NCBI RefSeq assembly: GCF_000194625.1
Contig: NC_015320.1
Location: 1,286,612-1,350,611, forward strand
Reading direction: 5' to 3'
DNA length: 64,000 bases
DNA from: Archaeoglobus veneficus SNP6
Lineage (GTDB): Archaea; Halobacteriota; Archaeoglobi; Archaeoglobales; Archaeoglobaceae
The notes under the pieces were generated by a model. That model was not told the DNA's origin, did no database searches, and saw only the letters and a program-made list of their open reading frames with translations. This document shows positions 1 to 64,000 of the stretch, in pieces. Position numbers and translations under genes: made by a program. The number at the start of each line of letters is the position of its first letter. Positions within the stretch are counted from its first letter, which is position 1.

Positions 1-149
1 TCGAATTTGCACGAAACCTTGACTATTTTGGAATAATTCTCACGACAGAGAGAGACAACGAGGGGGCAATTAGTCTCTTTAAAAAGATGGGTTTCGAAGT
101 AATCGGCGAGGAAGGCGGAGTGCAGATGTACCTCTCACTCGAGTGTTAA
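1..149 (+). CDS. GNAT-family N-acetyltransferase, C-terminal fragment
   Basis: The window opens inside this gene; 48 codons and a TAA stop remain in the frame that begins at base 3. The visible part contains ERDNEGAISLFKKMGF, the usual last helix and strand of GNAT acetyltransferases, where the Asn and the following helix contact acetyl-CoA, followed by a short terminal strand. The substrate cannot be deduced; RimI-like protein acetylation is one possibility. The end overlaps the convergent PP-loop gene by 4 bases. Confidence 0.7.
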   Translation, partial: EFARNLDYFGIILTTERDNEGAISLFKKMGFEVIGEEGGVQMYLSLEC

Positions 150-736
150 TCAATTTTTATTTCTTCCACCAGTTCCACGAGTCCCGAAACATTAACAGGC
201 TTTATTTCCGAAAGTTTGGCCTTTGTGACCGGGTTTTTCGGCACTGCACTGCATTCGTCACCCTTCTCAATGGAGATCTCGTACGTTCCGATTTCCTTTG
301 CTATGCCGATTATTTCATCCTTGTCGAAGCCTATCAACGGCCTCAGCACCGGTATTCTGACCGCTGCATCTTCTGCCCGCAGGTTCGGAATAGTCTGGCT
401 CGCCACCTGCCCGAGGCTGTCTCCTGTCAGAAGCGCTGCACAGCCTATCTTTTCCGCGAGCATCTCAGCTATGCTGAGCATGCCCCTCTTACAGTACACA
501 CACGTGTACCTGTCCTTCGGTACAAGCTCGATCAGCCTCGAGTGAGGAATCACGAAAATTCTACCTGAGCCTCCGTATTCCTTCAATTTCGATGCTAATC
601 TGATTGCCTTATTTACACTCGCGCTTCCCATCGAGAAATGCAGGTATTCAACACTGCAACCCCTCCTGAGCATGATGTAGCAGGCTACGGCTGAGTCTAT
701 ACCTCCGGAAAGGAGAGCAAGAATTTTCATCTGCAT
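146..736 (-). CDS. thiI: Stand-alone PP-loop domain of ThiI-type tRNA 4-thiouridine synthetase
   Basis: About 196 residues matching only the C-terminal catalytic half of ThiI, which activates U8 of tRNA by adenylation before sulfur transfer. The protein starts almost directly at the ATP-binding PP-loop LALLSGGIDSAVA. Further on are a CxxC (CVYC) and the family motif GDSLGQVASQT. The N-terminal ferredoxin-like and THUMP domains are missing here; a separate gene at 31090-31932 carries them. ATG at 736 is preferred because GGTGAT lies just before it; an in-frame GTG at 754 is less likely. It follows the transporter gene at 771-1979 by about 35 bases and is probably cotranscribed with it. Sulfur could equally be used for thiamine; that is not shown by the sequence. 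Confidence 0.85.
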   Translation of the reverse strand: MQMKILALLSGGIDSAVACYIMLRRGCSVEYLHFSMGSASVNKAIRLASKLKEYGGSGRIFVIPHSRLIELVPKDRYTCVYCKRGMLSIAEMLAEKIGCAALLTGDSLGQVASQTIPNLRAEDAAVRIPVLRPLIGFDKDEIIGIAKEIGTYEISIEKGDECSAVPKNPVTKAKLSEIKPVNVSGLVELVEEIKID

Positions 737-770
737 GGTATCACCCGTAATCACATCGACAGCACTTCAA

Positions 771-1979
771 TCATACCACCTGAAAGACCTTAAGAGCTAC
801 CACATAGCATGCCGTTCCAAGGACGTCCATGAACGACGTTATGAGAGGAATCCCAACGTTGTCGGGGTCGAGACCTTTTTTGAAAGAGATTATCGAGAAG
901 TAGTAAGACATGGCATCTATCATCAGCATTAAGAGCTGTCCTGCCAGCAGAGTTACAAGAACCATCTCGATCAAAGGGATTGTGGGAAGTGAAAGCATGA
1001 CATTAACAGCATAACCTATAACGCCCACGAGAGAGAATATAACGAGGGCTATGACGTGCATGGCCCCAAAGTTGAGCAAAACATCCTTTTGGGGTTTTAT
1101 ACTCGGCTCAAGCAAACCGAGGTGTAGCATGGTGGAGAATCGGGCTGCAAGAATTCCGCCCATGGCTCCACCATCCTCGAGAAAGGCAGGAACTACAGTA
1201 AGCAGACCTGCAATGGCTATGAACTTGTCGAGTTCTCCGCCGAGGATGGCCCCAGCCCCAAACTGCAGAAACGTGCAGACGGCAAGGATAGGCATACTTT
1301 CCCTCACGATTCTCAAGCCCATTTCAGATCTGCTGGCGAAGAGGAGGAGCAGAGAAGTAACGAGTATCAGCACAATCCCATAGGCTTTGTACGTGGTTTC
1401 CATCGAAATGACGGCATCGGCTGCGACGAAAATGAGGGGGAGAGTTATCAGATCACCGAAAAGAGTAATTAAGGGGGCAGTAAGGTTGTCGGGATTCCAC
1501 CCCCAGCGAAAGCTGCCTATTGCAAGCATGAGTGTTGCAGGAATCATAAGCGCTGCGGACAGAAAGGCCGATATAGCGGAAATCAAAATCAGATCTATAC
1601 ACACGTTCTCAACGTTTAGGCTCAAACCCATTATGTACGCTACCACCGCCGCAAAAGCGCCGTTAACAACGCTGAAGACGAGAAGGAGGAAAGTTGACGA
1701 AGAAATGTTTTTGAGAACAAGGGGGTTTGCCTCCAATCTGGGAGCAATTCTGCCAGTGTGAAGGTACGAGCCGAGCCTCGAGCCGAGAGACGCGTAAATG
1801 TTGCCTCTCAGCCCTATGCTCGGCGGGATGAGTAGTATCAGAGCGGGGATGAGTCCGAACTTTGCTGAAGAGTGGCCCATAACAACGCCGGTAATAAGAT
1901 CTCCGAACGTACAGAGAATGAGGGCCACGAGACTTTCCTTCACGTCCCTGAAATTCATTCGAATAGAATCGATAGGCAC
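771..1979 (-). CDS. MgtE/SLC41-type divalent cation transporter with two fused membrane domains
   Basis: A 402-residue, very hydrophobic protein with about ten membrane segments. It is an internal duplication of the MgtE membrane domain: each half has a proline-rich PPSIGLRGN- or PAFLEDGG-like segment and ends in a DPDN motif followed by a GDL or SFMD helix (GWNPDNLTAPLIT and GLDPDNVGIPLIT). The cytosolic N and CBS domains of bacterial MgtE are absent, as in the SLC41 group, so Mg2+ or a related divalent cation is the likely substrate. GTG at 1979 is the longest start but touches the GGAGGT; ATG at 1958 (MNFRDVKES) is possible. The leader contains a short palindrome over the ribosome site. 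Confidence 0.8.
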   Translation of the reverse strand: MPIDSIRMNFRDVKESLVALILCTFGDLITGVVMGHSSAKFGLIPALILLIPPSIGLRGNIYASLGSRLGSYLHTGRIAPRLEANPLVLKNISSSTFLLLVFSVVNGAFAAVVAYIMGLSLNVENVCIDLILISAISAFLSAALMIPATLMLAIGSFRWGWNPDNLTAPLITLFGDLITLPLIFVAADAVISMETTYKAYGIVLILVTSLLLLFASRSEMGLRIVRESMPILAVCTFLQFGAGAILGGELDKFIAIAGLLTVVPAFLEDGGAMGGILAARFSTMLHLGLLEPSIKPQKDVLLNFGAMHVIALVIFSLVGVIGYAVNVMLSLPTIPLIEMVLVTLLAGQLLMLMIDAMSYYFSIISFKKGLDPDNVGIPLITSFMDVLGTACYVVALKVFQVV

Positions 1980-1995
1980 ACCTCCCCGTGGAGGT
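1980..1995 (-). promoter_or_regulatory. Palindrome covering the ribosome-binding site of the cation transporter gene
   Basis: ACCTCC and GGAGGT form a 6-base inverted repeat around a 4-base loop. In the leftward transcript the GGAGGT arm is the Shine-Dalgarno-like element, so the hairpin could hide it. An AT-rich promoter-like stretch lies just upstream at about 2000-2020. Whether the structure controls translation is inference. Confidence 0.35.
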
Positions 1996-2028
1996 TTAAT
2001 AAATACCAGTATATATTTCTTGCCTTGT

Positions 2029-2145
2029 CTACCTTACAAGCCTTTTTTCGAGTTCCAGAGCTTTTTTGAGGGTTGTAAAGAACAGTAATGCTATCAGGAG
2101 CATGACGACCATTGACGCTGCAAAAACTGCTGTGAAGTCATCCAT
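2029..2145 (-). CDS. ccmD: CcmD-like small membrane protein (cytochrome c maturation)
   Basis: A 38-codon gene that begins one base after the ccmC stop codon (TGA ATG). It has a GGAGGTGG ribosome site inside the end of ccmC. The product starts MDDFTAVFAASMVVMLL, has one transmembrane helix, then a charged amphipathic tail rich in Lys, Glu and Arg. Size, topology and position after ccmC are those of CcmD, which holds CcmC and holo-CcmE together in the heme-handling complex. No ccmE or ccmF is present downstream in this window. Sequence similarity in so small a protein is weak, so the name rests mostly on context. Confidence 0.6.
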   Translation of the reverse strand: MDDFTAVFAASMVVMLLIALLFFTTLKKALELEKRLVR

Positions 2146-2787
2146 TCAGACCACCTCCATTTCCATTTTTGACAGTCTGACATCCACAATCATGTACGCC
2201 ACGTAGAGGAGCAGGAAGGAGACGATCATCGGGCCAAGAGCCATGCCTATACCGAGCCCTATGCTGAGCTCCTGCGTGGAAGGGTGAAGAGAGAAGTATA
2301 TGCGCGTCGATAAATAGCTGAGTGGAACCGTGACATAGCAGAAGATGGCAAGAATTGACGAGACCTTCGCCCTCTCCTCAATATCCTCCACAGAAGAGCG
2401 TAGAGCGAAATAGGCTGCGTAGGCGAACCAGAGGATCAGCACCGTGGTTTCTCTCGGATCCCAGTTCCAGTACGAACCCCATGCAACCTTCGCCCATATC
2501 GAGCCGCTTATAAGTGCTGCGGTTATCATGAAAAAACCGGCCTTGGCTGAAGAGGCTGAGATAATATCCCATCCGTAGTCTCTCGTTCTGAGGTATTGAA
2601 TTGACGCTATAAGTGTCACCGTGAAAGCTGTAAACGAGCAGATGGCTGATGGCAGGTGGAAAAATATAATCCTGTAGTTATTTCTGAGCAGAGGTTCTGG
2701 GGAAGGCGGAAGCTTCACCAGTGCCGTGTATGATGCAAAGGTGAAAAGGAGCAGCGAGAGCACCATGAGAACTGCAGCCTTTTTCAT
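2146..2787 (-). CDS. ccmC: Heme exporter/handling protein CcmC
   Basis: A 213-residue integral membrane protein with six predicted helices. It contains the tryptophan-rich WWD signature of heme-handling proteins (WGSYWNWDPRET) in an external loop, flanked by His residues (FFHLPSA and SLHPSTQ) that act as axial heme ligands in CcmC/CcsA. The length is typical for CcmC (CcmF and CcsA are longer). It forms a pair with the small ccmD-like gene directly after it. The role is delivery of heme to the chaperone CcmE for c-type cytochromes. A TATA-like stretch lies about 30 bases before the ATG. Confidence 0.88.
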   Translation of the reverse strand: MKKAAVLMVLSLLLFTFASYTALVKLPPSPEPLLRNNYRIIFFHLPSAICSFTAFTVTLIASIQYLRTRDYGWDIISASSAKAGFFMITAALISGSIWAKVAWGSYWNWDPRETTVLILWFAYAAYFALRSSVEDIEERAKVSSILAIFCYVTVPLSYLSTRIYFSLHPSTQELSIGLGIGMALGPMIVSFLLLYVAYMIVDVRLSKMEMEVV

Positions 2788-2909
2788 GGCAGTCAGTAAT
2801 ACAAAGGGTATATAGCGTTTTTCATAATATATGGTACAGAAGGCTGCTAATTGCGAACACCGAAAAGTATATAAGTGATGATGATAATGAAGATTATAAT
2901 GAGGTGATG

Positions 2910-3155
2910 ATGGTGGAGAAGCTTGTTATAGTTCAAACAAAACTCCCGGAAGATGTGCTTGCCGAGCTGAAGAAGAAGACAGGGGAGAAGACGACAAAAG
3001 AAGCTCTTGCAAAGGCGATAGACCATTACCTCGAATGTTCCAACATAGAACCCACACCAAAGGTTAGCGGAGCTAAGAAGAGGAGGAGCGGAAGACTGCC
3101 AGTTTACCTCAACAACATCTTTGAGCAGTACAAAATCACCGCAAGCAATGATTAG
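2910..3155 (+). CDS. Small archaeal protein, DUF5371-like
   Basis: About 81 residues. The first 45 look like a short strand followed by two helices (VEKLVIVQTKLPEDVLAELKK, then a second helix ending in IDHYLEC), the layout of ribbon-helix-helix proteins. The tail is basic (AKKRRSGRLP). The start was placed at the second of two adjacent ATGs because GAGGTGAT ends one base upstream; a TATA-like TATATAAG lies about 40 bases before it. It is divergent from ccmC. I recognise it as a small family common in Archaeoglobales and methanogens with no established function; DNA binding is inference. Confidence 0.6.
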   Translation: MVEKLVIVQTKLPEDVLAELKKKTGEKTTKEALAKAIDHYLECSNIEPTPKVSGAKKRRSGRLPVYLNNIFEQYKITASND

Positions 3156-3201
3156 AGATTTAATGGAAAGAAAAATATACCACCATCGTAAGCTATAAAC
3201 T

Positions 3202-3834
3202 ATGACCAACGCAGACGTACTGCTAATCTCTGATCCTGGATATGAAGGGGTTTCTCTCCTGTTTAACCTTGCATCACAGTATTCCTCAAATATAGTTTGG
3301 ATTGCTGCCGAACCACCGGCAATTATCGAATCTATAGTTTCTGCTTACGAATTCAAAGGTCGCCTCAATGTCGTCACACCTAAACAGTGGAGGGGCTATA
3401 ACTTTGTCAACATAATGAACCTCAACGAGGTGAGCATAGCAATATCAAAAGCTGGAGAGGAGTTCAAGGAGTTTTCTCTAATAATTACACTTATTCCAGA
3501 GCTTTTACTCATACACGGACTGGAAAAAACGTATCTTTTCATGCTGAACACAATCTGGAAAATTCACAATCAAGGTGGCATAACATTCGCACTGCTGACT
3601 AAAGGGGCGCAAAGTGTGAGAGACGAGATAATGATGGAGAGACCTTTCGCCTGTGTACTCAGACTAAACAAGACACTCGCTGACTCCGGATGGATCAGAA
3701 AGCTCGTTATAGAAACGCCGATATCAACCATCAGTCAGGAGATCTACGAGATCCAGGTAAGTGGCTTCAGGGTTGATATGCCCGAGGAAATTAAGGAAGG
3801 GCTAATTCAGGCGCTAAAGGTTCGAAACCATTAG
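3202..3834 (+). CDS. KaiC/RecA-fold-like protein with a degraded P-loop
   Basis: A 210-residue cytosolic protein with an alternating strand and helix pattern. The first strand and loop, VLLISDPGYEGVSLLFNLA, match the position of a Walker A motif in KaiC-like ATPases (GxPGxGKTxL), but the lysine and the following Thr are gone. A hydrophobic strand (FSLIITLIPELLLIHG) stands where Walker B would be. It therefore looks like a non-hydrolysing member of the KaiC/ArlH/GvpD-type group; this is my inference from pattern, not a family I can name. The gene appears leaderless: a TATA-like AAATATAC lies about 26 bases before ATG. Its end overlaps the convergent PUA gene by 4 bases. Confidence 0.5.
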   Translation: MTNADVLLISDPGYEGVSLLFNLASQYSSNIVWIAAEPPAIIESIVSAYEFKGRLNVVTPKQWRGYNFVNIMNLNEVSIAISKAGEEFKEFSLIITLIPELLLIHGLEKTYLFMLNTIWKIHNQGGITFALLTKGAQSVRDEIMMERPFACVLRLNKTLADSGWIRKLVIETPISTISQEIYEIQVSGFRVDMPEEIKEGLIQALKVRNH

Positions 3835-4388
3835 TACGCGTTGTACAGCTTTTCTTTTCTTAAATATTCTCCTCTATCCAATAGGTTCTCAACCACAACC
3901 CTATCAGGGTCCTTTTCCTTCATTTCCATCATTCGGTGCCAGTCAAATCTGCTTTTGCCTATGCCAAGAATGTCGCCATTTTCGTTGCAGACCATCACGA
4001 TGTCGTTCTCGCCGGTATCTTCAGTTATCCCAATAACCGACGACGCAAAAACATCTCTGCCATAGAGAAACAGCATTTCTCCCTTCTCGCTCAGATATAC
4101 CCGTTTACTCTCTTTCTTTGCAAGAAAAAAAGTTCCCTCAATGCTGAACCTGAACCTCCGCCCAACCTCTCCCAATTTTATGCCCGCATGCCTCAGATTG
4201 AGGCCAGGAAAGCGTTGCAAAAATTCGTCGAGTTCTCTTGCAAGCCCGAAGACTTCCTTTAGCTCTCCATCCCTTATCAGGATGACGTTGTTTTCGAGAA
4301 AGTCAAGAGAATCGTAGGCGGAGAGAGCTTTTTTTATTGTTTTTTCCTCTCTCCTCTTTGGTCCCCTGAGTCTGAAATCTACAACCAT
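3831..4388 (-). CDS. PUA-domain RNA-binding protein, NIP7/UPF0113-like
   Basis: 185 residues in two parts. The N-terminal half is a charged alpha/beta region. The C-terminal half is a PUA domain with the characteristic GRDVFASSVIGI strand-loop and a NENGDILGIGKS segment, where the glycine-rich turn contacts RNA. This arrangement is that of archaeal NIP7-type proteins involved in ribosome assembly. The ATG overlaps the end of the upstream gene (4379-4771) by 10 bases, so the two are translated together. Assignment to NIP7 rather than another PUA family is moderate. Confidence 0.65.
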   Translation of the reverse strand: MVVDFRLRGPKRREEKTIKKALSAYDSLDFLENNVILIRDGELKEVFGLARELDEFLQRFPGLNLRHAGIKLGEVGRRFRFSIEGTFFLAKKESKRVYLSEKGEMLFLYGRDVFASSVIGITEDTGENDIVMVCNENGDILGIGKSRFDWHRMMEMKEKDPDRVVVENLLDRGEYLRKEKLYNAY

Positions 4389-4771
4389 ACTCTTCTCCTC
4401 AGGGCCCTGACAACAGAAGAGTAGTCGCCGTCTATTCTAAAGCTTTCAACTGTATTAATTATTACATCCCTGCCCTCAACATCGCGTAGCTCGCATTTCT
4501 CGCTAAAGACTACTTCCCCATTCGGCGACGCTTCAAACCCATCCATGTTCTCCTCGAGCCCTACAATTCTGTAGCTGCGCCTCAGGAAGTATGGTAGCGG
4601 CCTGTCGTCAAAGAACCTCAGCCTCGCCTCAGTCTCGTTGGCGATTATAGAGGTATTCATCGAGAGGGCAAGGGCATTTATTCCGATCTCCCTTTCGTCG
4701 AGTTCGCTACTAAAACCTCCTACCTTACTCACATACGTATCTGCCAAGATTTCCTTCGGGTAGAGGTACAT
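4379..4771 (-). CDS. Conserved-looking hypothetical protein, 130 aa, upstream of PUA protein
   Basis: No family recognised. It is a soluble protein of mixed strands with many acidic and arginine residues and no membrane segment or signal peptide. The coding frame is clean, ends inside the start of the PUA gene, and starts with ATG about 28 bases after a TATA-like TTATATTTAA, so the transcript is probably leaderless. The overlap suggests a joint role with the PUA protein in RNA or ribosome work, which is inference from context. Confidence 0.6.
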   Translation of the reverse strand: MYLYPKEILADTYVSKVGGFSSELDEREIGINALALSMNTSIIANETEARLRFFDDRPLPYFLRRSYRIVGLEENMDGFEASPNGEVVFSEKCELRDVEGRDVIINTVESFRIDGDYSSVVRALRRRVWL

Positions 4772-4829
4772 CGGTGGTGTGCTTTTAAATTATTAAATAT
4801 AAGGTTTTTGCTGAATGTCCTCTCTGAGA

Positions 4830-4967
4830 TTAACCAAATTTACTAAGTATAACACTGTTCACAACATACCGACAGCCCCCCACCATCCTCAGAGCTTCTG
4901 AAGCTATGGTGCTGGCTACAATCCCGCCCAACAAAAACATTCGAAAACATTTTTTAGCCTCATTCAT
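4830..4967 (-). CDS. Possible 45-residue membrane peptide or gene remnant
   Basis: An open frame from ATG (MNEAKKCFRMFLLGG...) to TAA in the gap between the ACT regulator and the hypothetical gene at 4379. It has a glycine- and alanine-rich hydrophobic stretch of about 18 residues, one possible transmembrane helix. There is no clear ribosome site, and the start is only 13 bases from the divergent gene at 4980. It may be a real small protein or the last piece of a lost gene. Apart from this, the gap 4772-4979 shows only the two promoters. Confidence 0.25.
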   Translation of the reverse strand: MNEAKKCFRMFLLGGIVASTIASEALRMVGGCRYVVNSVILSKFG

Positions 4968-4979
4968 AATTTTGAGACA

Positions 4980-5477
4980 ATGTGGAAAAGAATCGTGGAG
5001 AAGTTCGAGAGGTATCCATCTCAGATTGCTGTGGCGAGGGAGTTCCTGAGGCTTGGAATAAGTGTCAGGGATGGTAAAGCCTACTGCGGTAACATCGAAC
5101 TTGTGCCGACCAAGATTGCAGAGGCAATAGGCGTTGACAGAAAGGTAGTCATAATGGCAATTCAGAACATCGAAAGCGACGAAGAGCTCAGAAGTGTATT
5201 TTCATCGCTGAAACCCGTTGCGAATATAACCGAGGTGGCACGCATACTTGGCTGCGGTGTTCTTGAGGTTTACGCCGATAGTCACAAGATAGGAATCGTT
5301 GCAGGAATATCCTCTATTCTCGCGAGGGAAGGTATCTCAATAAGGTTCATTCTCGGTGAAGATCCAGAGCTCAGCGTCGAGTCAAAACTGACGGTGGTAA
5401 CAGACACTAAAATCCCCGGAAGACTCGTTGATGAGTTTCTTGCCATAGAAGGTGTCCAGAAGATAGTCATCAGCTGA
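4980..5477 (+). CDS. ACT-domain regulator of amino acid metabolism (COG2061-like)
   Basis: 165 residues. Residues about 1-75 form a helical DNA-binding-like region (PTKIAEAIGVDRKVVIMAIQNI has the pattern of a helix-turn-helix). Residues about 90-165 form an ACT domain, VEVYADSHKIGIVAGISSILAREGISI, the usual amino acid-binding strand-helix unit. This architecture matches archaeal proteins described as regulators of amino acid metabolism. The ligand is unknown. It stands alone, divergent from the genes to the left and convergent with tatC. Confidence 0.7.
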   Translation: MWKRIVEKFERYPSQIAVAREFLRLGISVRDGKAYCGNIELVPTKIAEAIGVDRKVVIMAIQNIESDEELRSVFSSLKPVANITEVARILGCGVLEVYADSHKIGIVAGISSILAREGISIRFILGEDPELSVESKLTVVTDTKIPGRLVDEFLAIEGVQKIVIS

Positions 5478-5489
5478 GCTTCTGTTTTT

Positions 5490-6254
5490 TTAGACTGCTC
5501 GCCTTGTTCTCATCCCATTCTCCCGCTTCCCCTCCATGAGCCCTGCTATTGCTATACTCAGCTCGTACATGACAACGACGAGGCCGAGAATCACGATCTG
5601 GCTTAAGCCCGTTATGTCGAGGGTGACATTCGTTGCAAGAATGAAAACGGCAATGTAAATTATCAGCCTCTTCTCCTTCAACCACTTTGAGTCTATCAGA
5701 CCGATCCGTACTGCAATAACCGCTAAAACCGGAATCTGAAAAGCTAGTCCAAAAGCAAGAAATATTTTGAATGCCCCGTAAAGTGTCTTTTTAACGGAAA
5801 GAAACGGCTCAGCTCCGAGATAGCTGGAGGTTGCGAGGCCGTAAAGCTTCGGAATCACGACGAAGTATGCGAGGGCTGTACCAAGGAGAAACAGCAGGTA
5901 AGAGAAGGGGAGAAAAGTCTTGACGAACTTCCGCTCGTGCTCGTAAAGTCCGGGTTTTGCAAACAGGTAGAGTTCGTAAACGATGTACGGATAGGCTACG
6001 AAAAACGTCAGGACGAAAGAGAAAGCGAGACGGGCCATTATCCACTCCGTCGGCGTGTAAACGACCATGTCAAGCTCCTCTCTGAAAACATCCATCCAGA
6101 ATCTCTTGATCAGTTCGCTGGAGAACTGGAAAACGATGGCCATGCCTGCAACTATAACAATGAGCACCCTCGTCGTTCTGCTCTTTAACTCGGCCAGGTG
6201 CTCCCTGAGCTCCATTTCCCTGTCTTCAGGTGGATGTGCTGGATGCACGGCCAA
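5490..6254 (-). CDS. tatC: Twin-arginine translocase subunit TatC
   Basis: A 254-residue membrane protein with six helices and the family markers: LREHLAELKSR at the cytosolic N-terminus, the FxxYPYIVYELYLFAKPGLYEHER stretch (shown here only by its ends) with the conserved Glu in the first cytosolic loop, and the NVTLD and E residues near the last helices. TatC binds the twin-arginine signal of folded exported proteins. No tatA lies next to it. The start is uncertain: TTG at 6254, GTG at 6248 or ATG at 6215. A TATA-like box about 27 bases from the GTG favours 6248. Confidence 0.93.
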   Translation of the reverse strand: MAVHPAHPPEDREMELREHLAELKSRTTRVLIVIVAGMAIVFQFSSELIKRFWMDVFREELDMVVYTPTEWIMARLAFSFVLTFFVAYPYIVYELYLFAKPGLYEHERKFVKTFLPFSYLLFLLGTALAYFVVIPKLYGLATSSYLGAEPFLSVKKTLYGAFKIFLAFGLAFQIPVLAVIAVRIGLIDSKWLKEKRLIIYIAVFILATNVTLDITGLSQIVILGLVVVMYELSIAIAGLMEGKRENGMRTRRAV

Positions 6255-6332
6255 GCTTGAAGTGCGTAGAACTTAACATTTCCGCAATAGGAATCATCGA
6301 AAAATCTATAACCCTGCTATTGAGCTACGAAC

Positions 6333-7205
6333 ATGGAAAAAGTCGAGGCAATAGTAGAAGCCTTACCCTTCATAAAAGAATTCCACGGCTCCTGCATGGT
6401 CATTAAAATTGGTGGGCACGCGATGGTGAGTGAAGACGTACTCGAGAAAACTATCCGCGATATCCTGCTACTCTACTTCGTCGGTATCAAGCCTGTCGTC
6501 ATTCATGGCGGTGGGCCGGAAATCACGGAAAAGATGGAGAGACTTGGCATAAAGCCCAAGTTTGTTGATGGGTTGAGAGTTACCGACAAGGAGACGATGG
6601 AAATCGTAGAGATGGTTCTCGATGGCAAGATCAACTCGAAAATCGTCACAACTTTCATTAAGAATGGGGGAAAAGCTGTAGGACTTAGCGGGAAAGACGG
6701 TCTGCTCGTCGTTGCGAAGAAGAAAGTTAAGAAGAAAAAAGAGGGAGATAGGGAAATAATAATAGACCTCGGTTACGTTGGCGAAACAGAATACGTCAAC
6801 CCCGAGATTCTTCAAATTCTCATAGAGAAGGGGTTCATTCCTGTCGTTTCACCTGTTGCTGCAGACCTTGAAGGAAACTGCTACAATCTCAACGCAGATC
6901 TCGTTGCAGGCAACATAGCCGCTGCTCTGAAGGCGAAGAAGCTCATAATGCTGACAGACGTTCCGGGAATACTTTCAGACCTCAGCGACAAAGCATCACT
7001 CATAACGAGGATTAGGGCAGACGAACTCGAGCAGATGCTGAAGGAGGGCAAACTCAGGGGAGGAATGGTTCCGAAAGTGGAAGCAGTTCTTACAGCGCTG
7101 AGAGGGGGGGTCGAGAGAGCCCATATAATAGACGGTTCGCGCGAACACTCCATTCTCCTTGAGCTATTCACGAGGAAGGGAATAGGAACAATGGTGGAGC
7201 CGTGA
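6333..7205 (+). CDS. argB: Acetylglutamate kinase
   Basis: 290 residues of the amino acid kinase fold. It phosphorylates N-acetyl-L-glutamate in arginine synthesis. Visible motifs are VIKIGGHAM for the phosphate of ATP, VIHGGGPEI for substrate binding, GLSGKDG, and the late NLNAD and GGMVPKV segments that close over nucleotide. The length is normal. The ATG is about 28 bases after a TATA-like TCTATAAC, so the message is probably leaderless. It leads a three-gene set with direct overlaps to the next two genes, pointing to arginine and ornithine metabolism. Confidence 0.95.
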   Translation: MEKVEAIVEALPFIKEFHGSCMVIKIGGHAMVSEDVLEKTIRDILLLYFVGIKPVVIHGGGPEITEKMERLGIKPKFVDGLRVTDKETMEIVEMVLDGKINSKIVTTFIKNGGKAVGLSGKDGLLVVAKKKVKKKKEGDREIIIDLGYVGETEYVNPEILQILIEKGFIPVVSPVAADLEGNCYNLNADLVAGNIAAALKAKKLIMLTDVPGILSDLSDKASLITRIRADELEQMLKEGKLRGGMVPKVEAVLTALRGGVERAHIIDGSREHSILLELFTRKGIGTMVEP

Positions 7206-8011
7206 GCTGCATGAAAGTTGAACTTGGGATTCAGCCCGACATAGCGCACAAGCCAAAAGAAGCATTCGAATTTGCTGCAAACAACGGTTTTTCACATATC
7301 GAGCTTTTAATGGATCATCCCTACTACTCCCTCGAGAACCTGAGCTACGCGGAAGTTCTCGAGCTTAAGGGGAGCTACGACCTCGAAGTTCTCCTGCACG
7401 CTCCCGCAACTTCCACCAACTTTATATCCACAAGCAGCCTGATGAGGAAGGCAAGTTACGCTGAACTCGAAAGGACGATGAGTTTTGCCGAAAGATGCGA
7501 AGCCAAGCTTGTAACCGTGCACATTGGCTGGAATCCAGGCTTTATAACTGCAAGAGGTTTCGTTTTTCAGGAGGAAATATACTCAAGACACAACTACGAG
7601 GTTTTGACGAGAGAGTTTTATGCGTTTGCAAAGTACTATGGCGAAATGCTCGCCATCGAGAATACCATAAGATTCGACGAGTCCTTAAGCAGGGCTCTTG
7701 AATTCCTCCTCGAAAACACAGACGTTGCCCTCACGTTTGACATTGGTCACTACTACGCTAAAGGAGACCACGATGTATTCCTGAGGCACTTCGACAGAGT
7801 GAGGAACATACACCTCCACGACAACAATGGCGAGATTGATTCCCACCTGCCTCTCGGCCATGGCAACGTCGACCTCAGCATAATCCCCAACAGCTATGAG
7901 GGTTACGCTACCATAGAAGTGAGGGACGAAGAAGCGATACTCGAGTCGAAGAGGTACTTCGAAGAGTGGACGAAAAAATGTAAAAAAGATGAAAGAAACG
8001 AACGGGCGTGA
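7202..8011 (+). CDS. Sugar phosphate isomerase/AP endonuclease family TIM-barrel protein
   Basis: About 270 residues of the xylose isomerase-like TIM barrel. Metal-ligand positions typical of the family are visible: VLLHAPA, VTVHIGWNP, LAIENT with its Glu, TFDIGHYY, and IHLHDNNGEIDSHLPLGHG near the end. The family includes endonuclease IV and many sugar isomerases or epimerases; the repeated HD and GH motifs do not settle which. The start is either GTG at 7202, overlapping the argB stop with GGTGG four bases before, or ATG at 7211. The next gene overlaps it by 4 bases, so it belongs to the argB operon. Confidence 0.75.
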   Translation: MSCMKVELGIQPDIAHKPKEAFEFAANNGFSHIELLMDHPYYSLENLSYAEVLELKGSYDLEVLLHAPATSTNFISTSSLMRKASYAELERTMSFAERCEAKLVTVHIGWNPGFITARGFVFQEEIYSRHNYEVLTREFYAFAKYYGEMLAIENTIRFDESLSRALEFLLENTDVALTFDIGHYYAKGDHDVFLRHFDRVRNIHLHDNNGEIDSHLPLGHGNVDLSIIPNSYEGYATIEVRDEEAILESKRYFEEWTKKCKKDERNERA

Positions 8012-9258
8012 AAAAGATGAACGCAAGAGAAGTTGAGTTTGAAGGCCATCTTATAGACTCCATGATTCTACCGAAAGCACTCGATGCAATTCTCGACCTC
8101 GAGGGCGAGTTTGAAATCCTCGAGTTCAGAATCGGGAAGAAGAAGGAAGACCACAGCTACGCAAGGCTTCTTGTCGTTGGCAGGGACGAACAACACCTGC
8201 AAAAAATACTCCACGTCCTGCACAGGATCGGAGCGAAAATCCCCGAAGCAGAAGAGGTCGAACTCAAACCAGCTCCTGCGGATAAAGTCCTTCCAGAGAA
8301 CTTCTACGTCACGACGAACCACCCCACCTTCGTTAATTATAAAGGAAAATGGTTGCAGGTAGAAGGAATAGGGATGGACAAGGTTATTGCAATCAGAAAC
8401 GGCAAGGCCGTTTGCCTTTTCCTGAACGAGGTGAAGAAGGGCGATTTGATAGTGGTCGGCGAAAAAGGTGTCAGAGTTGTGCCGCCCGAAAGACCGAGGA
8501 AAGTCTCCCACTTCCAGTTTATGGGGGGCAGCGTTTCCTCCGAGAGACCCACCGAAGAGCTGATTGAAATAATTGCAGAGGAAATCATAAACCTCAAGCG
8601 GAACGGTGGCAGGGTTGCTGTCGTAGCTGGCCCAGCGATAGACCATACCGGGGCAAGAAATGCTCTCGCCGGCATGATAAGAGATGGCTACATCGATTTG
8701 CTGCTTTCCGGTAACGCTCTTGCAGTTCACGACATTGAACTATCAATTTTCGGTACCTCGCTTGGCATGGATTTAAGAACAGGCAGGCCTGTGCCTGGCG
8801 GCAACAGACACCACCTCTACACAATAAGCAAGGTGATCGCAGCAGGAGGGATAAGAAAGGCTGTCGAGGCTGGGATAATCAAGGACGGCATCATGTACGA
8901 GTGTGTCAAGAACAACATTCCTTTCATCCTCGCAGGCTCGATAAGAGATGATGGGCCACTACCCGAAGTCATAACAGACGTAATGGTAGCGAAGAAGGCC
9001 ATGCGCGAAGCCCTTCAGAATATAGACATGGTTATCATGCTCGCCACAATGCTGCACTCAATTGCCGTTGGCAACCTCCTGCCATCCACTGTAAAAACGA
9101 TATGTGTGGACATAAACCCAGCAACAGTAACGAAGCTTATGGACCGCGGTACAGCTCAGGCTATCGGTGTCGTTACGGACGTCGGGCTCTTTGTTCCGCA
9201 GCTTTACGAGAAGCTGAAGGAGAAAGAGAGGGAGAAGCGCGAAATTATGGAAGAATAA
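8008..9258 (+). CDS. LOR/SDH-domain protein, archaeal ornithine cyclodeaminase type (TIGR00300)
   Basis: 416 residues. The first part, with GHLIDSMILPKALD, is the LOR/SDH-type region. The second is a Rossmann-like domain that binds NAD, with VAVVAGPAIDHTG, SGNALAVHDIE and GGNRHHLYTI. This family includes the methanococcal enzyme shown to convert ornithine to proline and ammonia, and the C-terminal half of cyanobacterial AgrE/ArgZ. The placement after argB supports an ornithine-to-proline role. The start GTG overlaps the previous stop codon (GTGA); an ATG three codons later (8017) is possible. The charged C-terminal end is rich in Lys and Glu. Confidence 0.8.
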   Translation: MKKMNAREVEFEGHLIDSMILPKALDAILDLEGEFEILEFRIGKKKEDHSYARLLVVGRDEQHLQKILHVLHRIGAKIPEAEEVELKPAPADKVLPENFYVTTNHPTFVNYKGKWLQVEGIGMDKVIAIRNGKAVCLFLNEVKKGDLIVVGEKGVRVVPPERPRKVSHFQFMGGSVSSERPTEELIEIIAEEIINLKRNGGRVAVVAGPAIDHTGARNALAGMIRDGYIDLLLSGNALAVHDIELSIFGTSLGMDLRTGRPVPGGNRHHLYTISKVIAAGGIRKAVEAGIIKDGIMYECVKNNIPFILAGSIRDDGPLPEVITDVMVAKKAMREALQNIDMVIMLATMLHSIAVGNLLPSTVKTICVDINPATVTKLMDRGTAQAIGVVTDVGLFVPQLYEKLKEKEREKREIMEE

Positions 9259-9351
9259 ACTGGCTCGATTTTAATCCATTCTATTTTTAAGGCTTATAGA
9301 CAAGATAAAACATGAAATAACAAACAGAAGCCTAAAATTAAAATTAAGGGG

Positions 9352-9501
9352 TTACTTACCCCTTCTCTCCTTCGACTTCGGCCTCAGGCCCTTGTATCCA
9401 CACTTTCTGCAGGTTTTGGCCCTTATGGGATTTCGAGCATTACAGCGCATGCAGATTTTAACGTTAAACAGTCTCGCTTCAGCTTCAGGAAATCTCGCCA
9501 T
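9352..9501 (-). CDS. rpl40e: 50S ribosomal protein eL40
   Basis: A 49-codon gene. The product reads [20 protein letters not shown] at its start and then carries a second zinc pair (CRKCGYKG) and a basic tail ending RRGK. Four cysteines in two CxxC pairs form the zinc ribbon of L40e, and the length is normal for archaea. GGGTGACG four bases upstream is the ribosome site, and CTTAAATAAC at about 9533-9542 is the likely TATA box. It is convergent with the cyclodeaminase gene. Confidence 0.93.
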
Positions 9502-9627
9502 TATCGTCACCCCATGCAGCCTCTGGCTATTGTTATTTAAGGGTTTTGTATGCCCTATACTCTTGAGACAGTACTCTTCCTGAAATACATAACTTTTGCA
9601 AAGGATGTCAGGAAATAATAATAGTGA

Positions 9628-9789
9628 GCATCAATTAATAAACGAAACGGCCCGCACAACTGGACTATTACGAACTGGAATTACAACGGAACCGCAAAGG
9701 CAGTAGTGTGGGGTAACACCTCTGGCAACGGAACTACATCTTATGGCACCATAGTGTGGCCAGGTAACGTAGGAGACATATACAGCTAA
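9628..9789 (+). pseudogene. C-terminal remnant of an unknown, possibly surface protein
   Basis: An open stretch of 53 codons ending in TAA, preceded by in-frame stops and without a start codon. The translation (NWTITNWNYNGTAKAVVWGN and on to GDIYS) is rich in Asn, Thr, Gly and Trp in an alternating beta-strand pattern typical of pilin, adhesin or S-layer ends. It sits alone in the 373-base gap between eL40 and the thiolase; the rest of this gap holds only their promoters. I take it as a decayed gene end rather than a working gene. Confidence 0.4.
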
Positions 9790-9874
9790 TACTTCTCTTA
9801 TTCAACTCTCCCCCAATTTTCTGAACAATTCTATTTAAAAATAATGCTGAAAAAAATTTTATTAACCCCCTGTC

Positions 9875-11155
9875 ATGCCAGCCAGCATGGACGCTGTTGT
9901 TGTCGGTGCAGTAAGAACGCCAGTTGGAAGATTCGGTGGAGCTTTGAAAGACTTTCAGGCTTACGAACTTGGAGCCATAGCAATTAAAGGGTTACTCAAA
10001 AAACTCAACCTCAAGCCCATCTCCAGCCAGGAAGAATACCCCAGCAAATTGCATAAAGGAAGAATAGACCTCGAGGAGAAGTACTACGATTACGACGGCA
10101 TCGAGATAGAAATCGACGAGGTTATAATGGGCAACGTTTTGCAGGCAGCTCAGGGCCAGAATCCTGCGAGACAGGCTGCTATTTTCGCTGGAATACCGAA
10201 AGAAGTGCCAGCATTCACAGTGAACATGGTGTGTGGAAGTGGTTTGAAGGCCGTTGCCCTTGCAGCCCAGAGTATAGCTATCGGTGAGAGTGACGTAATC
10301 GTAGCGGGTGGAATGGAGTCCATGAGCAACGCTCCCTATGCATTAACGAAGGCGAGATGGGGCTACAGAATGTTCAATGGAGAACTATTAGACCTCATGG
10401 TTCACGACGGCCTGTGGGAAAAGTTCTACGGCTACCACATGGGTGTAACCGCTGAAAACATCGTCGAGCTTTACGGAATAAGCAGGGAGGAGCAGGACAG
10501 GCTTGCGTACGAGAGCCACATGAGGGCTGTAAAAGCGATAGACGAGGGAATTTTCAGGGAAGAAATAGTACCTGTAACAGTTCAGACGAAGGTTGGAACC
10601 GTAACCATAGACACCGATGAACATCCACGAAGAGATACAAGTATCGAAAAACTGGCAAAACTCCCACCGGTTTTCAAAAAAGATGGTACAATCACTGCCG
10701 GCAACGCGAGCGGTGTGAACGACGGTGCTGCTGCCCTTATACTCATGAGCGAGGAGAAGGCAAAGGAGTTGAATTTGAAGCCGATGGCGAGAATCGTCAG
10801 CTATGCGTGTGCTGCAATAGACCCAGCTTACATGGGTCTCGCACCCATTCCAGCAATAAAGAAGGCTGTAAAGAAAGCAGGACTTAGCATAGAGGAAATT
10901 GACCTCATCGAGCTAAACGAAGCTTTTGCAGCCCAAGCAATAGCGGTAATGAAAGAACTAAATCTTGATCCAGAAAAAACGAATGTCCACGGAAGCGGAA
11001 TATCCCTCGGCCATCCGATAGGGGCAACGGGAGCAAGGATAACGACTACTCTCCTCCACGAAATGCAGAGAAGAAAAGCAAAGTACGGCCTTTCAGCACT
11101 CTGTATCGGCGGCGGTATGGGAATTGCCATGGTATTCGAGTCCTATTCACATTGA
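9875..11155 (+). CDS. Acetyl-CoA C-acyltransferase (bacterial-type thiolase)
   Basis: 426 residues with the full catalytic set: nucleophile Cys in [10 protein letters not shown], the NEAFAAQA motif, [10 protein letters not shown] with the active His, and the second Cys in [12 protein letters not shown]. It joins or cleaves acyl-CoA at the beta-keto position, for beta-oxidation or acetoacetyl-CoA formation. It is about 30 residues longer than usual because of a charged insert ([14 protein letters not shown] to YYDYDGIE, about residues 50-79) between the first helix and the [11 protein letters not shown] strand. ATG at 9887 is an alternative start. No acyl-CoA dehydrogenase or HMG-CoA synthase lies nearby. 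Confidence 0.9.
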
Positions 11156-11233
11156 ATATTATTTTTTAAATTTACTGGATATTATTATTCTACTTCCTGA
11201 AATTTTTTAGTGAATCTATACCGGCAGCAGCAG

Positions 11234-11318
11234 TTCTCAGGATATCATTATCATATGAGAATGAGGCATAACCTTAATATACTTCTTTTAATACTCATTA
11301 TTGTGAGGAGGGAAGTAA
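11234..11318 (+). promoter_or_regulatory. Promoter region of the chemotaxis operon
   Basis: TTCTCA at 11234-11239 and TGAGAA at 11256-11261 form an inverted repeat centred on an AT-rich spacer. CTTAATATAC at about 11273-11283 looks like the TATA box, and GAGGAGG at about 11304 is a strong ribosome site before the cheY ATG. The inverted repeat sits where an activator or repressor would act; which protein binds is unknown. Confidence 0.45.
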
Positions 11319-11687
11319 ATGGTAGTGAAGATACTGATAGTTGACGACTCCCAATTCATGAGAAAGCTGCTAAGGAGAATTCTGGAGGGGCAATCTGGGT
11401 ACACTGTTGTTGGCGAGGCAGAAAACGGAGTCGAAGCTGTACAACTGTTCAAAGAACTCCAGCCAGATGTAGTTATGATGGATATCGTCATGCCGATAAA
11501 AGATGGAATCTCAGCAACTGCAGAGATCAAACAGATTAACCCGAAGGCAAAGGTTGTTATGTGTACGTCAGTAGGCCAAGAAGAAAAAATGAAACAGGCC
11601 ATAAAGGCGGGAGCAGATGGCTACATAACGAAACCTTTCCAGGGGCCGAAGGTGATTGAGGCTCTGCAGGGGGTATTGCGATTATAA
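11319..11687 (+). CDS. cheY: Chemotaxis response regulator CheY
   Basis: A 122-residue single receiver domain. The acidic pair D9-D10, phospho-acceptor D55 (MMDIVMP), T83 and K105 (ITKPF) are all present. It receives phosphate from CheA and in archaea signals to the archaellum switch through CheF. It is the first gene of the che operon and has a strong ribosome site. Its last codons overlap the apparent start of cheB. Confidence 0.95.
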   Translation: MVVKILIVDDSQFMRKLLRRILEGQSGYTVVGEAENGVEAVQLFKELQPDVVMMDIVMPIKDGISATAEIKQINPKAKVVMCTSVGQEEKMKQAIKAGADGYITKPFQGPKVIEALQGVLRL

Positions 11688-12709
11688 GGGTTCTTGTTGT
11701 TGACGACTCCAAGTTCATGCGGACTATTATTTCGGACATTCTCAACTCTGATCCTGAGATAGAGGTCATTGGCGAGGCCTGTGACGGCGTAGAGGCCATT
11801 GAGAAAGTAAAGGAGCTGAAGCCAGACGTAGTCACAATGGACGTAGAGATGCCAAGAATGGACGGGCTAACAGCTGTAAGCGAGATAATGAAACTCCAAA
11901 ACCCGCCCGCAATAGTCATGCTGAGTGCGCTTACACAGGAGGGTGCCGATGCAACTTTTGAGGCTCTGAAGCGTGGTGCCGTCGATTTTATGCCTAAACC
12001 TTCCGGCACTGTTTCACCGGATTTAAGAAAGAAGGGGCTCGAGCTAATAGAGAAGATTAAAAATGCTGCTGTTGCGAAGGTTTCCATCTATAAGAGAGTT
12101 GTGAAGCCTAAACCAAAGATTAAATTTGTTACCCCACTCGGAAAACTTGTTGTTATTGGGGCTTCCACAGGAGGCCCACCTGTTGTTGAGGAGATTATGT
12201 CATCTCTTCCACTGTCAGCAAGATTTCGAGTGGTTATTGTCCAGCACATGCCAAAGGGTTTCACAAGCAGGTTTGCAAAGCGCCTCGATTCAGTTTCGGA
12301 TTACGAAGTCAGAGAAGCTGTAGATGGCGATAAGCTCACTGGAGGGGTTGCACTCGTCGCACCTGGTGACTATCATCTCGTCCTCGAAAAGAGCAATGGA
12401 GATATAACAGTCCGGCTAAACAAAGATCAGCCAATAAACGGTGTAAGGCCATCTGTAGAGCCAACACTAATCTCAGCCGCCCGTGTTGACGGGCCTAACA
12501 CGATTGCTGTCATTCTCACTGGAATGGGTAAAGATGGACAGGTTGGTGTTCAGTTTGTTAAAAAAGCCGGTGGAAAGGTAATAGCCCAGAGTAAAGAATC
12601 GTGTGTTGTTTTTGGAATGCCCAAACGGGCAATTGAGACCGGTTGCGTTGATGTGGTTGCTGACATTCCTGATATTGTTAACGCCATACTCAAACTCGCG
12701 GGGGCGTAA
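11681..12709 (+). CDS. cheB: Chemoreceptor methylesterase/deamidase CheB
   Basis: A receiver domain (phospho-acceptor Asp in VVTMDVEMP) followed by a linker and a methylesterase domain. The esterase triad is visible: Ser in GASTGGPP, His in VQHMPKGF and Asp in LTGMGKDGQ. It removes methyl groups from chemoreceptors. The frame is open back to a TGA at 11657 but has no ATG, GTG or TTG before 11717. Starting at that ATG would remove the first strand and the Asp pair (VLVVDDSKFM). The start is therefore taken as ATT at 11681 or ATA at 11684, after GGGGGT at 11669-11674 and overlapping the cheY stop. Confidence 0.9.
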   Translation: MIRVLVVDDSKFMRTIISDILNSDPEIEVIGEACDGVEAIEKVKELKPDVVTMDVEMPRMDGLTAVSEIMKLQNPPAIVMLSALTQEGADATFEALKRGAVDFMPKPSGTVSPDLRKKGLELIEKIKNAAVAKVSIYKRVVKPKPKIKFVTPLGKLVVIGASTGGPPVVEEIMSSLPLSARFRVVIVQHMPKGFTSRFAKRLDSVSDYEVREAVDGDKLTGGVALVAPGDYHLVLEKSNGDITVRLNKDQPINGVRPSVEPTLISAARVDGPNTIAVILTGMGKDGQVGVQFVKKAGGKVIAQSKESCVVFGMPKRAIETGCVDVVADIPDIVNAILKLAGA

Positions 12710-12711
12710 GT

Positions 12712-14652
12712 ATGAACGAGTACCTGGAAGCTTTCGTTGAGGAGAGCAAGAGTCTGATTACCGACCTGAACAATCTCCTCTTAGAGCTGGAGAAAGGAGG
12801 AGATGTCGAAGTAATGAACTCTATTTTCCGCATAGCTCACACTCTCAAAGGTAACAGCGCTGCTATGGGCTTTGAGAGCATGTCGGAGCTCGCCCATGCT
12901 ATTGAAGACTTGCTCGATGCTCTGAGGCAGGGTAAGACACAACTCGATGACGAAATAATGAATCTAATTTTCGATGGCGTAGATACCCTCGAAAACATGC
13001 TTGGAGAGGTCATGGAATCCGGACAACCACAATCAGACCCGAGCGAACTCATATCACGGATAAGAGGTGAACTCGAAAAAAGGCTAAGTGGGGAGAAGGA
13101 GGAGAAAAAGGAGGAGAAAGTTCAGAGAATAGAAGGAGAAGGTACCCACGTTGAGATAAGTATCGACCCCGCATCCCAGATGAAGGGAATAGACGCAATG
13201 ATAATCCTGAAAAATGTCGAAGATGTGGCGGAGATAGTCGCTACCTCCCCCGCAAGAGAAGAAATCGAAGATGGGAAGTTCAATTCCTCTTTCCAGCTCC
13301 TTCTCAAAGGTGATGTCACAAAGATAAAGGAAGTCCTGCAAAAATTACCTCAAGTAAAGGAGTTCAAAGTCGATGAAAGAACTGAGACCAAGCCTGAAAG
13401 TGAAGAAAAAGTAGAAGAGTTAGTAGACAAAAAACCAGAGGAGGAAAAAGAGAAAACTGGAGAAGCAGAAGCGAAAGAAACAAAGAAGGATATTAAAAAA
13501 GATATTAAAATAAAGACGGACAAGATTCAGTCAGTCAGAATAAGCGTTCAGAAGCTCGACGAACTGATGAACCTGGTTGAGGAACTCGTTGTCAGAAAGT
13601 TAAAACTTGAAAACTCATTACCACCGGAACTGAGAAGAGGTATAGAAAGAGAGTTTTCAGTTTTTGACAGAGTCATAAGCCGGCTCCAGGACACAGTAAT
13701 GGATCTCAGGCTTATACCACTAAAGCACGTGGTTGACAGGCTTCCACGAGTTGTCAGAGACCTAAGCCACTCCCTCGGCAAGGAAGTCGATTTCGAGATA
13801 ATCGGAGCAGACGTTACAGTTGACAGAACAGTCCTGGACAAGATCCAGGATCCCCTTATACACCTGCTGAGAAACGCAATAGACCACGGTATAGAGCCAC
13901 CCGAAGAGAGAGAAAAACTTGGAAAACCAAGGAGAGGGAAGGTACGACTTGTAGCTGAAAAAATGAAGGATCACGTTGTCATAGAGATTTCTGACGACGG
14001 TAGAGGACTCGATGCTGAAAAGATAAAGAAGAAGGCTGTTGAGATAGGTCTGATTACTCCCGAGAGAGCACAGGAGATGAGCGATGAAGAGGCATATAAT
14101 CTGATATTCCAGCCTGGATTCAGCACAAAAGAGAAGGTAACAGACGTTTCCGGTAGGGGCGTGGGAATGGATATCGTAATCAACACTGTTCGTTCCCTTG
14201 GCGGTTCTGTAGAGGTTAAATCTGAAAAAGGAAAGGGTACGACTGTCAGACTGAGACTACCGCTTACCATGGCAATCATGCAGGTTCTTCTCATCAGAGT
14301 CGGCCATGAGAAATATGGACTTCCACTAAAGGATATAATGGAAGTAAAACCTGTATCGAGATGTGAAATAAGAAGCATTGCAGGAGTTGACAAGCTTATT
14401 ACGAGAGACGGAATAATCCCCGTCATCCATTTGGCGAAGGCCCTCAATGTACAGTCCAATGGAGGCAAGATGGTTATAATCACCTCCTCTTTCGAGCGCA
14501 CTGTTGCCCTCATTTGCGATGAGGTGCTGTCTCAGAAGGAGGTGGTAGTAAAGTCACTTGGGGGTGTTTTGAGGGGAATTCAGGGTATTTCTGGAGTCTC
14601 CATCCTTGGTGAAGGAGAAGTCGTGCCCATACTGGATGTAAACTCTCTTTAG
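12712..14652 (+). CDS. cheA: Chemotaxis histidine kinase CheA
   Basis: 646 residues in the standard order. HPt domain with phospho-accepting His in FRIAHTLKGNSAAMGF (about residue 44); a P2-like region (about 140-225); an acidic and lysine-rich linker; a dimerisation helix pair starting SVRISVQKLDELMNLVEELV; ATPase with HLLRNAIDHG, DDGRGLD and GRGVGMDIV; and a C-terminal CheW-like domain that begins near MQVLLIRVG. It phosphorylates CheY and CheB. It begins two bases after cheB. No separate cheW gene is present in the window, so the adaptor must be encoded elsewhere. Confidence 0.96.
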   Translation: MNEYLEAFVEESKSLITDLNNLLLELEKGGDVEVMNSIFRIAHTLKGNSAAMGFESMSELAHAIEDLLDALRQGKTQLDDEIMNLIFDGVDTLENMLGEVMESGQPQSDPSELISRIRGELEKRLSGEKEEKKEEKVQRIEGEGTHVEISIDPASQMKGIDAMIILKNVEDVAEIVATSPAREEIEDGKFNSSFQLLLKGDVTKIKEVLQKLPQVKEFKVDERTETKPESEEKVEELVDKKPEEEKEKTGEAEAKETKKDIKKDIKIKTDKIQSVRISVQKLDELMNLVEELVVRKLKLENSLPPELRRGIEREFSVFDRVISRLQDTVMDLRLIPLKHVVDRLPRVVRDLSHSLGKEVDFEIIGADVTVDRTVLDKIQDPLIHLLRNAIDHGIEPPEEREKLGKPRRGKVRLVAEKMKDHVVIEISDDGRGLDAEKIKKKAVEIGLITPERAQEMSDEEAYNLIFQPGFSTKEKVTDVSGRGVGMDIVINTVRSLGGSVEVKSEKGKGTTVRLRLPLTMAIMQVLLIRVGHEKYGLPLKDIMEVKPVSRCEIRSIAGVDKLITRDGIIPVIHLAKALNVQSNGGKMVIITSSFERTVALICDEVLSQKEVVVKSLGGVLRGIQGISGVSILGEGEVVPILDVNSL

Positions 14653-14663
14653 GAGGTGGTAGC

Positions 14664-15260
14664 ATGAAAGTAGACCTTTACAAGCTTGCAAAAATGAATG
14701 AAATGGCAAAAGAAGGCGCAAGAAGGGTTGCAGAGAACCTTTCGGCAATGCTCGGCATGGATGTACAGATGAAAATAACAAAGATAGACTTCGTCACACT
14801 GAGCGACATACCCGAGGAGATCGGCGACGAAGAGATGGTAGGTGTCTACCTGATGTTTCATGGAACCCCTTCTGGACACCTCATGGTTCTGTTCCCGGTA
14901 GCGAGTGCCAAGAAAGTAGCAAGCCTACTGCTTGCAGGGATTGGAGAAGATAACGGAACGGGAGAAGGGTTTACAGACCTCGATAAGTCTGCAATAAGCG
15001 AAGTAGGGAACATCATAACGAGTTCATTCATCGACGGATGGGCAAACGTGCTGAAGACAGAGATAGATATCTCCACACCCCATCTAATTCACGATATGGG
15101 CTCGGCAGTAATAGACCCGATAATTGTGGAACTTGCAAAGGAGCATGACCACGCCTTCGTTTTCAATAGCAGCATCACAGCCCAAGACAAGGACATTACC
15201 TGCCAGATTTACGTATTCCCGGACATGAACAAGCTCGTAGAGGCGCTCGAGAGACTCTGA
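14664..15260 (+). CDS. cheC: CheY-phosphate phosphatase CheC
   Basis: 198 residues of the CheC/CheX/FliY family, which removes phosphate from CheY. The second family motif, S-x3-E-x2-N in SAISEVGNIITSSFIDGW, is complete. The first repeat (LAKMNEMAKEGARRV) keeps the Glu, but Lys stands where the catalytic Asn is expected, so only one active site seems intact. GGAGGTGG precedes the ATG. It is followed by cheD, its usual binding partner. Confidence 0.9.
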   Translation: MKVDLYKLAKMNEMAKEGARRVAENLSAMLGMDVQMKITKIDFVTLSDIPEEIGDEEMVGVYLMFHGTPSGHLMVLFPVASAKKVASLLLAGIGEDNGTGEGFTDLDKSAISEVGNIITSSFIDGWANVLKTEIDISTPHLIHDMGSAVIDPIIVELAKEHDHAFVFNSSITAQDKDITCQIYVFPDMNKLVEALERL

Positions 15261-15279
15261 TAAAAGTGTCCGGGATACT

Positions 15280-15753
15280 ATGGCAGAGAGGATTAGAGTG
15301 AGAATGGCCGAGTACAAAGTGTGCAATAGTGGAGGGATACTTGTTACCACAGTTGGTTCCTGCGTTGCTATAGGTCTTGTTGATCCCGTAGCAGGTGTTG
15401 GAGGTTTGGCACACATCATGCTTCCAGAGGCAAATGGAAAAAGCGATGCTGTAGGAAAATACGCAGATACAGCGATCCCGGCAATGCTCAAGGAAATGGA
15501 GAAGAAAAGAGCAAAAAAGGAGAGAATTATAGCAAAGATAGCCGGAGGGGCAAGGATGTTCAACTTCAGTTCCGATAAAATGGAGTACGTGGGAGACAGA
15601 AACGTAGAGGCTGTTAGAAGGATTCTGAAAAAGTATGGAATCAGAATTGCTGGAGAAGACGTTGGAAAAAACCATGGAAGGACTGTAGAGTTCCATACGT
15701 CAGACGGCAGGATGATAATAAAAAGAGCTAACGAGGTGATTAAGGAGTTATGA
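15280..15753 (+). CDS. cheD: Chemoreceptor glutamine deamidase CheD
   Basis: 157 residues. The catalytic Cys and His pair stands in TTVGSCVAIGL and GLAHIMLP. The GGARMF segment and the later GGxxGR-type end match the family. CheD deamidates receptor glutamines and stimulates CheC. A second ATG ten codons in (MAEYKVC) could be the true start, since the homologous region begins there and the ribosome site before 15280 is weak. The end overlaps cheR by 4 bases. Confidence 0.92.
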   Translation: MAERIRVRMAEYKVCNSGGILVTTVGSCVAIGLVDPVAGVGGLAHIMLPEANGKSDAVGKYADTAIPAMLKEMEKKRAKKERIIAKIAGGARMFNFSSDKMEYVGDRNVEAVRRILKKYGIRIAGEDVGKNHGRTVEFHTSDGRMIIKRANEVIKEL

Positions 15754-16505
15754 CCGATGTTTTAAGCTTTGTAAAAAACGAGCTTGGACTGAGAGCCTAT
15801 AAAGATAGCTACCTCATGAGGAGAATAAACGCCAGAATGATAAGAAGAGGTATCAGAGACACAGAGGAATATCTCAAGATTCTACAAGAAGATAAGGAAG
15901 AAATTCGCGCTCTTAAGGACGCGCTGAGTATTAATGTGACGGCCTTCTTCAGAAACCCGGAAGTGTGGCAGAAGCTAAAGGAGATCTTGGAAGAAGATGA
16001 CACACCAATAAAGGCCTGGAGTGCAGCCTGTGCAGATGGAAGAGAACCGTATTCCCTCGCCATGCTCTGCGAGGAAATTGGCCGAGACATAAAGATAATT
16101 GCCACCGATATAGACGAGGACGCACTGGCCGCGGCAAGGAGGGGTGTGTATGAAGACTCCAGCGTTACAAACCTCATGAAAGAACTCTCGTTCATCGGAA
16201 ATATTGAAAAGTACGTGGAAATAGATGGTAAAACATTCAGAGTGAAGCCGTCCATAAAGAGAAAAGTAACCTTCATGAGACACGATATGATAAGGAACGC
16301 TCCCCCTGCTTCAGACTTCGATCTCGTGTTGTGTAGAAACTTCCTGATATACATCGAACCTGAGTACAAACCAAAGGTTACTGAGAACCTGTACCTTGCA
16401 CTCAAGAAAGGCGGAATCCTTGTTCTCGGGAAGACCGAAAGCTTGCCTGTGGAAGGATACTTCGAAGCTGTTGATAGAATAAACAGAATATACAGGAGGG
16501 TCTGA
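15750..16505 (+). CDS. cheR: Chemoreceptor methyltransferase CheR
   Basis: 251 residues. A small helical N-terminal domain (RRINARMIRRG, binding receptor tails) is followed by a SAM-dependent methyltransferase domain with FFRNPEVW, AWSAACADGREPYSLAM for SAM binding, ATDIDEDAL and DLVLCRNFLIYI. It methylates receptor glutamates, opposing CheB. The start codon lies within the cheD stop (TTATGACC), and the end overlaps the next gene by one base (TGATG). Confidence 0.94.
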   Translation: MTDVLSFVKNELGLRAYKDSYLMRRINARMIRRGIRDTEEYLKILQEDKEEIRALKDALSINVTAFFRNPEVWQKLKEILEEDDTPIKAWSAACADGREPYSLAMLCEEIGRDIKIIATDIDEDALAAARRGVYEDSSVTNLMKELSFIGNIEKYVEIDGKTFRVKPSIKRKVTFMRHDMIRNAPPASDFDLVLCRNFLIYIEPEYKPKVTENLYLALKKGGILVLGKTESLPVEGYFEAVDRINRIYRRV

Positions 16506-17385
16506 TGGAGTTTGAAACACAGTACAAAATTTTCGTTGTCGCCCTTCTCCTTGGGGTCTGCTTCTACGTCGCTGGAGACGCTCTTACGTCCGCACTACTT
16601 GACGGAAGCGAAGTTTTTCTCACATCTTTCTTCATAAAGCTGGGAACCAAAATAGCCATTTTTGCAGTTGTTCTTCTCGCATCGCTGTTCCTCCTCGGAA
16701 TTGGAACTATACTCGGCCCGAACCTTCCAAAGCTCAGCGATGTCCATCTGGTATACGCGCACCTGACACTCCTTTCAGCCTTTGCGGTCTACGGTATGTA
16801 CCTCACTGCCGACAATCTGCTCGTGTACTTTAACGGTGTTAGACTTGTTGAATTGCTTCCTTTCTTCGTCCCGATGTACGTGTCCGTTTTTGGTTACGAC
16901 GTTATGACGAGACATCTTCTGATTGTCATCGCAGTCATAGCCGCAGCAATAAAAGATCTGGTCGATTTGATGCAAGGAGGCAAGGAGGAGGTAGAAGAAG
17001 AGGAAGAAGAGAGCGAGGGTGAAGCAGAAGAGTCAGAGGAGATAGTTGAGTCAGAGAAATCTGCAGACGAGACGGGGAGGAGTGAAAAACCCGTGGAAGA
17101 AAACGAAGTACAGGAAATTGAGAAAACAGAAGAAACCGAAGTATCACAAACGGAAGCAGAAAAAACGCCAATGAAGAGGAAAGAGCAGAAACATTAGAAT
17201 CCGAGGAAATCGAAGAAGAGGTCATAGACGTTAAAGAAGTTGAAACCGAAGAAGGAGATGTAGCGGAATCTGAAATCTTAGAAGGTGCCTCAGAAGACAT
17301 CCCAGGAGTATCAGAAGAGTTTGAAGGCTTTGAGGAGTTCAATCCCGACGAAGTAGAGTTCGAGGAGTCGGAAGAGGATAGTTAA
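16505..17385 (+). CDS. Che-operon membrane protein with long acidic tail; -1 frameshift at A6 run
   Basis: Residues about 1-160 form four or five transmembrane helices with no family I recognise. A highly acidic tail follows (EEVEEEEEESEGEAEE...). The zero frame stops at 17195-17197, just after changing to a basic and unlikely end (TPMKRKEQKH). Stepping back one base at the run of six A (17160-17165) keeps a Glu-rich frame open to TAA at 17383-17385, ending ...FEGFEEFNPDEVEFEESEED. The whole product would be about 293 residues. The break may be a sequencing error, a recent mutation, a phase-variable tract or programmed frameshifting. It is coupled to cheR by TGATG. A role between receptors and archaellum is inference. 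Confidence 0.7.
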
Positions 17386-17386
17386 A

Positions 17387-18286
17387 CTATTCAGAGCCAA
17401 GTGCCTCGCTCGCCAAATTCTTACCTCTCGTTGTCAGAACGACTTCCTTTCTCTTCCTCACCTCTTTCAAAACACCAAGCTGAATGAGACGATCGTATAT
17501 CTCCTCAACCTGATCAACGTCCAAACCGAGGAAGTTGGGGATTTCAAATGGAGAAACTCCCGTGTAGAGAGACATTATTATCTGTTTTTCTGTCTCGGAC
17601 AGCTCTATGTCTGCTGCAACCTTATCAAAGCCACCAAATATGAATTGCTGGAGTATGTTCAGTATTTCGTCTCTGGCATATATGTACGCCTCCACCGTAA
17701 ATTCCATGTTGTTCTCGACTTCTGAAAACTGGATATCAAGCACCTTCTTCATTTCACCATTGACATCTCTTTCGTCTCTTCTAACAAGCTGAATCTTATC
17801 CAGATCTATTTTGATGAACTTTCCCGATTCCGTAACCAGCCTTATTTTATTGTCCTTAACTGCAATCTGTGCCTTCTCCCACTTAACGTTTCTCTGAACC
17901 ACGCCACCTTTAGTAACAGGGTACTTAACCAGCACTATCTTTCTGTTGAGAAGGAGTTCTATGAGAGAAAGCTTGAATCTTTCAAGGTCCTGTCTTTTGC
18001 TGGATGTTATTAAACTCACGAGTTTTTCGTTTTTTGGCCCGATATGCTTTATGAGAAGATAAAAGGGGGTGTGAGCAATCTCGGTATTCAGGTCGAGTCT
18101 TCCGCCTATATCAACGATCCTCGTAAGAGGTATTTTCTTCTTTCTATCTTTTCCAATCAGCCAGATGTTAAGGTTTGAGAGAATTAATCTTCCGGGAACC
18201 CAAGCAGCATCTCTGAATCTCTTTCCATCAGACGCTGCCGGAGATATAAACCTTCCAATTATGTCTTCAACTTTTACTTCCTTCAT
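17387..18286 (-). CDS. cheF: Archaeal chemotaxis adaptor CheF
   Basis: About 299 residues of the DUF439/CheF family, which in Halobacterium links phosphorylated CheY to the archaellum. The protein has a beta-rich N-terminal part (DGKRFRDAAWVPGRLILSN, then ISLTRIVDIGG-like strands) and a C-terminal winged-helix-like region (ETEKQIIMSLYTGVSPFEI, later LTTRGKNLA). ATG at 18286 is preferred to GTG at 18292. It is the last gene of the leftward archaellum operon and ends 2 bases from the che-operon membrane gene. Confidence 0.88.
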   Translation of the reverse strand: MKEVKVEDIIGRFISPAASDGKRFRDAAWVPGRLILSNLNIWLIGKDRKKKIPLTRIVDIGGRLDLNTEIAHTPFYLLIKHIGPKNEKLVSLITSSKRQDLERFKLSLIELLLNRKIVLVKYPVTKGGVVQRNVKWEKAQIAVKDNKIRLVTESGKFIKIDLDKIQLVRRDERDVNGEMKKVLDIQFSEVENNMEFTVEAYIYARDEILNILQQFIFGGFDKVAADIELSETEKQIIMSLYTGVSPFEIPNFLGLDVDQVEEIYDRLIQLGVLKEVRKRKEVVLTTRGKNLASEALGSE

Positions 18287-18301
18287 TGCCACGATTATTA
18301 T

Positions 18302-19507
18302 TTAGGAAATCGCTCTCTTAAGCTTTTCGGCACGTTTTATCTTGTTCAAGGCCTGAAAAGCCATGCTTCTGACTCTATCGCTCGGGTCTTCGAGAGCGAG
18401 GTTCAGATGCTCCTTAGCCCTTATATCACCTATCTCACCAAGTATCCAGCACACCAGCCTTCTTATCTCTTCGTCGTTGTGCCGTATCATGTCGAGTAGC
18501 GGTTCAACAGCCTTAGATCCCATTTTAACGAGAGAAGTTGCCGCAAGTCTCCTTTCCTCCGCCTTTCCAAATTCAAGAGCCTTGAGAAGTTGCGGAAGTC
18601 CCTTTGGATCACCGAGCTGTCCAAGGAGCCATATTGCATTCTTCCTTATTGCAGCATTCTCAGTCTTGTCGAGGACATCTATGATCACATCAGCTATATC
18701 CTTCACTTCTGTAAGTCCTTCACTAATTTTCTTCCTTACCGCCTCGCTCCTTGCAGGGGGTACTCTTGAAAGACAGCCCATCAAAGCCTGAATTGCAGCA
18801 ATTCTAACATCTCTCACCGGGTCTTTCATTGCTTCAAGCAGGTAATCTACAGCAGCTTCGCCTCCCTTCTCGAGGACTATTGCTGCAAGTTCTCTGACTC
18901 TCGCATCGCTGTCTTTTAGGGCTTCCGCAATTTCATCAACCTCGTCTGCAATTTCCATATCGGCAAGCGCTTCAAGAGCAGCCTTTCTAACTTCCACGTT
19001 TTCATCTTTTAGCCTCTCAACGAGGGCATCAACTGCAGCACTGTTTCCGAGCATGCCAAGGGCCATCGCAGCAGCCCTTCTCACCTCCGGCGCTTCGTCT
19101 TCGAGAGCATCAATGAGGTGTGGCAAACACCTCGTATCTCCGAGCCTGCCCAGTGCAATTGCAGAATTCATCCTTATCGACGCATCATCGCTCTTCAGCG
19201 TTTTTATAAGTCTATCAACAAGAACCCAGGTTGCACCCTTTATCTTACGACCCTCAAGTTTTTCAAGGAGCATTCTGAGGGCTTTCTCATCCGCCCACGC
19301 TATCGATTTCGCTGCGGCGTTCCTCACTTCTTCATCTTCATCTTCGTTGATTAGGATTGATATGAGCTCCTTATACGCCCTCTCGCCACCTATGTCTCCG
19401 AGGATTTCCGCTGCTCTCGCTCTTACAGCCTGACTTTTGGAATTCCTAAGTACTTCAATAAGTGTGTCAATGTCCTTTTTCTTCTCGAGCTCATAAAGCC
19501 TGATCAT
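18302..19507 (-). CDS. HEAT-repeat protein of the archaellum/chemotaxis locus
   Basis: 401 residues made almost entirely of about 11-12 HEAT (PBS-lyase type) repeats, for example VRRAAAMALGMLGNSAAVDA and VRKAALEALADM. Such solenoids are protein-binding scaffolds. In Halobacterium a HEAT-repeat protein is encoded beside the cheF genes and was found to interact with CheD and CheF; the same neighbourhood here supports that role. The ATG overlaps the arlJ stop by 4 bases. Nothing suggests an enzyme. Confidence 0.85.
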   Translation of the reverse strand: MIRLYELEKKKDIDTLIEVLRNSKSQAVRARAAEILGDIGGERAYKELISILINEDEDEEVRNAAAKSIAWADEKALRMLLEKLEGRKIKGATWVLVDRLIKTLKSDDASIRMNSAIALGRLGDTRCLPHLIDALEDEAPEVRRAAAMALGMLGNSAAVDALVERLKDENVEVRKAALEALADMEIADEVDEIAEALKDSDARVRELAAIVLEKGGEAAVDYLLEAMKDPVRDVRIAAIQALMGCLSRVPPARSEAVRKKISEGLTEVKDIADVIIDVLDKTENAAIRKNAIWLLGQLGDPKGLPQLLKALEFGKAEERRLAATSLVKMGSKAVEPLLDMIRHNDEEIRRLVCWILGEIGDIRAKEHLNLALEDPSDRVRSMAFQALNKIKRAEKLKRAIS

Positions 19508-21210
19508 GCGAGTTCACCTATCTTTATCATTGAACCTATGCCCAGATCTGTTGCAAGGGCTGAGAGGGCAGATATCCAGAGCATTACCACAAAGTGGAAG
19601 TACGCATTAACCTGGTGTCCTCCATCCACGATCTTTATCATGACCGAAGATAGCATGGAGTGAACTATAAGTAGGAGCGCTATTATGAAGTTGACCTGCG
19701 GAATGTTGTACTGCTGTAGGCTGAGTATGCTCGCAGATGGCACACCCTCGGGCAGGTTCATGTTTATAACCTGCAGGGAGTTTGCCATGAGTTCTATAAC
19801 CTCAACGCCGACGTAAAGAGCAAATGCCAGACTTGCTGTTATGCCGTAAAGAACACCGATGAGCGTGGTTGTGGTCTGATTGCGATGCATTCTGAGAGCA
19901 TTTATTCTTTCGACGTTCTTGGCTATTATGTTTCCGATCTTCTCCGGAACTCCACCTTTAATACGGGCATCCATGTACATTTCACTGAAGCGATGAATAA
20001 TGAACGTCTCGCACTCCCTCATGAACATTCTCCAGGAGTATTCCTGACTTATTCTCATGTTTAGCCTTTTGTACAGGTTCCTCACCTTCTCTGTCAGCGC
20101 ACCAAAATCCTTGTACTGCAGAGTCTTCAATGCATGAGTTGTTGTCGTCTGCTTGGCTGTTTCAGCAGCTCCGAGGGAACGAATAAAGCTTGGATAGTGC
20201 TTGTCCCGCTCTCTCAAGATTTTCTCTATCTTTCTCGAAACCATACCTGGAATTATTAAAGGAGTCAAAGGCAACACAAGCTGCATTATCAGCGGCATGG
20301 GCTTGTTTATTATGGGAAGAGTCGTTGGAATTGTTCCAAGAAACATCAGAGCTACAACTACACACAGTACAGCCACTCCAATCAGTGCGATGAAAATGTA
20401 CAAATCGAGCTTTCTTTCTGACTCAGTCTTTGTGTCAAACTTTGCCCACAGCGGATCATTTGGAATGCGGGTTTTCATCGCATAGAGAAAGCCCGTTTCG
20501 GTCACTGCGAAGAGTACCAGAGTTATCAGCAGCATGAATAGCGGGTCCGTTCCTGTCAGAGCTGGCAAAATTGTGGCGAATACCACCGCAAACGCTATTG
20601 ACAGAACCATAGAAAGGAAGAGATCCTTGAAGATGTCTACATCCTTGAGGGCGTTGAAGTACATCGTCTCGAATTCTGTCATTAACACATCCTGTTCTGC
20701 CATGAGAAACTCTTCCACTGGCTGGCCAGCATCGATATTGTAGGCAAATCTCTCCAGAAAGTCACGAAAGATTTTACTCGGGCAGCGTTTTGCCTGAAAC
20801 TTACATGCTTCTGGTAGGCTGAGACCCCACTCCCTCACGAGTTTTACTATCTTCCTTGCCTGATTTGCCAGTTCCTCAAACTCCTTCTTTTCCGCTATTT
20901 TTTCGAAAAGGGCCACTCTGTCAACTTCAGCAGTGGCGAGAACACCAATATGTGTGATGAACAGATGTAGATTCTGATCTATTTCTATTCTCTTCTTGTC
21001 AGCTACGATCTTCGGATAAAGCAGAGCGAGGAGAATACCAAATAGCGGTATCAGAAGGAATATAAAGGACATATTACCCACGAGCGGGCCAAGTAGATAG
21101 TAAAACAGAAGGCTTGAGATGATGGAGATTACTACAAGTGGTGCAGCAAACTTTACGAAGTAATCCCTTGCACTTATTCCGATTATCCTGAAAAGGTCTG
21201 CATACTCCAC
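19504..21210 (-). CDS. arlJ: Archaellum membrane platform protein ArlJ (FlaJ)
   Basis: 568 residues with two related halves, each having a T2SF/TadC-like cytosolic helical region followed by membrane helices; about nine transmembrane segments in all. Signature pieces are YNIDAGQPVEEFL, RSLGAAETAKQTTTT and a late MHRNQTTTTLIGVLYG. ArlJ anchors the motor ATPase ArlI in the membrane. The start is GTG at 21210 with GAGGTGAT three bases upstream. Confidence 0.93.
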   Translation of the reverse strand: MEYADLFRIIGISARDYFVKFAAPLVVISIISSLLFYYLLGPLVGNMSFIFLLIPLFGILLALLYPKIVADKKRIEIDQNLHLFITHIGVLATAEVDRVALFEKIAEKKEFEELANQARKIVKLVREWGLSLPEACKFQAKRCPSKIFRDFLERFAYNIDAGQPVEEFLMAEQDVLMTEFETMYFNALKDVDIFKDLFLSMVLSIAFAVVFATILPALTGTDPLFMLLITLVLFAVTETGFLYAMKTRIPNDPLWAKFDTKTESERKLDLYIFIALIGVAVLCVVVALMFLGTIPTTLPIINKPMPLIMQLVLPLTPLIIPGMVSRKIEKILRERDKHYPSFIRSLGAAETAKQTTTTHALKTLQYKDFGALTEKVRNLYKRLNMRISQEYSWRMFMRECETFIIHRFSEMYMDARIKGGVPEKIGNIIAKNVERINALRMHRNQTTTTLIGVLYGITASLAFALYVGVEVIELMANSLQVINMNLPEGVPSASILSLQQYNIPQVNFIIALLLIVHSMLSSVMIKIVDGGHQVNAYFHFVVMLWISALSALATDLGIGSMIKIGELA

Positions 21211-21219
21211 AGTATCACC

Positions 21220-22878
21220 TCAGCGTATGCTAAATGGCAATCCTTCAAGTCCGTTAATCCTGTAAGCTTTGATCAGTTCATTGACCTCGTAGTAGTCGAA
21301 TATCCTCTCCTGAACCATCCTTTCCAGAACCTTCGCTCTCTCCTCCAGTATGTTGTAGATCTCTCTTCTGTCGGCAAGACCCATCTTTTCGGCAATCTTC
21401 TCCTCAAGGATGTACGAGTTCGCGAAGCCCTTGAAGATAATCTTGTCATCAACGTAATCGTACTCGAAAACTTCTCTCGTAACGACACCGTTGAACTGCT
21501 TCGAATAACCTTCAATCTCATGAATGCTCGTAACTCTCCTTACTCCCCTGCCCTTTATGTAGTTCTGGAAGAGAGCTATGTTACAGTTTCCTATGAAAGC
21601 GAGCGGGACATTGATGGGGTCGCTTGAAAGCCTCTGGACGAGCGATTCAATGGTTGCAGCGTGGAATGTGAATATCGTCGGGTGTCCAGTCTGCATTGCC
21701 TGGAAGGCTATTCTGCCCTCGGCTCCTCTAACCTCACCGACTATTATGTAGTTGGGCCTTGAACGCAGTGCAGCCTTCAGTAAGTCAAACATTGTAACTC
21801 CGCCCTTGCCCTCCTCGCCCTCCCTTGTAACCATCTGCTGCCATGCGTTATGCGGAGGTATGACTTCCGGCGTATCCTCACAGGTGTAGATCTTTGCATC
21901 GTGGTGGATGAAGGTCAGAATGGCGTTGAGCGTTGTAGTCTTACCCGAAGCAGTCTCACCGGCTATTATCATGCTCATGTCGTTCTCAAGTGCCAGCCAG
22001 AGATAGGCTGCAAGTGTTGGCGTTAGTGTTCCCCACTTAATGAGCTGGGTGACGGAGATGGGCACATCCTTCGACTTTCTGATGGTGAAAGACGGGCCAC
22101 GATAAGAAACATCGTCGCTGTAGATGAGGTTGAGACGCGAACCATCAGGCAGCCTCGCATCTATAATCGGATGTGCATCACTTATAGGCTTTCCAAGGCG
22201 TTCGCCGAGAGACTTGAGGTACCGCTCGTATTCCTCATCACTATCCCACTTTATGTTCGTCCTGACCATTCCAAAAACCTTGTGTACACCGTAAGTTATC
22301 TGCCTGTTTATGACATGAATATCTTCAAAGTACTTGTCTCGCATAAGCGGCTCGAGGGGGCCCATTCCCACTATATCCCTGTTGAGTCTGTAGCGGAACT
22401 TCTCGTAAGTCTCTTTAGTAACCTCAATTTTTCTGTCAAACTTGATGAATCGCCTCAGGATTGAACCTATACCGGACTTACTCCTCTTCTTCTTAGTTAT
22501 TATAACAGATTCCCTCAGAATTTCCTCGATTATATCTGTAAACTCCTCGTCAGACGTTGGGGCTTCCTCCGTAACAGACTTCTCAAGTACAAGCTCCAGC
22601 ACGAGCTTGTACTTCTGCTTCTCTTCCTCATTTAAACGTGGTTCTATGACGTAATACCTCGTTTCCTGCGAACCTTCACCCCAAACGTGTGCAAACAAAA
22701 GATCTCCGATGGGGTATATCACATTAGGGCGGCGATTTTTCTTATCCTCATCAGTCAGCTCTTCCTTGTAAATTGGATACTTCCCAGTAATCCGCTTGAA
22801 GCTGATGAGATGGTCCTTTAAGTGAGGATACCTGTAAGCAAGATTCTTAAGCTCCGGCTGAAGCTTTGTCGCCGCCAT
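21220..22878 (-). CDS. arlI: Archaellum motor/secretion ATPase ArlI (FlaI)
   Basis: About 552 residues of the type II/IV secretion ATPase family. Walker A is AGETASGKTTTL, with the Asp box (CEDTPEVIP), a Walker B region ending VGEVRGAEG, and the His box QTGHPTIFTFHAA. It hydrolyses ATP to assemble and rotate the archaellum with ArlJ and ArlH. Start choice is uncertain: ATG at 22878, TTG at 22887 or GTG at 22899; GAGGT lies closest to the TTG. The end is 10 bases before arlJ. Confidence 0.95.
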   Translation of the reverse strand: MAATKLQPELKNLAYRYPHLKDHLISFKRITGKYPIYKEELTDEDKKNRRPNVIYPIGDLLFAHVWGEGSQETRYYVIEPRLNEEEKQKYKLVLELVLEKSVTEEAPTSDEEFTDIIEEILRESVIITKKKRSKSGIGSILRRFIKFDRKIEVTKETYEKFRYRLNRDIVGMGPLEPLMRDKYFEDIHVINRQITYGVHKVFGMVRTNIKWDSDEEYERYLKSLGERLGKPISDAHPIIDARLPDGSRLNLIYSDDVSYRGPSFTIRKSKDVPISVTQLIKWGTLTPTLAAYLWLALENDMSMIIAGETASGKTTTLNAILTFIHHDAKIYTCEDTPEVIPPHNAWQQMVTREGEEGKGGVTMFDLLKAALRSRPNYIIVGEVRGAEGRIAFQAMQTGHPTIFTFHAATIESLVQRLSSDPINVPLAFIGNCNIALFQNYIKGRGVRRVTSIHEIEGYSKQFNGVVTREVFEYDYVDDKIIFKGFANSYILEEKIAEKMGLADRREIYNILEERAKVLERMVQERIFDYYEVNELIKAYRINGLEGLPFSIR

Positions 22879-22901
22879 ACCCCCCAACTTACCTCGCACC
22901 T

Positions 22902-23618
22902 TTACACTATAGCTCTCGCCTCGATAACTATTCCAATTCCACTCCTTACAGAGAATCCTATCTTATCTCCAACCTGCTCACCCATTCCAGCAAATCTGTT
23001 AACGTTTATACTCCTTCTAATCTCGTTTCCAACCTCTATCATTTCTATTTCGAGATAAACGTCAGCAATTGCCCTAAACGGGCTCAGAACGTCATCACTC
23101 AGGTTGGTAGGGTCAATAGTAATGATAATGGTCTTCCCTTTGCCTATCATGCTTCTGAAGAAAGATATAATCTGTAGAGCGGCACTTCTACCCTTGTCCT
23201 GCCTTACAAGAGCGTCAAATGTTGCGTCGTTTCTGAGAATTGCGTCAAACGTATCTATTATAATTACGTCTGCCTTCCACATCACCTTCGCTTCCATCAT
23301 CCTCTTGAGTAGCTCGCGCTTGCCTCTGAATTTACCCAAGTCTGCATGCAGGAAAAGCAGCCTCTCGTTGAGCAGGTGTGTCTCAATCCTGTTGTAGCCC
23401 AAAGAATGCATCTGAGTCAGAAATTGTCTTATGGATAGCTCCGTTGAAACGAGCGTGACCCTGTAGCCCGCTTCGCAAAGACCATACGCTATGCGCTGGG
23501 TTAAAGCACTTTTTCCGGCACCGTATTTACCTTCTATGAGCACGATAGCCCCTTCAGGTAGCCCACCTCCAAGTTTCTCATTTAACTGATCTCGATCCTC
23601 AAGATCAATCGAGTACAA
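22902..23618 (-). CDS. arlH: Archaellum KaiC-like ATP-binding protein ArlH (FlaH)
   Basis: 238 residues of the KaiC/RecA fold. Walker A is [14 protein letters not shown], and Walker B is the strand [12 protein letters not shown]. ArlH binds ATP and regulates ArlI under the motor. The start is TTG at 23618 with a strong GGAGGGGAT ribosome site. The 144-base gap before it holds a second possible promoter (CTTTATTAATTTA) and a 38-codon open frame that overlaps the start out of frame; I do not call that frame a gene. Confidence 0.93.
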
Positions 23619-23762
23619 GCTATCCCCTCCTGATGATACTGATTTACAACATCACTATCATTATTGTCATCATCTAAATTAATAAAGCTTTCTGTCATAA
23701 TGATGGCTAATTCGCTGCAGAAAGCCGAATGATTGGCCCGTATCACTTAAATAACTAAAAAA

Positions 23763-24200
23763 TCAGACCCTGAACCAGAGTTCGTCCCAAGCAGTCCCCC
23801 TTACGTAAATTCTAACAACATGAGAACCCGGACTCAGAGTAACGTTTATCCTGAATTCCACCACATCGCCTGGCTCCCATTGCGGATTGCCGGACAGTGA
23901 TGTCATTGTGTAGTCTGTTTGATATACCCCATCCACAAGTACATCAACTATCTTTTTATCGAGAGGAATCGTGGAAAGTCCCGTATTTTTCACGTATATT
24001 ATGAGAGGGTTTGTCGTGACGTTTTTCGGATCGTTTATTATCGTTATGTCATCCTTGATGCTCTCCACCAGAATCCTGTTTTTCTGACTAAGAACGCCGG
24101 ACAACTCCCCCACTGTGCTCACCATAACTGCAGCTACAGCAGAGGAGACAACGAGAGCCGCTATGAAAAGAACAATGTGTGAAGCAGATTCCGAGGCCAT
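23763..24200 (-). CDS. arlG: Archaellum stator protein ArlG (FlaG)
   Basis: 145 residues: one N-terminal membrane helix (ASHIVLFIAALVVSSAVAAV) and an extracytoplasmic beta-sandwich (TNPLIIYVKNTGLSTIPLD to VVRIYVRGT). This is the form of ArlG, which with ArlF forms the stator that touches the S-layer. The ATG follows the arlF stop by one base, with GGGATGAG as ribosome site. Confidence 0.88.
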   Translation of the reverse strand: MASESASHIVLFIAALVVSSAVAAVMVSTVGELSGVLSQKNRILVESIKDDITIINDPKNVTTNPLIIYVKNTGLSTIPLDKKIVDVLVDGVYQTDYTMTSLSGNPQWEPGDVVEFRINVTLSPGSHVVRIYVRGTAWDELWFRV

Positions 24201-24201
24201 C

Positions 24202-24627
24202 TCATCCCTCCCAGTACGCCGAAACTCCGTTGTGGGCCACTATTTTCACCCTCGATGGCTGATAGGAAACCGTAACGTTGATCTCCGCAGTCTCGCCAGG
24301 AAGCCACACGTCAACTTCAACACCATTTACTGTAAATGACGTAATATTCTGAGTATATATCTGCCCATCAAGCAGAATTTCCATCTCGTCAACGAGTATT
24401 TCCTCACTCCCGTCGTTTTTGGCTGTTATTGTCAAATTTCCGCTCAGGTAGGTGACATTAAGGATTACCATGTGAGTATGAAGCTGCTCGTACTCCAGTT
24501 CTCCTTTCTCCACCTGCGCCCGCCTGACTATATCCTGAGTTGCGCTGATTGTGTTGAATAAGACACTCGCAGAGATGACAATTGCTACCAGTAGTACTAC
24601 ACTAGCAGCCGATGTCGAGAGCCCCAT
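24202..24627 (-). CDS. arlF: Archaellum stator protein ArlF (FlaF)
   Basis: 141 residues with an N-terminal membrane helix (SAASVVLLVAIVISASVLF) and an extracellular beta-sandwich rich in Asn-x-Thr sites (NVTYLSGNLTITAKNDGS). This is the ArlF arrangement; ArlF binds S-layer protein in other archaea and anchors the motor. The start overlaps the end of arlCDE by 26 bases, so the order arlCDE-F-G matches other euryarchaea. Confidence 0.88.
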   Translation of the reverse strand: MGLSTSAASVVLLVAIVISASVLFNTISATQDIVRRAQVEKGELEYEQLHTHMVILNVTYLSGNLTITAKNDGSEEILVDEMEILLDGQIYTQNITSFTVNGVEVDVWLPGETAEINVTVSYQPSRVKIVAHNGVSAYWEG

Positions 24628-25789
24628 GATCGTTTACGGGAATAACCTCGTTCACTTCTCTTTCGAGTTCCTCGATTTCCCTGATCGCCCTCTCTATGTC
24701 CTCAACTTTAATCTCCACCCCACTCAGCTTGGAAATAAATATCAATGACTTTACGTGATCTTTTAGCGTGGGTACGTTGCTTATCATGCCATCGTCAAAC
24801 TGCATATCTCTTAGAGTGTAGCCTCTCGAACAATTAATCAGAAATTCTTTGACTTCCCTGCTTATCCAGCCTATGTCCACATAGAAGTCGAGAAGTTCTG
24901 CCATTCTCTTTATCCCGAATGTCGTGACGAGGTAGTCAAGCCATTTAAGTACGAGTATGTCAGAAATGAAATCTCTCTTAATTGCTTTGAGATAGGGGCC
25001 AGAGATGCTTATTCTCTTCTCATCTTGCACAACCTGAGTGTGTAAATCGGCAGCCTCAATCGTTTCCTGCTCCACGGGCTCGATGGACTCGGTTTCGAGT
25101 TGCGGTTCCGGAAGTGTCTGATCTTCCTGGACTTGTGGCTGAGGCTGAGGTGATTCTGACTCTGATGCCTCCAGCTCGCGCTTTAGCTTCATGAACTTCT
25201 CTTCTGGAGATTCTTCGACGCTCTTGGATGTATTAAATTCATCGGCAGAAACACTCGGTTCCTCAAAATCTTCTTCGTCTATATCTTCAAAGAAGCTCTC
25301 TGCATCCTTGGAGAGAAGTTCGTCCGGCACGTCTTCCTTGCTCTTATCCTTGTTCAACGCGCTGAACAAACCAAATCCATCCTCATCTCCAACAACTTCT
25401 GTTGCGAAGGGATTAATACCCTCGGTAACCATTTCATAAATACCGAGGAGCTTTCGGATATTCTCCTCAATTTCCTCCAATCTCTTTCCGATCTCCTCAT
25501 TCTCACTTTTGATTGTGTTAAGCTTTGAAGAAATCATACCAACTTCATTTTCAAGATCCTTAATTCTCGTTTCAAGTTCGGTAATTTTTCCTCCACTCTC
25601 CAGTTCGTCACTTTCTTCCTCAAACCCATCTGCAACCTCGTCAAATCCTTCGAATCCCTCTTCCTCCTCTATTGTCTCCTCCACTTCCTCCTCAAACTCT
25701 TCTTCCTCTATCTTCTTTTTCTTTGATTTATCCTTCTTCTTTTTTTCTCCTTTTGAGCCTGAAAGCTTCTTGAGTGCGCCCTTAAACAT
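24602..25789 (-). CDS. arlCDE: Fused archaellum motor protein ArlCDE (FlaC/D/E)
   Basis: 395 residues. A basic start is followed by a strongly acidic segment containing GFEGFDEVADGFEEE, a coiled coil (KITELETRIKDLENEVGMI), the FlaC signature LLGIYEMVTEGINPF, a Pro/Glu/Gln linker, and the FlaD/E domain (SGPYLKAIKRDFISDIL, then LVLKWLDYLVTTFG). ArlC, D and E form the cytosolic ring that receives the CheF signal. ATG at 25789 is chosen because GGTGATC precedes it and a TATA-like TTAAATATAT lies at about 25847-25856. In-frame codons upstream (TTG at 25840) would lie before the transcript start. Confidence 0.88.
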   Translation of the reverse strand: MFKGALKKLSGSKGEKKKKDKSKKKKIEEEEFEEEVEETIEEEEGFEGFDEVADGFEEESDELESGGKITELETRIKDLENEVGMISSKLNTIKSENEEIGKRLEEIEENIRKLLGIYEMVTEGINPFATEVVGDEDGFGLFSALNKDKSKEDVPDELLSKDAESFFEDIDEEDFEEPSVSADEFNTSKSVEESPEEKFMKLKRELEASESESPQPQPQVQEDQTLPEPQLETESIEPVEQETIEAADLHTQVVQDEKRISISGPYLKAIKRDFISDILVLKWLDYLVTTFGIKRMAELLDFYVDIGWISREVKEFLINCSRGYTLRDMQFDDGMISNVPTLKDHVKSLIFISKLSGVEIKVEDIERAIREIEELEREVNEVIPVNDHGALDIGC

Positions 25790-25930
25790 CCTGATCACCG
25801 TACCTATAATTGCCCCTAACAACAATAATAATGAGCACAAAGATATATTTAACTTTTATGGCCTTCAGAGAACAAAGCCTGCTGAAAAGAGCTAATTTGA
25901 GAGAATATCTATAATTAAATTTTCATGCTA

Positions 25931-25978
25931 ATTAATTATTCTACATTAATTATTCAGTAATATTAATTATTCAGTAAT
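25931..25978. repeat. 17-base tandem duplication at the archaellum/DUF1464 junction
   Basis: ATTAATTATTCAGTAAT occurs twice end to end (25945-25961 and 25962-25978), and its first eleven bases occur once more at 25931-25941. The second copy includes the stop codon of the DUF1464 gene. The rest of the 25841-25966 gap is AT-rich and holds the archaellum promoter but no archaellin gene. The copies look like recent slippage or the scar of a deletion. Confidence 0.6.
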
Positions 25979-26980
25979 CAGGTTAATCACCTTCCGGATG
26001 GCAGGAGTCAAGTAATCAAAAACAGTGCCTCTTACGTTCAGAATTTCCATGTGTTTAATAATATCGGCGTACTTACCTCCAGCAATTCCGCTGGCCACTA
26101 TTGCCGCCCCCTCCGCCGACTGTTTCGCCACACCAAAGCCCTTTATCCTCTTTACTTCGTAACCAAACTCTCCCGCAAGCTTTTTGAATGCTTTAAAGAA
26201 GTCAACATTCTCAAACATTCTACCGGAAGCTGCTACTATCTCTGTTTTGCTGGTAGAAACTTCTACTGCCCTTACGCCCTTCATGGTAAATTCCGCGAGC
26301 CACTCCATGCGCTCTTTTTGACAACCGGTTAACTCAGAAATACCACCATGGTAAAGCAACGATTTGGAGAAACCTCCGAGCAGGTAGGCAAGCTCTCCAT
26401 CGATGCAGCCGAGGGAAGAGTATGCCGGGAAGCCAGATGTGCCACCAATTCCGTCAACGATTTTTCCTTCTCTAACGGCAACGAACGCGTTAAAGCCGTA
26501 ACCTGCCTCGACGAGCACGAAGTTAAGCTTTTCAACGGGTACTTCAGAAGATAACTCCCAGACTGCAAGAACTGCAGAGCAGAGCTTGTCGTAAGTGCCC
26601 ATGTCTATGCGGTTAACCTTCCTCCAGTGCGGAACAGTTGGCAGATGTATTACGGCAGGAATCGTGTAAACAGGAAGCTTCTCCCGTCTTATCAACTGCA
26701 CGACTTGTCGCAATCCAACAGAAGGAGCATCCTTCGTGAGGGTCATTAAAAGTAAATCCCTGTCGTCGAGCTTCTGAAAAGACTTGACAGGAAGGCCGTA
26801 GCCAGAAAGGCCTGCAGCGACGTCCGGTTTAATTTCTTCCAGAGCTTCAACTATGCAGAAGGGGTTTTTCTTAACTTCTTCCGTTGAGAAGGAGATATTG
26901 CCTATAGTACCTTCATCTCCATCGTCAAGGTAGAAAATATCGTAACTCTTCGTTCCCGCGTCAATTCCTGCTACTATCAA
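25967..26980 (-). CDS. DUF1464 protein, sugar-kinase/butyrate-kinase-like fold
   Basis: 337 residues. The N-terminal VAGIDAGTKSYDIFYLDDGD is the phosphate-binding loop of the ASKHA (actin/sugar kinase/acetate kinase) fold, and EAGYGFNAFVAVREGKIVDG is the second phosphate region. The family is often listed as a predicted butyrate kinase but has no proven activity that I know of. The start is TTG with GGTGAT five bases upstream. It is the last gene of the operon with RNA ligase and the two CBS proteins. Confidence 0.75.
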   Translation of the reverse strand: MIVAGIDAGTKSYDIFYLDDGDEGTIGNISFSTEEVKKNPFCIVEALEEIKPDVAAGLSGYGLPVKSFQKLDDRDLLLMTLTKDAPSVGLRQVVQLIRREKLPVYTIPAVIHLPTVPHWRKVNRIDMGTYDKLCSAVLAVWELSSEVPVEKLNFVLVEAGYGFNAFVAVREGKIVDGIGGTSGFPAYSSLGCIDGELAYLLGGFSKSLLYHGGISELTGCQKERMEWLAEFTMKGVRAVEVSTSKTEIVAASGRMFENVDFFKAFKKLAGEFGYEVKRIKGFGVAKQSAEGAAIVASGIAGGKYADIIKHMEILNVRGTVFDYLTPAIRKVINLITE

Positions 26981-27014
26981 CGCCGATCACCGACCGAATT
27001 AGTTAGCACTTTGG

Positions 27015-28157
27015 TCACCAGAACCCCCCTTTAAGGAGATTCGATATCTTGTCAGTCGTGCTCATCATGTACCTCTCCATGAAAACAATGTAGCTTCCAT
27101 TGTCCTCTGCTGGTTCAGAAAATCGCGCGTCTACTCCCATCCTCCTCAGATGTTCTTTAAATAGTTCGAAAACTTCGAGGTTGTAAAAGCGCAACTTAGA
27201 TTTCTCCGCAACCCTCCCTTTTTCCTTCACATCCCTTATGCTCTCCACCATCGGCCTTAGGATGGATTCGCCAAGCCTTAAACAGCGCTGCCTGAATTCC
27301 TCCTCACTCTCTTTGAACTCGAAACTCTGGAACGCTTCTCTAACAATCCGGGAGATCATGAAATCCCTCGCGTATTCGTTGAAGTATCTGAAGGCATAGC
27401 TCAAATCCGAGCAGTTGGACTGGCTGGTGGTGTACTTCACCGGAGGTCTCTTCATTGATACATCCTTTATAACCACGCCCTCCCTTCCCTGCCTGCCGAG
27501 TTTCTCCACCGCTTCTATAACAGCTTCGTGCGCCCTCTTCACGTCAGCAAACTCGAGTATAGGTGCAAGTCTGAATCCATACTCTTCTGCAACCTTCTCC
27601 TTCTCTCTAACACCAAGAGGTTCGTTGGTTTTCTTCACCCGGATGTCGAAGACGTAGAAGTGTACTCCGCTGCCGTAGATATCCTTGGGCACGAATGGTG
27701 ATTCGTCTCCAACGGCCTCGCAGCACAGCATGAGATGGGGATTGTCGCGGAAGAAGTCCATTTCGAATACAAGCCTTGCTTTCTCAGTAGTATAAGGACA
27801 GATAAAGCCTCTTCTCGTCACGGCATACAGGTTGCTACCCATTTTTACTATCCTGACGTTGTATCCGTTCATCTTCTCTTCTATCGCCACCTCACCTTTG
27901 AAGTGTTTCTTTAAAGTCGGGTAGAGAACCAGCGCCCGTCTTATCTTTGGATAACCCCTTATAACCTCAAGGCTGTTGTTCGTTTTTGCTATAAGCGTGC
28001 CCTCCTCGTAGGCACCAAACTTCTTTTCAAGGTTGTACGCCTCGATAATATCGGCAAAAAAAGGGTGTTTTATTACCGCTTCTCTCAGAATGTTTCTATC
28101 CTCGAGCTTCCGGGCTGCAGGCTCGGAGAGGCCGAGAGCCTGGGCAACAAACTTCAT
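27015..28157 (-). CDS. ATP-dependent RNA ligase, archaeal Rnl3 type
   Basis: 380 residues. The nucleotidyl-transfer motif I is EEKMNGYNVRIV, with the lysine that takes AMP; later motifs are RRGFICPY, FEMDFF-CCEAVGDES and EGVVIKD with the metal-site lysine. The helical C-terminal dimerisation part is typical of the archaeal ligase studied from Pyrococcus and Methanothermobacter, which joins 5-phosphate and 3-hydroxyl RNA ends and makes circles. The biological substrate is unsettled. The start codon overlaps the CBS gene stop (ATGA). Confidence 0.88.
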   Translation of the reverse strand: MKFVAQALGLSEPAARKLEDRNILREAVIKHPFFADIIEAYNLEKKFGAYEEGTLIAKTNNSLEVIRGYPKIRRALVLYPTLKKHFKGEVAIEEKMNGYNVRIVKMGSNLYAVTRRGFICPYTTEKARLVFEMDFFRDNPHLMLCCEAVGDESPFVPKDIYGSGVHFYVFDIRVKKTNEPLGVREKEKVAEEYGFRLAPILEFADVKRAHEAVIEAVEKLGRQGREGVVIKDVSMKRPPVKYTTSQSNCSDLSYAFRYFNEYARDFMISRIVREAFQSFEFKESEEEFRQRCLRLGESILRPMVESIRDVKEKGRVAEKSKLRFYNLEVFELFKEHLRRMGVDARFSEPAEDNGSYIVFMERYMMSTTDKISNLLKGGFW

Positions 28158-29089
28158 TTCCTGACCTTGTAAAGGAACCTGACTATATCCCTCTCAGTTA
28201 TAATGCCCTCAAGCCTGCCGTCGCTGACTATGAGAGCAGCCCCATGATTCACATCAATCATGCGCCTTGCGACTTCCGAGATATTCGCATCGGGAGGAAA
28301 TGCAAGGGGCTCCTTATACTCGAGCACATTTCCATTTGCGAGAATGGAACTAATAGGTTTCTCAAGAATGTCACTCGCGTCTCCTGTAATCAAACTCCTG
28401 AATGCTTCACCGCTGAAAAATCTGACGAGAGTGGAAGATGTTATGAGACCAACAAGCACTCCATCCTTAATGACCGGAAGTCTCCTTATCTTCCTCGAGA
28501 TCATTGTCTTCATCGCATCCTCTATGCTCGTCTCCGGCTTTGCGGTTATAACTCCCCTCGTCATATACTTGGACACTTCTCCGGTTAGATTGCTCTCCGC
28601 AAGGTATGCGAGGTAGTCCCTCTCAGTAACCATACCCACAACCCTATCGTCTCTGTCGATGATTGGGCAGCCCCCAACACCCTTTTTCAGTATAACGTCG
28701 AGACCATCCTCAAGCGATTCTGTGAATTCGATGGAAATGACTTCCCTCTCCATGATCTCCCTGACCTCTTCATTAACTGCAGCGAGGAGGTTGTTACCAT
28801 ATCTGTCCTCAACTATGCGGTGCTTGCTTCCACCACCAAAGAAATTGATTATGTCTGTCGCGGTAATTATACCCTCAAGCCTCTTCGTACCTGGATCTGC
28901 TATGGGCAGACGCCTGAAACTGTAAGTAACCATCGACTTGACCGCAGCCATCACCGTAGAGGTTGGGGGAATCGTAACGACGTTTGTTGTAGCGATATCC
29001 ATAATTGTACCAGGTTTGATACTCTTACGATTCGTTTTTTTAGGTTCCTCTCCCCTCTTACCTCCGGCAAATATCTCCTTTCTTCTCAT
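28154..29089 (-). CDS. Protein with four CBS domains
   Basis: About 311 residues: a short basic N-terminal tail and four CBS motifs in two Bateman pairs. Repeated elements are IMDIATTNVVTIPPTST, FRRLPIADPG, VGMVTERDYLAY, RRLPVIKDGVLVGLIT and LEGIITERDIVRFL. CBS pairs bind adenosine nucleotides or S-adenosylmethionine and act as energy or metabolite sensors. ATG at 29089 is supported by GAGGTG five bases before it. It overlaps the RNA ligase gene by 4 bases, so a nucleotide-sensing partner of the ligase is possible. Confidence 0.88.
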   Translation of the reverse strand: MRRKEIFAGGKRGEEPKKTNRKSIKPGTIMDIATTNVVTIPPTSTVMAAVKSMVTYSFRRLPIADPGTKRLEGIITATDIINFFGGGSKHRIVEDRYGNNLLAAVNEEVREIMEREVISIEFTESLEDGLDVILKKGVGGCPIIDRDDRVVGMVTERDYLAYLAESNLTGEVSKYMTRGVITAKPETSIEDAMKTMISRKIRRLPVIKDGVLVGLITSSTLVRFFSGEAFRSLITGDASDILEKPISSILANGNVLEYKEPLAFPPDANISEVARRMIDVNHGAALIVSDGRLEGIITERDIVRFLYKVRK

Positions 29090-29113
29090 TAACACACCTC
29101 AAAACTTCGGCTA

Positions 29114-29725
29114 TTAGCCAAAGGTCTCCGCACAGTCCTCACACAACTTCAAACCGTCAACTTCTATAAGGTGTTCAGAAAAGCGTCCACAGCGCTCACA
29201 CTTCCCGCCCATTTCTTCAACAAAGTTAAATGAGCCAAAGGAGCGCTCTCTGACAAGACCCATCAGCTCTCCAAGATCGAGACTTACGCCAAGTATATCT
29301 GTATCCGTAACAATTCCGATCAGGTCTCCATCATCTATAACCGGAAGACGCCTGATCCCTCTTTTGAGCATAATGTCAGCAGCTTCCCTTACAGAGGTTG
29401 TAGGCTTGATCGTGATAAGGGGGTAACTCATAATTTCCTTAAGTTTTACCTCGGAAGGCGTTCTGTTTTTAGCTACGACTTTTTCGAGAATATCTTTCTC
29501 AGTTACGATTCCCAGAGGCTTGTGGTCTTCAACCACGACTATGCTCCCTACACCGAACTCAAGCATCCTTTTTGCGGCACTAAAAAGTGTCTCGTCTGGG
29601 TTGCCTGTGCAGACCTCCCTTGTCATTATGTCCTTCGCTGGAATATCTGCCTGCATATCAAACACCAGTTGTAAATCTGCTGAAGGTTTTAAAGCTTTTT
29701 GGCATGTGCTATCAGCCATATTCAT
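29114..29725 (-). CDS. CBS-pair protein with C-terminal zinc ribbon
   Basis: 203 residues: a CBS pair (AKDIMTREVCTGNPDETL, GIVTEKDILEKV, IRRLPVIDDGDLIGIVTDTD) followed by a small zinc ribbon, CERCGRF and then CEDCAETFG, giving two CxxC pairs. This CBS-plus-zinc-ribbon form is common in archaea and of unknown role. It heads the operon with the four-CBS protein, RNA ligase and DUF1464 protein. ATG at 29725 or at 29719 (MADS) could be used. Confidence 0.85.
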   Translation of the reverse strand: MNMADSTCQKALKPSADLQLVFDMQADIPAKDIMTREVCTGNPDETLFSAAKRMLEFGVGSIVVVEDHKPLGIVTEKDILEKVVAKNRTPSEVKLKEIMSYPLITIKPTTSVREAADIMLKRGIRRLPVIDDGDLIGIVTDTDILGVSLDLGELMGLVRERSFGSFNFVEEMGGKCERCGRFSEHLIEVDGLKLCEDCAETFG

Positions 29726-29798
29726 TCAGGGGATTAATAGTTAAAGGAAAAAAGTTTTAAAATCAGAATTCCAATTATTTTTCAACAATATATTCCAT

Positions 29799-30242
29799 CT
29801 AAATAATAGCATTAAACGCCCCGATAGTCGTAAGAGTGACGATAACTCCGGCTACAAGCACCCCAGCAGAAATAAAGACAAGCGCCTTTCCGGGACTGAG
29901 ATTCAGGAGAGTTGCAAGCAATGCTCCTGTCCAAGCCCCCGTGACGGGCATGGGAATTGCAACAAAGAGAGTAAGCCCAAAGTAGCCGTATCTGTCAATC
30001 AAACCCCGCCTTTTAAGGGTTCTCTTCTCAACCCACGAGAGTGCGCGGGCTGTAAACTTCCATTTAAATGCAATTGTTCTGATGTGATGGAGTAGAAGTA
30101 GCAGAATCGGGACTGGTATAAGGTTCCCGGCTACGGCTATAGCGTAGGCTTCGAGCGGTGGATATCCTCTGTACAGTGCCAGAGGTATCGCCCCTCTAAG
30201 CTCCGAGACGGGCATCGCCGCTAAGAAGATAATATCGAGCAT
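29799..30242 (-). CDS. COG2426 small multidrug export-like membrane protein
   Basis: 147 residues with about four membrane helices. Family marks are AAMPVSELRGAIPLAL near the start, with the ExRGAIP motif, and a re-entrant PMPVTGAWTGALLA. It belongs to the putative small multidrug export group, distantly like DedA proteins; the substrate is unproven. The start overlaps the end of the ketopantoate reductase gene by 22 bases. Confidence 0.8.
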   Translation of the reverse strand: MLDIIFLAAMPVSELRGAIPLALYRGYPPLEAYAIAVAGNLIPVPILLLLLHHIRTIAFKWKFTARALSWVEKRTLKRRGLIDRYGYFGLTLFVAIPMPVTGAWTGALLATLLNLSPGKALVFISAGVLVAGVIVTLTTIGAFNAII

Positions 30243-31093
30243 TCCAGCCCCCTCACAAGCCTCAGCATTAATTCGTTGACGGGAGTTTCAACTCCAAGCT
30301 CCTTTGCTTTCCTCACGATTTCTCCTGTTATAGCTTCTATTTCCGTTCTTCTTCCTCTTTCGATGTCCTGAAGCATAGACGATCTGTTTCTGGCAGTTTT
30401 TGTTGCCACCTCCCTAACCAGCTCAACCGCGTTGAGTTTATAGCCCATCGCCTTCATAACTTCCTCACATTCCTTTGCAATCGATTCAGCGACATTCCAC
30501 ACATCCTCAATCTCGACTATCTTTCCATTTTCAACCCTAAGAAGTGCGGTAAGAGGATTAATTGTCGCATTTATAACAGCTTTTTCCCACTTCTTTCTTT
30601 CTATATCTTCCACAACCTCTACATTCATCCCGGCCTTCTTCAGAATTTCGGCAACAACACTTGCTCCTTCTCCCTTCCAGTCGCCGAGATACGTAATTCC
30701 CTCGCCCGCATAGCAAACAACGCCGTAGTCAACGAGGTTTGCTGCATAGCTTGTTACACCTCCAACCACGTTATCCACCTTTTCCGTAAGGATATCCTCA
30801 TTTCCAATTCCGTTCTGGACTGTGCAAACGACTTCAGTTTTTCCCGCAAGCTGTTCTGCAGCGGTTTGGGTGTCGTAGCTCTTCACCGTAACGAAAGTCA
30901 CATCCGCCTTGCATGCATACCGCCTTGCGTCGATGGATATGCTGTCGTCGATCAACCCAGTTATGCGAAGTTCTTTCTGTAAAGCCTCAAGCTGCTTCCC
31001 CCTCGCAACGAAAACAACGTCAAATCCGGCTTTCTGAATGAAGTAGCCAAATAAACATCCAATTGCCCCGGCGCCAAATATCTGAACCTTCAT
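30221..31093 (-). CDS. panE: 2-dehydropantoate 2-reductase
   Basis: About 290 residues. The N-terminal Rossmann motif is VQIFGAGAIGCLFGY for NADP, followed by VTVKSYDT, CTVQNGIGNE, and the catalytic Lys in KKWEKAVINATINPLTAL; a helical C-terminal domain holds the later Glu and Asn residues. It reduces ketopantoate to pantoate for coenzyme A. ATG at 31093 overlaps the previous stop as ATGA, and GGGGAGG stands three bases before it. Confidence 0.88.
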   Translation of the reverse strand: MKVQIFGAGAIGCLFGYFIQKAGFDVVFVARGKQLEALQKELRITGLIDDSISIDARRYACKADVTFVTVKSYDTQTAAEQLAGKTEVVCTVQNGIGNEDILTEKVDNVVGGVTSYAANLVDYGVVCYAGEGITYLGDWKGEGASVVAEILKKAGMNVEVVEDIERKKWEKAVINATINPLTALLRVENGKIVEIEDVWNVAESIAKECEEVMKAMGYKLNAVELVREVATKTARNRSSMLQDIERGRRTEIEAITGEIVRKAKELGVETPVNELMLRLVRGLECSILSS

Positions 31094-31932
31094 TTTCCTC
31101 CCCATATTTCCCTGATCTTTTCCTCAACCTCCGAAGGTGTAAATGGAAGAAGGGGCATAAAAACGGGCATTTTACGTTTTTTAAGCAAATCAATATATTC
31201 CGAGAGCTCGTGAGCCAGTAAGGAACAGAAAATCCCCGGATAATTCATATCAAATGCCCTGGAGAGCTTTTCGCCTGTAGAGCCTTCGATAGGTACAACG
31301 TTTATGCGCCTGTAGCACGCCCATGGACGCAGGAGTTCGGCCTTTTCCTCACTTTCGACGTCTACGTCGCACCCCCTCCTCAGCGCATACCACGCAGCAA
31401 GGGGGTTGCCAACGGCAAGAACTCTCTCCTGCGTCCCCACCGGGAGCCCTCCATACCCCCTGAATATAGCAGTATATACATACGCAACGTCGTCCCTCAC
31501 TTCAATGAATATCTCCACGTCGGGGTTTTCCAGATTGACCTTTGCCCCAGTTGCTTCCTTTATCGCCTTTCCAGCAGTTTTCGCAACATCCATCGATGTG
31601 AAATCGTGAACTCCTGCTCTCCTCGCCCTCACAGCAAAGCTTCTCTCGATGCTGCCTGCCATCGTAACCGCAAGCTCCGCAATCTCGTCGAGTTCAGCCC
31701 TGCATTTCGCAGCAACGCTCGTTGAAACAACACCAAATATCTTTGCCACCCTTCTCGCAAGCTCCTCGCTATCGGAATGGATGTATATTCTCCCCCACTC
31801 TCTCGAAATTTCCCCAGAGAAGCCCTCAACCTTCATAACTCTCTTTATATTGCCAACGAGGATGTCTTCGAACCTCCTCCTCAATTTTCCTTTTAGCCCA
31901 AGTTCACCATACCTTACGATCACTACATCCAC
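31090..31932 (-). CDS. THUMP protein: ThiI N-terminal half with a decayed PP-loop domain
   Basis: 280 residues. Residues 1-165 match ThiI closely: ferredoxin-like start (VIVRYGELGLKGKLRRRFE), THUMP domain (AVRARRAGVHDFTS, KVNLENPDVEIFIEV) and the junction GGLPVGTQERVLAV. After this normal ThiI has SGGxDS, but here the text runs GNPLAAWYALRRGCDVDV, so the ATP loop is deleted while its flanks remain. The remaining 90 residues are a changed catalytic-like domain. The working PP-loop is a separate gene at 146-736. It should bind tRNA but not adenylate it alone. Confidence 0.85.
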   Translation of the reverse strand: MDVVIVRYGELGLKGKLRRRFEDILVGNIKRVMKVEGFSGEISREWGRIYIHSDSEELARRVAKIFGVVSTSVAAKCRAELDEIAELAVTMAGSIERSFAVRARRAGVHDFTSMDVAKTAGKAIKEATGAKVNLENPDVEIFIEVRDDVAYVYTAIFRGYGGLPVGTQERVLAVGNPLAAWYALRRGCDVDVESEEKAELLRPWACYRRINVVPIEGSTGEKLSRAFDMNYPGIFCSLLAHELSEYIDLLKKRKMPVFMPLLPFTPSEVEEKIREIWGGK

Positions 31933-32018
31933 GATAGAAGTCAGGCTGGCAGCTTAATAATACTACTCCTCAACTCCATTGGAAACAAAATTATACCCTT
32001 CAGACCAAGCAGGAAGAG

Positions 32019-33272
32019 ATGGACATCGAAGAAAGAGTCGGCATAGGCTGCTACATTACCTCAACGCCGGGCATGGGCGGAAGGATAAAGGAGAGCCCAG
32101 AGGATTTCTACGTCGAAGAGGTCGCGAAACTCAAGCTCAGCGATGAGGGACATTACGTCATAATCAGAGTTAAGAAGGTTAACTGGGACACTCTCAACTT
32201 CGCGAGGGTTCTGGCAAAAAAGCTCGGAATAAGCCAGAAAAGAGTTGAATACGCCGGAACAAAGGACAAGAGAGCCATAAGCGTCCAGTACTTCAGCATA
32301 AGCAAACTCGGCGAGGAAGATATCGAGAGGTTAAAGAACATCAGAATAAAGGACGCCGAAATCGAAATCGTCGGCAGGTCAAACAGAGGAATTGACCTCG
32401 GCGATCTCCTCGGCAACAAGTTCAGAATAAGGGTTCACGATGCGAGGGATGGCCGCATAGTCGAGTCCACGCTGAAAGAGCTGGATGAAAAAGGGACGCC
32501 AAACTTCTTTGGCCTGCAGCGCTTCGGAACCATCCGCTTTATAACCCATGAGGTCGGAAAGTACATCCTCAAGCGGGAATACGAGAACGCCTTCTGGACG
32601 TACGTCGCAAAGCCCTTCGAAGGAGAAAGAGAGGACATCAGGAAAATAAGGGAGGAACTCTGGAATACCCGCGACGCCAAGCTCGGGCTCAGAGAATTCC
32701 CATCATACCTGAGATACGAGAGAATTCTGCTCCAGGGACTCAGAGAGGGAAAAGACGAGGAGAGGGCGTTACTCGCTCTTCCAAAAAATCTGAAGCTGAT
32801 GTTCGTTCACGCATACCAATCCTACGTTTTCAACCGCCTGCTCACCACCCGCATAGAAGAATTTGGAAACCTTAAAGTCGTGCAGGAGGGAGACTGCGTT
32901 GGCTTTGTATCCTTCGCTGAGAGCTTCCCCGAATTGAAAGATGAATTTAGCTTCGTAAATGCAAACAGAAAGCGGGTGGAGTTTCTGATTTCCCAAAAGA
33001 GAGCATATCTTGCTCTCCCGCTGCCCGGTTACGAAACGAAAATGAAGGGCTGGGTCAAGGAGAAGGTGGAGGAAATCCTCGATGAAGATGGTATACGCCT
33101 GGAAGACTTCAGGCACGAACACAGAGAATTCTCCTCGAAGGGGAGCTACCGCGTTGCGGACATGCCCTTCTCCGATTTCACTTACGAGGACGGGTTGTTC
33201 TCATTCTACCTGCCAAAGGGCTGCTACGCAACGGTTTTGCTGAGAGAGTTTACGAAGACCTACCTTTTATGA
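32019..33272 (+). CDS. truD: tRNA pseudouridine synthase TruD
   Basis: 417 residues. The catalytic Asp stands in YAGTKDKRAISVQY (about residue 83), with the family pieces RIKESPEDFYVEEV, GTPNFFGLQRFG and the late FSSKGSYR. It makes pseudouridine at tRNA position 13. The ATG is about 27 bases after a TATA-like AAATTATACC, so it is probably leaderless. The end overlaps the convergent membrane gene by 23 bases. Confidence 0.95.
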   Translation: MDIEERVGIGCYITSTPGMGGRIKESPEDFYVEEVAKLKLSDEGHYVIIRVKKVNWDTLNFARVLAKKLGISQKRVEYAGTKDKRAISVQYFSISKLGEEDIERLKNIRIKDAEIEIVGRSNRGIDLGDLLGNKFRIRVHDARDGRIVESTLKELDEKGTPNFFGLQRFGTIRFITHEVGKYILKREYENAFWTYVAKPFEGEREDIRKIREELWNTRDAKLGLREFPSYLRYERILLQGLREGKDEERALLALPKNLKLMFVHAYQSYVFNRLLTTRIEEFGNLKVVQEGDCVGFVSFAESFPELKDEFSFVNANRKRVEFLISQKRAYLALPLPGYETKMKGWVKEKVEEILDEDGIRLEDFRHEHREFSSKGSYRVADMPFSDFTYEDGLFSFYLPKGCYATVLLREFTKTYLL

Positions 33273-33990
33273 ACACTGCTCTCCCATTTCTGTAATCTCT
33301 TTTGTAGCCCCCAAGGTACGTAACGAAGTCTCGCAGTATGCATGCTGCCGATGCAGTGATGAAGGACAGCAGAACGTACCTGAATATGTAGAGACCTACG
33401 CTGGTGGGGTTAATCTCCATTACGTGGTATATGAGCCAGGGAATCACTATGAGAAGTAGAAAAATAGGTACCGTGAGGAGAGCTGTTTCGATGGATTGAA
33501 CTATTCCCTCTCTGACACCCATTTGCGGGCCCTTAAGCCCCTGAAAGAAGTAGATCCACATTGCCGAGAGTGTTACGAGAATCAAGACAAGGAGTGTGGA
33601 GACATCCGGATACGAGTACGTGTAGGCCATCAGAAAGCTGGACGGATACGCTGCAACTGCGGCAATTGAATAGGAGTACGCATGCTCGCTTCTCTCGATA
33701 GTCGAAATTATTGCCCCAGTGGCGTTGGCCATAGAGAGAGTGAGGATAAAGGTGAAGTCACCGAGCATTTCAGGATGTGTGAGTAACCTGCCGACTGTCC
33801 AGTAAACGCACGCACCGAAGAAGAAGTAGCCGAAAAACCTTATTCTGGAATTCTTAACGTGATAGGGCAGGGTAGAAAGGATGGCAAATACTGCAACAAG
33901 TATAAGTGGCTCGATGGACGGGTTGAGGTATACGCATAAAGCAAATAAAACGACTGAAAGAACGGTTATAATCATGTCCCCTGCCCGCAT
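33250..33990 (-). CDS. Integral membrane protein of unknown function, about 7 helices
   Basis: About 246 residues, mostly hydrophobic, with roughly seven transmembrane helices and a basic, Arg/Tyr-rich C-terminal end (DFVTYLGGYKRDYRNGR). I recognise no family motif. ATG at 33990 is preferred since a TATA-like ATATATATT stands 27 bases upstream, giving a leaderless message; a later ATG at 33975 follows GGGG. No neighbour gives a functional clue. Confidence 0.6.
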   Translation of the reverse strand: MRAGDMIITVLSVVLFALCVYLNPSIEPLILVAVFAILSTLPYHVKNSRIRFFGYFFFGACVYWTVGRLLTHPEMLGDFTFILTLSMANATGAIISTIERSEHAYSYSIAAVAAYPSSFLMAYTYSYPDVSTLLVLILVTLSAMWIYFFQGLKGPQMGVREGIVQSIETALLTVPIFLLLIVIPWLIYHVMEINPTSVGLYIFRYVLLSFITASAACILRDFVTYLGGYKRDYRNGRAVFIKGRSS

Positions 33991-34044
33991 GCACAATCTT
34001 CGAAAAACAAGAATATATATTTAACTATTAACCTATATCGAAAA

Positions 34045-34143
34045 CTATATCGAAAATGAGAAATAGCACAGGAGTGCACTCACTACAGCGATGATGAATG
34101 GACCCCTCTGAGCAGTGATGAGGGTATTGAGTTCTGAGCGTTC
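34045..34143 (-). other. In-frame hydrophobic stretch after the thiamine-binding protein stop codon
   Basis: Directly after the TGA of the gene at 34144, the same frame stays open for 32 codons and encodes a possible membrane helix (GPFIIAVVSALLCYFSFSI) before TAG. There is no usual start codon before the hydrophobic part. It could be a remnant, a readthrough extension or chance. A direct repeat CTATATCGAAAA x2 covers its end. Confidence 0.2.
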
Positions 34144-34440
34144 TCAACTTCTTAATTTCTCTTCGACCGCCTTCACCTTGTGCTCCATGTCCGTAGCTTT
34201 CTTTCTCCAGTCTGCCTTCACTACGACGTAGATTCTCGGAGCACCCATCTCTTCCAGCCGGCATCTTATCTCATCCAGCAGCTCTCCAAGCTCCGAAAAG
34301 CTGTCCACTTCGAGCACGGTGCCCATGGGGTTTAGCTGATACTTCACCCCCTTTTCCCTGATAACCTTCAGTGCTTCACTGACATAGCTGCTCAGGGATT
34401 CACCAACACCGATGGGCACAACTGAGATCTCAACAATCAT
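34144..34440 (-). CDS. MTH1187-family thiamine-binding-type protein (COG0011)
   Basis: 98 residues with the ferredoxin-like fold of the MTH1187/YkoF family: VEISVVPIGVGESLSSYV at the start, the YQLNPMGTVLEV strand and the IYVVVKADWR end. Members of the family have been linked to thiamine or hydroxymethylpyrimidine binding; the archaeal ones are mostly uncharacterised. It lies 32 bases after ftsZ on the same strand and may be at the end of that transcript. Confidence 0.8.
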   Translation of the reverse strand: MIVEISVVPIGVGESLSSYVSEALKVIREKGVKYQLNPMGTVLEVDSFSELGELLDEIRCRLEEMGAPRIYVVVKADWRKKATDMEHKVKAVEEKLRS

Positions 34441-34472
34441 GCGATAAAAATGGAAGTAAAAAAAGAAAAAGT

Positions 34473-35630
34473 TTACAGAACATCTATGCCCATCACGCTT
34501 ACCTTTGGCCTGAGAGGTTTAACCTTCGTAGCGTTTCTGTGAATCTTTCTGCCATTGAAGGATTCAACCTTCTCGACCGGCTTCTCTTCAACAGTCTCAA
34601 GTTCTTCCTCACAAGCGAGGATGTTCGGCGACTGTACTCCTGTCATTATGGCCATAACTTTCACGATGCCCTCAAGCTCTCTCTCGATCCTTGCTCCCCA
34701 TATTACGTTAGCTCCAGCGTCGATTTCGAAAGTGAGGTTCTCGACTATCTCTTCAGCCTCCTTTATGGTCAAATCGGGGCCGCCAGATATGTGTATAAGC
34801 GCCCCAGTTGCTCCCCTGTAATCGACATCCAGCAGCGGGTGGTTCAGGCAATCTCTAACGACTTCCTTCGCCTTGTTCTGAGACTTCGCCTCACCAACGA
34901 GCATGACTGCAACTCCACCATGCCCCATCACAGCTCTAACATCCGCAAAATCGATGTTCATAAGCGAGGGCTTTGTTATGGTGTCAGATATGCCCTTAAT
35001 CGTTTCTGCAACGAGCTGATCCATGACGCTGAAGGCCTGCTCAATGGGGAGGTTGGGGACGTATTCGAGCAGCTTGTTGTTGTCAAGAACCACGACAGTG
35101 TCTGCATGCTTTCTGAGCTCTTCGAGGCCCTCCTCAGCCTTCAGAATTCTCGCCCTTTCTACTCTGAAGGGTGTCTGCACCATTCCGATGACTATCGCAC
35201 CCTGCTTCTTCGCAATCTCCGCCACAACCGGAGCAGAGCCCGTTCCAGTTCCACCACCCATACCGGCGCAGACGAAAACGAGGTCTGCCCCACTTAACAG
35301 CTCTTCAAAGGTGCCCCTCGCAAGCTCCGCAGCTTTTCTGCCTATTTCAGGATATCCACCAGCTCCAAGCCCCTTCGTGAGGCTCCTGCCTATAAGGACT
35401 TTTTTGTCCGCCTTTATCATCATCAGGTGCTGTTTGTCTGTATTGATTGCAATTGTCGTTACGCCATCAACACCTATGTTTTTCAGCCTGTTTACTGTGT
35501 TGTTCCCGCTCCCGCCACAGCCAACAACAACGATTTTTGGCATTCCAAATTCTTCAATGTCGAAGTTTTCCCGCCTGTTTGCCCTTTCCTTTTCGTAAAA
35601 TGCCTGGGCCTTACTAACGAACGATTTCAT
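34473..35630 (-). CDS. ftsZ: Cell division GTPase FtsZ
   Basis: 385 residues. Tubulin signature [11 protein letters not shown]-terminal [17 protein letters not shown]3 loop region and the T7 loop [11 protein letters not shown] with its catalytic Asp. A spacer then leads to a short C-terminal peptide ending VSVMGIDVL. FtsZ polymerises with GTP to form the division ring. A CdrS-like RHH gene precedes it by 9 bases, the arrangement known for haloarchaeal cdrS-ftsZ2, so this may be an FtsZ2-type paralogue; tree placement would decide. Confidence 0.95.
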
Positions 35631-35639
35631 TTAAATCAC

Positions 35640-35813
35640 CTACGTAAAGGAGCCGAGTCTCTGGCTCCTCTCAATAACTTCAACCTTCTCCGCCAGGAGG
35701 CGCCGAATAGCATCTCTAATTGCTTCGCTGACCGAGGCGTACTCTCCCGCCATCACCAAAGCCTCGAGCATTTCGTAGTGCTGGTCTGTCAGTCTTATGG
35801 AGATCTTTCTCAT
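35640..35813 (-). CDS. cdrS: Ribbon-helix-helix regulator, CdrS-like
   Basis: 57 residues: MRKISIRLTDQHYEMLEALV followed by SVSEAIRDAIRRLL, the strand-helix-helix of a CopG/MetJ-type DNA-binding dimer. It lies 9 bases before ftsZ, as cdrS (cell division regulator short) does before ftsZ2 in haloarchaea. ATG at 35813 is preferred: GGGGGG lies just before it, and residues further upstream are read from the structured leader. Nearby operator-like repeats suggest it represses its own operon. Confidence 0.8.
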   Translation of the reverse strand: MRKISIRLTDQHYEMLEALVMAGEYASVSEAIRDAIRRLLAEKVEVIERSQRLGSFT

Positions 35814-35835
35814 CGCAGCCCCCCGCCGTCTACAC

Positions 35836-35871
35836 GGGTGTCCCGCAAGGTCACACTTGCGTCCGACACCC
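35836..35871 (-). promoter_or_regulatory. Long hairpin in the cdrS-ftsZ leader
   Basis: GGGTGTC at 35836-35842 pairs with GACACCC at 35865-35871, and inside it GCAAG (35845-35849) pairs with CTTGC (35856-35860) around a 6-base loop. The structure lies between the promoter and the ribosome site of cdrS. It could act in RNA as a control element, or in DNA as two facing operator sites, since both arms contain TGTCC-like sequence. Confidence 0.5.
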
Positions 35872-35897
35872 GCCATACGACCGCCATCTCACCGCCT

Positions 35898-35916
35898 CAC
35901 ACGTGGGTGACGTGTG
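35898..35916 (-). promoter_or_regulatory. Second hairpin in the cdrS-ftsZ leader
   Basis: CACACGT and ACGTGTG form a perfect 7-base stem with a 5-base loop, close to the expected transcript start. In the mRNA this would be a 5-end hairpin that may protect the message or influence initiation. Confidence 0.45.
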
Positions 35917-35944
35917 TCCGACATTGTCCTACATATGTCCGACA
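35915..35944. promoter_or_regulatory. Phased TGTCCGACA operator array of cdrS-ftsZ
   Basis: TGTCCGACA at 35915-35923, TGTCCTACA at 35925-35933 and TGTCCGACA at 35936-35944 are spaced 10-11 bases apart, one helical turn. Further matches are CGTCCGACA at 35860-35868 and TGTCCCGCA at 35839-35847, 21 bases apart. The likely TATA box is CATATTTAAG at 35949-35958, so the array covers the transcript start. RHH proteins bind such phased sites; self-regulation by the CdrS-like protein is inference. Confidence 0.6.
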
Positions 35945-36079
35945 CAATCATATTTAAGCATTTTGGTTCTTTTATGCAATAAGATTATAAAACCTGAATA
36001 AAAATGACAATGACTATTATGATGAGACAACTTAGTGGAATACGGAATTGTTCATATATGCAGCCCACAAACACCCATC

Positions 36080-36985
36080 ATGCTCTCAGTCCTCGAAGCG
36101 AACAGAGTTATGCTCATCGGCATCGGTGGCGGAGGAGATGTGGTAAGCGCCTTTGTCATCGGAGAGATGCTAAAAGAATACGGAATAGATTACATCTGCG
36201 GCGGTGTTGTGTGGGAACGCTTCCGCAGAGATCCAAAGCCTGGCCCGAGGAGTATAGAGGAAATTGAGAATGCAGAAGTTATAAACGAGTGTCTCGCGTG
36301 GATGAAGGGGGCTAAAATTGGCAGATTAAAGCCAATAGTTGCGGAAGTTGCAGAAATCGCAGGAAATGCGGTGGGTGTGGACATAACGAAGGGTGTTGCG
36401 CGCCTGACAAGAAGTATCAGGGAGTTCGCCAGAGAAGAGGACATTGAGATTATTATTGGTGTAGATGCTGGAGGAGATGCGCTCGCGAGAGGGAGTGAAA
36501 AAGGTCTTGTCAGCCCACTGAGCGATGCTTTGATGATTGCTGCCCTTTCGCCCCTCAACTCAATCGTGGCGGTGGTGGGCTTTGGAAGCGATGGGGAGTT
36601 GAGCAGGAAAGAGATCGAAGGCTACCTCAGCGAGCTTGCCGCTAACGGTGGATTGATCGGAGCGATTCTGATAGACAGAAAGACCGCATCACGAATCTAT
36701 CCTCTCGTTGAGAGAATTGAGACCGAAGCGTCTCGAGTTCCGCTTCTCGCTGCACTCGGCTATAATGGAGTGTATACGATATGGGACGGATATGAAATCG
36801 AGGTTTCCATTCTCAACGCCCTCGCCTTCTTCATTGACGCCAAGAAGCTCTACGAATTAAATCCAATGGCAAAGGCTGTAAAAGGCTGCAACAGCATACA
36901 GGAGGCAAACGAAGCCTTACACAGGATCGGGATAAAGACTGAACTGGATATAGAGCTTGAGCTCGCTTCGAGTGGTCGAGAATGA
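36080..36985 (+). CDS. DUF1152 family protein
   Basis: About 301 residues. The start MLSVLEANRVMLIGIGGGGD has the glycine-rich turn of a nucleotide- or phosphate-binding fold, and DAGGDALARG and GFGSDGELS are further conserved loops. This archaeal family has no established activity. ATG at 36080 is preferred over an upstream GTG (36035) because a TATA-like CATATATG lies 24 bases before it. It is divergent from the cdrS-ftsZ promoter. Confidence 0.75.
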   Translation: MLSVLEANRVMLIGIGGGGDVVSAFVIGEMLKEYGIDYICGGVVWERFRRDPKPGPRSIEEIENAEVINECLAWMKGAKIGRLKPIVAEVAEIAGNAVGVDITKGVARLTRSIREFAREEDIEIIIGVDAGGDALARGSEKGLVSPLSDALMIAALSPLNSIVAVVGFGSDGELSRKEIEGYLSELAANGGLIGAILIDRKTASRIYPLVERIETEASRVPLLAALGYNGVYTIWDGYEIEVSILNALAFFIDAKKLYELNPMAKAVKGCNSIQEANEALHRIGIKTELDIELELASSGRE

Positions 36986-37063
36986 AAGGCCCCTCTTTCA
37001 GATTTCTTGAAGGTTCACTAATTGAGTAAAGTTGACAAGTTACTTCTACCAGAAAATGTGTAG

Positions 37064-37276
37064 TCACGCCTTAACAGCCGTCTTTGCCTTCTCAATATAC
37101 TCAACAATACCGGGTATCACCGACTTCCTGGCCTGCCAGATCTCAATGCCAATGATCTCCTCATCCTCTCCGTATTCGATGAAAACGTCTTCTCCTACCT
37201 CAACGGTATCCTTAACCTCCCCCTCCTTAATTAAGATGTAAAGGATGTCTGCCTCTGGATCGTATCTAACTTTCAT
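37064..37276 (-). CDS. DUF2283 protein, possible antitoxin
   Basis: About 70 residues. DPEADILYILIKEG at the start and the GIEIWQARK segment are the DUF2283 signature. Such proteins are often encoded beside a DUF4258 protein, and the pair is suspected to be a toxin-antitoxin-like module. Here the ATG overlaps the stop codon of the upstream DUF4258 gene (ATGA), with GGTGGT as ribosome site. Confidence 0.8.
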   Translation of the reverse strand: MKVRYDPEADILYILIKEGEVKDTVEVGEDVFIEYGEDEEIIGIEIWQARKSVIPGIVEYIEKAKTAVKA

Positions 37277-37549
37277 ATCTTCAACCACCTTCCCGAATCA
37301 ACTCTCTTCCTGACGAACTCGATTCCTTTTGAAGTGTCTATAACTGTAACAACTTTAAGCTTTTCATCAGCCACGTTGTAGCGACGATAAGATAGTGATT
37401 TTTCATAGTTCTCTTTTTTACAGCAATGAAGTTTCCGTCTTGACATCAAAATACCGGAACTCTGGATCATTTAATGTCTCTTCTATTTCTTCAACTGTTA
37501 TTCTTCTTTCTCTGAGTTTTTCTCTTGCGTGATGTGTAAACTCGATCAT
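37273..37549 (-). pseudogene. DUF4258 toxin-like protein, interrupted by a one-base deletion
   Basis: The first 43 codons (MIEFTHHAREKLRERRITVE then EETLNDPEFRYFDVKT) and the last 50 or so (GNFIAVKKENYEKS, then VVTVIDTSKGIEFVRKR) together form a DUF4258 protein but lie in different frames. Adding one G near 37434-37437 (ACGGAAAC to ACGGGAAAC) restores the frame. DUF4258 proteins are related to RelE-like RNases. The start has a GAGAGGT ribosome site. Either the toxin is inactivated or the read contains an error. Confidence 0.65.
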
Positions 37550-37675
37550 TTTTACCTCTCCAGAATGGACTGCTCGTGTTGCAGGTTCTCTGGTTAGACG
37601 TCCTTGTTTTATCTGATTTCACATGGTTGTAATCGATGTTTCCGTGAGCATTTTTTCTCCATAGCCTCGTTAAAT

Positions 37676-37689
37676 CCCACACGTGGGAG
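37676..37689. promoter_or_regulatory. Palindrome between paaK and the DUF4258 gene
   Basis: TCCCAC-AC-GTGGGA is a perfect 6-base inverted repeat in the 170-base gap, which otherwise has no gene that I can support. It may be an operator or a short terminator hairpin for leftward transcription from paaK. Confidence 0.3.
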
Positions 37690-37719
37690 GAAAAGTAAAC
37701 GGGTAAAAAAGGCAAAACA

Positions 37720-39030
37720 TCACACCTCCTCCCTCAAATCCAGCACGCGCTTGGCCTTCCCCACGAAGCGCTCCAAGGTACCCTTCTCAACGAGCTCGAC
37801 GTTCGTTCTCAGGCCAAGTTCCTTCTGCAGTTCCCTCTGGACCTTTTGCCTGATTTTATCCAGGTCCGCGAGTTCCCCTGTGAAGATTTCATCCCTGACC
37901 TCCACCCTAACCGTAAGCTCGTCCAACGAACCTCTCCGGGTGATTACAACCTGAAAGTGGTCGCCGACCTCCGGAATCTGCATGAGTACATGCTCTATCT
38001 GGCTCGGGAAGACGTTTATACCCCTGACAACTATCATGTCGTCCGCCCTGCCAAGGATGCGGTGAATCTTTGGATGTGTGCGCCCGCATGAGCACTCGTC
38101 GTCCATTATGAACGTTATATCGCCCGTCTTATATCTCAGCAGGGGCAAAGCTTCCTTTGTGAGCGGAGTCAGCACGAGTTCGCCCTTCTCACCCTCCGCA
38201 GCGGGATTACCCTCTTCGTCAACGATCTCTATGAAGTAGTGGTCGGCCCAGATGTGAAGACCGTTCTGCTCCTCACACTCAAAAGCAACTCCCGGCCCGT
38301 TCATCTCGCTTAAGCCGTAGGAGTCGTACGCTTTCAGGCCAAAGGCATCTTCAAGTCTCTTGCGGGTGTTATCACTCCACGGCTCGGCTCCAAAACAGCC
38401 AATTTTTAGGCCTATTTCATCCGGCTTTATGCCCATCGCTTCCGCAACTTCCTTGATGTGCATCGCATAGCTCGGCGTTGCGTGAATTACAGTCGTCCCA
38501 AAATCGAGCATGTACCTTATCTGCCTCTCGGTGTTTCCCGTTCCTGCGGGCACAACCATCGCTCCGATGAGCTCGGCAGCATAGTGAAAGCCGAGACCGC
38601 CGGTAAAGAACGTGTAGCTCACCATGTTCTGGAAGACATCTCTCTCCCTGACCCCTACCATGTACAGGCACCTTGCAACCATGTTTATCCAGTTCTCCAA
38701 GTCGCTGCGGGTGTATCCAACGACTTTCGGCTTGCCCGATGTCCCGCTGGAAGTGTGTATCCTGATGATCTTCTCCTTTGGAACCGCAAAAAGGCCGAAC
38801 GGGTAGTTTTCCCTCAGGTGCTCCTTGGTCGTGAAGGGAATCTTCGCTATGTCTTCCCTCCGCTTTATGTCATCGGGGTGAACGCCCGCTTTTTTCAGCC
38901 TCTGCCTATAGAACGGAACGTTATCGTACGCGTGCCTGATTACCCACTTCAGTCTTTTGAACTGGAGCTCTTCGATCTCTTTTGGAGGCATTACCTCCTC
39001 TTTTTGCCAGTATTTATCGCTGTAGGGCAT
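37720..39030 (-). CDS. paaK: Phenylacetate-CoA ligase family enzyme
   Basis: About 436 residues of the AMP-forming ligase superfamily. Core motif SSGTSGKPKVVGYT binds ATP; YGLSEMNGPG, TPLTKEALPLLRYKTGD and the C-terminal PSQIEHVL and VITRRGSLDEL segments match PaaK. It activates phenylacetate or a related aryl acid to its CoA ester. The acid used is not certain; these enzymes also act on indole-acetate in archaeal aromatic amino acid breakdown. ATG at 39030 is about 30 bases after a TATA-like TTAAAATACTT. Confidence 0.9.
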   Translation of the reverse strand: MPYSDKYWQKEEVMPPKEIEELQFKRLKWVIRHAYDNVPFYRQRLKKAGVHPDDIKRREDIAKIPFTTKEHLRENYPFGLFAVPKEKIIRIHTSSGTSGKPKVVGYTRSDLENWINMVARCLYMVGVRERDVFQNMVSYTFFTGGLGFHYAAELIGAMVVPAGTGNTERQIRYMLDFGTTVIHATPSYAMHIKEVAEAMGIKPDEIGLKIGCFGAEPWSDNTRKRLEDAFGLKAYDSYGLSEMNGPGVAFECEEQNGLHIWADHYFIEIVDEEGNPAAEGEKGELVLTPLTKEALPLLRYKTGDITFIMDDECSCGRTHPKIHRILGRADDMIVVRGINVFPSQIEHVLMQIPEVGDHFQVVITRRGSLDELTVRVEVRDEIFTGELADLDKIRQKVQRELQKELGLRTNVELVEKGTLERFVGKAKRVLDLREEV

Positions 39031-39058
39031 GATACATGGTTGCAAGTAGCGAAGTATT

Positions 39059-39454
39059 TTAATCTTTCACTTTGAATGGTAGCTCTTTCACATCCACATC
39101 ATTGATTTTAACAACAACCCTGTAGTCACCCTTCTCCAATTTTCCGAGTTCCAGTGTTTTGTTGTATTTCTGCAAAACCTGTATGCAAATTTCGTCGGGC
39201 TTCGGTGGCGTGTGCCTGAAGGAGATTATGAAGGTGTTCCCTTCCCTTTCAACACCGAGAAACTCTATTTTGTGGCACGGGTTTGGGAGCGTAATGATAA
39301 TCTGCGCCTTCCACACTCCATCGTCTTCGAAAACGATAATCTGTGTGGGAGTCGAGTCTCCTACATCAGGTGTGGTCTTATTCGCCTCATGCGATACGCA
39401 GAGCGTAAGCATGACTGCGATCGCCAGAACGAGAACTGGCCATTTTTTCATCAT
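39059..39454 (-). CDS. Secreted or lipid-anchored small protein of unknown function
   Basis: 131 residues. The N-terminus MMKKWPVLVLAIAVMLTLCV is a signal peptide with a Cys near the cleavage region, suggesting a lipoprotein. The mature part is a beta-strand domain with ICIQVLQKYNKTLELGKLEKG, resembling an immunoglobulin-like fold. No family recognised. It lies 8 bases after the MFS transporter gene and may be cotranscribed with it. Confidence 0.6.
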   Translation of the reverse strand: MMKKWPVLVLAIAVMLTLCVSHEANKTTPDVGDSTPTQIIVFEDDGVWKAQIIITLPNPCHKIEFLGVEREGNTFIISFRHTPPKPDEICIQVLQKYNKTLELGKLEKGDYRVVVKINDVDVKELPFKVKD

Positions 39455-39462
39455 AGTATTGG

Positions 39463-40620
39463 TTACGATGCCTGGATAAAACCCTTTTGAAATTTCTTAT
39501 CGATGAAATTGTATGCAAGAAAGAACGAGAACGCTATAAGTGCCGCCACTACAAACACTGCGTTGAGAGAGAGTAGTCCGAAGACCAGTGGGCCGGTGGT
39601 CTGACCAATCCTTATCGTTGAACCGTAGGCAGTCATAACCGCAGCTCTGTGTTCATTCGGAGCAGTTGAAATGACAAGGTTTTGAAGTGCTGGCAGAACC
39701 GAGCCATGAGCAAAGCCAAAGAGGAGCGCTGCGGCAAAGAACAGGTAGTACGAGGGTAGAAATGGTATCACGAGCATTGAAATACAGTAGGCTGCAAAAC
39801 CCGCTTTTATTGCTCCAATGCTTCCAAAGCGTTCTACCAGATGCGCAAGCCTATAGGAAAAAATTGCCGTAAAGGCAGACATGGACGCCTGTACGGCACT
39901 TATCATAATGCTGTTGGCCATGAATTTCTCCTTGAGCAGGAACGGCAGAAACGTGAGGAAAGCCCCGTAGAGAATTATAAAGACTGCTGCACCTGATGCA
40001 AACTCGAAGAGCAACCTTCCGCTGACCACTCTTGCCATCCCCCTGAAGTACGAAGATATTGGTGTTGAACTTCTCACATCGGGATGGGGCATGAGCATTG
40101 CAGCAATTCCGACAGGAATTGCAATGCCAAAAGTGAGAAAGGGATATCTCCAGTCAAAGTAAGCGAGAATCCCTCCTATAGCCTGATAGGCAGTAATTCC
40201 GATTGTGAGAACGCTGGCGTTGTAGCCAAGTATTCTTGCCCTCTCGATCCCCTCGTAGATGTCTCCAATCATGGTTGCAGAAAGGGCAGTCAAAGCTGAG
40301 CCGCCTATTCCCTGAATGAATCGCAGCAAAAGCATGGTTTTGAAGTCTGCAAAAGCGCAGAGCGTTCCAGCGATGGAAAATAGAAAGAGAGACGGAACGA
40401 GGACTTTCTTTCTGCCATATCTATCTGCGAGAATTCCCATCAGGGGGGCGAAGAAGATGCCGGGAAGTGTGAAGGCTGTAACGAGCATCGCCACCTCGGC
40501 TCTACCAATACCAAGTGCAGCACCTATCTGGGGAAATGCAGGAGTGAGGATAGACACGCCTATAACACCCATCAGGGTCACAGCAAATATTGTGTAAAGG
40601 TTCGAATTTAGCTCCGGCAC
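39463..40620 (-). CDS. Major facilitator superfamily transporter
   Basis: 385 residues with about 11-12 membrane helices. Motif A is GILADRYGRKKVLV between helices 2 and 3, and the motif-C-like GYNASVLTIGITAYQAIGG suggests the drug:proton antiporter branch. The substrate cannot be read. The start is GTG at 40620; a TATA-like AGTTAAAAAG lies about 25 bases upstream. Confidence 0.85.
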   Translation of the reverse strand: MPELNSNLYTIFAVTLMGVIGVSILTPAFPQIGAALGIGRAEVAMLVTAFTLPGIFFAPLMGILADRYGRKKVLVPSLFLFSIAGTLCAFADFKTMLLLRFIQGIGGSALTALSATMIGDIYEGIERARILGYNASVLTIGITAYQAIGGILAYFDWRYPFLTFGIAIPVGIAAMLMPHPDVRSSTPISSYFRGMARVVSGRLLFEFASGAAVFIILYGAFLTFLPFLLKEKFMANSIMISAVQASMSAFTAIFSYRLAHLVERFGSIGAIKAGFAAYCISMLVIPFLPSYYLFFAAALLFGFAHGSVLPALQNLVISTAPNEHRAAVMTAYGSTIRIGQTTGPLVFGLLSLNAVFVVAALIAFSFFLAYNFIDKKFQKGFIQAS

Positions 40621-40655
40621 TGCTGAGATTTAACTGCGTGTCTTTTTAACTTTAA

Positions 40656-41588
40656 CTATGTAAGATAAAGCAGTAGTGCGAGGGCAACGATTGTGTAGGT
40701 TACGTTCAGGAGTGCGCTCAGAACTGCAATTTTGAAGCCCAGCTTGACTCCAAAGTACGCTATTCTCCCTGGCAGCGAGTGGCGGACGAGGACGACGGAC
40801 ATCGTCACTATGCTCGTGAGCAGCAGTGCAGAGACGGCTTCAACAGGGGTGAGCATGCCCTCCGCCAGCATAGAGCCTGCAAGGGCAAAAGCACTTGTGG
40901 TGTCTGCAAGTCCAACAGCGATTATTGCCGAAGCTTCGCCTGGGAAACCTCCCACGTGTATCTCCTTTAGGGGTTCGAAGAATCCGTAGGCGTTCAGCAG
41001 TGCGGTAATCACATACACAACAACGAGCCTGGGCAAAATCTTCTTTAGAACATTCCACGCCTGCTTCAACCCCGCCCTAATCTTCTCCTCCGGTGTTCTT
41101 TCGTTGGCTTCCGTTTTGTTATTAACCCTCGCCCTCACCTCTCCGGAAAGCAGGAAGTGCCCGGCAATTACGGCCGTTGCTGTGACGCACATGCTCACGA
41201 AGAGTCTTGCCGTGATGTATAGCATGCCGGCTGTAAGGCCGAGGAGCGGGATTACAACGGGAATGAAGTAAACAAAAAGATGGTTCACGAAGCTGAAGAA
41301 GCTGCTGACGAAGGCAGCAATGACTGTTTCCCTCTCGCTTATAACTCTCTGCTCACGAAACCCGGCAAGCATGGCCATTGCTGCACTTCCGCTGGCAAGA
41401 TAGGTCACTACCGCCAGAGCAGATTCCTCCGAGAGGTTCGCGAACCTTATAAGGGGTTTGAATATGAAGGAAATTCTCCTTATAACTCCAAACTCGCTCA
41501 GGATGTTGGCAATTACAATCGCGATTACAAGAACTGGAATAACGTTTTTCAGCAGGTAGAGAAGCTTCGCGACCACAATGTCGAGCAT
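40656..41588 (-). CDS. Membrane protein with two nucleoside-recognition (Gate) domains
   Basis: About 310 residues with eight to ten helices. Two copies of the Gate domain are seen, with the glycine/alanine-rich AVVTYLASGSAAMAM and AIIAVGLADTTSAFALAG segments, joined by a charged cytosolic linker (NNKTEANERTPEEK). Similar proteins occur as SpmA/SpmB and FeoB C-terminal parts, and their transport role is unknown. ATG at 41588 is preferred over the in-frame TTG at 41612. Confidence 0.7.
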   Translation of the reverse strand: MLDIVVAKLLYLLKNVIPVLVIAIVIANILSEFGVIRRISFIFKPLIRFANLSEESALAVVTYLASGSAAMAMLAGFREQRVISERETVIAAFVSSFFSFVNHLFVYFIPVVIPLLGLTAGMLYITARLFVSMCVTATAVIAGHFLLSGEVRARVNNKTEANERTPEEKIRAGLKQAWNVLKKILPRLVVVYVITALLNAYGFFEPLKEIHVGGFPGEASAIIAVGLADTTSAFALAGSMLAEGMLTPVEAVSALLLTSIVTMSVVLVRHSLPGRIAYFGVKLGFKIAVLSALLNVTYTIVALALLLYLT

Positions 41589-41732
41589 AGCGCTAATCTG
41601 CCCTTTTTTCAAAAATCTTTCGCTTCAGCCATACTACCGGATGAAAGGATTGGCATAGTGAGTCTATGCATAAACAGGTTACCGCGAAAAGAGAAGACCA
41701 AGCTTTATATACCGGCCTGGCAAGGAATAATT

Positions 41733-42476
41733 ATGCAGGTGGCTGTAATTTCGAACCTTCATGGTAATTTGCTGGCCCTCGCCTCGGCTCTTTCAAAAAT
41801 CGAGAGGTTGAGGGAAAAGGGAGAAGAGATAAACAAAATCTACGTTCTCGGCGTTTTCGGCCTGATGCCCTATCCAAAGGAGGTTTACCAGTTCATAAGC
41901 AGTGCGGAGAACATCTTTCCCGTTAGGGGCAAGTACGACCATCTGATTGCCAAATGGAGAGAGCTGGAAGAAGATGAGAAAGAAAGGCTCAGGGAGGACC
42001 ATCCGGATTTCGTAATAAGAATGATCGAGTGGAACTGGGAGATGCTTGGAAAAGATGGAAGGAGCTGGCTGAGAAACGATGTTCCGGCATTTATCATCGA
42101 AAAATTCGGAGAAAAAAATGAAATTCTCTTCGTCTACGGCGAACCCTTCAACCCGACAGGAGAGGACGTTAAGCCAAAGATGCCGACCTCATACTACGAA
42201 AGCCTTCTCGCACCCCTCCGAAAATACGAGATGCTCGTTGTAGCAGGCCCAATACCATTCATCGCAGAAACGAGGTACGGGAAGGTCGTATGTCCGGGAA
42301 GCGCAGGCTTCCAGCCGATAAAGGATTCAAAGCCGAGTTTTGCAATCATAGATACCGACAACATGTACGTTGCCTTCGACGACTTCGAGTATAGTAAAAA
42401 AGACGTGGAAGACAGGATAAAGGAGTACGACCTCCCGAGCGAGCTTATAGACCTCCTGCACCACGGATATATGTAA
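41733..42476 (+). CDS. Calcineurin-like metallophosphoesterase
   Basis: 247 residues. MQVAVISNLHGNLLAL corresponds to the first metal motif of the YfcE-like group (usually D-x-H-G-N; here Asp is replaced by Asn, SNLHGN). The second motif reads VLGVFGLMPYP where GDxVG is usual, while FPVRGKYD and the later AGPIPF/CPGSAGF segments are family-like. The metal site is thus partly altered, so activity is uncertain. The gene is leaderless, with TTTATATA 26 bases before ATG. Confidence 0.65.
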   Translation: MQVAVISNLHGNLLALASALSKIERLREKGEEINKIYVLGVFGLMPYPKEVYQFISSAENIFPVRGKYDHLIAKWRELEEDEKERLREDHPDFVIRMIEWNWEMLGKDGRSWLRNDVPAFIIEKFGEKNEILFVYGEPFNPTGEDVKPKMPTSYYESLLAPLRKYEMLVVAGPIPFIAETRYGKVVCPGSAGFQPIKDSKPSFAIIDTDNMYVAFDDFEYSKKDVEDRIKEYDLPSELIDLLHHGYM

Positions 42477-42562
42477 TTGGACTAGTGCCCTTTGTAAGTT
42501 CTGCCCTTTTTTACTCTACATTCTTTCTCGTTTCTACCACAACACGAGAATGTGAAAAAGAA

Positions 42563-42913
42563 CTATACTACATCTTTCAGCTTGTCTACTTCAGCATACA
42601 CTTCCTCAAGAATCTCCTCTTCAAGAAGTCGGACGAGGTTTTCCATTCCTTCCTTCTCGAGGGTAGAAATCAGCCTCGAAAAATCTGCAAGTATTGCCCT
42701 CGCTTTCTCCGGATTTGAAAGGGCAAAGCTCATTCCCGCAAGCCTGCCGAGGAGCAGCAGGGCAAAGCAGAGCTTTTTTCCTTCAAATCTGTCTGCGAGC
42801 TTTTCTATAGCAGTGATATCAGGCAGCCTTTGTGCGATTATCTCCACTACCTCGCCTGTAACCTCGGCAGCCTCTCTTGCCGAAAGGCCGAGTTCCCTGT
42901 ACAGAGCTCTCAT
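42563..42913 (-). CDS. Helical hypothetical protein downstream of hisH
   Basis: About 116 residues, almost all alpha helix: RALYRELGLSAREAAEVTGE then long amphipathic helices with EEEILEEVYAEVDKLKD at the end. No membrane segment and no recognised family. ATG at 42913 is preferred; it is 17 bases after the hisH stop, suggesting cotranscription. A link to histidine synthesis is not supported by its sequence. Confidence 0.55.
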   Translation of the reverse strand: MRALYRELGLSAREAAEVTGEVVEIIAQRLPDITAIEKLADRFEGKKLCFALLLLGRLAGMSFALSNPEKARAILADFSRLISTLEKEGMENLVRLLEEEILEEVYAEVDKLKDVV

Positions 42914-42929
42914 TTTAGCCTGCCTGCAG

Positions 42930-43523
42930 CTACTTGCCCGCAAGCTTCACGAAGTTCTTGATTATCTTCAAACCCTCTCTCCCACTTTTTTCCGGATGGA
43001 ACTGGAAGCCAACGAAGTTATCCCTGAAAACCGCTGAAACGAACTCAATGCCGTAGTCAGTCGTTGAAAGCACGTGTTCGCTGTCTGTCTTCATGTGATA
43101 GGAGTGGACGAAGTATACGTAACTCCCGTCCTTCACACCCTCAAGCAACGGATGCTCGACGTGTATTTTTATCTGATTCCAGCCCATGTGCGGGATTTTG
43201 CCAACATCTGCCGGAAACTTAACAACTCTTCCCGGAATCACGTCGAGTCCCTCGTAAAGCCCCCCTTCCTCGCTCTCTGTTGCAAAGAGCTGCATTCCGA
43301 GGCATATACCCATAACAGGCACGTTTGCATCCTTTATCAGCTTTTCAAAGGACTTGAGCCTGTCCATTGCAGGTTTGAACGCTCCAACGCCGGGCAGTAC
43401 TATTGCATCTGCCTCTTCTATTACTCCGGCATCAGATGTCACCACTGCATTTCCACCAACGAACTCAATTGCCTTGTGTATGCTCCTGAGGTTTCCGACG
43501 CCGTAGTCTACTATGGTAATCAC
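42930..43523 (-). CDS. hisH: Imidazole glycerol phosphate synthase, glutaminase subunit
   Basis: 197 residues of a class I glutamine amidotransferase. Nucleophile Cys stands in GICLGMQL, with His and Glu in FQFHPEKSG. YGVGNLRSI at the start and GKIPHMGWNQ are HisH-specific. It supplies ammonia to HisF for the fifth step of histidine synthesis. Other his genes are not nearby in this window. Confidence 0.95.
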   Translation of the reverse strand: MITIVDYGVGNLRSIHKAIEFVGGNAVVTSDAGVIEEADAIVLPGVGAFKPAMDRLKSFEKLIKDANVPVMGICLGMQLFATESEEGGLYEGLDVIPGRVVKFPADVGKIPHMGWNQIKIHVEHPLLEGVKDGSYVYFVHSYHMKTDSEHVLSTTDYGIEFVSAVFRDNFVGFQFHPEKSGREGLKIIKNFVKLAGK

Positions 43524-43585
43524 GAAAGGCAGTATTCCAGAGGGTGCTTAAGAAGCTTTTTATTACTGCCTACATCACTGAAAGC

Positions 43586-44899
43586 ATGCTGGAGATGGGA
43601 CTCATGGATGTAGTGGAATTCTACGACGTAAGAAAGGTAGAATCAACCTCTCTCGTCCTCAATCTCGAAAACGGGAAAGTTGAGAAACCAAAATTTGAAC
43701 GCTCATCTAATAAAGGCTTCAGAGTTCTGAAAAACGGTTTCTGGGGTATTTTTTCTGGAAACGTTTCCGATGAAGAAGGTATTGAGAGGGCTGCAAAAAA
43801 CGCCACTGGAAAGGGTGATGCAGGAATAGTCGATGCTGGAGAGGGTGGAAAGTTCGTTATGAAGGTTAAAAAGAACCCTGCTGACATTTCCATTGAGGAA
43901 AAGGTAGAGCTGATAAAGGAAATCGAAAAGGAGGTCAGAGCAGATTACATCGTGAGCACAAAAATAATCTACATCGAAAACCTCAGGAAGTTCAGCTATG
44001 TGGACTCATCAGGTGTAGAAGTCTATTACGAAGTTCCGAGAACTGGCATAGTCATCCAGGCTGTCGCAAAGGACGACGTTATGCAGTTCTACTCCAAACG
44101 CCTCATGAAACCAGCAGGCTACGAGATATTCGACGACCGTGTTTTCTGCATAGCTACCGAAGTCAGAGAGAGACTGGCAGAGTTGCTGAAAGCGAAACTA
44201 CCACCATCCGGTGAAATGAACGTGGTAATGGATTCCGATCTTGGAGGCGTCTTCATACACGAGGCTTTCGGGCATGCTGTTGAAGCTGACCACGTTTTGC
44301 AGGGCGCAACGATTCTGGCTGGCAGAGTTGGTGAAAAGGTTGCCTGTGAGGACGTGAACATCTACGATGATCCCACGATCAACGAATTCGGATTTTACCC
44401 ATTCGACGACGAAGGAGTCAGAGCAGAAAGGAAGGTCATTGTCGAGAACGGCGTGCTGAAGAGCTTCCTCCACTCGAGAGAAACTGCTGCAAAGCTTGGA
44501 GGAATGCCAGGAAATGCAAGAGCCCAGGGTGTTGCAGAGCCAATAGTCAGAATGAGCAACACATTCATGGCCGATGGAGAACTCAGCTTTGAGGAGTTGC
44601 TTGAGGAAGCGAAGAACGGCATATTTCTTGCTGGCTCGAGAGGTGGAGAAACAAATCCTGCAACGGGCTACTTCCAGTTCAATGCCCAGTACGGCTATTT
44701 AATAAGAAACGGGGAACTTGCAGAGCCGGTTAGAGATGTTTCTCTTTCCGGAAACACTCTGAGCATACTCCGAGACATAAAGCTCGGAAAAGGGCTCAGA
44801 TTTGATCCTGGATTCTGTGGCAAGGCTGGCCAGCTCGTTCCTGTTGCTGACGGGACTCCACCTTCCCTCGTGAGGGCAAAAGTCGGAGGGGTGGCGTAA
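43586..44899 (+). CDS. tldD: Metalloprotease subunit TldD
   Basis: About 437 residues. The zinc-binding HExxxH is present in FIHEAFGHAVEADH, and later GGMPGNARAQG and GYFQFNAQYGYLI segments match the active subunit. TldD with TldE forms a peptidase that trims modified or unfolded peptides. ATG at 43586 is preferred: a TATA-like CTTTTTATTAC stands about 26 bases before it. The end is 2 bases from tldE. Confidence 0.93.
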   Translation: MLEMGLMDVVEFYDVRKVESTSLVLNLENGKVEKPKFERSSNKGFRVLKNGFWGIFSGNVSDEEGIERAAKNATGKGDAGIVDAGEGGKFVMKVKKNPADISIEEKVELIKEIEKEVRADYIVSTKIIYIENLRKFSYVDSSGVEVYYEVPRTGIVIQAVAKDDVMQFYSKRLMKPAGYEIFDDRVFCIATEVRERLAELLKAKLPPSGEMNVVMDSDLGGVFIHEAFGHAVEADHVLQGATILAGRVGEKVACEDVNIYDDPTINEFGFYPFDDEGVRAERKVIVENGVLKSFLHSRETAAKLGGMPGNARAQGVAEPIVRMSNTFMADGELSFEELLEEAKNGIFLAGSRGGETNPATGYFQFNAQYGYLIRNGELAEPVRDVSLSGNTLSILRDIKLGKGLRFDPGFCGKAGQLVPVADGTPPSLVRAKVGGVA

Positions 44900-44901
44900 C
44901 T

Positions 44902-46134
44902 ATGATCGATGACATAGCAGGCAGACTAAAAGACATCGCAGATGCATGGGAGATTTTTTACAGAAAGACTGAAAAGAAGGCTGTTCTGATCGAAAGGGGG
45001 AAAGTGAAGAACGTTGCCCAAGAGATTGAAGAAGGATACGCAGTGAGGGTTATCGTTGGCAGAAAAGTCGGTTTCGCGACATCGCCCAATGTTAATGAGG
45101 CATTCGAAAAGGCTGTAAAAGTTGCCAGGGTTTCGGGAGAAGAACTGTCTTCATTTCCTGAAGGCGGATATACGGCTGTTGATGGAATTTACGACAGCAG
45201 ATTCAACGATGTCGATGCCGAGTGGCTCATGAACGCTGCAGAGGCTATGACTTCGCCATGCATAGCGATTAATGCAAATCCAGCATTTGGAAGTATCGAG
45301 GTTGAAAAAATTGTTACAGCGGTAAAGAATTCCTCCGGCTTCGAGATGGAAAGAGAGGAAACTTCATGCACAGCTTTTCTTGAAGCTGTTTGTGAAGATA
45401 GCAGTGCCTACGAATACTTTCAGAGCAGAAGTATGAAGCTCGACTTCGAATACGTAGGAAAGACTGCAGCCGAACTTGCTGTTGAGAGCAGAAATCCTGC
45501 AAAGCTGGAGAAAAGAAAATGCAGCGTTGTACTGTCCCCGCTCGCCTTAAACCAGCTTCTGAGCTATACACTTTATCAGGCAATGTCAGCGGAGAACGTG
45601 CTGAAGGGCAGAAGTCCCCTGAAATTGGGCGAGTTTTACGGAGAGCTGACTGTTGTAGATGATGCAACACTTCCCAGGGGGCTTAACAGTGTGCCTTTTG
45701 ATGACGAGGGCAGCAAATCGATCAGAAAAGTGATATTCGACAAGGGAGAACTCAAAACATTCATAAGCGACTACAGGAACTCACTCCTGCTGGGCATAGA
45801 AGCCGGAAACGGCTTCAGAGACGAGATAACATCATACCCTATAATAACTCCCAGCAACGTCGTACTCGAATTCGAACGTTCATCAGATGTTGAGGATGGG
45901 GCGCTCATCGTCCATTCTCTGATCGGGGCGCACACTGCAAACCCAATAAGCGGTGACTTCAGCGTTGAGTGCATGAACGCCTTTTACAACGGAGAGCCCG
46001 TTAAAGCGATGCTGTACGGCAACATCTACGAAGTGCTTAAAAAAATAGAATGTTTCGGGAAGGATGTAAAGCAGGTTGACTTTACGGTTTCGCCCTCCGT
46101 AAGGTTTGGCGAGGATGCAATGTCCATCATCTGA
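44902..46134 (+). CDS. tldE: Metalloprotease subunit TldE (PmbA)
   Basis: 410 residues, homologous to TldD but lacking the HExxxH zinc site, as usual for the partner subunit. The family pieces VVLSPLALNQLLSY, GRSPLKLGEFYGEL and GLNSVPFDDEG are present. TldD and TldE act as a heterodimer in a barrel that encloses the active site. The ATG follows the tldD stop immediately, so equal expression is expected. Confidence 0.92.
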   Translation: MIDDIAGRLKDIADAWEIFYRKTEKKAVLIERGKVKNVAQEIEEGYAVRVIVGRKVGFATSPNVNEAFEKAVKVARVSGEELSSFPEGGYTAVDGIYDSRFNDVDAEWLMNAAEAMTSPCIAINANPAFGSIEVEKIVTAVKNSSGFEMEREETSCTAFLEAVCEDSSAYEYFQSRSMKLDFEYVGKTAAELAVESRNPAKLEKRKCSVVLSPLALNQLLSYTLYQAMSAENVLKGRSPLKLGEFYGELTVVDDATLPRGLNSVPFDDEGSKSIRKVIFDKGELKTFISDYRNSLLLGIEAGNGFRDEITSYPIITPSNVVLEFERSSDVEDGALIVHSLIGAHTANPISGDFSVECMNAFYNGEPVKAMLYGNIYEVLKKIECFGKDVKQVDFTVSPSVRFGEDAMSII

Positions 46135-46180
46135 CGCTACTCTCTCTATTTTCCGAAAATCGTTCCAGACAGTTTCCAAT

Positions 46181-46885
46181 TTAGTCAAACTTGAGCGTAG
46201 AAATAAAGCGTTTTGCATCCTCACACATGTAAACGTTGTTAAATAACACGTAGATTTCCTTATTGAGCTCCCTGCAGAAATTTAGAAGGTAAGCTAGTTC
46301 CTCGTCGCTATACCTGTGCCTGTACATCTTCACGTGTGTTCCGTGGAGGCGGAGATAAGCAATTTCACCATACAAAGGTTTCGCGACAAAGGGATCAACG
46401 CAGTGGACGAGGTTTAGCTCCTCGCAGACCTTCTTTACAGCCTCCTTGCTCCACCCTCTCGGCTCCCAGACAAAGGTGAAATCGCGCTCTATTGAACTGA
46501 AAAATTGTCTCATGTTTTCCACGTTTTCAGGCGTTTCTTTGAATGATGCAGGCGTCTGGAAAAGAATTACTCTCGCGTCGAGAATCTCCGCGATTCTCTT
46601 CGTCTCCTCCCACGCATCGAAAACTTCGCTGGTTGGCTTGAAGAAGCCACAGTCCTTCGCCTTTATGCCAGCCTTTCGAAAGGTGGGACTCGCTGGTGGA
46701 TGTGTTATGACCTGCCACGCCTTGACCGTAAATTCAAAGTCGCTGGGGGCATCTTTCCTCCACTTTCCAGCAGTTTCAGGTTTTGGGGGTTTGTAAAACG
46801 TTTTCTGAACCTCAACGAGTTTAAAATCCTGAAAGTACTTATTCATCGCCTCACAGAAGCCGCAGCAGCCGACTTTTATCATCAA
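46181..46885 (-). CDS. DUF72 family TIM-barrel protein
   Basis: 234 residues. The opening KVGCCGFCEAMNKYFQDFK and the later VKAWQVITHPP, FQTPASFKET, WEPRG and YLRLHGTH strands are typical of DUF72 (YecE-like) proteins. The fold is a TIM barrel with a conserved pocket; no activity is established. It is divergent from nothing obvious and convergent with tldE. Confidence 0.88.
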   Translation of the reverse strand: MMIKVGCCGFCEAMNKYFQDFKLVEVQKTFYKPPKPETAGKWRKDAPSDFEFTVKAWQVITHPPASPTFRKAGIKAKDCGFFKPTSEVFDAWEETKRIAEILDARVILFQTPASFKETPENVENMRQFFSSIERDFTFVWEPRGWSKEAVKKVCEELNLVHCVDPFVAKPLYGEIAYLRLHGTHVKMYRHRYSDEELAYLLNFCRELNKEIYVLFNNVYMCEDAKRFISTLKFD

Positions 46886-46931
46886 AAAATAAACTGGAAT
46901 GATAACTATTTAACGATTCTCGATTGTATTC

Positions 46932-47822
46932 CTACTTCGTCGGCAGAATCATCGTTGTTACCGGCTCGCTTATGTTTACCCCGGGAATCATCGAAGATGG
47001 CACAGGCATGATAATGATCTTGTCTCCCTCCTTACCCTCAAGCTCCTGCAGAGTTTTCAGGTAATACCACTGCAGGTAAAGAGGGTTTCTTTCAAGACTC
47101 TGCCCGATTATTTTGTTTGCTTCAGCAATACCCTCAGCCTCTATCTTCTTTCTCTCTGCTTCAAGCTTTTCCTTCTGAACGACAAACTGCATCCTCTCTG
47201 CTTCCTGCTTTGCCTGAATCTTTGCCTGAATAGCATTTTCAACGCTTTCGGGCAGGTCTATGTTTCTTATGAGGACGGCGGTGACTATTATTCCGTAGGG
47301 TTCGAATTCAGAGGCTATCTCTTTCTCGAACTCAGCCTGAACGGCGGTTCTGTGTTCTGTATACAGGTCATCTGCCTTGTACTGAGCGATTATGTCTCTT
47401 GCCTTGGCTCTTATCCTGTTTTCCATCCAGATCTCGTAGTTCTTCAGAGATTTGTAGACGTCTGAGGCTTTCGTGGGCTCTATCTTGTACTGAATCGCCA
47501 TGTCGAAGTAAACGGGCAATCCCTCAGTGGTCAGAGCCTTTATGTGTTTCTCTCCAACGAGTTCCATCGTTTTCTCGTATATCGGCATCCTTATCACTTC
47601 GGTTATGAAGGGAGTTACGATGTGCACACCCTCTGTAAGCTCCTCGTCCTGTACCTTTCCGAGAATCTTCACCACTCCGACTTCGGTGCTGTCTATCACC
47701 ACGATGGACGACGCTGCCACGACTGCCAGAACGAACAGAATCAGAGCGACCGTTGCCCATACTTTTCCGATTTTTCGCTTTCGTTCTCCAATAGAGATCG
47801 AGTAGCTCCCGTAATCCTCCAT
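46932..47822 (-). CDS. SPFH/band 7 (prohibitin-like) membrane protein
   Basis: About 296 residues: one N-terminal membrane helix (WATVALILFVLAVVAASS), a band 7 domain (STEVGVVKILGKVQDEELTE through YFDMAIQYKIEPTKA) and a coiled-coil end (QAKQEAERMQFVVQKEKLEA). Such proteins form large ring assemblies at the membrane. No NfeD-type protease partner is adjacent. ATG at 47822 is about 26 bases after a TATA-like CTTAAATTTT; a GTG at 47831 is the alternative. Confidence 0.88.
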   Translation of the reverse strand: MEDYGSYSISIGERKRKIGKVWATVALILFVLAVVAASSIVVIDSTEVGVVKILGKVQDEELTEGVHIVTPFITEVIRMPIYEKTMELVGEKHIKALTTEGLPVYFDMAIQYKIEPTKASDVYKSLKNYEIWMENRIRAKARDIIAQYKADDLYTEHRTAVQAEFEKEIASEFEPYGIIVTAVLIRNIDLPESVENAIQAKIQAKQEAERMQFVVQKEKLEAERKKIEAEGIAEANKIIGQSLERNPLYLQWYYLKTLQELEGKEGDKIIIMPVPSSMIPGVNISEPVTTMILPTK

Positions 47823-47990
47823 GAATTCCACACGACTTTAATGAAAATTTAAGAGTTTCTGAATTTTGTCGTTATTGCTGTAAATTTCCTGTGAACTTTG
47901 TGTCACTGATATATAATTTCCAGAAGCTTTTCAAAGTTCAGCAAAATTTTCAGTAATTAAAATTTATAATTTATTAAGACAAAAAATAAG

Positions 47991-49556
47991 TCAATCGAAA
48001 ATCCTCTTTATCTCTCCAACACCCTTGCTTCTGCCCTCCCTGAATATGAACTTCTGACCTTCAAAGACGCAGTGGGGGTGGTACTTGAACCTGATTCTGA
48101 CCCTGCCCCTGTCACCGGCCTTAAGATACTCCCTGTCCATCTCCTCAAAAACCACAGCCTCGGATATCGTCTCCACGTGCATAACCGGCTCGTAGCCTGG
48201 TTTTATTCTCGTCGGATGTGTGAAAACAACGACATCTGCTTCGAATTCCCAGACAGCCCTCGGCTCCTGCTTTGCGAGAACCATACCCCTCCTCAGCTCA
48301 TCCAGCCTGACGCCTTTAAGGGCTACGCCGACGATATCTCCTGCTTCGGCTTTACTCACGCGGTAATAGTGCATCTCCATGCTCAGAACCTTTACCTTCT
48401 TAAAGCTCCCGTCGTGGAACGGGCCGATGAATACTTCCTCGCCCTCTCTCAGTTCTCCTGACTTTACGCTTCCGCTTACAACAGTTCCCACACCGCTAAC
48501 TTTATAGAGTCTGTCTATATACATCAGGAATTCTCTCTTCGCCACGCTGCGCTTGGGCAACCTGTAGAGCAGAGCTTCGAGCACATCGTATCCCTCAAGA
48601 GTGACGGCCGAAGTTACGATGATTGGCACGACTGGCTTCGCAGCCACGAGTTCTGCTGCGTGCTTTGCTTCTCTGACTCCATGGACGAGGTAAGGAACCC
48701 TGCCAACAGAGCGAAGGAGCTTGGATACTTCAGATACAACCTCTTTCACTCTCGTCTCCTCCACCATGTCAGCCTTGGTTATCGCTATTATAACCGGCAG
48801 ATCCATTGCGAGCAGTATTCCGAGGTGCTCCTTCGTGGTCCTCATAACCCCATCGTTCGCAGCAACAACGAGCAAACCGTAGTCGATTTTCTGGCCCAGC
48901 AATCCCCTTATGGTGGTGCGAAGCCAGGGCTCGTGGCCAACGGTATCGACGAAAGATATGAGCTTGTCTGCGTTTTCCACAACCCACGCCTTCTCGCTCT
49001 TGTTCAGAGGGTTCTTCATCTTGATGGCCCTGCCATCCTTAAATCCGAAGACTGCAAAGCTCAGATCAGCGCTCAACCCCCTTTCGATTTCGTGCTTGAG
49101 CACGTCGAGGTAAATTCTCGTTGCTCCATCTCCATCGTCTGGCGTTCCTGTAATGAGAGAACCAACAAGGGTCGATTTTCCATGATCGACATGGCCCGCA
49201 GTACCTATCAGAATGTGCTCCTTCGCCCTACTCTTGGCAATTTCAACAAGCGCAACGAAACCATCGTTTATTGTGTACTCCTCAACCACCTCGATTTTAG
49301 CACCTATTTCACTGGCTATCTTTCCAAGAATGGAGAGTGTTTCATCGAGTTGCTCCCTGCTTATGCCCCTGAGTTCTCCAGAATCGGAAACTCCAACGAC
49401 GTAGAGGGCTTTTCCTCTACCCATTATAATTCTGTGGTTCATTTGACATGCGAGGGCCTGAAACCTGTCCTCCTTCAGATGGTAAGGTGTAAGGAACTCC
49501 TTAAACTCTACGTTTTCCCTTTCTCCCTCCTTTACTATATCAATGAGTCTGTTCAT
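47991..49556 (-). CDS. GTPBP1-like translational GTPase with AlbA-2/Schlafen-like N-terminus
   Basis: About 521 residues. The N-terminal 110 residues (ENVEFKEFLTPYHLKED, then LYVVGVSDSGELRGIS) resemble the AlbA-2/Schlafen domain. The GTPase core has GTAGHVDHGKSTL, DTVGHEPW and ITKAD, followed by elongation factor-type beta-barrel domains. This matches archaeal relatives of eukaryotic GTPBP1/2, which help rescue or move stalled ribosomes. ATG at 49556 starts the homologous region; the open frame further upstream is not conserved-looking. Confidence 0.88.
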   Translation of the reverse strand: MNRLIDIVKEGERENVEFKEFLTPYHLKEDRFQALACQMNHRIIMGRGKALYVVGVSDSGELRGISREQLDETLSILGKIASEIGAKIEVVEEYTINDGFVALVEIAKSRAKEHILIGTAGHVDHGKSTLVGSLITGTPDDGDGATRIYLDVLKHEIERGLSADLSFAVFGFKDGRAIKMKNPLNKSEKAWVVENADKLISFVDTVGHEPWLRTTIRGLLGQKIDYGLLVVAANDGVMRTTKEHLGILLAMDLPVIIAITKADMVEETRVKEVVSEVSKLLRSVGRVPYLVHGVREAKHAAELVAAKPVVPIIVTSAVTLEGYDVLEALLYRLPKRSVAKREFLMYIDRLYKVSGVGTVVSGSVKSGELREGEEVFIGPFHDGSFKKVKVLSMEMHYYRVSKAEAGDIVGVALKGVRLDELRRGMVLAKQEPRAVWEFEADVVVFTHPTRIKPGYEPVMHVETISEAVVFEEMDREYLKAGDRGRVRIRFKYHPHCVFEGQKFIFREGRSKGVGEIKRIFD

Positions 49557-49610
49557 GTACACACAGCCATCTGACCAAAACAATTTATCGTTTTCGATGT
49601 ACCTTGCATC

Positions 49611-50243
49611 ATGATATTCGCAGACGACAGAGAGCCAGAGAGGATAGTGGAAGCGCTGCAGTCCATGGGCATAACTGTGAGAAAGAAAAGGCTTGAAGTT
49701 GGCGATTATCTTATTATCCACGGCAGCTATGCTGTTGCGGTTGAAAGGAAAGATGCAGATGATTACGTCAGCTCAATTGTCGATGGACGACTTTTCGACC
49801 AGCTGCACCGCCTCGCAAATGCATATGAACTTTCTTTTCTCTGCATCGTTGGAAAAGTCGATTTCTCCAGAATAAGAAAAGAGGCGTTCACAGGCAGCCT
49901 CGTCAGCATTGCTCTGAAGAGTAAGGGCAGCGTTATCCCTCTGCGGACGGATAGTGAAGAAGAATTCTGCCTTGTCCTGAAATCCATCAACAGACAGGTT
50001 GAAGAGGGAAAGCTGAAAACCGTCCCGAGGATAGTGAAGAAGGCCAGCGTTGAAGATAGCGTTGCCATGCTCACGGCAATACCGGGCATAGGCGTCGAGA
50101 AGGCGAAAAGATTGCTCGAAAAGTTTGGAAGTGTTTACAGAGTTGTGAACGCAACGATTCCAGAGCTAATGAGGGTTGAAGGGATTGGGGAGAAGCAGGC
50201 TAAGAGAATTTACTACTTCGTCAGAGGGAAGAGAGTGAAGTGA
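49611..50243 (+). CDS. XPF/ERCC4-type DNA structure endonuclease without helicase domain
   Basis: 210 residues. The nuclease signature is AVERKDADDYVSSI (the ERKxxxD motif), with an earlier FADDREP metal-site loop. A helix-hairpin-helix pair follows (AIPGIGVEKAKRLLEKFG, RVEGIGEKQAKRIYYF). It cuts 3-flap and fork structures as a dimer. Most euryarchaea have the longer Hef with a helicase; this short form is like the crenarchaeal XPF. It is leaderless, with a TATA-like AATTTATCG about 27 bases upstream. Confidence 0.9.
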   Translation: MIFADDREPERIVEALQSMGITVRKKRLEVGDYLIIHGSYAVAVERKDADDYVSSIVDGRLFDQLHRLANAYELSFLCIVGKVDFSRIRKEAFTGSLVSIALKSKGSVIPLRTDSEEEFCLVLKSINRQVEEGKLKTVPRIVKKASVEDSVAMLTAIPGIGVEKAKRLLEKFGSVYRVVNATIPELMRVEGIGEKQAKRIYYFVRGKRVK

Positions 50244-50281
50244 GCGGCAAAATACTTTAGCCTCACAGCCCAGCGACGTGC

Positions 50282-51043
50282 ATGCTCACCTTCATTGGAA
50301 TGGGTCTCTGGGACGAGAAGGACATATCTTTGAAGGGGCTTGAAGAGGCAAAAAAGGCTGACGTTGTATGTGTGGAGTTCTACACGTCCAGACTTATGGG
50401 TACAAGCCTTGAAAGAATTGAGGAACTCTTAGGAAGAAAAATAAGAGTTCTCGAAAGAAGTGATCTGGAAGAGAATTCCGGAGCCTTAATCGAGGAAGCA
50501 AAAACAAAAAATGTGGCGATTCTCGTCCCCGGCGACCCGATGGTGGCAACGACGCACTCCGCCTTAAGACTTGAAGCTGAGCAGAAGGGAGTTAAAACGA
50601 GAATTATCCACGGTGCAAGCATATCTTCGGCAGTCTGCGGGCTCACAGGTTTACACAACTACAGATTTGGAAAGTCCGCAACTGTAAGCTACCCCTACGG
50701 AAAACCTTCAGCCACACCCGTTAATGTCGTGCACGCTAACTGGAGCGTGGATGCTCACACGCTGCTATACCTTGACCTGCATCCGGAGCCAATGCTCATA
50801 TCTCAGGCAGTAGAAATCCTCAGAAGTGCTGGTCTTGAAGACTGCTTTGCTGTTGGAATTGCAAGAGCTGGTAGCGATGAGCCAGTTGTTAAGTGTGACA
50901 CGCTCGAAAAGCTGAAAAATCACGAGTTTGGCGAAGGCTTGCACATCATGGTGATTCTGGCAGAAACCCTTCACTTCATGGAATACGAATGCCTGAGAGC
51001 TTTTGCATCAGCCCCTCCCGAACTCGAGAGGCTCGTGAAATAG
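50282..51043 (+). CDS. dph5: Diphthine synthase
   Basis: 253 residues of the tetrapyrrole methylase fold. MLTFIGMGLWDEKDISLKG, VPGDPMVATTH and RIIHGASISSA are signature pieces. It adds methyl groups from S-adenosylmethionine in diphthamide formation on translation factor aEF2. It is leaderless, with AAAATACTTTA about 27 bases before ATG. Dph2, acting one step earlier, is encoded at 56742-57701. Confidence 0.94.
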   Translation: MLTFIGMGLWDEKDISLKGLEEAKKADVVCVEFYTSRLMGTSLERIEELLGRKIRVLERSDLEENSGALIEEAKTKNVAILVPGDPMVATTHSALRLEAEQKGVKTRIIHGASISSAVCGLTGLHNYRFGKSATVSYPYGKPSATPVNVVHANWSVDAHTLLYLDLHPEPMLISQAVEILRSAGLEDCFAVGIARAGSDEPVVKCDTLEKLKNHEFGEGLHIMVILAETLHFMEYECLRAFASAPPELERLVK

Positions 51044-51105
51044 TTTAACACCTCGTAGTGTAGCATGGTGGAAACATTTTAATCCTTCTCGACCTTTTTT
51101 CGCTA

Positions 51106-52677
51106 ATGAAAGGAGCAGTTGGAAGGATATATGGCGAAGCCTCGCCAACCGAATTCAACTTCGTTGTTTTCGATCCTAAGGAAGTCAGGCGTACCGATTA
51201 CGTTAAAGTGTGGAACGACGTCGATGGCTGGGTCGTCGCTCAGGTTCTCGACATCAGGGCTACGGCAGATTTAAGCGGTAGTGATGTCCTGCAGGGTAGA
51301 AACGCTGAAAAGGAGCTTTATGTTGCAAAAGCTACAGTTATTGGAAAGAGGGATGAGAAAGGTTTGCTCAGAGTGCCCAAAACACCCTTTGTTCCGGGCG
51401 AGAACGTTTTCAAGGCCGAAGAGGAGCTGGTGATAGATGTCCTCGGGCTTGAGAAGGAGGGCATATACCTCGGGCTCCTTCAGGATACGGATATCAGGGT
51501 CAACCTCGATATAAACTCCCTCGTCCAGAAGCACTGCTGCATCCTTGCAAAGACCGGAAGCGGGAAGAGCTATACGGCGGGAGTGATAATAGAAGAGTTG
51601 CTCGAGAGAGGTGTGCCCCTCTTCATAATCGACCCCCACGGCGAATACGCAACGCTGAAAGAACCGAACAGAAACGAGGAAGAAATCCAGAGAATGGAAG
51701 TATTTGGAGTTAAGCCCAGAGGATATTCAAACGTCATGATTTACGTTCCTCCAAATTCGCCCTTCGTTGATAGGGCTGATGGGGTGCTGAAGCTCGACGG
51801 ACTGAACCTTACAGCAGAGGAGATAGTTGAGCTTGCCGGAATAACGAACTCTACTTCTCAGGCTTTGCTCTACCAGGCAATAAAGAATCTTAAGGGCAGC
51901 AACTACACGATAGAAGATATAATGAGCGAAATAGAGAGTATCAAGCACAACGCCAAGTGGGCACTTCTTGGCCATCTCGAAAAGATTGTTGAAGCAGGTC
52001 TTTTCGATGAAAACCCCACACCGGTGCACGTTCTCCTGCAAAAGGGAAAGGCAGTAGTGCTCGACATGAGGGGAGTACCTCCAGAGCATCAGGATCTGAT
52101 AGTATCAAGGATATGCCACCAGCTCTTCGAACTCAGAAAAAGAAATGAGGTGCCTGCGGGGATGATTGTACTCGAAGAGGCGCATAACTTCATACCCGAG
52201 AGAGGCTTTGGTCGGGCTGTTTCAACGCCGGTGCTGCGTACAATAGCGAGCGAGGGCAGGAAGTTTGGCCTCGGGCTCATGGTGATAAGTCAGCGCCCGG
52301 CGAGGGTTGACAAGAATGTAATAAGCCAGTGCAACACCCAGATAATACTCAGGGTAACAAATCCCAACGACATAAACGCAATAAAAAAGGGTGTCGAAGG
52401 GCTTACTGCTGAGATGGTGGATGAGATTAAGCGACTGCCACCCGGTACGGCGATGGTCGTGAGCCCCGAACTCGAAAGACCGATAATCGTGAGTGTCAGA
52501 GTCAGAAAGAGTATGCATGGGGGGGCTGCGGTGAATGTCGTAACAGAAAGCAAAAAGAAGTCGGAGAAAAAAAGCGGCGGCATTGGATTGTTCAGAACAG
52601 GAGGCAAGAAGAGCGGAGATGAACGTGAGAGCAAAAAGAATAAAGGTAGCCTCCTGAAAAAGATGTTCGGCGGATAA
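51106..52677 (+). CDS. herA: DNA translocase/helicase HerA
   Basis: 523 residues. The N-terminal HAS-barrel is followed by the ATPase core with Walker A AKTGSGKSYTAGV, the DPHGEY segment, Walker B VLEEAHNFIP and sensor/arginine finger region GLMVISQRPARVDKNVI. A lysine-rich tail (residues about 475-523) is added. HerA hexamers drive DNA through the nuclease NurA in double-strand break resection. No nurA, mre11 or rad50 gene is adjacent; a Cas4-like gene follows instead. It is leaderless by its TATA-like spacing. Confidence 0.92.
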   Translation: MKGAVGRIYGEASPTEFNFVVFDPKEVRRTDYVKVWNDVDGWVVAQVLDIRATADLSGSDVLQGRNAEKELYVAKATVIGKRDEKGLLRVPKTPFVPGENVFKAEEELVIDVLGLEKEGIYLGLLQDTDIRVNLDINSLVQKHCCILAKTGSGKSYTAGVIIEELLERGVPLFIIDPHGEYATLKEPNRNEEEIQRMEVFGVKPRGYSNVMIYVPPNSPFVDRADGVLKLDGLNLTAEEIVELAGITNSTSQALLYQAIKNLKGSNYTIEDIMSEIESIKHNAKWALLGHLEKIVEAGLFDENPTPVHVLLQKGKAVVLDMRGVPPEHQDLIVSRICHQLFELRKRNEVPAGMIVLEEAHNFIPERGFGRAVSTPVLRTIASEGRKFGLGLMVISQRPARVDKNVISQCNTQIILRVTNPNDINAIKKGVEGLTAEMVDEIKRLPPGTAMVVSPELERPIIVSVRVRKSMHGGAAVNVVTESKKKSEKKSGGIGLFRTGGKKSGDERESKKNKGSLLKKMFGG

Positions 52678-52696
52678 TTGCAGAGGTGAAGACAGT

Positions 52697-53038
52697 ATGA
52701 ACTACCTTGTTGTGCTCCAAGGAGCATGGATAGTTAAGAAGGCCAGAAGCGTTGAGGATGCTATGAACATAGCTGTGGCTGAAGCTGGCAAAAGGCTCAG
52801 TCCAGACCTCGATTTCGTCGAAATAGATGTGGGCTACGTAGAATGCCCCAAGTGCGGGGAAGCGTTAAAGAGCGCGTTCATGGTTGCAGGAATGGCCCTC
52901 GTCGGTCTGATATTTGAAATGAAGGTCTTCAACGCGCAGAATGAAGAACATGCAGCGAGAATAGCCAAGTATGAAATAGGTAAGCGTCTCCAGCGAATAC
53001 CGCTCGAAGTTCTGGAGGTAGTAAAGCTTGAAGAGTAA
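52697..53038 (+). CDS. DUF555/UPF0212 protein
   Basis: 113 residues. NYLVVLQGAWIVKKARSVED at the start and one CxxC (VECPKCGEAL) are typical; the rest is a mixed alpha/beta domain with a hydrophobic strand FMVAGMALVGLIFEMKVF. The family is archaeal and of unknown function. GAGGTGAA precedes the ATG. It lies 19 bases after herA and overlaps the Cas4-like gene, so the three are one operon. Confidence 0.85.
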   Translation: MNYLVVLQGAWIVKKARSVEDAMNIAVAEAGKRLSPDLDFVEIDVGYVECPKCGEALKSAFMVAGMALVGLIFEMKVFNAQNEEHAARIAKYEIGKRLQRIPLEVLEVVKLEE

Positions 53039-53699
53039 TCTCGTCAGAGTTAGCGACATTACAGGATATATCTACTGCCCGCGCGTCTGCTATTTCAGGC
53101 TGAAGCACGGCGGACAGGATGTAAACGAGCTTCATGCTGCGAAAGAAATTTACTCCAGCAGAAGGTCTGGCTTCGACGATAACTGGGCAAAGGAGAAGTT
53201 TGTGGGTCTGTACGGGGAAGAAAACCTGGATGTGTTTGATAAAGCTCTGAAAAACTTCGTCTTCAACCCCATGCTCGACGAGTTCGAGCAGATGGAGAAC
53301 GATATAGTGCTCGAATCTCCCCGCCTCAGGCTGAAAGGGAAGCTTGATGAAATGGTCAGGTTTCGGGGGAAGAATTATCCCCTCGTTCTTGCCCTAAGAT
53401 CTCCGGAAGACGGTGTTTGGTACAGAGACAGGATTAAAATCGCAGCCTTCTGCATGCTTCTTGGAGACGCTGGCATAGAAGTTTCGATGGGTTTTGTTTA
53501 TCACTGCTTCGACGGTGAGATAAAGAGAGTCGAGGTTAGGAGGAAGGACAGATACGCCGTCATGAAACTCGTGGAGAGAGTTGCGAAACTCGTAAAAGGA
53601 TTTATGCCGGAAGGTGTTAACGACTCGAAGTGCACCAGATGTCCCTACTCTGAGGAGTGCCAGAGTGAGCCCGTGACGTTTGCCTCACGTTTTCTATAG
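53028..53699 (+). CDS. Cas4/Dna2-family (DUF83) protein with degraded nuclease motif
   Basis: 223 residues. Iron-sulfur Cys residues are kept: one group at the N-terminus (IYCPRVCYF) and C-x2-C-x5-C near the end (CTRCPYSEEC). The RecB-type nuclease motif keeps Asp in KLDEMVRFRG, but the following ExK is replaced by LALRSP, and the usual QxxxY is KIAAF. Catalysis is therefore doubtful, while DNA and cluster binding may remain. The start is TTG with GGAGGTAG six bases before. It is not near any CRISPR gene. Its end overlaps the convergent amzA by 83 bases. Confidence 0.75.
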   Translation: MKSNLVRVSDITGYIYCPRVCYFRLKHGGQDVNELHAAKEIYSSRRSGFDDNWAKEKFVGLYGEENLDVFDKALKNFVFNPMLDEFEQMENDIVLESPRLRLKGKLDEMVRFRGKNYPLVLALRSPEDGVWYRDRIKIAAFCMLLGDAGIEVSMGFVYHCFDGEIKRVEVRRKDRYAVMKLVERVAKLVKGFMPEGVNDSKCTRCPYSEECQSEPVTFASRFL

Positions 53700-54195
53700 C
53701 CTTGGTGAGCTTTTCGAGACATTCGCTGCAGTACGACGCTTTCTTGACATCAATCTGATCGAGTCTCTCGCAGAATGTCATCACGCAGTCATTCATGCAG
53801 TGCTCCAGTCCAAATAGGTGGCCAAGCTCGTGGAGTACTTCCTTGAACACCCGACTGGCGAACAGACCTTCGCTTTCAGCCTTAAGCCTACAGGTTGAGA
53901 TGACTGCCGATGTTCCACCAAATTCGGCGCATCCAAAGACAAAAAGAGAACTGCCATAGTAGAGGTCCTCAGAAGTGATGCCCAGAACTTTCTGAAAGCC
54001 CCGACTGCATGCGAGGTTCCTTAGAGTCAGCAGAAGCTCAGAGGCGTTGTACTGGCGCCTTGCGTGGTCATAGGCAGATGATGGAGCGGGGACAGAATCA
54101 AAAACAGAAAGGTTAAAGAAAAATTTTGCTGCCAGCCTCTCTATACGTTCAACGAGCCATCCATCGACCCTGCCAAAGGGTACGAGGGCGATCAT
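53617..54195 (-). CDS. amzA: Archaemetzincin
   Basis: 192 residues. The active-site zinc motif is HELGHLFGLEHC, followed by NDCVMTF with the Met of the Met-turn and YCSEC for a second structural zinc. This matches the archaemetzincin pattern. The peptidase substrate is not known. The C-terminal 27 residues are encoded opposite the Cys cluster of the Cas4-like gene and look unlike the family, so they may be a run-on tail. Confidence 0.92.
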   Translation of the reverse strand: MIALVPFGRVDGWLVERIERLAAKFFFNLSVFDSVPAPSSAYDHARRQYNASELLLTLRNLACSRGFQKVLGITSEDLYYGSSLFVFGCAEFGGTSAVISTCRLKAESEGLFASRVFKEVLHELGHLFGLEHCMNDCVMTFCERLDQIDVKKASYCSECLEKLTKAIENVRQTSRAHSGTPQSRDIWCTSSR

Positions 54196-54227
54196 TCTAT
54201 CGGACTCTTACCCCCGGGCTCTTATCA

Positions 54228-55484
54228 CTACTTCAGCTCGTCCCACTTCCTGCGCTTCATGTACTTCTTTATGCCGACTGCAGCGATAGCAATTGCTGCG
54301 ATCGCTCCTATAGCCATGCCGAGAAGTTTGTAATCTATACTCGGCATCTTGAACGGTTCCGAAGTGCTCTCCGGAGTTGCCGTTTCGGCCGGAGATACCA
54401 CCTTCTTCAACTTGTCGAGCAGCGCGTTTGCAGAACTTTCGAGCTCATTTGCTTCATTCAGAATGTTGCTGGCTTTTATCTCAGCCTCGCTGTACTTTCC
54501 AGTGCTGATGTAGGCCTTTGCCACAGCCAGTTCTTCTGCAAGGCTGCTGCTCTTCTCCTGCAGCCCCCTGAAATCGGTCTTGTAGTTCAAGAGCGTGCTC
54601 GTGTTAACGAGGTTCTTTTCCTCTATTTCGCTGAGATAAACATCTATCGTGTCGAGGATGCCTCCAATATCCTCCAGCTTTTTGTCAGCCTGATCGCAGG
54701 CGTACTCTGCCTTTACCTTTTTAGCCTCCGTGTCTGCTTTGTCAAGCCACTCAGATGCGTAGTTCAGCCTTTCATCGGCTTTCACATATTCACCATCGTT
54801 GTAGTAGGTTTCAGCGAGAGATATGTTCTGGCCCGCATAGTTGAGATAATCGCTGAGCTTGGAAGTGTCAACCTTCCCGATGTATGCCTCGAGAACTGCC
54901 GATAGATCATCGTACTGCTTTTTCATGGAGTCAATATCGTTCTGGAACTTTGTGTAATCCACAACGAGGAGAACTACCGGAGGGAGGCAGTTTTCGGCTG
55001 CTTCCTGAATGTCAAATTTCAGGGCATTTAACTCCTGCAGCCTCGATGATGGAGAAGGAGTCGTTCCCTGAACTGTAACACTTATTTTATCAAGTCCATC
55101 CTCCCAGTCCCCAACCTTTATATCGAGGTAAGTTTTTCCAGGTGTGCTCTCGTAGCCCACGCCACCTCCGTTTCTGTAGTAGACAGTAGCCTTTATAATA
55201 GCCCCACTCAGTTCGGTTCTTGCAGTGTACGTTCGCCCATCGACATCTTTTGCTTTATCCTCATCTATCGGCTCAATTATATAAGATATTTCCACAGAAT
55301 TGCCCTTCTCACATACGCAATCCACAACGAGCTTTCCATCACTCAGCGTCGGCTTGTACTCCACATCGTTAATCGTAACGGTTACATCCGGCTCCTTAAA
55401 GTCACTGGCGTTTAGCTTCTCAAGGGCGAGAGCGGGATGAATCAGAACAAATAAGGCTATCAGCGCAATCGCCAGCCTTCTCAT
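54228..55484 (-). CDS. Exported coiled-coil protein anchored by a C-terminal helix, partner of CetZ gene
   Basis: 418 residues. A signal peptide (RRLAIALIALFVLIHPALA) leads to a beta-rich domain (about 25-145), then long helices with coiled-coil pattern (SLAETYYNDGEYVKADERLN, AKAYISTGKYSEAEIKASNI, TPR-like pairs), a Pro/Thr/Ser linker and a C-terminal membrane helix (LLGMAIGAIAAIAIAAVGI) followed by a basic tail (KKYMKRRKWDELK). Most of it should lie outside the cell. It begins 9 bases after the CetZ gene with GGTGG as ribosome site, so the two are coexpressed. No family recognised. Confidence 0.7.
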   Translation of the reverse strand: MRRLAIALIALFVLIHPALALEKLNASDFKEPDVTVTINDVEYKPTLSDGKLVVDCVCEKGNSVEISYIIEPIDEDKAKDVDGRTYTARTELSGAIIKATVYYRNGGGVGYESTPGKTYLDIKVGDWEDGLDKISVTVQGTTPSPSSRLQELNALKFDIQEAAENCLPPVVLLVVDYTKFQNDIDSMKKQYDDLSAVLEAYIGKVDTSKLSDYLNYAGQNISLAETYYNDGEYVKADERLNYASEWLDKADTEAKKVKAEYACDQADKKLEDIGGILDTIDVYLSEIEEKNLVNTSTLLNYKTDFRGLQEKSSSLAEELAVAKAYISTGKYSEAEIKASNILNEANELESSANALLDKLKKVVSPAETATPESTSEPFKMPSIDYKLLGMAIGAIAAIAIAAVGIKKYMKRRKWDELK

Positions 55485-55493
55485 CCCACCACC

Positions 55494-56672
55494 TCATATA
55501 AGCGGCTCGATGTCCTCGTCGAAGAGCGAAAGTGTCTTTTCTATGCGCATCCTTTCCGCATCTTCAACTTCTTCCTTCGCCTCAGCAGCCATGCGCTGCA
55601 GTTCTCTAACTCTCGGAATATCAGTCACATTGGCAAGAACTACAAGGGCAGCAACGTACTTCGTTCTCCTTGTCGGATAGTCTCCGGCTCTAACCTCTAC
55701 TCCAGCAATCTGCTCCTCTAACCACAGCTTTGCCTTTTCAAGCCCCTTTCTGTCGAGGTGTTCGGGTGGGCCAGCAACGAGCACGAGGGCTCTTTCCGCA
55801 CTTCTGATATTGCATGGAATTGTCAGCCTGCCGAGCGCAGCCCTCCTGACGAGGGAGGCTATTTTCATCGCCTTGTCGTCCTCCATTATCGGTTCCTCTT
55901 CCTTCTTCCTTGCCTTGAAGAAGGGGAGAAGCTTGGCTTTTTTCTTCGACTCAGGTTCTGCGAGTGAAGTAGCGTAGCCTATTGACGATATGCCTCCACC
56001 CCTCAGAGTGTTTATGACCTCCGAGCTGTCAACGACCATCTCTCCGACCATTCCCTCTTCCATGGGTTCTCCCGCCCTCGCAAGAACTGCGAGTCTTCTC
56101 ACAATCTCCTCATTTATCCTGGCAAAGCTCTCGCGCAAACTCAACCCCTCAAACTTCCAAGCGCCGTTGTCAACGAGGATGAGGTTGTCAACGTACTTGA
56201 GAAGGGAAATCATGCTCCTTGCTGCGTTGAGGGAGTAGAGCTTGCCCTCCTCTGGGGCAGGCAGAACTCCAATGGCATAAACTGGCTCGGAGTACATCTC
56301 GGAAAGGTACTTCGCCAGGACAGGTGAACCACCGCTGCCGGTTCCACCACCAAGGCCAGAAATTATTAGAAATGCATCAATCTCGTGCGTACCTCTATTG
56401 TCTATCTCGCTAAGAATCGTTTCTATCTCATCCTGGGCTATCTTCGCCCCGAGCTTATTGTCAGTCCCAACACCATGACCCTTAACTACAGTCTGGCCGA
56501 TCAGAATCCTATCCTGCATGGGAACATGCTTCAAACCCATAAGGTCAGTTCTTGCAGTGTTAATTGCGAGAGTTTTCAGCTCTATCTTGCTACCCCTCAT
56601 CTTTTCATTTTCGAGGAATAAGTCTAAGATTTTACCTCCGGCCTGACCGAACCCTATCATGAAGAATCTCAT
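55494..56672 (-). CDS. cetZ: Tubulin-superfamily GTPase CetZ
   Basis: 392 residues. MIGFGQAGGKILDLFLE at the start and the tubulin signature GLGGGTGSGGSPV bind GTP. The NTARTDLMGLKHV stretch and a late GDYPTRR-VAALVVL beta sheet match CetZ proteins, which control cell shape in haloarchaea. An insert of basic and acidic residues (PESKKKAKLLPFFKARKKEEE, shown in part) stands near residue 240. It is distinct from the FtsZ at 34473-35630. GGTGAAG precedes the ATG. Confidence 0.88.
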   Translation of the reverse strand: MRFFMIGFGQAGGKILDLFLENEKMRGSKIELKTLAINTARTDLMGLKHVPMQDRILIGQTVVKGHGVGTDNKLGAKIAQDEIETILSEIDNRGTHEIDAFLIISGLGGGTGSGGSPVLAKYLSEMYSEPVYAIGVLPAPEEGKLYSLNAARSMISLLKYVDNLILVDNGAWKFEGLSLRESFARINEEIVRRLAVLARAGEPMEEGMVGEMVVDSSEVINTLRGGGISSIGYATSLAEPESKKKAKLLPFFKARKKEEEPIMEDDKAMKIASLVRRAALGRLTIPCNIRSAERALVLVAGPPEHLDRKGLEKAKLWLEEQIAGVEVRAGDYPTRRTKYVAALVVLANVTDIPRVRELQRMAAEAKEEVEDAERMRIEKTLSLFDEDIEPLI

Positions 56673-56741
56673 GACACTTCACCTCCCCAGCCTTCGTGAG
56701 CTTTAAATTTAAGCCTTTCCATGCAATCGGGTGGAAAGTAC

Positions 56742-57701
56742 TCAGAGTATTTCGTCCATGGCATAGTCACCCCAGCTTCTCAGTCCGAGGACTATCTCGA
56801 GCTCCAGAGGGGTTAAAACGGGCTTTTGAAAGTTTCTCCAGTCGTCGTAGGCTATGCGCGGGCAGGCAGTGTTTACAAAGCAGTCGTAATTAAAGTTTGC
56901 AACACTGACAACATCAGCGACGATTATATCTGCCTTCTTTCCAGCTTTTTTTACCTTCTCTTTCAGCTTCCTTGCAAGGCCGAGCCTCTTCTGCCCGATT
57001 TTCGAGCTGACTATTATCCCAAAGTTTTCCGCATCCATGGCTCTGGCAACTGCAAACATTCTCTCCTTAAGAAACTCCGACGCTTCGACTTCCTCGAATT
57101 CGTTGCTTAAGGGGCTGAACCTGTAAACTTTCCTTCCTGTGTACATGGCAGCCCCAATGGGATGAAAAAGACCGTCTCCGATGAAGAGAACTGCTTCCGC
57201 CGTCGTATCTCTCAATACAGTGTAGTTGCAGCCCAGTACCTGGCCGGGAAGCTTTATCCTGTCACTTCCTCCGCCTATCTCCACCTCGTAACCACCGGCC
57301 TCGAGAACACTCTTCACAGCCTCGAGCTTCCACGCGTACTGAGCTGTTGCAATGAGAGCTATTTTCCTTTCGGGAATGTTCAGGTTTTCAACGCTCCGTT
57401 CGTCGAAATCAATTCTGTAGGGAACATAGATAACTCTATCAAGCTCGAAAATTGGTTCGTGGGCGAAGTGAAGCAAAACTTCAACGTCTTGAAGGAGTGA
57501 AACATCGATGTCGCACGCCCCATACGTTGGAGAAGCTGACAGAATAACCTCAAAACCTTCGGCCTCAAATTTTGCAGCGATTTCGGAACTCCAGTACTTC
57601 AGGCCGTCGGGAAGCTGTATCCCGATAATCTTTACCCCTCTCGTCTGGAGTTCTTTCAGAATACCCTCGAAGTCTATTCTTGCGAGAATTTGCGGTTGCA
57701 T
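56742..57701 (-). CDS. dph2: Diphthamide biosynthesis enzyme Dph2
   Basis: About 319 residues. Three Cys positions that bind the 4Fe-4S cluster of this noncanonical radical SAM enzyme are visible: YGACDID, VLGCNYT and NTACPRIAYDDW. It transfers the aminocarboxypropyl group of SAM to a histidine of translation factor aEF2, the first step of diphthamide. ATG at 57701 is chosen since GGTGAAC precedes it and a TATA-like TTAAAAACTGG lies about 30 bases upstream; the frame remains open further upstream without similarity. Confidence 0.92.
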   Translation of the reverse strand: MQPQILARIDFEGILKELQTRGVKIIGIQLPDGLKYWSSEIAAKFEAEGFEVILSASPTYGACDIDVSLLQDVEVLLHFAHEPIFELDRVIYVPYRIDFDERSVENLNIPERKIALIATAQYAWKLEAVKSVLEAGGYEVEIGGGSDRIKLPGQVLGCNYTVLRDTTAEAVLFIGDGLFHPIGAAMYTGRKVYRFSPLSNEFEEVEASEFLKERMFAVARAMDAENFGIIVSSKIGQKRLGLARKLKEKVKKAGKKADIIVADVVSVANFNYDCFVNTACPRIAYDDWRNFQKPVLTPLELEIVLGLRSWGDYAMDEIL

Positions 57702-57848
57702 GTTCACCACTTCGAGTGCGGCTTCACCAGTTTTTAACATCTTCGTCATTCGTTTTCGCATACAGCCACTAAAGGTTGCAGAAACGATATCGACAGCCAA
57801 GAATCAAGGCAATCCTAACACGTCTACTGAGATAAAATAAGAAAAAAA

Positions 57849-60098
57849 CTAAAGCTTCCTCAGTTTCTCGAGAATGAGCTTCTTCTCCACTCTCGCAACA
57901 GTCTCCCTTACCCTCTGAACCGCATCTATATTTGCGGAAACACTGTCTATACCCATTTCCACGAGTCTCGCAACGACATGCGGATAGCTGCCCGCCTGAC
58001 CGCATATCGATGTTTTAACGCCGTGCTCCTTGCATATCTTGATTACTCTCTCTATCAGCTTCATGACTGCTGGGTGAGTCTCGTCGTAGAGATACGCGAC
58101 GTTCTCGTTGTTTCTGTCTACAGCAAGAGTGTACTGCGTTAAGTCGTTCGTGCCGAACGAAATGAAGTCTATACCCACCTTTATTATGTCCTCTATTACC
58201 AGTGCTGCTGCAGGTGTTTCCACCATAACTCCAAACTCTATTTTCTCAAGAGACAAGCCTTCCTCCATTATTATCTGCTTTGCCCTCTCAACTTCCCTCG
58301 GATGCGTAATTAAAGGCAGCATTATACCCACGTTGGTGTATCCCTCTTCTACAAGCCTCTTTATGGCCCTTATCTCTGCCCTGAAGTGCTCGTCCTCTCT
58401 CAGATCCCTCCTTATGCCCCTGAATCCAAGCATCGGGTTCGCCTCAATTGGCTCGTCTTCTCCGCCCTCCATCGTCCTGAATTCGTCGGTAGGAGCGTCG
58501 AGAGTCCTTATCCATACAGGCTTCGGATAGAAGGCCTTGGCGACTTTCTTCATTCCTTTGTAGAGTTCTTCGATGTACTTGTCTATCTCTCCGTCCTTGA
58601 TATACTTCATGGGGTGCTTTTCAAGGCCAAGAACCATGTGCTCTATTCTGAAAAGCCCAACGCCATCTGCGCCAGTAGCAGCAGCCTTTTCTGCAGCATC
58701 AGGAATGGATATGTTCACCTTAACTTCCGTAGCAGTGATAATCGGTGCCGAGACGGCCGTAACGACTTCTTTCTCCTTCTTCTCAATCTTCAAACTACCA
58801 GCGTAAACGACACCTTTCTCACCGTCAACAGTTACAACCATGCCGTCTTTGAGAACCTTGGTTGCAACCTTCGTACCAACCACTGCGGGAACTCCAAGTT
58901 CTCTTGAAACAATTGCTGCATGGCACGTCATGCCACCCTCATCCGTTACTATGGCCGAAGCTTTCTGCATCGCGGGCACCATATCGGGCGTGGTCATTGT
59001 CGTAACGAGGATATCGCCCGGCTCTATTTTGCCTATCTCCTTCTCGCTAAGAATGACTTTGACCTTTCCAATGCCTATGCCCGGCGAAGCTCCGAGACCC
59101 TTTACGAGAATTTCACCCTCTTCAACCTCCTCCTTTACCTCGCCCTTCTTAATCGTGGTTATTGGCCTTGACTGAAGTATGTAGAGCTTTCCCTTTTCAA
59201 TTGCCCACTCAACATCCTGCGGTTTGCCGTAGTGGTCCTCTATAACCTCTCCGATCTTGACAAGTTCATCTATCTCCTCATCGCTGAGAACTCTCTCTTT
59301 TGCCTTCTCCTCCGGCAGCTCGATTTCGACTGTTTTCCCGTTCTTTTTCACAATTGCGAGATTTTTGACTGAAATAGTAATATCAACGATTTTCCTGTTA
59401 ACTCTGTCATAAACGTAGGTATCAGGGGTTACTTTCCCGCTCACAATTGCCTCGCCGAGACCCCAGACCGCCTCAATAATAGCAATCTTCTCCCCGGTAA
59501 CGGGGTGAGACGTGAACATAACGCCACTCTTATCGCTGTTAACCATTTTCTGAACAACAACAGCTATGCTCACTTCCTCGTGCTTGAACCCCTGCCTAAT
59601 CCGGTAATAGATTGCCCTTGGAGTGTAAAGACTACTCCAGCACTTCCTGACTTTGTCAACAACATCGTCCTCACCCCTGACATTCAGGAACGTCTCCTGC
59701 TGACCGGCAAAGCTCGCTTCCGGCAGATCTTCGGCTGTTGCCGAACTCCTTACAGCAACGTAAACTTCCTCACCCTCTTCCTCGCATAGCTGCCTGTAAG
59801 CTTTTTTGATTTCCTCAACAATGTCGTCGGGAATCGGGGCCGATTCTATAAGCTCTCTAACCTTCCTCGATGCTTCCTGAAGTTCTTCCGTGCTTTCAAT
59901 GTCAAGACTCTCAAGTATTTCTATGATCCTGTCTTTAATACCAGTCCTTTCTATAAAATCCATGAACGTCCTGCTGTCCACAACAAAACCATTTGGGACG
60001 GGAATTTCGTTTCTGAGAAGTTCGCCGAGGTTTGCTCCCTTACCCCCGACAAGCGGAATATCGTTTTTATCTACTTCACTGAGCCACATCACGCCCAT
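57849..60098 (-). CDS. ppsA: Phosphoenolpyruvate synthase
   Basis: About 749 residues in three parts: ATP-grasp domain (LVGGKGANLGELL, RSSATAEDLPEASFAG), the swivelling phosphohistidine domain (GGMTCHAAIVSREL) and a C-terminal PEP/pyruvate barrel (FGTNDLTQYTLAVDRN, ICGQAGSYP). It makes phosphoenolpyruvate from pyruvate and ATP for gluconeogenesis. ATG at 60098 fits GGTGGT four bases before; GTG at 60107 and ATG at 60089 are alternatives. It is the last clearly chromosomal gene before the AT-rich end region. Confidence 0.95.
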   Translation of the reverse strand: MGVMWLSEVDKNDIPLVGGKGANLGELLRNEIPVPNGFVVDSRTFMDFIERTGIKDRIIEILESLDIESTEELQEASRKVRELIESAPIPDDIVEEIKKAYRQLCEEEGEEVYVAVRSSATAEDLPEASFAGQQETFLNVRGEDDVVDKVRKCWSSLYTPRAIYYRIRQGFKHEEVSIAVVVQKMVNSDKSGVMFTSHPVTGEKIAIIEAVWGLGEAIVSGKVTPDTYVYDRVNRKIVDITISVKNLAIVKKNGKTVEIELPEEKAKERVLSDEEIDELVKIGEVIEDHYGKPQDVEWAIEKGKLYILQSRPITTIKKGEVKEEVEEGEILVKGLGASPGIGIGKVKVILSEKEIGKIEPGDILVTTMTTPDMVPAMQKASAIVTDEGGMTCHAAIVSRELGVPAVVGTKVATKVLKDGMVVTVDGEKGVVYAGSLKIEKKEKEVVTAVSAPIITATEVKVNISIPDAAEKAAATGADGVGLFRIEHMVLGLEKHPMKYIKDGEIDKYIEELYKGMKKVAKAFYPKPVWIRTLDAPTDEFRTMEGGEDEPIEANPMLGFRGIRRDLREDEHFRAEIRAIKRLVEEGYTNVGIMLPLITHPREVERAKQIIMEEGLSLEKIEFGVMVETPAAALVIEDIIKVGIDFISFGTNDLTQYTLAVDRNNENVAYLYDETHPAVMKLIERVIKICKEHGVKTSICGQAGSYPHVVARLVEMGIDSVSANIDAVQRVRETVARVEKKLILEKLRKL

Positions 60099-60201
60099 TA
60101 AAACCACCGTGATCGAATTTGTTGCGGGCTTTAAAAAGATTTTTGATTAATTTTGGACTTAACTTAGTTTTTTAAAATAGCTAAAAAGAGTAAAGAGAGA
60201 T

Positions 60202-60222
60202 AAGACAAGCAACGGTTGTCTT
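60202..60222. terminator. Hairpin between ppsA promoter and the end region
   Basis: AAGACAA and TTGTCTT form a 7-base inverted repeat with a 7-base loop in the gap between ppsA and the AbrB gene. It lies downstream of the leftward AbrB gene and upstream of ppsA. It may end AbrB transcription or mark the border of an inserted element. Confidence 0.35.
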
Positions 60223-60258
60223 GAAGGGAGTAGATGGGGATATAGTATTACGCATTTT

Positions 60259-60447
60259 CTATTTCCGCTTAGTTTTCTCAATTACCAACCTATCTCCATC
60301 TATTCTTATCACCACTTCTTCTCCAGGTTTGAAAGGAAAAGCGGAATCCTTAGCCACATTGGTTGGGATATAAATGAAGAATTTATCATAAGTCCTTCCA
60401 CCAGTTTTTGTTGGTCTATTGATAAATTTACCAATACCTTGGATCAT
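60259..60447 (-). CDS. AbrB/SpoVT-type swapped-hairpin DNA-binding protein
   Basis: About 62 residues. KFFIYIPTNVAKDSAFPF and then GEEVVIRIDGDRLVIEK show the beta-alpha-beta layout of AbrB-type domains, which dimerise to bind DNA; they are often antitoxins or transition regulators. ATG at 60447 is about 30 bases from a TATA-like TTATAG, so the longer start at 60462 is less likely. It shares a promoter gap with the rightward gene at 60544. Confidence 0.75.
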   Translation of the reverse strand: MIQGIGKFINRPTKTGGRTYDKFFIYIPTNVAKDSAFPFKPGEEVVIRIDGDRLVIEKTKRK

Positions 60448-60500
60448 AAATTGGCACTCCATTTTGGTATTACTATAATTTTCCGGTTAACAAATTAGTA

Positions 60501-60513
60501 TACCAATTTGGTA
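60501..60513. promoter_or_regulatory. Palindrome in the divergent promoter of AbrB and the coiled-coil gene
   Basis: TACCAA-T-TTGGTA is a perfect palindrome between the two divergent genes. A related half site, TTTTGGTATTA, lies at about 60463-60473 next to the AbrB start. The AbrB protein is the natural candidate to bind here; this is inference. Confidence 0.45.
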
Positions 60514-60543
60514 GTAAAAATTATATCCCACGAAATTGTGAAA

Positions 60544-60927
60544 ATGATTATGGTCGAAGTGGATATAGAAGAAATAAAAAGGTGGTTACACTTGGGGCAC
60601 ATAGATAGGATTGGAGCGATGAGAATTATTGGCACAAGCGACGGATACCTTGGAGCAATGCATCCGAATATTTCCGAAAGTAGAATCGTGGCCGTCCTTA
60701 GCCCAAACGAGTTTGTATATATCTTACGAGAAGCAATAGAAGGTCTGAAGAAAAAGGTTGAGGAACTAGAAGATGAAGAAAGTAAGTTCGAGATATGGGC
60801 TAAAGTTAAAGAGTTCGAGAAAGCGTTAGAGGTTACCAAAGAATTTATCGAGAGATACGAGCAATCTAAAAAGAAATGGGACTCAAGCTTGGCTGGTAAA
60901 ATATTTAAGAAACTTGGAGTGGAGTGA
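60544..60927 (+). CDS. Hypothetical protein with C-terminal coiled coil
   Basis: About 127 residues. The first half (EVDIEEIKRWLHLGHIDRI, then GTSDGYLGAMHPN) is a mixed domain without a recognised family. The second half is a long charged helix (REAIEGLKKKVEELEDEE) with coiled-coil pattern. ATG at 60544 is about 24 bases after a TATA-like AATTATATCC, so the message is likely leaderless. Codon use is AT-rich, like the neighbours in this end region. Confidence 0.6.
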   Translation: MIMVEVDIEEIKRWLHLGHIDRIGAMRIIGTSDGYLGAMHPNISESRIVAVLSPNEFVYILREAIEGLKKKVEELEDEESKFEIWAKVKEFEKALEVTKEFIERYEQSKKKWDSSLAGKIFKKLGVE

Positions 60928-60952
60928 CTAAATCAGGTGCTGAGGTGTAAGA

Positions 60953-61105
60953 ATGAGTAACGAAGTTAGATGTCCTCGTTGTTGCTCGAGAAATGTTGAA
61001 AGCTACGGAACAAAACTGATAGAGTTTGGAAAGTGGAGAAGAGGAGCAAAAGAATACCTTTGCAAGGACTGTGAAAAACGCTTCTGGGTACAAACATCAG
61101 ACTGA
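60953..61105 (+). CDS. Small zinc-ribbon protein, transposase-zinc-finger-like
   Basis: A 50-codon gene. The N-terminal VRCPRCCSRNVESYG and C-terminal YLCKDCEKRFW hold two CxxC pairs, the pattern of InsA-type zinc ribbons at the start of some transposases. No catalytic domain follows, so it is a free zinc ribbon that may bind DNA. GAGGTG stands a few bases before the ATG. The gap 61106-61242 has only a weak 26-codon frame and the promoter of the next gene. Confidence 0.7.
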   Translation: MSNEVRCPRCCSRNVESYGTKLIEFGKWRRGAKEYLCKDCEKRFWVQTSD

Positions 61106-61242
61106 GCTGACTTGAGGAATAGACTTGTTTTATCTGGTAAGGGTATGTGGGGTGAAAATAGAAGAACAAGAACAAAAAACACAAAAACAAAGACAAGTAA
61201 ATTACGAAACTTTTATTTTACAAAAGTTCTAGGTGTGGTTAA

Positions 61243-62472
61243 ATGAGGCTTAGAGACATCTTTATACTTTTAGGAGCTGCTTTTCTGGGTTTCATTGTTC
61301 CTATAGCAGCAATAGGTGAAACAGATGATCCCCGACTTATTATGCTTGGTATGAGTTTAATCCTAACTTTACCGTGGCTACTGCCTTATATTATGTATAG
61401 GGGTAAGGGTGTCTTTAGGAAGAAACGGGATGTAGTGATTGTTCTTACTGGAGTTTCCATAATCCTTCTCTTTTCAATAATAGGGATCATTGAGTTCATG
61501 GAAGAGCAAGAATTCCTAACATCAGGCACAGAAACAGTCCCGAGTTTGACAACACCTCAATCTACTGAGACACCTCTTCACGCGAATACAACTGAACAAG
61601 TTGTAATGAGGGAGGTCAAAGATGGAATTAAAGTTGGAGTTATAGCCAAGCCCTCTGGAGTTTACGCTAAAATTGAGCTGAATGAGAGGCTGAAAAAGAA
61701 AGAGAAGCTTTTGTTTGTCTATTGTTTTGGAGAAACATGCACCTTTAAAGAGTACTATGGAAACGCAAGCTATATACTTTTGCCACTTTGGATAAATTGG
61801 ACTTCGGGTAAGGAAGGTTCAATTGGGCTTGGCAAATATGATGTTAAGGTTTACTCAAAATGGAAAAGGGTTAACAAGAGTATTGTTGAATATCTTGAAT
61901 ATAGCCTCATTGAAGAATTTACGTTCGATGTGAAGCCAGAAGATCTGAAAGGGGCTGATGCATCTTTAGTAGAAGCATTAGAACCTGTCGAAGTAAGAAA
62001 TCAGGAAAATCCTTGGCAAGATAATGTCTTTAAGGTTTACATCGATGCAAACACAGCTCCCGAAGCTTACAGAAGTGTTTATATTGATGCATTCAGAAAG
62101 GCAATGCGTTGGTGGGAAGAGGGAGGTAACGGCGCACTAGCATATCAGCCGATTTTTGATGAAGTTTCAGACCCTACGGAAGCTGAAATACTTGTGTATT
62201 GGGCACCGGATGTTGTTACGGGGATTGGAGAAGAACCGTTTGGACTGACAGACGTTAAGTATGTCACCTACTATAAAAACGGAAATAAGAAAGAATTGTT
62301 TCTGAAAGCTGTAATAGCCTTACAGTATTTGGAGGAGGGAAAAGAAGAATATGTAGATTTTGCTACAATGTTAAAAGTTGCAAAGCATGAAATAGGACAT
62401 GCGTTGGGTTTGGCACATTCATCAAACGTGAGTGATATTATGTATCCTCAATTAAGATGGTCTGAGCAGTAA
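61243..62472 (+). CDS. Membrane-anchored matrixin-like metalloprotease
   Basis: 409 residues. Two to three N-terminal membrane helices (about 5-22, 36-50, 63-82) hold the protein at the membrane. A Thr/Ser/Pro linker and a beta domain follow. The last 150 residues are a metzincin peptidase with HEIGHALGLAH, which provides three zinc ligands and the catalytic Glu, and DIMYP, the Met-turn; FRKAMRWWEEGG and AEILVYW are matrixin-like segments. It is encoded in the AT-rich end region between small DNA-binding proteins. Its target is unknown. Confidence 0.85.
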   Translation: MRLRDIFILLGAAFLGFIVPIAAIGETDDPRLIMLGMSLILTLPWLLPYIMYRGKGVFRKKRDVVIVLTGVSIILLFSIIGIIEFMEEQEFLTSGTETVPSLTTPQSTETPLHANTTEQVVMREVKDGIKVGVIAKPSGVYAKIELNERLKKKEKLLFVYCFGETCTFKEYYGNASYILLPLWINWTSGKEGSIGLGKYDVKVYSKWKRVNKSIVEYLEYSLIEEFTFDVKPEDLKGADASLVEALEPVEVRNQENPWQDNVFKVYIDANTAPEAYRSVYIDAFRKAMRWWEEGGNGALAYQPIFDEVSDPTEAEILVYWAPDVVTGIGEEPFGLTDVKYVTYYKNGNKKELFLKAVIALQYLEEGKEEYVDFATMLKVAKHEIGHALGLAHSSNVSDIMYPQLRWSEQ

Positions 62473-62568
62473 TAGCTTATTTTTTATTTTGTTTATATAA
62501 ATATTTTCTAAAGCAAATCATAATTAATGCCAATAATACCTGAGCGGTACTATCTGGGTTTCACTTTT

Positions 62569-62770
62569 TAACGTGGAGTTAAACTTTTATCATTTTAATA
62601 AAGTAAATATATTCTGGTGACATAAGTTTAAGTTTTGTTATCTTCTAAAATCGTCTTAATCTGACGATAAAGCCCTGAATCATTTTATTTTACTGCCAAA
62701 TGATAATCAGAACTTTCACTTTTTTATTCAGGCAAAAAATTTAAATAACGTAATATATTACTCCACGTTA
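62569..62770. promoter_or_regulatory. Inverted operator-like repeats before the tiny RHH gene
   Basis: TAACGTGGAGTTAA at 62569-62582 reappears inverted as TTACTCCACGTTA at 62758-62770, ending at the ATG. TAACGT at 62746-62751 makes a third half site. A TATA-like TTTAAATAA lies at about 62739-62748. The sites bracket the promoter, as expected for self-repression by the RHH protein. The remaining 62473-62769 stretch is AT-rich with a small hairpin (ATCGTC/GACGAT at about 62650-62668) and no gene. Confidence 0.5.
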
Positions 62771-62937
62771 TGGAGACTTACACTTTCACGCTGGATAAAG
62801 AAACTATTGAAACACTCGAAAAAATAGCAGAAGAGCTTAGGAGCAGCAGAAGTGCGGCTTTAAGGTACATTGTCAGCCAGTTCGCAAAGAAAGCTGATAA
62901 CTCCGGCTCAGTAGTTCTCGACTGCTCCCACACTTAA
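62770..62937 (+). CDS. Tiny ribbon-helix-helix DNA-binding protein
   Basis: 55 residues. METYTFTLDKETIETLEKIA begins with the DNA-contacting strand, then ELRSSRSAALRYIVSQFA supplies the second helix, a typical RHH dimer unit. A short tail with a Cys follows. It appears leaderless, about 25 bases after the TATA-like box, and lies 30 bases before the helicase gene. Such small regulators are frequent in archaeal viruses and plasmids. Confidence 0.75.
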   Translation: METYTFTLDKETIETLEKIAEELRSSRSAALRYIVSQFAKKADNSGSVVLDCSHT

Positions 62938-62967
62938 AAAATTAAAAACCCTTCGGAGATAACCAAC

Positions 62968-64000
62968 ATGAGCCAAACACAAAATAACGAGACAATATAT
63001 GAAGATTTCGGTAAGGTTAAAAGGACACCGCTAGTTAAAGCTTTGGAACCATTGAACCCACACCAAAATATTTGCGTTAAAGCACCAATCAGGGAAGGGA
63101 AAACCTTTGCTGTGTGTTATAAAATAAGCAAGACCAACCCGAAGGTGCTTTTCGTTGTTAGAACTCACGAGCAAGCGAAAGAAGTAATGAAGCGTTTAAC
63201 AGCTCTCGGTGTCTCCTGTGCTCATGTGGCTGGTGTTATGTGGAAGAACTTTAACTATAACTACACAGGAAATGCTATTAGCTGGACTCCTGCTGACCTC
63301 TGGAAACTTCTTAGCAAAAACAGACGCAAGGACATAGTGAAGTATACTACACAGATGATAAAGGACAACATGATCAATGCGGTTGTTACTGTTCCCGAGA
63401 TTGCTATTTGGTATGACCCTAAGATATTTGATCTGCTTGTGCTCGATGAAGAACAAACAGTTAGGTGGTTCAGACTACAAAGCTTGCTCGTGTTCAGTTA
63501 TGATAGAGATTTCGGCAAGTACACCGAGGATAGCCCACTTGAGCGTGCTTACAAGATGCTTGAAAGCCACAAGAACAAACACATTCAGGCTTGGTGCTCC
63601 TGGGCTAAGAAAGTGAATGAAGTAATTAAGTCTTATCGTCTCTATAAAGAACAATACAAAGCCATGAATGTGGATCAGCCAGAGAAGGAAGCATTAACCA
63701 GAATTAAAGCTGAGCTAAACGTGAAATATCTGCCCCATAAGTACTTTAATAACTATCATCCTGATCCAGAGAAGATCATAAGAATCATCGAATATTTCAA
63801 GAAGAAAGGGAAGCTAAACGATGACATGTATGAAGCATACAACATGCTTGCCAACACTCTCGCCACTATCTTCTTTGAAGTACTCTTCGTTAAGAGTGGA
63901 GCAAGAGTATGGAGCAAGATTGACACTGATCATGTGCTGTTTAAGGACTGGTTAAGCTGTTTTAAAGTCATCTGGCTCGTGCTTAACAGGACAAGCAAAG
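62968..64000 (+). CDS. SF2/XPD-like helicase or terminase-like ATPase, N-terminal part
   Basis: Open from ATG at 62968 to the window end: 344 codons, no stop. A Walker A-like loop (KAPIREGKTFAVCYK, about residue 40), a following VVRTHEQAKEVMKRL (motif Ia-like) and LLVLDEEQTVRWF (motif II, DEEQ) give an SF2 helicase pattern nearest to the XPD/DinG group. The remainder is helical and lysine-rich without recognised motifs. Its place behind a tiny RHH protein suggests a replication or packaging protein of a mobile element. Confidence 0.6.
   Translation, partial: MSQTQNNETIYEDFGKVKRTPLVKALEPLNPHQNICVKAPIREGKTFAVCYKISKTNPKVLFVVRTHEQAKEVMKRLTALGVSCAHVAGVMWKNFNYNYTGNAISWTPADLWKLLSKNRRKDIVKYTTQMIKDNMINAVVTVPEIAIWYDPKIFDLLVLDEEQTVRWFRLQSLLVFSYDRDFGKYTEDSPLERAYKMLESHKNKHIQAWCSWAKKVNEVIKSYRLYKEQYKAMNVDQPEKEALTRIKAELNVKYLPHKYFNNYHPDPEKIIRIIEYFKKKGKLNDDMYEAYNMLANTLATIFFEVLFVKSGARVWSKIDTDHVLFKDWLSCFKVIWLVLNRTSK

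Follow-up and report, generated by a model that had tools for sequence, protein, structure and literature searches.

The window, that is the whole 64-kb stretch of DNA analyzed here, covers positions 1,286,612–1,350,611 of a closed genome that consists of a single contig of 1,901,943 bases and is 99.99% complete. It contains two ThiI-type genes, both on the minus strand. Gene 1 (146..736) encodes a stand-alone ThiI/TtuI-type PP-loop ATPase of 196 amino acids, the putative catalytic subunit of the enzyme proposed below. Its start was set to the ATG at 736; an alternative GTG at 754 would give 202 amino acids. The PP-loop motif SGGIDS (residues 10–15; 692..709) is intact, and on the same minus strand follow the CXXC motif CVYC (residues 79–82; 491..502), the GQVASQT signature (residues 109–115; 392..412) and C162 (251..253), the third conserved cysteine of the CXXC + C set. 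In ThiI of T. maritima, GQVASQT represents the ATP-binding loop at the dimer interface (PMC4041423). S10, G12, D14, S15, C79, C82, the GQVASQT signature (109–115) and C162 are invariant across 18 stand-alone homologues.

The Pfam model ThiI (PF02568) matches gene 1 with 213.7 bits at a cut-off of 20.5, and with SGGxDS and GQVASQT intact the protein shows the features of the PPase domain of U8 sulfurtransferases, while the Pfam domain search revealed no THUMP domain. Best matches among solved structures are ThiI proteins with E-values of 1e-33 and 1e-32. C79, C82 and C162 correspond to the CXXC + C pattern of the [4Fe-4S] TtuI subclass, and judged by its sequence gene 1 is a TtuI-class [4Fe-4S] PPase with these residues as putative cluster ligands. 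In M. maripaludis ThiI all three cysteines of this set are individually required and jointly hold an Fe-S cluster (PMC5372739). For this archaeal Fe-S class the cluster was later given as [4Fe-4S] and the enzyme was renamed TtuI (PMC9957541).

Families and genera are designated in the following by the codes of the genome search (f1, g1 etc.), in which f1 presumably corresponds to the Archaeoglobaceae. A gene for an MgtE-type divalent cation transporter is directly followed by gene 1 (together 146–1979, minus strand), an order that is repeated in genera g1 and g7. Catalytic subunits of g7 carry SAGIDS or STGIDS as PP-loop instead of SGGIDS, and STGIDS also occurs in one g85 member (L012, L016, L017, L071, L072, L069).

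Gene 2 (31090..31932, minus strand, GTG start) encodes the putative tRNA-binding subunit, a protein of 280 amino acids. It comprises an N-terminal ferredoxin-like domain, NFLD (residues 1–72; 31717..31932; PF22025, ThiI_fer, 73.2 bits), a THUMP domain (residues 73–155; 31468..31716; PF02926, 61.2 bits) and a pseudo-PPase domain (residues 171–280; 31093..31422), all on the minus strand. In the latter the fold core is kept, whereas SGGxDS, the CXXC helix and GQVASQT are lost, and the Pfam domain search gave no PP-loop match. Alignment with full ThiIs shows that NFLD, THUMP, the ThiI junction GGLPVGTQERVLAV and the GGLPVGT linker are kept, that GNPLA stands in place of SGGxDS and that the flank AAWYALRRG is retained. 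The PPase domain is shortened rather than lost: a stretch of about 30 amino acids that bears the CXXC helix and the GQVASQT signature is missing, and the C-terminal strand-helix of the PPase core (MPVFMPLLPFTPSEVEEKI) remains. These results confirm a preliminary description of the two proteins, which had reported a protein beginning at the ThiI PP-loop without THUMP and a second one with the N-terminal half and junction of ThiI but without SGGxDS between its flanks; the strand had been left unstated. With E-values from 1e-16 to 1e-63 for the matches, the domain assignments are not due to chance.

The AlphaFold model of the whole gene 2 chain has a mean pLDDT of 95.6 and a pTM of 0.90. The closest solved structure is PH1313 of Pyrococcus horikoshii (PDB 1VBK; phmmer 2.9e-26, Foldseek 6.9e-27), described as 'ThiI-like protein'. 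Both share the same layout, NFLD-THUMP followed by a shortened PPase fold without PP-loop or other catalytic motifs; they differ in tree position, as the THUMP of PH1313 does not group with the dead-domain proteins found in this phylum. Among 14 family members the mean pairwise identity is 45% for the dead domain compared to 49% for THUMP, and the dN/dS of the dead domain is approximately 0.18 in the one close pair that gives this value. By these measures the dead domain is apparently kept by selection. A sequencing error or a pseudogene can be ruled out by the open frame, by the same loss in family orthologues and by the purifying selection.

Gene 2 overlaps by 16 bp with an ApbA/PanE ketopantoate reductase-like gene (30221..31105, minus strand), which is not part of the enzyme. 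Gene 2, the PanE/ApbA-like reductase and a small multidrug-export gene form an overlapping row (29799–31932, minus strand) that is kept in the split genomes of Archaeoglobaceae and in f31. Upstream, in divergent orientation, is a gene for the pseudouridine synthase TruD (32019–33272, plus strand). No relative of gene 2 was found on viral contigs.

Compared with the NCBIfam ThiI model TIGR00342 (cut-off 264.5 bits for whole-protein ThiI), gene 1 reaches 211 bits and gene 2, aligned over its residues 4–192, 160 bits. The two genes jointly cover the model, each of them below the cut-off, and neither contains NFLD, THUMP and an active PPase in one chain. Genome-wide, no second ThiI-type PPase of comparable score was found, the other PF02568 matches having E-values of 1.1e-8 and 2.9e-4. 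No further ThiI-type THUMP gene was found in the genome either; two other THUMP genes sit in frames of 339 and 369 amino acids without a ThiI PPase. A complete ThiI elsewhere in the genome, which the preliminary description had considered as an argument against its reading, is thus absent from this closed sequence.

Distribution and natural fusions

Two profiles, one built on the dead domain and one on the stand-alone PPase, were used to search one set of 393 genomes from the phylum. With the PPase profile the two kinds of protein fall apart, stand-alone and fused forms scoring 225 bits or more and single-chain ThiIs 216 bits or less. A stand-alone or fused catalytic domain occurred in 24 of the 393 genomes, and 21 of these 24 also contain a dead-domain THUMP protein (Fisher p = 3.7e-27, uncorrected for relatedness). 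One of the 21, G206, was counted although its THUMP protein is cut by the contig end after THUMP, the dead domain being deduced from the tree position. The remaining three genomes (G043, G056, G220) carry the stand-alone PPase alongside an intact single-chain ThiI and no dead-domain protein, showing that a stand-alone PPase need not always partner a dead-domain protein. The reverse case, a dead-domain protein without PPase, was found in five genomes (G203, G201, G213, G071, G305), all of them at most 80% complete. The link between both parts also holds across dead-domain lineages that arose independently. No support comes from gene proximity, since genes 1 and 2 are located about 30 kb apart and the pair is unlinked in every split genome examined.

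In family f8 (G027, G037, G045, G007) a single frame of 501–520 amino acids comprises NFLD, THUMP, dead PPase and active CXXC PPase. In G017 the parts of this fusion are present in a broken frame. The fusion of dead and active parts is strong evidence of joint function. For the fused protein L032 a fold with pLDDT 75.4 and pTM 0.65 was obtained, a model too uncertain to read the packing of the dead and active domains; alignment A4, in which dead domains were matched to the active domain of the fused proteins, was kept out of folding. The assembly of G045 contains a separate dead-domain THUMP protein (L190, G045:C23) in addition to the fused form (L192, G045:C2), and due to its contamination of 5% both forms may stem from two organisms. 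A ThiI-type PPase inside an open frame of 843 amino acids (G334:C32:20748-21320) represents an unexplained long fusion.

CXXC is present in every stand-alone or fused catalytic domain of the set. Single-chain ThiIs of the same family vary by genus: those of g2 and g8 contain CXXC, those of g3, g4, g5, g9, g10, g11 and g86 do not.

Phylogeny of catalytic and dead domains

Separate trees of the PP-loop and THUMP parts, as suggested in the preliminary description, were built. A branch of the PPase tree, with a weak support of 76/72, has all 24 stand-alone or fused domains on one side, and the CXXC single-chain ThiIs are their sister. Grouping the stand-alone PPases of f1 with the CXXC single-chain ThiIs of g2 and g8 was rejected (p-AU 2.4e-4). 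The catalytic subunits thus appear, at this weak support, as a separate Fe-S (CXXC + C) group beside the Fe-S single-chain ThiIs.

The NFLD-THUMP tree gave a different picture. Dead-domain proteins are scattered over f1 (99/93), f31, f7 and a group of f8, f34 and the fusions (99/87), and those of f7 group with intact CXXC ThiIs of family f10 (100/94). A single clade for all of them was rejected with a p-AU of 2.5e-46, while f1 and f31 as one group were not rejected (p 0.166). As no single clade unites the dead-domain proteins, inactivation recurred. By these trees it took place at least three times, beside seemingly one lineage of catalytic proteins. The f7 proteins carry TDDISS for SGGIDS and still contain GSSLEQVAAQ; from these motifs they can be taken as an intermediate stage of decay. 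The duplication with complementary loss proposed in the preliminary description therefore names the right kind of process, but one event does not account for this lineage.

In f1 and f31 the gene 2 loci share the downstream ApbA/PanE and small multidrug-export genes, the former as a conserved neighbor marking the orthology of the locus in both families. Neither neighbor was found beside the single-chain ThiIs examined. On the EF-2 tree the split form occurs in f31, g85, g1 + g7 and g6. Non-CXXC single-chain ThiIs of most Archaeoglobaceae genera cluster with Nitrospirae ThiI (97/85; L158–L165 and others), which suggests that they were transferred from bacteria. Such a ThiI is also carried by G050, a member of genus g6, whose other genomes are split. 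Given its presence in the sister family f31, next to the same neighbors, the split form is probably old in Archaeoglobales; later it was probably replaced, several times, by the single-chain ThiIs of sister genera. One genome, G200 (contamination 4%), carries both split and single-chain forms.

A predicted heteromeric U8 thiolase and its relatives

In the T. maritima ThiI homodimer the contacts are mainly PPase–PPase, with THUMP excluded; NFLD and THUMP of one chain grip the tRNA by its acceptor stem and CCA end and place U8 in the partner chain's PP-loop active site (PMC4041423). With this as a model, we consider it likely that genes 1 and 2 encode the catalytic and the tRNA-binding subunit of one heteromeric [4Fe-4S] TtuI-class tRNA U8 4-thiouridine synthetase. 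Gene 2 would contribute the tRNA grip together with a PPase that lacks catalysis; the latter would dimerize with the gene 1 PPase and replace one half of the ThiI homodimer. Because the gene 2 PPase is dead, such a heterodimer would have one working active site. Gene 1 would adenylate U8 with ATP and deliver sulfur via its three-cysteine cluster. The physical complex, the dimerization through the dead domain and U8 thiolation are what we infer here; the role as dimer half would explain the retention of the dead fold. A two-subunit thiolase with a dead-domain THUMP subunit had been put forward in the preliminary description and is now supported, as a putative enzyme, by the co-occurrence in 21 of 24 genomes, the one-chain fusions in another family and the strong resemblance between PH1313 and the dead subunit.

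The loss of the GQVASQT loop from the dead domain leaves it without an element of the T. maritima dimer interface, and both proteins might cooperate through NFLD/THUMP contacts or the shared tRNA only. We regard this as rather unlikely, since ThiI dimers are held mainly by PPase–PPase contacts that exclude THUMP, and since the dead domain keeps a confident fold despite its lost catalysis with no other evident reason for retention.

Less probable still, gene 1 could be a self-sufficient thiolase or act on another substrate. Gene 2 would then be a decaying or repurposed ThiI, e.g. a tRNA chaperone or the THUMP partner of another enzyme, comparable to Tan1, which is the THUMP partner of an acetyltransferase. 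The three genomes with stand-alone PPases beside intact ThiI would fit, as would the status of the relatives of both genes: PRK08349 is unnamed, and a review (PMC9957541) calls PH1313 ThiI-like, its PPase domain being smaller and its activity unconfirmed. Against such independence stand the f8 fusion, which joins exactly these two parts, the tight co-occurrence over several dead-domain lineages, the purifying selection on the dead domain and the ThiI–RNA structure, in which THUMP places U8 (PMC4041423).

Simple fission of a single-chain ThiI would account for the fact that both genes jointly hold all ThiI domains, but is very improbable and was rejected: in agreement with the preliminary description, a remnant PPase persists in the THUMP gene, so that PPase-derived sequence exists twice, the dead-domain and catalytic trees differ in shape, and the fused forms carry dead and active domains in tandem. 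Membership of gene 1 in TtuA or TtcA, a further objection foreseen there, or in QueC is hardly credible and was rejected on scores, as the remote PP-loop resemblance to TtuA, at 27 bits, and to QueC, at 38 bits, is opposed by the far higher ThiI score, the ThiI structure matches and the nesting among ThiI PPases in the tree.

Compared with TtuI, the archaeal CXXC + C ThiI of Methanococcus maripaludis and Pyrococcus furiosus, the predicted heteromeric enzyme shares the PP-loop, CXXC with third cysteine and PPase family, with NFLD and THUMP present in the genome; unlike the single chain there, two genes are involved, one with a dead PPase domain. T. maritima ThiI (4KR6/4KR7), from which the tRNA-in-trans mechanism is taken, has the same domain set, but consists of two identical active chains with a single active-site cysteine and no CXXC cluster. 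A parallel and precedent in design is the eukaryotic U34 thiolase Ctu1/Ctu2 (Ncs6/Ncs2) with a catalytic [4Fe-4S] PP-loop subunit and an inactive paralogue, an enzyme thought to be derived from a homodimer (PMC10067955). PP-loop subfamily, tRNA position and domains are different, and in the present case the inactive subunit also bears the tRNA-binding domains. The fusions and the co-occurrence indirectly support such a pairing of active and inactive PP-loop subunits here.

On balance we lean towards a more general scenario, in which one stand-alone Fe-S PP-loop lineage repeatedly took over catalysis from resident archaeal single-chain ThiIs, each of which became a pseudoenzyme that kept the tRNA grip and a dimer half. 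Such takeovers would number at least three in one phylum, with graded decay and a fused form among their outcomes, and would resemble the way in which eukaryotic Ctu1/Ctu2 arose.

In the open literature we found no report of a two-gene ThiI/TtuI; an earlier mention of the split form may exist. The parts are already known as families without assigned function (PH1313; PRK08349/NF006222). The two-gene form would predict that an enzyme described as a homodimer also exists as a heteromer and suggest a function for two unannotated families, the PH1313-like and the PRK08349-like proteins. Genomes that seem ThiI-negative or contain a 'dead' ThiI may still be expected to make s4U8. It would also offer a tractable, thermostable system in which to ask why active enzymes retain inactive paralogues as partners, and in which several origins, independent of each other, can be compared along with intermediate stages and natural fusions.

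NF006222/PRK08349, a 'hypothetical protein' of approximately 198 amino acids, is like gene 1 a stand-alone ThiI-type PPase. With 202.4 bits at a cut-off of 251, gene 1 lies outside this family as a diverged relative. Scores above the cut-off were obtained for the G056 protein, with 295 bits, and for the fused protein of f8, with 281 bits.

Follow-up and report, generated by a model that had tools for sequence, protein, structure and literature searches.

In the genome of Archaeoglobus veneficus SNP6, a gene of the chemotaxis (che) cluster encodes an acidic protein tail whose coding pattern runs on, past the zero-frame stop codon, in the -1 frame. The question raised by this locus is whether short and long forms of the protein are produced by recoding or phase variation, or whether the frame was lost by a mutation or by an error in the consensus sequence. 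The gene lies in a 64,000-nucleotide stretch (here called the window; G000:C1:1286612-1350611) of a genome assembled as a single contig (G000; 1,901,943 bases; G+C content of 46.9% in the sampled part). The accessible part of an earlier study (PMC8322695) describes the che and fla genes of A. veneficus as clustered, and the same arrangement was found in the window. The che genes surrounding the gene under study are intact open reading frames (ORFs), and the window genome has CheA, MCPs, and CheR.

The gene, which we designate X, occupies positions 16505 to 17197 of the forward strand, from an ATG at 16505 to a TAG at 17195 to 17197, and its zero frame encodes 230 amino acids. It overlaps by one base an intact cheR (PF01739; 15750 to 16505, forward strand) and is followed by a convergent cheF (PF04283; 17387 to 18292, reverse strand). 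A sequence search assigned X to no family in Pfam; in NCBIfam there were only two weak matches, far below the cutoffs and extending into the acidic tail, and no match by sequence was found in the PDB. We found no literature on X within the scope of A. veneficus, archaeal programmed frameshifting, and CheF or the archaellum. X had been described as an unknown membrane protein of the che operon, and its place between cheR and cheF and the lack of a Pfam family agree with this. The conserved membrane part spans approximately residues 1 to 157 (16505 to 16975, forward strand), for which a low-confidence structural model (pLDDT, 61.5) predicts four helices. Simple hydropathy picks three of these four; the third model helix is under the threshold. 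Frame comparison and codon scores place the zero-frame portion of the acidic tail at 16979 to 17159. The zero-frame product ends in SQTEAEKTPMKRKEQKH, of which the basic end, TPMKRKEQKH, follows a run of six A residues (A6; 17160 to 17165); the zero frame turns basic and then stops, as had been described.

The acidic pattern continues beyond this point in the -1 frame (f+2). That frame is open from 17122 to a TAA at 17383 to 17385, and from 17122 to 17382 it contains no stop codon and no ATG, GTG, or TTG. After an AAC at 17164 to 17166, it comprises 72 codons to 17382 and the TAA (17167 to 17385, forward strand), ending in FEEFNPDEVEFEESEEDS. Among the 72 codons, 34 specify Asp or Glu and 2 specify Lys or Arg. 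When positions 17166 to 17382 were scored with the genome codon model, the log-odds in f+2 was +28.3, with 0 stops. Over the same interval, the zero frame (f0) has five stops and f+1 has seven, and with stops left out the scores were +3.4 and -9.0, respectively. Dinucleotide shuffling opened f+2 in 102 of 5000 shuffles and any frame in 297 of 5000, and 0 of 5000 reached the codon score. A single coding tail is split across two frames, which upholds the central claim of the preliminary description. That description also had the -1 frame ending near cheF with a gap of two bases; the frame does abut cheF, but the gap between its TAA and the cheF stop codon is a single base (17386).

The position of the frame switch was less sharply defined. 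Across the A6 run, the zero frame reads GAA AAA ACG, and the heptamer A-AAA-AAC (17160 to 17166) stands in the f+2 phase. Sequence statistics place 99% of the likelihood of the switch within 17150 to 17189, and the A6 codons carry approximately 34% of it, or about a third. The junction is broader under the genome codon model, with a best position of 17141 and positions up to 17189 within 3 nats. The A6 run is present where it had been reported, and the switch may lie in it, but the switch itself is bounded only to 17150 to 17189. In 365 sampled genes, we counted 580 A5, 171 A6, 34 A7, and 3 A8 runs (208 runs of A6 or longer), and 49 of the A6 runs are in the same phase as that of X. The site contains no rare codon, ACG being the commonest Thr codon in the sampled genes (13.4 per 1000).

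Of 60 relatives, counting the window's own genome, 3 yielded the membrane part of X, and a four-row profile matched 4 of 57 genomes of the order and 4 of 392 genomes of the phylum. The carriers, all Archaeoglobaceae, are the window genome, G001 and G002 of the same genus, and G064 of the same family; no homologue was found beyond these four among the 57 order or 392 phylum genomes. A wider scan of genome contigs returned two loci, on contigs of G001 and G002. In all four genomes, cheF adjoins X. In G001 (metagenome-assembled genome [MAG] INS_M23_B45; locus L006), X is a 212-amino-acid ORF directly beside cheF, and a single frame joins the membrane part, the acidic tail, and the end motif, finishing with GEEFSPDGEK. 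In G002 (MAG B10_G2), the zero frame of X encodes 263 amino acids and ends in RNPLSTRNSTQKK; its f+2 frame reads ESTEYEEFNPEEIKFDESREE, the counterpart of FEEFNPDEVEFEES in the window. This f+2 frame does not open until shortly before the motif, and the break lies near the end of the gene and not at the A6-equivalent site. No A run was found at the G002 break or in the G001 tail. In G064 (locus L035, G064:C32), X ends right after the membrane part and has no acidic tail. It is located there between a cheC-like gene and cheF and overlaps the end of cheF by 12 bases. A comparison with related genomes for the same break had been proposed, and relatives with a single intact frame had been named as evidence that would refute slippage; G002 is broken elsewhere, without an A run, and G001 is unbroken.

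The end motif, FEEFNPDEVEFEES (17329 to 17370, forward strand, -1 frame), is matched by YEEFNPEEIKFDES in G002 (f+2) and by GEEFSPD in G001 (f0), and it is retained in all three tailed genomes. Over the 14 end codons of f+2, the window genome and G002 differ 2, 1, and 7 times at codon positions 1, 2, and 3, respectively (P = 0.02). The corresponding differences were 1, 2, and 6 for the window f+2 versus the G001 f0 over 7 codons (P = 0.04) and 1, 2, and 5 for the motif in G002 versus G001 (P = 0.09). These samples are small, and their pattern fits a tail that was translated in the f+2 frame for most of its history, until recently. Two further observations concern che genes outside the cluster. 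Contig C35 of G001 carries a second CheA together with a CheR and an MCP, suggesting a second chemotaxis cluster, and the window genome has a second CheF-family gene outside its che cluster (G000:C1:1182940-1183548; L008), as do G001, G002, and G064.

In G002, X comes immediately after cheY. DNA similarity to the window breaks off near position 11702 and picks up again at 16487, and G002 has therefore lost cheB, cheA, cheC, and cheD and almost the whole of cheR. Its CheY carries a Gly in place of the Asp of the MMDI sequence found in the window genome and G001; from established knowledge of CheY, we take this Asp to be the phosphorylated one. CheA (PF02895), MCP (PF00015), and CheR (PF01739) were found in three of the four genomes and not in G002; since this MAG is 76% complete, the deletion within the contig carries more weight. 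The loss of cheB-A-C-D-R, together with that of the phosphate-accepting Asp of CheY, indicates that the chemotaxis pathway is decaying in G002. The G002 region (L004/L007) also contains a 476-amino-acid ORF between a thiolase gene and cheY, without a counterpart in the window che cluster, and the archaellum ORFs nearby are of normal lengths. General decay does not explain the window break, because X has intact che genes around it there.

We consider it very probable that the tail frame in the window was lost by an ordinary net loss of one base, which would be a recent deletion or a consensus error, and not by regulated recoding. Between these two, the balance is close to even, a true recent deletion being slightly the more probable. 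Ancestral X would have been one protein, with a small membrane domain and a long acidic tail that carried an E-E-F-N/S-P-D end motif; this one-frame arrangement is seen in G001 and is what we infer for the ancestor. Net removal of a single base between 17150 and 17189, most easily from the A6 run, would then have shifted the final 72 codons out of frame. Provided that the sequence is correct, the cell would make a 230-residue product in which the acidic tail is cut short and the basic end is accidental. The tail is a fast-evolving appendage, variable in length among the relatives and missing in G064, and its loss is therefore probably tolerated. A net one-base loss is supported by the intact G001 frame, the coding-like but start-less -1 frame, the 2/1/7 pattern, the separate break in G002, and the tail-less X of G064. 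Counting against it, all three tailed genomes retain the end motif, an argument that the motif matters; two of the three tailed X genes have breaks of the same polarity; and the 2/1/7 codon-position test rests on 14 codons. Because the out-of-frame part is still without stops, the break is either recent or an error. X resembles the indel-broken 3' gene ends classed as singleton transitions in the GeneTack study (PMC3711429, accessible part) in having a split coding region, here with start-less coding in the other frame; an intact relative, here a single-frame orthologue in one of the two tailed relatives (G001); and a break near the 3' end. It differs from them in that its out-of-frame part is stop-free and in that a second relative has a break of its own.

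The background of such breaks was estimated by a Viterbi frame scan over 464 kb of the window genome (the window and 20 further stretches of 20 kb each), which gave 103 same-strand frame changes. We kept those that lacked a start codon close to the junction, extended 30 codons or more beyond the upstream stop, and had an upstream ORF of 60 amino acids or longer. Two of the 103 passed: the X break and an overlap in L053 between two genes that we take to be those for SMC and ScpA, names given by recognition and not by a family search. We read the latter case as two adjacent genes. No further clear frame break was found in the 464 kb, and since the SMC/ScpA overlap is the only other survivor, sequence errors and frameshift mutations are both rare in this genome. 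In the reverse complement of L053 (approximately 14805 to 15623), the ScpA-like ORF after SMC has no ATG, GTG, or TTG within about the first 30 codons; its opening residues resemble the domain, which would suggest a nonstandard start or tight coupling.

That the break is a consensus error only, with a longer run in the cell, an intact X of about 293 residues, and the finding an artefact, is a serious possibility that we place somewhat short of an even chance. The site is a homopolymer, the 72 downstream codons are stop-free with a coding score untouched by decay, the neighboring che genes are intact, and the end motif is conserved, all as an error would leave them. The accessible part of the GeneTack study (PMC3711429) points both ways, in that singleton breaks with BLASTP support are expected to be mostly sequencing errors but a break close to the 3' end is more probably a true indel. 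Also against an error, 208 runs of A6 or longer were counted in 365 genes, and the break in X is the only one that the sample showed close to any such run.

It is very unlikely that slippage at the A6 run, whether by programmed -1 ribosomal frameshifting or during transcription, makes short and long forms as first proposed. The direction (-1) is correct, the site is a homopolymer, the P-site Lys AAA could re-pair in the -1 frame, and the -1 tail is conserved. There is also an archaeal precedent in fucA1 of Saccharolobus solfataricus, which shares with X the -1 direction, a poly(A) site, and a full-length homologue in relatives (PMC8211752, accessible part). According to the same part of that source, however, programmed -1 frameshifting requires a zero-frame slippery heptamer, X-XXY-YYZ, and fucA1 carries a zero-frame A-AAA-AAT, a stem-loop, and rare codons. 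In X, the heptamer is in the wrong phase, and no hungry codon is present, given the frequency of ACG. With the stimulatory structure defined as a stem-loop or pseudoknot 5 to 9 nt downstream, three folds, computed without pseudoknots, were no better than shuffles (z scores of +0.58, +0.45, and +1.39). The slip site is kept in neither of the two tailed relatives, and same-phase A6 runs recur throughout the sampled genes. Neither slippage nor phase variation thus gains positive support; a slip of one tRNA is possible. Less likely still is low-level frameshifting without a fixed slip site, which would keep the -1 end motif in the window genome and G002 by giving a minor long form of X; if true, it would amount to recoding, drifting and site-free, of a disordered archaeal tail.

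Phase variation, in which the run would alternate between A6 and A7 within the population, ranks slightly lower again. The homopolymer does lie in the reading frame of a motility-linked membrane protein gene, as in homopolymer phase-variable surface genes (PMC3711429, accessible part), and the A7 runs among the sampled genes show that such lengths occur in this genome. In contrast to those surface genes, the run in X is only six bases long, of a length common in this genome (171 in 365 genes) and neither long nor enriched, and no comparable run is retained at the G002 break or in the G001 tail; in the accessible part of the same study, the poly(AT) candidates were set at 7 nt or more. Finally, we rejected a separate overlapping gene in the -1 frame as highly improbable, for despite its length and its end just before cheF this frame has no start codon, its composition carries on from the zero-frame tail, and its end motif belongs to X in G001.

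If the break is a plain indel, as we favor, it is chiefly a matter of annotation, with the 230-amino-acid product being a truncated form; if recoding were true, X would be a rare archaeal case. The tail of X would be cytoplasmic, and our best guess, from its position and the joint loss in G002, is that at the membrane it makes contact with Che or Arl proteins. By eye, an acidic stretch, EEGFEGFDEVADGFEEESDEL, of a FlaC/D/E-like protein in the window (24602 to 25840, reverse strand) resembles EEFEGFEEFNPDEVEFEES of the X tail, and the two may possibly have a binding motif in common; the FlaC/D/E-like orthologues in G001 and G002 retain FGGF-type motifs. The tail break in G002, alongside the loss of most che genes, suggests that the tail serves the Che pathway. 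The more useful result is this side result, a variable acidic tail with a retained end motif that is broken alongside che loss in one lineage.
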